From positions 1 through 11,641 of the forward strand of contig JAFGPU010000553.1 in assembly GCA_016936035.1 (NCBI GenBank): a DNA stretch of 11,641 nt, written 5' to 3'. The notes beneath the pieces were generated by a model. That model saw only the letters and a list, made by a program, of their open reading frames with translations, was not told where the DNA came from and made no database searches. A program made the translations under genes and the position numbers. This document shows, in pieces, positions 1 to 11,641 of the stretch (the first letter of the stretch is position 1; every line of letters starts with the position of its first letter). This DNA is from Acidimicrobiales bacterium (lineage in GTDB: Bacteria; Actinomycetota; Acidimicrobiia; Acidimicrobiales; VFJN01).

Positions 1-2
1 AC

Positions 3-1166
3 GTGGCCAAGTCGGCCATCGTGCCCACGGTGGTGCGCTCGGACGCCGAGCTGGTCGAGGCGAACTCGCGCCTGTCGTTCCTGTCGGGTGTCGTCGGCTT
101 CCTGGCAGCGATCCCCGGCGGCGTGGCGTTCCTCATCGCGGGCAGCGAGGGCGTCCTCGTTCTCGCGGTCGGGGTGTTCGCGGTCGCCGCGGTGATGGCG
201 CTGCGCATCCCGGCCACGCAGGTGGTCGTCGACGACACGTCCGAGACCGAGCGCGAGGAGCTGCGCGGCGGCGGCATCGTCCTGGCGGCGTCGGCCATGG
301 GGCTGATGCGGGGCATCGTCGGCTTCCTCTTCTTCCTGGTCGCCTTCTCGTTGCGCACCAGCGGCGCGCCGCTCTACCAGTTCGCTGTCGTCGTCGCCGC
401 CAGCAGCATCGGTTCGCTGCTCGGCGCGGTCGTGGCGCCCGCGCTCCGGCGCAACGACACCGCCGAGGAACGCATCGTGCAGATCGTGCTCGGCCTCACC
501 GGCGTGGCCGGCGTCTTGGGGGCGTTGGCGGGGGGCATCGTGGCCGCGGCCGCCCTGGCCATGGTGGTGGGCATCTCGGCCAGCTCCGCCAAGCTGGCCT
601 TCGACTCGGTGGTCCAGCGCGATGCGCCCGACGCCAACCGGGGCCGGTCGTTCGCCCGGTTCGAGACCCGCTTCCAGCTGACCTGGGTGGTCGGGGCGTT
701 CATCCCGGTCATCGTCCCGATCCCGCTGGAGATCGGCTTCCTGGTCATCGCCGGCTGCGCCGTGTTCGCACTCGTGTCCTACCTGGCGGGGCTGCGCGGC
801 CTCGAGCGGGGCAAGATGCCGGTGCGGCGCAACCCCACCCAGGTCATCACCAGCCGCATCCGCCGCCGGCGCCAGGGGTTCGCGGTCGATCCCGCGGCGG
901 AGGCGTCGCCGTCCCCGGCGCTGGCATCGTTCGACGCGGGTGACGACGCGCCCCCCGCCGCCACCGACGACGCGGTCACCGGCGACCCCGTCGATGCCGG
1001 CGGCGGTGGGGACGGGCGTCGACCGCCGCCTCCGGCCCTGTTCCCCGACGAGGACAGCGACGACGCCATCGGCGGCGCCGGCGACTCCGATGCCGCCGGC
1101 GACCGGGGCCCGGCCGACCGCCGGACCGACCGCCGGGTCGTCATCGACCCGACCAACCTCCAGTGA
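3..1166 (+). CDS. MFS transporter, C-terminal part (5' end outside window)
   Basis: Membrane transporter of the major facilitator superfamily; the substrate cannot be told. The visible 387 residues hold about eight hydrophobic segments (roughly 25-47, 50-67, 104-117, 125-148, two between 156 and 195, two between 226 and 264). The stretch AIVPTVVRSDAELVEANSRL near the start resembles the loop between TM4 and TM5 of drug/siderophore-exporter-like MFS proteins (V.r.eL..ANs.l), and QRDAPDANRGRSFARFE near 206-221 resembles the matching loop in the second half. The GTG at base 3 is therefore unlikely to be the true start: the first three or four helices should lie upstream of the window. After the last helix comes an unusual cytoplasmic tail of about 120 residues, first Arg-rich (RIRRRR, 285-290), then rich in Asp, Ala, Pro and Gly. 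It is convergent with the metalloprotease gene. Family is fairly certain, substrate unknown. Confidence 0.8.
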   Translation: MAKSAIVPTVVRSDAELVEANSRLSFLSGVVGFLAAIPGGVAFLIAGSEGVLVLAVGVFAVAAVMALRIPATQVVVDDTSETEREELRGGGIVLAASAMGLMRGIVGFLFFLVAFSLRTSGAPLYQFAVVVAASSIGSLLGAVVAPALRRNDTAEERIVQIVLGLTGVAGVLGALAGGIVAAAALAMVVGISASSAKLAFDSVVQRDAPDANRGRSFARFETRFQLTWVVGAFIPVIVPIPLEIGFLVIAGCAVFALVSYLAGLRGLERGKMPVRRNPTQVITSRIRRRRQGFAVDPAAEASPSPALASFDAGDDAPPAATDDAVTGDPVDAGGGGDGRRPPPPALFPDEDSDDAIGGAGDSDAAGDRGPADRRTDRRVVIDPTNLQ

Positions 1167-1172
1167 CGCGCA

Positions 1173-1188
1173 CCTCGCCGGGGCGAGG
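1173..1188. terminator. Stem-loop between convergent genes
   Basis: CCTCGCC (1173-1179), GG, GGCGAGG (1182-1188) form a perfect GC-rich hairpin. In practice this is a 6-bp stem with a 4-nt loop. It fills the 24-bp gap between the two convergent stop codons at 1166 and 1191. There is no real U tract on either side, so it is a possible bidirectional terminator, not a textbook intrinsic one. Confidence 0.4.
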
Positions 1189-1190
1189 GT

Positions 1191-2405
1191 TCAGGCGTCG
1201 TCGGGCAGGTCGATGCGGGCCAGCCACAGGCCCGGGGCGTCGACCTCGGGCGGGCTGGGCAGCATGGCCTCGCTCTCCCACAGCCGGGCCAGGCCGTCGG
1301 GGCCGGCCCGCTCGATGACGCCCTCGACGAACGCGGCCCCCCGGTCGTAGACGGCCTGGGTGAGCTCGAGGCCGAGCAGCCGTTCGACGAACCGGTCGGC
1401 CTCGCCGGCCTCGACGCGGCGCCGGCGCAGCGCCTCGGTGAGCATGCCGTAGCTGCTGATGAGCTTGGCGCCGACCTCGTCCATCGCGTGGTCGACCACA
1501 CCCACCACGACCGCCACCAGGGCTTCGAGACGGGGGAGCAGGGCCCGCTGCTCGTCGGACTGGATGGCGCCCAGCAGCGCGCCGGGCTCGCCGAGGGCCT
1601 GCTGGAGACCGGCCAGCGACTCGGGGCCACCGCTGATGTCGAGATCGCCCAGGTGCTCCTCGAGCGCCCGGGGGTCGTTGCGGAACTTGGTGGTGTACTC
1701 GCCCAGCAGGGCGTCGAGGCGGGCCCGCACGTGCGGCACCCCCAGAACGGCGTGGTGGGCGATCTCGTGCACGCAGATCCACAGGCGCAGGTCGTCGGCG
1801 GGCAGGCTCCACTCGGTGCCGAACGCGTCGAGGTTGGGCACCAGGATGAGCAGCTCGTCCGACGGGGTGCGGGGGATCGGCAGGTCGTACTGGCCGAACG
1901 AGCGCCGGGCCATGTGGCCGACCATCGAGCCCGCGGTCATCGCCACCATCATGGGCTGCATCGCCTGGATCATCGGGCCGAGCATGGCGGCGAACTGGTC
2001 GTCGCCGAGCTCGGCGCCCGGGCCGGTGTCGTCGGCCTCGGCGAGCGCCTCGGTGGAGCCGAGCGAGGCCGCCAGCTTCTCGAGCAGCGGGCGGTAGTCG
2101 TCGAGGGTCCGCTGCGCCCACACGCCCCGGTTGACGGGGAGCACGGTCAGCTCGCGACCGGTGACGGTGGTGGAGAGGCCGGTCACGTTGGCGACGTGGA
2201 GCTCGGCCACGCGGGCGAGCTGCTCGAGCTTGATGCGCTCGAGCGGGTCGACGTTGGCCTCGGCCGCGCCGTCGGTGGCGACGGCGACGGCCAGGTTGCG
2301 GGCCGCGTCCCACGGGACGCCTGCCCCCGCCTGGCCGAACAGCTTGGCCAGGTCGCCGAAGAGGGGGAACCCCTCGAATGGGTTGGGCGAGCCGGGGTCA
2401 CTCAC
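1191..2405 (-). CDS. Zinc-dependent metalloprotease, PF10103 (DUF2342/zincin_2) type
   Basis: Putative zinc peptidase of an actinobacterial family annotated as zinc-dependent metalloprotease or F420-biosynthesis-associated hydrolase; the substrate is not established. From the chosen start it has 404 residues, usual for the family. The N terminus (SDPGSPNPFEGFPLFGDLAKLF) matches the typical 'NPF.G.P.fgdl' opening. The zinc motif HEIAH is at about 213-217, in LWICVHEIAHHAVLG, preceded by the family segment ending in the LPxPR-like 'LPIPRTPSDELLILVPNLDAF'. A Met/Ala-rich hydrophobic patch (about 137-165) precedes it. The frame stays open to a GTG at 2441, but I chose the GTG at 2405: a TAGCGT hexamer lies exactly 7 nt upstream, and the N-terminal family motif starts right there. 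No signal peptide is seen. It is divergent from the SDR-like gene across about 107 bp. Confidence 0.85.
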   Translation of the reverse strand: MSDPGSPNPFEGFPLFGDLAKLFGQAGAGVPWDAARNLAVAVATDGAAEANVDPLERIKLEQLARVAELHVANVTGLSTTVTGRELTVLPVNRGVWAQRTLDDYRPLLEKLAASLGSTEALAEADDTGPGAELGDDQFAAMLGPMIQAMQPMMVAMTAGSMVGHMARRSFGQYDLPIPRTPSDELLILVPNLDAFGTEWSLPADDLRLWICVHEIAHHAVLGVPHVRARLDALLGEYTTKFRNDPRALEEHLGDLDISGGPESLAGLQQALGEPGALLGAIQSDEQRALLPRLEALVAVVVGVVDHAMDEVGAKLISSYGMLTEALRRRRVEAGEADRFVERLLGLELTQAVYDRGAAFVEGVIERAGPDGLARLWESEAMLPSPPEVDAPGLWLARIDLPDDA

Positions 2406-2412
2406 GGATTTC

Positions 2413-2418
2413 ACGCTA
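2413..2418 (-). promoter_or_regulatory. -10 hexamer TAGCGT for a leaderless metalloprotease transcript
   Basis: On the minus strand TAGCGT ends 7 nt before the GTG at 2405, so transcription would begin at or next to the start codon. The same hexamer precedes bioB. No convincing -35 box is visible, since that region is occupied by a dyad at 2424-2439. Confidence 0.5.
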
Positions 2419-2423
2419 GCGCC

Positions 2424-2499
2424 GGTCGCCTCTGCGACCACCGCGGCACCGTGTCCGACCGGTGCGCGGGCGGTTTGGTGTTTGGGCAGGTCGCCTCTG
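2424..2499. promoter_or_regulatory. Possible operator region: dyad plus 11-nt direct repeat
   Basis: GGTCGC-CTCT-GCGACC (2424-2439) is a perfect 6-bp-arm inverted repeat just upstream of the metalloprotease -10. The 11-mer GGTCGCCTCTG at 2424-2434 recurs exactly at 2489-2499, immediately before the SDR-like gene's ribosome site. One copy thus faces each of the two divergent genes. Function as a regulator-binding site is inference. Confidence 0.35.
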
Positions 2500-2512
2500 G
2501 CAAGGTAGAGCC

Positions 2513-3544
2513 ATGGCCAAGGTCGTGATCGCCGGTGTCGACACCCCTCTGGGCAGCCGGGTGGCGCGCCTGGCGGCCGCCGGCCCCGGTGTCGAGGTGG
2601 TCGGCCTGGCGGACGGCCCCGGCGTCGACCTCCCCGACGCCGTCGCGGTGCACCGGCTCGACCTCGAGAACGACGACGTCAAGCCGCACCTCGAACATGC
2701 GGCGACGCTCGTCCACGTGGCGCAGTCCGTGCCCGAGACCCCCACCGCCGGCACCCGCGACGTCACCGTTGCGCGCCGCCTGCTCGACGCCGCCGGCGAC
2801 ACGGGGGTGGAGCACCTGGTCGTGGTGTCGAGCGCCACGGTCTACGGCGCCTGGGCCAACAACGCCGTGCCTCTCACCGAGGACGCGGCGCTGCGTCCCA
2901 ACCCCGGCTTCGCGTTCGCGGCCGAGAGAGCCGAGATCGAACGGTTGACCGCCGAGTGGCGCGAGGCGCACCCGGGCACGACCGCCGCGGTGCTGCGTCC
3001 GGCGCGGGTCGCGGCGCCTGACCACCGCGACTGGCTCGTGCGCCGCCTGCGCCCGGCGCCGGCCGTGCCCGAGCACGCCGACGAGCCCCCGGTGCAGTTC
3101 CTGGACCTCGACGACCTGGCTGCCGCCTGCGAGCTGGCCCGCACGCGCCGGCTCGACGGTGCGTTCAACGTGGCGCCGGAGGGGTCGATCCCGGGCGACC
3201 AGGTGCGGTCGCTGATCGGCGCGCCGCCCCGGGTGCCGTTGCCCGAGCGGGCGGCCAACCGCCTGGTGCGCTGGGGCTTCCGGTGGGGGCTCGGCGCCAC
3301 CCCGCCCGAGCTGGTGCCCTACACGCTGCATCCGTGGGTCGTCGCCGGCGACCGGCTCCGTGCCCAGGGGTGGACGCCGCGGGTCTCCAACGAGGAGGCG
3401 TGTGTCGAGGCGCACGACGTGGGGGCGTGGGCGACGATGAGCCCGCGCCGCCGGCAGGAGGTGGCGCTCACCGCGGCCGGTGTCGGCGCGGTCGGCGTGA
3501 TCGTCGGCGCGGTGCTCGGCGTGCGCCGCTGGCTGCGGCGTTAG
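2513..3544 (+). CDS. Atypical SDR / NAD-dependent epimerase-like protein with C-terminal membrane anchor
   Basis: Extended short-chain dehydrogenase (NAD(P)-binding Rossmann) protein of 343 residues. The N terminus AKVVIAGVDTPLGSRVARL is beta1, glycine loop and alphaA, but the loop reads GVDTPLG instead of the usual GxxGxxG, losing the middle glycine. The segment VVVSSATVYGAWANNAVPLTED (103-124) is the classic beta5/'SSa.vYG' region of epimerases. Where YxxxK should follow, the sequence is F135-A-A-E-R139, so both catalytic residues are changed. Residues about 317-337 (ALTAAGVGAVGVIVGAVLGV), followed by RRWLRR, form a C-terminal transmembrane anchor. The ATG at 2513 is preceded by AAGG at 2502-2505, spaced 7 nt. 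Likely a nucleotide-binding protein or sensor at the membrane and not a working dehydrogenase; no pathway can be assigned. It ends 4 bp from the converging gene. Confidence 0.8.
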   Translation: MAKVVIAGVDTPLGSRVARLAAAGPGVEVVGLADGPGVDLPDAVAVHRLDLENDDVKPHLEHAATLVHVAQSVPETPTAGTRDVTVARRLLDAAGDTGVEHLVVVSSATVYGAWANNAVPLTEDAALRPNPGFAFAAERAEIERLTAEWREAHPGTTAAVLRPARVAAPDHRDWLVRRLRPAPAVPEHADEPPVQFLDLDDLAAACELARTRRLDGAFNVAPEGSIPGDQVRSLIGAPPRVPLPERAANRLVRWGFRWGLGATPPELVPYTLHPWVVAGDRLRAQGWTPRVSNEEACVEAHDVGAWATMSPRRRQEVALTAAGVGAVGVIVGAVLGVRRWLRR

Positions 3545-3548
3545 CCGA

Positions 3549-4868
3549 TCAGCCGCCGGACGGTGCCCGCGCGAGGGTGATCACCAGCGTGACGCGGGAC
3601 CCGTCGCCGCGGACGACCGTGACGTCGACCCGCTCGTCCGGTGCCCGCGAGCGCAGCGCGACGGTGAGGTCGGGCAGTGCGGCGACCGGTCGCCCGTCGA
3701 GGGCCACGATCAGATCGCCGTGCTGCAGCCCGCCCAGGTCGGCGGGGCTGTCCGGCACCACCGACGCGACACGGACACCGCCGGGTGTGCCCTCGGTGGG
3801 GGCGTCGGCGGTGGTGGCTGCCGTGGTGACGGCCGTGCCGGGACCCTGAGCGCCGGTGAGGTCGGTGCCGGACCCGTCGGGGCCGCTCGGGTCGGTACCG
3901 GAGCCTTCGGTGCCCTCGATGCCCAGCCAGCCGTGGTCGACAGCGCCGTCGGTGAGGAGCCCGTCGGTGACGTGGCGGGCCACCTCGACCGGCGCGACGT
4001 ACCAGGCCGCATCGTCGTCGACGGCGGTGACGATGCCGACGACGGCGCCCCGCTCGTTGACCACCGGTCCGCCGAGCGCGAGCGGGTCGGCGCCCCCCGT
4101 GATCTCGATGCCGTCGAGGGCGTTGCCGCCGGGACCGATGTAGCGGCGAGCGGGGCCGACGATGCCCGCGGTGGTGGTGACGCCACCTGCCGGCACGGCG
4201 CCGAGCGCCGACGTGGCCGCGCCCGCCGTCAGGTCGGCGGCGGGGGCGAGGACGCTGGGCTCGTGGCCCTCGCCGTCCATGTCGAGCACGGCGAGGCCGG
4301 TCGTCGTGTCGGCGCCGACGAGCTCGGCGGCCGTCACGCCGCCATCGGGCAGGCGCACGGCGGCCGCCGCACCGGTGACCAGCGCGGCGCTGGTGACCAC
4401 GATGCCGTCGTCGCGCACCACCACCCCCGATCCCGCGATGTCGCGCGTGTCGTCCCCGCTGTCGCCGGCCACGATGCCGACCACGGCGGGCTCGCCGGGC
4501 GGGCGGACGGCGTCGGCGGCGGGGGCCCCGGGGGCGCCGGCCACCGAGGCCGTGGGGGTGAGGGCCACCCGCTCGGTGACCGGCCGCTCGACGACGCGCT
4601 CGCCCACGCCCAGCGCGACGACTCCGCCACCGGCCAGCACGGCGCCCACGGCGCCTGCGGCCACGAACGCGGCCCACGGCCGACGCTGGGTCGGAACGCC
4701 ACCGTGCGTGACCGACGAGAGCGCGCCCGGCAGGTGCCCGGGAGGCGCGCCGATCGGGGCGATCGGGTGGGAGCGCATCTCGGAGGGATGGCGCCAGAGC
4801 CGATCGTCCGGATGCGGCGGCGGACGGTGTCTCGGGAGGTCCGCTTCGGCGTCGTCGTCGAAGGGCAC
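3549..4868 (-). CDS. Membrane-anchored HtrA-like pseudoprotease with PDZ domain
   Basis: 439 residues with S1C/HtrA architecture. A cytoplasmic N terminus carries DDRLWRHPSE (21-30), a motif I recall from many actinobacterial HtrA-like proteins. A single helix follows (about 65-89), then an exported trypsin-like domain (about 125-310) and a PDZ domain (about 314-435, with VVPDSPADLGGLQHGDLIVALDG). All catalytic positions are changed: the His site TNNH reads T-S-A-A162, the Asp site TDLAVL reads T-G191-LAVL, and the Ser site NSGGP reads A-L265-GGP. A peptidase role is therefore unlikely; binding of exposed C termini through PDZ, or scaffolding, is more plausible. A low-complexity insert of about 45 residues (319-363) splits the PDZ after its first strand. 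The open frame extends upstream into moaE, but the GTG at 4868 has TAATGT 7 nt before it and fits the family N terminus. Confidence 0.8.
   Translation of the reverse strand: MPFDDDAEADLPRHRPPPHPDDRLWRHPSEMRSHPIAPIGAPPGHLPGALSSVTHGGVPTQRRPWAAFVAAGAVGAVLAGGGVVALGVGERVVERPVTERVALTPTASVAGAPGAPAADAVRPPGEPAVVGIVAGDSGDDTRDIAGSGVVVRDDGIVVTSAALVTGAAAAVRLPDGGVTAAELVGADTTTGLAVLDMDGEGHEPSVLAPAADLTAGAATSALGAVPAGGVTTTAGIVGPARRYIGPGGNALDGIEITGGADPLALGGPVVNERGAVVGIVTAVDDDAAWYVAPVEVARHVTDGLLTDGAVDHGWLGIEGTEGSGTDPSGPDGSGTDLTGAQGPGTAVTTAATTADAPTEGTPGGVRVASVVPDSPADLGGLQHGDLIVALDGRPVAALPDLTVALRSRAPDERVDVTVVRGDGSRVTLVITLARAPSGG
3849..3908 (-). repeat. Two-copy 30-bp coding repeat in the PDZ insert
   Basis: Residues 321-330 (EGSGTDPSGP) and 331-340 (DGSGTDLTGA) of the HtrA-like protein are imperfect tandem copies of a 10-residue, 30-bp unit. 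They lie in the Gly/Asp/Thr-rich insert within the PDZ domain. Such a unit could vary in number between strains. Confidence 0.5.
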
Positions 4869-4875
4869 GGTCCGG

Positions 4876-4881
4876 ACATTA
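4876..4881 (-). promoter_or_regulatory. -10 hexamer TAATGT for the HtrA-like gene
   Basis: Minus-strand TAATGT ends 7 nt before the GTG at 4868, the geometry of a leaderless promoter. The 194 bp between the two divergent starts (4869-5062) hold this and the moaE hexamer; I see no gene or RNA in it. Confidence 0.45.
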
Positions 4882-5048
4882 ACGGCGCATCGACGCGATG
4901 GGGCAGCGCCCACGCGCGGGGAGAGGCGCCGACGGAGACGTCCGCGCCCGGAGCGGTCGATCACCGCGCCCGGGCGGCCACGATGCGTGAAGGTGCCGAT
5001 CCCGTCACGAAATCCGTCCCGAGGCGCCCTGTGCCGTCCCGGCCTGCG

Positions 5049-5054
5049 TACCAT
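5049..5054 (+). promoter_or_regulatory. -10 hexamer TACCAT for the moaE transcript
   Basis: TACCAT ends 8 nt before the moaE ATG at 5063, in the same arrangement as upstream of bioB. No Shine-Dalgarno sequence is evident. An ATG at 5053 is out of frame with moaE. Confidence 0.4.
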
Positions 5055-5062
5055 GAGCGGCC

Positions 5063-5545
5063 ATGGACGCGTCCGAGCCGCTCGTGGCCCCCGAGGGAGA
5101 CACCTGGCTGGGATTGTCGTCCGCGCCACTCCCCGTGACCGAGGCGGTGTCGTGGGCCGGCCGGCCCGACTGTGGTGGGGTGGTCCTGTTCTCGGGCACG
5201 GCCCGAGACCACGCCGAGGGGCGCCCCGGCGTCGAGCAGCTCGAGTACGAGGCCTACGAGACCCAGGTCGTGCCGCGGCTGCGCGACGTGGCCGACGGTG
5301 CGCGCGCCCGGTGGCCCGAGGTCGGCCGCGTCGCCCTGCTGCACCGCACGGGGGTGCTGCAGGTGGGTGACAGCGCCGTGGTGGTCGTCGTCTCGGCGCC
5401 CCACCGGGCCGAGGCGTTCGAGGCCGCCCGGTTCTGCATCGACACCCTCAAGCGGTCGGTGCCCATCTGGAAGCGCGAGACCTGGGCCGACGGCGAGAGC
5501 TGGGGCCTCGAAGCACAACACATCGTCGACGTAGGAGCAGGGTGA
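5063..5545 (+). CDS. moaE: Molybdopterin synthase catalytic subunit MoaE
   Basis: Large subunit of molybdopterin synthase, which uses the thiocarboxylate of MoaD to put two sulfurs into precursor Z (cPMP), giving molybdopterin in the cytoplasm. At 160 residues it has family length. Signatures in order: GVVLFSGTARDHAEG (39-53), LEYEAYE (60-66), the core VALLHRTGVLQVGDSAVVVVVSA (90-112), then PHRAEAFEAARFCIDTLK (113-130) and VPIWKRE (133-139). H114-R115 and the two lysines K130 and K137 correspond to the conserved PHR and catalytic lysines (E. coli K119 and K126), so it should be active. It is first in a unit: 4 bp to the 60-aa gene, whose ribosome site lies within the end of moaE. No other molybdenum cofactor gene is in the window, so MoaD must be encoded elsewhere. 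The ATG at 5063 was chosen for its upstream TACCAT and the fit of the N terminus. Confidence 0.93.
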   Translation: MDASEPLVAPEGDTWLGLSSAPLPVTEAVSWAGRPDCGGVVLFSGTARDHAEGRPGVEQLEYEAYETQVVPRLRDVADGARARWPEVGRVALLHRTGVLQVGDSAVVVVVSAPHRAEAFEAARFCIDTLKRSVPIWKRETWADGESWGLEAQHIVDVGAG

Positions 5546-5549
5546 GCCC

Positions 5550-5732
5550 ATGAGCGCCGTCGCGTTCCTCATGATCGCCGTCGTCATCGCGGTCGGCGGC
5601 TCGATCGTGCTGTACCTGCGCAGCCGCACCCCGTCGTCCCTCGACTCCGGCATCGACACCTTCCGGCGCGAGATGCAGGCGCTCGCCCCCCGCGAGGAAC
5701 AGCCCCCCGTCCGCCGCTGGTGGAAGCGCTGA
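5550..5732 (+). CDS. Small single-pass membrane protein between moaE and mreB
   Basis: 60 residues, no recognised family. Residues about 4-22 (VAFLMIAVVIAVGGSIVLY) form one transmembrane helix. A short polar, mostly helical tail follows, and the C terminus is basic and Trp-rich (VRRWWKR). With few charges before the helix and Arg right after it (LRSR), the positive-inside rule puts the tail in the cytoplasm. The AGGAG within the last codons of moaE (5531-5535) is a likely ribosome site, and a 6-bp gap separates the stop from mreB, so it is almost certainly co-translated with both. The location next to mreB suggests, but does not show, a role at the membrane with MreB filaments. Codon use is like the neighbours (G/C at most third positions), which supports a real gene. 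Confidence 0.75.
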   Translation: MSAVAFLMIAVVIAVGGSIVLYLRSRTPSSLDSGIDTFRREMQALAPREEQPPVRRWWKR

Positions 5733-5738
5733 ACCGCC

Positions 5739-6740
5739 GTGTCCCGCGACCTCGCCATCGACCTGGGCACCGCGAACACGCTCGTCTACGAGCGGGGCCG
5801 GGGCATCGTGCTCAACGAGCCCACGGTCATCGCCCTCAACACCCGCACGCGCGAGGTGCTGGCCATGGGGCACGACGCCTGGCAGATGATCGGGCGCACC
5901 CCCAGCGACATCGTCGCCGAGCGGCCGCTGCGCCAGGGGGCCATCACCGACTTCGACGTGACCCAGCGCATGATCCGGCTGCTGTTGCACCGGGTGCGGG
6001 TGGGGCGCTTCAACCGGCCCCGCGTGGTGGTGTGCGTGCCGTCCGCCATCACCGAGGTCGAGCGGCGCGCCGTGGCCGAGGCCGCCCGCCGGGCCGGCGC
6101 CACCGACGCGTTCCTCATCGACCAGCCCATGGCGGCCGCCATCGGCTCGGGCCTGCCCATCCACGAGCCGATCGCCAACCTGGTCATCGACGTGGGCGGG
6201 GGCACGACCGAGACCGCGCTCATCTCGCTGGGCGGCGTCGTTGGCCTCGACGCCGTGCGGGTCGGCAGCTTCGACATCGACGCCGCCATCCAGTCGTACG
6301 TGCGCCGCGAGTACGGCATCGCCGTCGGCGAGCGCACCGCGGAAGAGATCAAGGTGGCCATCGGCACCGCCTGGCCGGTGCACGACGAGCTCAAGGCCGA
6401 GGTGCGGGGACGCGACCTCGCGTCGGGCCTGCCCAAGACCGTCATCCTCACGCCCGGAGAGATCCGCGAGGCCATCGACGACGTCATCGTCGAGATCGTC
6501 GACTCGGTCGTCGCCTGCCTGGGCAAGGCCCCGCCGGAGCTGGCGCACGACCTGATCAGCCAGGGCATGTACCTGGTGGGCGGTGGCGGCATGTTGGCGG
6601 GCCTCGACCAGCGCATCGCCCACGCCACCGAGATCGAGGTCCACCTCGTCGACAACGCCCTCGAGTCGGTCGTGCTCGGCGCCGGCCGCTGCATCGAGGA
6701 CCCGGCGGCGCTGCGGGTCGCGTTCCACGCCGGCCGGTAG
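5739..6740 (+). CDS. mreB: Rod shape-determining protein MreB (actin-like ATPase)
   Basis: Bacterial actin homologue that polymerises under the inner membrane on ATP and guides wall synthesis. At 333 residues it has typical length. Visible motifs: phosphate-1 loop DLAIDLGTANTLVY (4-17), 'GIVLNEPTVIAL' (22-33), connect/phosphate-2 region IDVGGGTTETALISLGGVV (150-168), DQPMAAAIGSGLP (128-140), and the adenosine motif MYLVGGGGMLAGLDQRI (277-293). The usual VGGD..D segment after phosphate-2 is VGSFDID here. The GTG at 5739 gives MSRDLAIDLG, the expected N terminus, 6 bp after the preceding stop. No mreC, mreD, rodA or pbp2 gene follows, unlike the usual mreBCD order. It may be an orphan paralogue or the other genes may lie elsewhere. 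Likely transcribed with moaE and the 60-aa gene. Confidence 0.93.
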   Translation: MSRDLAIDLGTANTLVYERGRGIVLNEPTVIALNTRTREVLAMGHDAWQMIGRTPSDIVAERPLRQGAITDFDVTQRMIRLLLHRVRVGRFNRPRVVVCVPSAITEVERRAVAEAARRAGATDAFLIDQPMAAAIGSGLPIHEPIANLVIDVGGGTTETALISLGGVVGLDAVRVGSFDIDAAIQSYVRREYGIAVGERTAEEIKVAIGTAWPVHDELKAEVRGRDLASGLPKTVILTPGEIREAIDDVIVEIVDSVVACLGKAPPELAHDLISQGMYLVGGGGMLAGLDQRIAHATEIEVHLVDNALESVVLGAGRCIEDPAALRVAFHAGR

Positions 6741-6790
6741 GACGCGCCGCTCGGGCGGGGGTGGACGGGCGTCCGGCGACGGCCGCGCAC

Positions 6791-6796
6791 TAGCGT
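6791..6796 (+). promoter_or_regulatory. -10 hexamer TAGCGT for a leaderless bioB transcript
   Basis: TAGCGT ends 8 nt before the GTG at 6805. It is identical to the hexamer before the metalloprotease. The 64 bp between mreB and bioB hold no good ribosome site, which favours a leaderless bioB transcript separate from mreB. Confidence 0.5.
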
Positions 6797-6804
6797 CGCG
6801 GGCC

Positions 6805-7827
6805 GTGTCGACCCCCGTTCCGGAGATGTCGGGCACCGCACCGATCGACGCCGCCCGGCAGGCGCTCGTCGACGAGCGGCGCCAGCTCACCCTCGACGAG
6901 CTCGCTGCGCTGGCAGCGCTCCCCGACGACGACGTTCCCGCCCTGGCCGACGCCGCCCACGCTGTGCGGGTGGCGTGGTGCGGCGACACCGTCGAGGTCG
7001 AGGGCATCCTGTCGGCCAAGACCGGCGGCTGCCCCGAGGACTGCCACTTCTGCTCGCAGTCGTCCCGGTTCGACACGACCGTCAAGGCGGTGCCCCTGCT
7101 CAGCCACGACGAGGTGCTGGCCGCCGCCCGTGAGACCGCCGAGCTGGGGGCGACCGAGTTCTGCCTCGTCTACGCGGTGCGGGGGCCGGACGAGCGGCTG
7201 ATGGCCCACCTCGAGGAGGTCGTGCCGTTGGTCCGCCGCGAGACCGGACTCGACGTGGCCGTCAGCGCCGGCATCCTCGACGAGGCACAGGCCCGCCGGC
7301 TCGAGGCCGTGGGCACCCACCGGTACAACCACAACCTCGAGACGGCCCGCTCCCACTTCGGCGAGGTCGTCACCACCCACACGTGGCAGGAGCGCTTCGC
7401 CACCTGCCAGCTCGTGCGCGAGCACGGCATGGAGCTGTGCTGCGGCGTGCTGCTCGGCATGGGCGAGACCGACGCCCAGCGCATCGAGCTGCTCGGCCAG
7501 CTGCGCGAGGTCGGCCCGGCCGAGGTGCCCGTGAACTTCCTCGACCCCCGGCCCGGCACCCCGCTGGCCGACCGCCCGCACGTGGCGGCCCTCGAGGCGA
7601 TCCGCTGGATCGCCCTGTTCCGGCTGGCACTGCCCGACGTGATCCTGCGCTACGCCGGGGGCCGCGAGGTCACCCTCGGCGACCTGCAGGAGATGGGCAT
7701 GCGGTCGGGCATCAACGCCCTCATCACGGGCAACTACCTGACGACGCTCGGGCGCTCGCCGCAGCAGGACGTGGTCATGCTCGAGGGGCTGAAGATGCCG
7801 ATCGGCTCGTTGTCCAAGGTCATCTGA
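6805..7827 (+). CDS. bioB: Biotin synthase BioB with substituted auxiliary-cluster cysteine
   Basis: Radical SAM enzyme that inserts sulfur into dethiobiotin to make biotin, taking the sulfur from an auxiliary cluster. 340 residues from the GTG at 6805. The [4Fe-4S] motif is C76-PED-C80-HF-C83 in GGCPEDCHFCSQ. Other family segments: GATEFCLVYAVRGPDERLM (C120, equal to E. coli C97), HRYNHNLETA, MELCCGVLLGMGET (C212 = E. coli C188, plus adjacent C213), NFLDPRPGTPL, and YAGGREVTLGD (R287 = E. coli R260). At the E. coli C128 position, where LEACMTLG is expected, the sequence is LDVAVSAG (149-156) with no cysteine. Remaining cysteines that could compensate are C59, C201 and C213. A longer open frame reaches into mreB, but the GTG with TAGCGT 8 nt upstream is the better start; ATG 6826 is possible. 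Followed 11 nt later by the bsaP-like gene. Confidence 0.95.
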   Translation: MSTPVPEMSGTAPIDAARQALVDERRQLTLDELAALAALPDDDVPALADAAHAVRVAWCGDTVEVEGILSAKTGGCPEDCHFCSQSSRFDTTVKAVPLLSHDEVLAAARETAELGATEFCLVYAVRGPDERLMAHLEEVVPLVRRETGLDVAVSAGILDEAQARRLEAVGTHRYNHNLETARSHFGEVVTTHTWQERFATCQLVREHGMELCCGVLLGMGETDAQRIELLGQLREVGPAEVPVNFLDPRPGTPLADRPHVAALEAIRWIALFRLALPDVILRYAGGREVTLGDLQEMGMRSGINALITGNYLTTLGRSPQQDVVMLEGLKMPIGSLSKVI

Positions 7828-7838
7828 GGCGTCGACCC

Positions 7839-8066
7839 GTGGCCGCACCCGGGTCGGGCAGCGACGAACGGCCCGGCGCCGGCGCGTTCTGCCCGGGGTG
7901 CGGCCGGCCAGGCTCGCGGTGTGGGGGGTGCGCCGACGCGTCCGATCCCTGGCGCCACTGCCCGGTCTGCGGTCGCTGGCTCGCCGTGCAGGTGCGGCCC
8001 ACGGGCTGGACCGCCACCTGCCGCGGCTGCGGTGCAGTGCACGACGGCACGCACCGCTCGAGCTGA
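7839..8066 (+). CDS. bsaP: Biotin synthase auxiliary protein BsaP-like, eight cysteines
   Basis: 75-residue cysteine-rich protein directly after bioB (11-nt gap; GAGG at 7826-7829, overlapping the bioB stop, is a possible ribosome site). Cysteines form four CxxC pairs: C18/C21, C28/C31, C41/C44 and C61/C64. The C-terminal half, HCPVCGRWLAVQVRPTGWTATC (40-61), matches what I recall of BsaP (Rv1590 of Mycobacterium tuberculosis), where the P.YCP.C...m.VQV.PTGW.A.C pattern is conserved. BsaP has been shown to be needed for mycobacterial BioB activity and is linked to bioB in many actinobacteria. Role here: accessory protein for BioB, probably in supplying or holding iron-sulfur, by family knowledge and synteny. 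The paired CxxC motifs would otherwise suggest a generic zinc ribbon, and I cannot exclude zinc as the ligand. The gene is easily missed because a longer frame starting inside bioB contains it. Confidence 0.85.
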   Translation: MAAPGSGSDERPGAGAFCPGCGRPGSRCGGCADASDPWRHCPVCGRWLAVQVRPTGWTATCRGCGAVHDGTHRSS

Positions 8067-8085
8067 TCGCGGTCTCGACCGGATC

Positions 8086-8104
8086 GAGCCGGCGCTCCCG
8101 GCTC
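8086..8104. terminator. Stem-loop between convergent bsaP and flavodoxin genes
   Basis: GAGCCGG (8086-8092), CGCTC, CCGGCTC (8098-8104) form a perfect 7-bp GC-rich stem with a 5-nt loop. It sits in the 36-bp gap between convergent genes and overlaps the last bases of the minus-strand stop codon. It is a likely bidirectional terminator, although no U tract follows. Confidence 0.5.
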
Positions 8105-8711
8105 AGGCGGCCGCCACGTCGCGCGCGCTGCGGCCCCGACGCAGCTGTGCGGCCACGTCGGCGACACGATGGCCGAGGGCGCGGGCGGTGGCGAGGTCGG
8201 ACGGCCGGGGCGCGAGCTCGGGACCCTCGTCGCTGTTCGACTGCGCCATTGCGCCCAGCCAGCTGCCCAGTCGGTTGAGGTCGTCGGGCGACCCGGTGGT
8301 GCTGTCCCAACCTGCGTGCAGGCCGAGGTTGACCCAGTGCATGCCGTGCTGGGCGGCGAGGACAGCCAGGTCGACGAGCGTGTTGAGCTTGTCGCCGTTG
8401 ATGGTCTGGCTGTTGGTGAACCCGGCGGCCACCTTGTCCTTCCACCCGAGCCGGGCGTAGACGGGGGCGGTCGCCTCGGCGAACCGCTTGAAGCCGGCGG
8501 AGGGCGAGCCCATGTAGGTGGGCGTGCCGAACACGATGGCGTCGGCGGCGGCGAGCCCGTCCCACAGCTCGTCGTCGAGGTTGTCGACCGGCCACAGCCG
8601 GGAGGTGACGCCCGGTGAGGACTGCGCACCCTCGGCCACCGCCGTCGCCTGCCGGGCGGTGTGGCCGGTGCCGCTGTGGTAGGCGACGGCCACGGTGATG
8701 TCGTCGGTCAT
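8103..8711 (-). CDS. Flavodoxin-family (WrbA-like) FMN protein
   Basis: FMN-binding flavodoxin-fold protein of 202 residues, the size of WrbA-type NAD(P)H:quinone oxidoreductases. The phosphate-binding loop is near the N terminus: ITVAVAYHSGTGHTARQA with S13, T15, G16 and T18 in the S-x-T-G-x-T pattern. The second flavin loop is IVFGTPTYMGSPSAGFKRF, typical of WrbA/NAD(P)H dehydrogenase proteins. A third flavin-contacting loop is probably HWVNLGLHAGWDS. Expected role is two-electron reduction of quinones or other redox substrates in the cytoplasm; the exact substrate is unknown. The ATG at 8711 is preceded by AGGAG with 7-nt spacing (8719-8723), a good ribosome site. It is divergent from a TetR gene across 67 bp containing a dyad, so repression by that TetR is likely. 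The tail after about residue 165 is Arg/Ala-rich and less family-like. Confidence 0.88.
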   Translation of the reverse strand: MTDDITVAVAYHSGTGHTARQATAVAEGAQSSPGVTSRLWPVDNLDDELWDGLAAADAIVFGTPTYMGSPSAGFKRFAEATAPVYARLGWKDKVAAGFTNSQTINGDKLNTLVDLAVLAAQHGMHWVNLGLHAGWDSTTGSPDDLNRLGSWLGAMAQSNSDEGPELAPRPSDLATARALGHRVADVAAQLRRGRSARDVAAA

Positions 8712-8758
8712 CGGTCTGCTCCTCTGGTCTCGGGGTGTCCAGGTCGATCACCCCCGTG

Positions 8759-8778
8759 AATCGGACTAGAGTCCGGTT
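8759..8778. promoter_or_regulatory. Operator-like dyad 1 between flavodoxin and tetR genes
   Basis: AATCGGACT-AG-AGTCCGGTT has 9-bp arms with one mismatch. The core CGGACTAGAGTCCG is at 8762-8775. It overlaps the tetR -10 hexamer (8767-8772) and ends right at the tetR start codon, the usual position for an autorepressing TetR operator. Confidence 0.6.
8767..8772 (+). promoter_or_regulatory. -10 hexamer TAGAGT for tetR
   Basis: TAGAGT ends 6 nt before the ATG at 8779 and lies inside the dyad. Repressor bound there would block polymerase. No strong -35 box is visible. Confidence 0.45.
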
Positions 8779-9444
8779 ATGGCCGAGGACGGTACCGGAC
8801 CAGAGTCCGCTTCGCAATGGGGTGTGCCCGTCTCCGTCGGCCGGCAGCGGGCGTCAGGGCGGGACGCACCCGCCGGTCGTTCGGAGCGCTCCGACGCTGC
8901 CCGCAACCGCCGCCGGGTCCTCGCCGCGGCCCAGGCCCTGTTCCGAGATCGAGGGGTCGACGCCGTCACCATGGACGACATCGCTGCGGCCGCCGGCGTG
9001 GGCAAGGGCACGCTCTACCGCCGATTCGGCGACAAGGCGGGCCTGGCCGAGGCGCTGCTCGACCATCGCGAGGTCGAGCTGCAGGAGGCGATCCTGACCG
9101 GCCCGCCGCCGCTGGGACCGGGAGCGGCGCCCGGGGAGCGCCTTTCCGCCTTCCTCGATGCGTACATCGACCTGCTCGACGCCGACCTCGATCTGGTGGC
9201 CATGGCCGAACGCTCGGGGGCACGCCTGCACGCCGGTGCCTACGCCTTCTGGCGCACGCACGTCGCCGCCCTGGTGCGCGCGGCCGGCAGCCCCATCGAC
9301 CCGCAGGTGGCCGCCCACCTGGTGCTGGCCGGCGTGGCCGCCGAGCTCTACGAGCACCTCCGGCGGGGCGAGGGTCGGTCCCGCGCCGAGATCACCGGGG
9401 CCGTCACCGCCGTCGCCGCCGCCGTGCTCGCCTCGCGGGGATGA
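8779..9444 (+). CDS. TetR/AcrR family transcriptional regulator, divergent from flavodoxin gene
   Basis: 221-residue one-component regulator. The N-terminal DNA-binding domain runs from about 40 to 90: SDAARNRRRVLAAAQALFRDRGVDAVTMDDIAAAAGVGKGTLYRRFGDKAGL, with the helix-turn-helix at about 65-84 and the near-invariant GTLYRRF. The C-terminal ligand-binding domain is helical and does not reveal a ligand. An unusually long N-terminal leader of about 38 residues precedes the first helix. A GTG at 8824 would shorten it to 23 residues and would also move the second dyad upstream of the start. I kept the ATG at 8779 because TAGAGT lies 6 nt before it and no ribosome site precedes the GTG. Probable targets are itself and the flavodoxin gene, through the two dyads at 8759 and 8796. 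Confidence 0.9.
   Translation: MAEDGTGPESASQWGVPVSVGRQRASGRDAPAGRSERSDAARNRRRVLAAAQALFRDRGVDAVTMDDIAAAAGVGKGTLYRRFGDKAGLAEALLDHREVELQEAILTGPPPLGPGAAPGERLSAFLDAYIDLLDADLDLVAMAERSGARLHAGAYAFWRTHVAALVRAAGSPIDPQVAAHLVLAGVAAELYEHLRRGEGRSRAEITGAVTAVAAAVLASRG
8796..8809. promoter_or_regulatory. Operator-like dyad 2 inside the start of tetR
   Basis: CGGACCAGAGTCCG differs from the dyad 1 core by a single base (T to C at 8801). The two centres are 34 bp apart, close to three helical turns. It lies in codons 6-11 if the ATG at 8779 is used. Confidence 0.5.
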
Positions 9445-9464
9445 CGCCCGGGCTCGCCCCCTGC

Positions 9465-10079
9465 TCAGCGCCCGATGTCCTCGGCCGCCTGGCGGACCTG
9501 CCAGTCGCGGTCGCTCAGCGCCCGGTCGAGCGCCGCGTCGACCTCGGGCCCGGCGAACGGCGCGAGCGCCAGCACCGCCCGGCGTCGCACGGCCGGCCGA
9601 TCGGTCGTGGCGGCCAGGATCGCCGCGAGCCCCGCGGGGTCACCGATGGCCCCCAGCGCCGCCACCGCCGCCTCGCGGCACAGCGGGTCGTCGTGGGTGG
9701 TGGCGACGGCGGCCAGGGCGGGGACGACGCCGGGCTCCGGGGGTCGGCGCTCGCCCGACGCCCACGCCGCCACCTCGACCACCTCGGGGTCGGCGTCGGG
9801 AGCGCTCAGCACCGGGGCGAGAGGCGGGGGGCGGTCGCCCGGCCACCCGGCGCACAGCTCCGCAGCGCGTGCCCGCACCGCCACCGCGTCGTCGGCGAGG
9901 CCGGCGGCCAGGTCGTCACCGGTGAGCGACCCCACCCGGGCCAGCGCCGCGAGGGCCGTGGCCCGCACCGCCGGGGCCGGGTCGGAGAGGAACGCACGGG
10001 CGGCCGCCACGTCGCCCCGGTGGCCCGCCAGGGCAGCGTCGCGCCGTCGGGCGACGTCGTCGGCTAGCTTGCGCGTCAC
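9465..10079 (-). CDS. HEAT-repeat protein
   Basis: 204-residue all-helical repeat protein. Recurrent pairs of helices with the pattern D..p.VR..A..ALg..G are seen: ARAFLSDPAPAVRATALAAL, AGLADDAVAVRARAAELCAG, DDPLCREAAVAALGAIGDPAG, DRPAVRRRAVLALAPFAG, and DRALSDRDWQVRQAAEDIG at the very end. This is the HEAT / PBS-lyase HEAT-like pattern, giving about five or six repeats. Such proteins are protein-binding scaffolds; the phycobilin lyase function of some relatives is not expected here. No signal peptide or membrane helix. The GTG at 10079 is the chosen start (MTRKLADDVARRR); no clear ribosome site is visible. It is convergent with the first tetR (20-bp gap) and divergent from the second (26-bp gap). 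Partner unknown. Confidence 0.8.
   Translation of the reverse strand: MTRKLADDVARRRDAALAGHRGDVAAARAFLSDPAPAVRATALAALARVGSLTGDDLAAGLADDAVAVRARAAELCAGWPGDRPPPLAPVLSAPDADPEVVEVAAWASGERRPPEPGVVPALAAVATTHDDPLCREAAVAALGAIGDPAGLAAILAATTDRPAVRRRAVLALAPFAGPEVDAALDRALSDRDWQVRQAAEDIGR
10065..10070 (+). promoter_or_regulatory. Possible -10 hexamer TAGCTT for the second tetR
   Basis: TAGCTT lies inside the first codons of the divergent HEAT gene, about 35 nt before the tetR TTG. This leaves room for a short leader with a ribosome site. The only support is match to the TAnnnT pattern and location. Confidence 0.25.
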
Positions 10080-10093
10080 CGCGCCACCACGAC

Positions 10094-10100
10094 GGGAGAG
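10094..10100 (+). promoter_or_regulatory. Ribosome binding site deciding a TTG start
   Basis: GGGAGAG ends 5 nt before the TTG at 10106. It supports TTG as the start of the second tetR gene. Confidence 0.6.
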
Positions 10101-10105
10101 AACGG

Positions 10106-10801
10106 TTGACGGTCGACCAGTCCGAACCGGCCAACGGGCGTCAGGACCAGGCGGCAGCCACCCGCCGCCTGCTGCTCGACGCGGCCGGCGCGGTGTTCGA
10201 GACCAGGGGCTACCGGGCGACCACCGTCGGGGCCATCACCGATCGGGCCAAGACGGCTCACGGCACGTTCTACCTCTACTTCCGCAACAAGGAAGACGTG
10301 TTCTGCCGGGTCATCGAGTCGGTGGTCCTCGACGAGGTGGCGGTCAGCGCCTTCGTACCCCACGATGATGCCCCCCGCGCCGCGATGGAGGCCGGCATCC
10401 GCAACTTCCTGACGGTGTTCGAGCGTCACGGCGGGCTGTGGCGGGCGCTGCTCGAGGGCATGATGCAGTCGCCGCGCATCCAGCAGCTGTGGCTCGACCT
10501 GCGGCGCGACCTGGTGCTGCGCATGTCGGGCATCTTCGAGGCCCAGCAGCGCGCGGGCTCGGTGCGGTCGTTCGACCCGACCATGGTGGCGCACGCGCTC
10601 GCGGCCATGGCCGAGTGGTCGGCGTTCACCTACCTGGTGCTGGGCGAACCGTCGCCCGAGGACGATCGCGACCCCGAGGCACTCGTCGCCACGCTTGCCG
10701 ACCTGTGGTTCCGGGCCGTCTACGGCACGGTTCCCGACGACGGCGGTGGCCGGGACGCCGGTCTCGACGGAGCGACCGGTCAGAGGTCGCCCAGCGCCTG
10801 A
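10106..10801 (+). CDS. TetR/AcrR family transcriptional regulator
   Basis: 231-residue regulator starting at a TTG with GGGAGAG ahead of it. The DNA-binding domain spans about 16-64: AATRRLLLDAAGAVFETRGYRATTVGAITDRAKTAHGTFYLYFRNKEDVF, with helix-turn-helix at about 39-60; GTFYLYFRNKED is the standard end of the domain. The C-terminal domain (MVAHALAAMAEWSAFTYLVLGEP) resembles that of TetR proteins near lipid-metabolism genes in actinobacteria, but this resemblance is loose and no ligand can be named. The last 20 residues are Gly/Asp-rich and probably disordered. Its 3' end overlaps the converging gene by 22 bp. Targets are unknown; the divergent HEAT gene is the nearest candidate. Confidence 0.9.
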   Translation: MTVDQSEPANGRQDQAAATRRLLLDAAGAVFETRGYRATTVGAITDRAKTAHGTFYLYFRNKEDVFCRVIESVVLDEVAVSAFVPHDDAPRAAMEAGIRNFLTVFERHGGLWRALLEGMMQSPRIQQLWLDLRRDLVLRMSGIFEAQQRAGSVRSFDPTMVAHALAAMAEWSAFTYLVLGEPSPEDDRDPEALVATLADLWFRAVYGTVPDDGGGRDAGLDGATGQRSPSA

Positions 10802-11640
10802 GCGGCGGCGAACGCGCCCGCAGCGATGATCAACGCCGTGGTGGTGCCCACGAACACGACCAGCACCACCAGACCGGCGGTGGCACGCAGCCGCGTGCGC
10901 CACGACACGCGCAGCGGGACGACCATGCCGTCGCGACGCCGGCCGGGACGGCCATCCGGCCGACGACCCGCCGCAGCGGTGGGCCGTCGCGACGGCGACG
11001 CGGGACGGGCGCGGGGCTCGGCGGCGGGCGTTGCCCCCGGGGTGGCGACTGCGGCCCCACCCTCGGTGGCTCTCGGGGCGTCGGTGGTGTCGGACCCGGG
11101 CTCGACGGGTGTCGTCGCGAGGTCGGCGTGAGCCGGTGCCTGGAGCGTGTCGTCGGCGCCGGACACGACCGGCAACCGGGTGGTGTCGTCGGCGTCCGAG
11201 GTGGCGGAGCCCACCGCGGCGCCCGAGCGGACGAGCGTCGTCGTCGATCCTGGCGCGCCACGAGCGTCGCCGGAGGAGTCCGGGGTCGCGTAGGGGACGA
11301 CCGTGTCCGGAAGCCGTTCGGGGGTGGGACGGAAACGCCGGCCCGTCGCGCCGGCGGTGCCGGCGACGGTCCGAGCATCGGCTGCGGCCCGTGTGCGGGC
11401 GAGACGTGCGCTGCTGGCCGACGCCCGGGCCACCCGGCGGCCGCCGCCGGCGACGCCTGCGGAGGCCCGCCGCCCCGTCCGCCCCACGGCGCCGCCCACC
11501 GCGACGGCGCCGGCAGCGATGGCAAGCGCAGCAGCGCGGGCGCCGTGTGCGGTCGCCGTCCGGGCGGTCCGGGCCCATCGGCCGACCGCGGCCCATCCCT
11601 GCCGGACGGCGGGAACGACGGCGGCCCACGCGGTGCGGGC
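10780..11640 (-). CDS. Ala/Arg/Pro-rich membrane protein, C-terminal part (5' end outside window)
   Basis: No family recognised. The frame is open from the right edge to the TGA at 10780-10782, giving 286 visible residues. The nearest in-window start codon is a GTG at 11499, but the upstream frame continues in the same style, so the true start is probably beyond the edge. Near the edge the peptide shows Trp-containing stretches 11 residues apart (WAAVVPAVRQG, then WAAVGRWARTA), then a hydrophobic Ala/Gly segment (about 11540-11480) that could cross the membrane. A low-complexity Ala/Thr/Asp/Pro middle follows. At the C terminus a basic stretch (SWRTRLR) precedes a clear helix, TAGLVVLVVFVGTTTALIIA, ending QALGDL. 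The clear membrane helix and the G/C-rich third positions of this frame favour it over the other frames open here. Function unknown. Confidence 0.55.
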   Translation of the reverse strand, partial: ARTAWAAVVPAVRQGWAAVGRWARTARTATAHGARAAALAIAAGAVAVGGAVGRTGRRASAGVAGGGRRVARASASSARLARTRAAADARTVAGTAGATGRRFRPTPERLPDTVVPYATPDSSGDARGAPGSTTTLVRSGAAVGSATSDADDTTRLPVVSGADDTLQAPAHADLATTPVEPGSDTTDAPRATEGGAAVATPGATPAAEPRARPASPSRRPTAAAGRRPDGRPGRRRDGMVVPLRVSWRTRLRATAGLVVLVVFVGTTTALIIAAGAFAAAQALGDL

Positions 11641-11641
11641 G

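Follow-up and report, generated by a model that had tools for sequence, protein, structure and literature searches.

A bioB–bsaP pair on an Acidimicrobiales contig

The window, by which we mean the whole analysed stretch of 11,641 nucleotides (nt), carries on its forward strand a biotin synthase gene, bioB, followed directly by a gene for the biotin synthase auxiliary protein, bsaP. The bioB frame (6805–7827) matches the BioB equivalog profile TIGR00433 with 358.3 bits (curated cut-off 225), is open across the full profile match and can start at either GTG 6805 or ATG 6826. Its product has the Pfam domains Radical_SAM and BATS, and the radical-SAM CxxxCxxC motif (C76, C80 and C83; 7030–7053) was located both by motif reading and by alignment. 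The predicted fold (pLDDT 82.7, pTM 0.86, with low confidence at residues 1–8, 74–84, 310–315 and 338–340) has the solved BioB structures as its nearest neighbours, 8vdw and 8vcw being the closest by Z.

The bsaP frame (7839–8066) begins with a GTG 11 nt after the bioB stop codon and encodes 75 amino acids. Its NF052237 score of 39.8 bits lies only narrowly above the cut-off of 39, and it is the only match to this profile in the source assembly, which comprises 3.2 Mb in 555 contigs, is 68% complete and also encodes BioA (434.6 bits, cut-off 405). Searching Pfam-A at E 0.001 returned no match for this protein, and five weak matches emerged when its sequence was compared with solved structures (E ≤ 1), the best of them to ribosomal eL43 (E 0.0024).

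Three further frames surround the pair. An MreB-like gene just upstream of bioB on the forward strand (5739–6740; NF010539, 424.7 bits) recurs in locus L004 with 91% identity and in none of the other 79 among the best 80 loci. A forward-strand frame at 5063–5545, which we take to encode MoaE, the large subunit of molybdopterin synthase, recurs in L004 and in no other of the best 80 loci (of 588). On the minus strand, convergent with bsaP, lies a flavodoxin/WrbA-like gene (8103–8711; 67.7 bits, below the curated 141). We considered its product as a conserved electron donor and rejected it, as tblastn at E 1e-5 found no match in the best 80 loci, with flanks of up to 3 kb.

The C128 column of the window BioB holds alanine

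The auxiliary [2Fe-2S] cluster of E. coli BioB is held by C97, C128, C188 and R260. Three of these ligands have counterparts in the window. C120 (7162–7164) aligns with C97, and C212, which together with its neighbour C213 occupies 7438–7443, aligns with C188, both as originally predicted. The equivalent of R260 is R282 (7648–7650), where all 148 aligned rows have arginine; the prediction had named R287, which aligns with E. coli R265. The fourth ligand is missing. Both phmmer against 1r30 and MAFFT with the K-12 gene place A152 (GCC, 7258–7260) in the C128 column and V153 (GTC, 7261–7263) in the M129 column, so that neither the cysteine itself nor one shifted by a single residue is present, as the original prediction had stated. 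Its coordinates for the segment were off by one codon: 7252–7275 reads DVAVSAGI, and LDVAVSAG (residues 149–156) spans 7249–7272.

The prediction had further asked about fixation within a clade, which is indeed observed. A152 is found in all 120 close relatives listed out of 7999 scored (80–90% identity), and residue 153 in these is Val (112), Ile (6) or Leu (2). Among the best 80 of 588 genome loci, 53 are window-like and 27 more distant. The window and its 53 window-like loci have Ala at column 152 in 52 of 54 cases and Asn in the other two, and Val (47), Ile (5), Ala (1) or Leu (1) at column 153, with no cysteine there in any of the 54. All 27 more distant loci keep Ala at column 152, with Cys (24), Ala (2) or Leu (1) at column 153. 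The record titles of the 53 window-like loci include Acidimicrobi- in 32 and Microthrix in 4; a few, titled Thermoanaerobacterales, Acidobacteriota or Bifidobacterium, look like misnamed bins. Asn rather than Ala stands in the C128 column of L021, L029 and L127, and bsaP is adjacent in the latter two.

The loop ACSLG, with a cysteine one residue after the C128 column, is one that we attribute to mycobacterial BioB; it is present in genomes of family f37, and many actinobacteria have a cysteine at this place. Column 153 of 33 BsaP-associated BioBs contains Cys (14), Val (12) or Ala (7), and it has switched between cysteine and other residues at least six times among the 53 class rows of a quick tree (described below). 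The ACSLG cysteine is therefore no fixed feature of the class and occupies a labile position.

Loss of the C128 equivalent largely coincides with BsaP in a sample of the phylum

In a sample of 296 genomes of the phylum, BioB scored over its cut-off in 67 and BsaP over its cut-off in 34, with the window's genome in both sets. All 34 BsaP genomes fall within the 67 with BioB; two genomes (G101 and G259) have weak, sub-cut-off BsaP matches and no BioB over cut-off. The 66 other BioBs were examined in 30 loci and in 36 of 38 further regions, L151 and L152 being dropped as sub-threshold; a duplicate of the window (L084) and sub-threshold matches from its own genome (L002 and L003) had been excluded before counting. 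Column 152 is Ala in 32 and Asn in 1 of the 33 BioBs with BsaP, and Cys in 31 and Ala in 2 (G016 and G040) of the 33 without BsaP, meaning without an NF052237 match at E 0.001.

The comparison rows comprise Actinomycetota BioBs, E. coli and PDB entries. For 85 of the 148 rows, we built a quick tree with columns 152 and 153 removed. All rows lacking Cys152 fall into a single 53-row clade (SH-aLRT 99), and column 152 changes once; the program warned that long branches had been joined in other parts of the tree. Within the aligned sequences, absence of the C128 equivalent is thus a trait of the class that changed once on this tree. Because of that single change, the association between the C128 column and BsaP amounts to one event, a single independent pair, and not to independent statistical evidence.

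At the level of loci, BsaP lies in 52 of the 54 window-like loci, window included. No BsaP was found in the locus of L021 (N152), and the contig that carries L054 breaks off within bioB. For L057–L083, where only the stretch at the locus was considered, 8 of 27 have a BsaP match (L065, L067, L068, L069, L072, L074, L076 and L077), with a ninth, in L082, at the locus edge.

The two BioBs with A152 and no BsaP match differ from each other. G016, a one-contig genome, yielded nothing usable as BsaP by the family model or by profile (E 0.08, two internal stops), and it is the deepest class branch in the quick tree, although flagged as a long one; loss of the cysteine may thus have preceded the arrival of BsaP. 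Its BioB (L091) has A152/C153, E66 and E240, and Gln in the column of window residue E118. The best BsaP profile match in G040 is weak (E 0.003 over 25 positions). A short frame with CPVC and CLGC motifs directly follows bioB there (L095, 1181–1564, minus strand; no Pfam match at E 0.001), and is perhaps a diverged BsaP missed by NF052237; the gene after it is presumably nadD. We count G016, G040 and the N152 locus L021 against our preferred explanation.

A published class of BsaP-dependent enzymes

Qu et al. (2024, PMC11099021) report that BioB from M. tuberculosis and from M. smegmatis needs BsaP, in vivo and in vitro, and that the Cys128 equivalent is Ala160 in the former and Ala164 in the latter. 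Throughout the BsaP-dependent BioBs, according to the same paper, Ser43 and Ser218 are replaced by Glu, Arg95 by Glu and Tyr149 by Arg. The window carries every one of these marks: A152, E66 (7000–7002; E. coli S43), E118 (7156–7158; R95), E240 (7522–7524; S218) and R173 in the Y149 column, this last being a weak mark, given that Arg also occurs in 16 of the 33 BioBs without BsaP. With bsaP beside bioB, as in mycobacteria, the window fits the known BsaP-associated class. The original suggestion of yet another variant, peculiar to the lineage, does not hold, since C128 loss was already published for BsaP-dependent BioB (PMC11099021). Our literature search found no publication joining biotin synthase and Acidimicrobi-.

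Two differences set the window apart from mycobacterial BioB and BsaP (Rv1590): Val instead of Cys after A152, and additional N-terminal cysteines (C18, C21, C28 and C31) in BsaP. Type I BioB from E. coli (1r30) shares with the window the radical-SAM motif, the C97, C188 and R260 equivalents and the overall fold, but in the window C128, S43, R95, S218 and Y149 are replaced and bsaP is adjacent.

Glutamates as class marks and as candidate ligands

E66, E118 and E240 are each Glu in 33 of 33 BsaP-associated rows. At the E66 column, E. coli has Ser and both 8vdw and 8vcw have Cys; the 33 BioBs lacking BsaP divide into 18 with Asn, 13 with Cys and 2 with Glu, which makes this a class-switching position. 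Judged from the alignment, the class as a whole retains only three of the E. coli ligands, as C120, C212 and R282, and has glutamate where E. coli has Ser43, Arg95 and Ser218.

A BioB glutamate, E66 or E240, may be the replacement ligand, with BsaP supplying only electrons, iron or sulfide. The invariance of both residues in the class and the switching of the E66 column argue for this, and Glu ligands of [2Fe-2S] clusters are known, as described for RsrR (PMC11138216). However, the same glutamates may form a docking surface, in line with the proposal of Qu et al. that BsaP binds a negatively charged patch close to the opening towards the cluster (PMC11099021). On balance, we consider a glutamate ligand with a purely supplying BsaP a reasonable possibility that falls somewhat short of being probable.

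BsaP has a conserved, putatively metal-binding core

The core of the window BsaP contains the putative metal motif C41xxC44-x16-C61xxC64 (7959–8030). CxxC-x16-C occurs in 91 of 92 BsaP matches, window included, which were collected by a profile seeded with the window BsaP, so that these counts describe that profile's yield; the exception, L005, stops before the second half. Three residues after the last core Cys stands His (68), Cys (20) or another residue (3) in the 91. With Cys or His at this position in 88 of 91, the core usually offers four potential ligands, compared with the three cysteines described, and such a full Cys3His or Cys4 set may leave no free cysteine for donation.

The N-terminal CxxC of the window BsaP is absent from ten f37 BsaPs, G089 and L068. 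Among the 91 of 92 matches usable for this comparison, the motif is present in 9 and absent from 11 of those whose BioB has C153, and present in 70 and absent from 1 of the others. We do not accept this as co-variation between C153 and the N-terminal motif, as it is confounded by descent: 10 of the 11 that lack it belong to family f37.

BsaP domains also occur fused to other proteins (P0121–P0164; 7 + 38 matches), for which full sequences were inspected in seven cases and the motif region in the rest. Many are acetyltransferase–BsaP fusions by Pfam accession and source name; others join BsaP to a biotin carboxylase-like protein (P0121), a methyltransferase (P0139) or an aminotransferase (P0164, PF00202), the last of which we take to be probably BioA. 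The fusions to biotin-pathway proteins fit the role of BsaP. Two proteins, P0140 and P0142, contain both BioB and BsaP domains, and no such fusion was found in 30 loci (six of them without any BioB match) or in 8 regions (one of which, G574, is the same as L172). A prediction for P0140 used an alignment (A3) with BsaP rows trimmed to their core and a row mixture tuned by local tests; it reached pLDDT 73.7 and pTM 0.68. Confidence was fair for the greater part of BioB and for the BsaP core, but not for the linker or the tail.

These observations bear on a two-protein site, in which the auxiliary cluster of BioB would receive a BsaP cysteine, or the metal centre of BsaP itself, as a direct contribution. 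In its favour, the clade without C128 is nearly identical to the one with BsaP, the BsaP core motif is almost invariant, BioB and BsaP domains occur together in P0140 and P0142, and the predicted fusion of Qu et al. puts BsaP near the cluster (PMC11099021). The fourth Cys or His in most BsaP cores speaks somewhat against such sharing, as it is what a self-contained metal site would have; both fusions may be assembly artefacts, given an apparent frameshift on the BioB side of P0142 and an unusual tail in P0140; and the clusters of M. tuberculosis BioB can form without BsaP, according to Qu et al. (PMC11099021). We regard direct donation as rather unlikely, if clearly worth weighing. The broader suggestion of the original prediction, that BsaP is a serious candidate for compensating the missing cysteine, is upheld, with the ligand role itself putative.

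No third BioB cysteine can serve the whole class

The original prediction had offered C213 or C201 as the residue that takes over. In the 33 BsaP-associated rows, the only invariant cysteines besides the radical-SAM ones are C120 and C212, each present in 33 of 33. C213 is found in 25 (Ser or Thr in the other 8), C201 in 17 (Leu in the other 16) and C59 in 25. Four of 116 class rows (L132, L139, L140 and L144) have no Cys at any of positions 59, 152, 153, 154, 201 and 213. Two of these, L132 and L144, are BsaP-associated, and their aligned body (the columns of residues 14 to 340, insertions included) holds exactly five cysteines, at positions 76, 80, 83, 120 and 212. C213 and C201 are accordingly rejected as class-wide replacement ligands. 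The five-cysteine BioBs and the variability of C213, C201 and C59 together imply that a class-wide ligand cannot be a third BioB cysteine; since some members have two cluster cysteines only, the missing support must have another source.

A narrower version confines the role of C213, C201 or C59 as third ligand to the lineage of the window and draws on their conservation there: C201 is present in 54 of 54, C213 in 52 of 54 and C59 in 42 of 54 window-like loci (window included), and C201 and C59 in 120 of 120 and C213 in 114 of 120 of the relatives listed. This conservation does not extend to the class, where the three cysteines come and go as described and where the four rows above lack all of them together with C153. 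Such a local solution seems improbable to us.

Two further readings fare worse. One is a type II-like enzyme, whose auxiliary cluster would be [4Fe-5S]. The window BioB shares its overall fold with the V. parvula (8vdw) and B. obeum (8vcw) BioBs, which we take to be type II biotin synthases; we likewise assume that Cys at the C128 and S43 columns marks that type. Both structures have Cys at these two columns, whereas the window has A152 and E66, which makes a type II-like enzyme very unlikely. Qu et al. also suggest that BsaP-dependent enzymes are mechanistically distinct from both BioB types (PMC11099021). Finally, although the assembly is fragmented and incomplete, a sequencing error, pseudogene or misalignment as the cause of the missing cysteine can be dismissed for practical purposes, because A152 recurs in every relative listed, the frame is open over the full profile match and two alignment methods concur, concordance and frame reading together excluding misalignment or a wrong frame.

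A proposed two-cysteine auxiliary cluster completed from elsewhere

Taken together, these comparisons make it quite probable that the window encodes a BsaP-associated BioB, with BsaP encoded next door, whose auxiliary cluster would be anchored by two cysteines and an arginine and completed by a non-cysteine group or by BsaP. How BsaP makes BioB work was stated to be open in 2024 (Qu et al., PMC11099021). Under our preferred reading, BioB would cleave SAM as usual, and the sulfur inserted into dethiobiotin would be drawn from an auxiliary cluster whose only anchors are two Cys and an Arg. The fourth position would be taken either by BsaP or by a non-cysteine group, with E66 and E240 as the leading candidates. 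BsaP would dock on the Glu-rich patch and complete, protect or rebuild the cluster. BioB would consequently be active only with BsaP, a need that has been shown, in published work, for the mycobacterial enzymes.

A more far-reaching version starts from the five-cysteine members, which show no third BioB cysteine able to serve. It would make the class a third type of BioB, in which two Cys and an Arg anchor a sacrificial cluster and the remaining support comes from a carboxylate, from BsaP or from both; the cluster would be shared, deliberately labile and rebuilt by BsaP at each turnover. We offer this version tentatively, as conceivable but not the likelier outcome.

Seen as a whole, the original prediction was right about the loss of the cysteine, its fixation in a clade and the candidacy of BsaP; its lineage-special variant, the takeover by C213 or C201 as far as the whole class is concerned, and the assignment of R287 have to be given up. 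The observation is true and its explanation is known, namely membership in the BsaP-associated class, and the value of the present analysis is a narrower ligand question. What it adds is that the neighbouring cysteine of the ACSLG loop is dispensable in the class and that some natural BioBs have, in their aligned body, no cysteines other than the three of the radical-SAM motif, C120 and C212. Most candidates for the third ligand are thereby removed, leaving E66, E240 and BsaP, and the five-cysteine enzymes would be clean models for spectroscopy.
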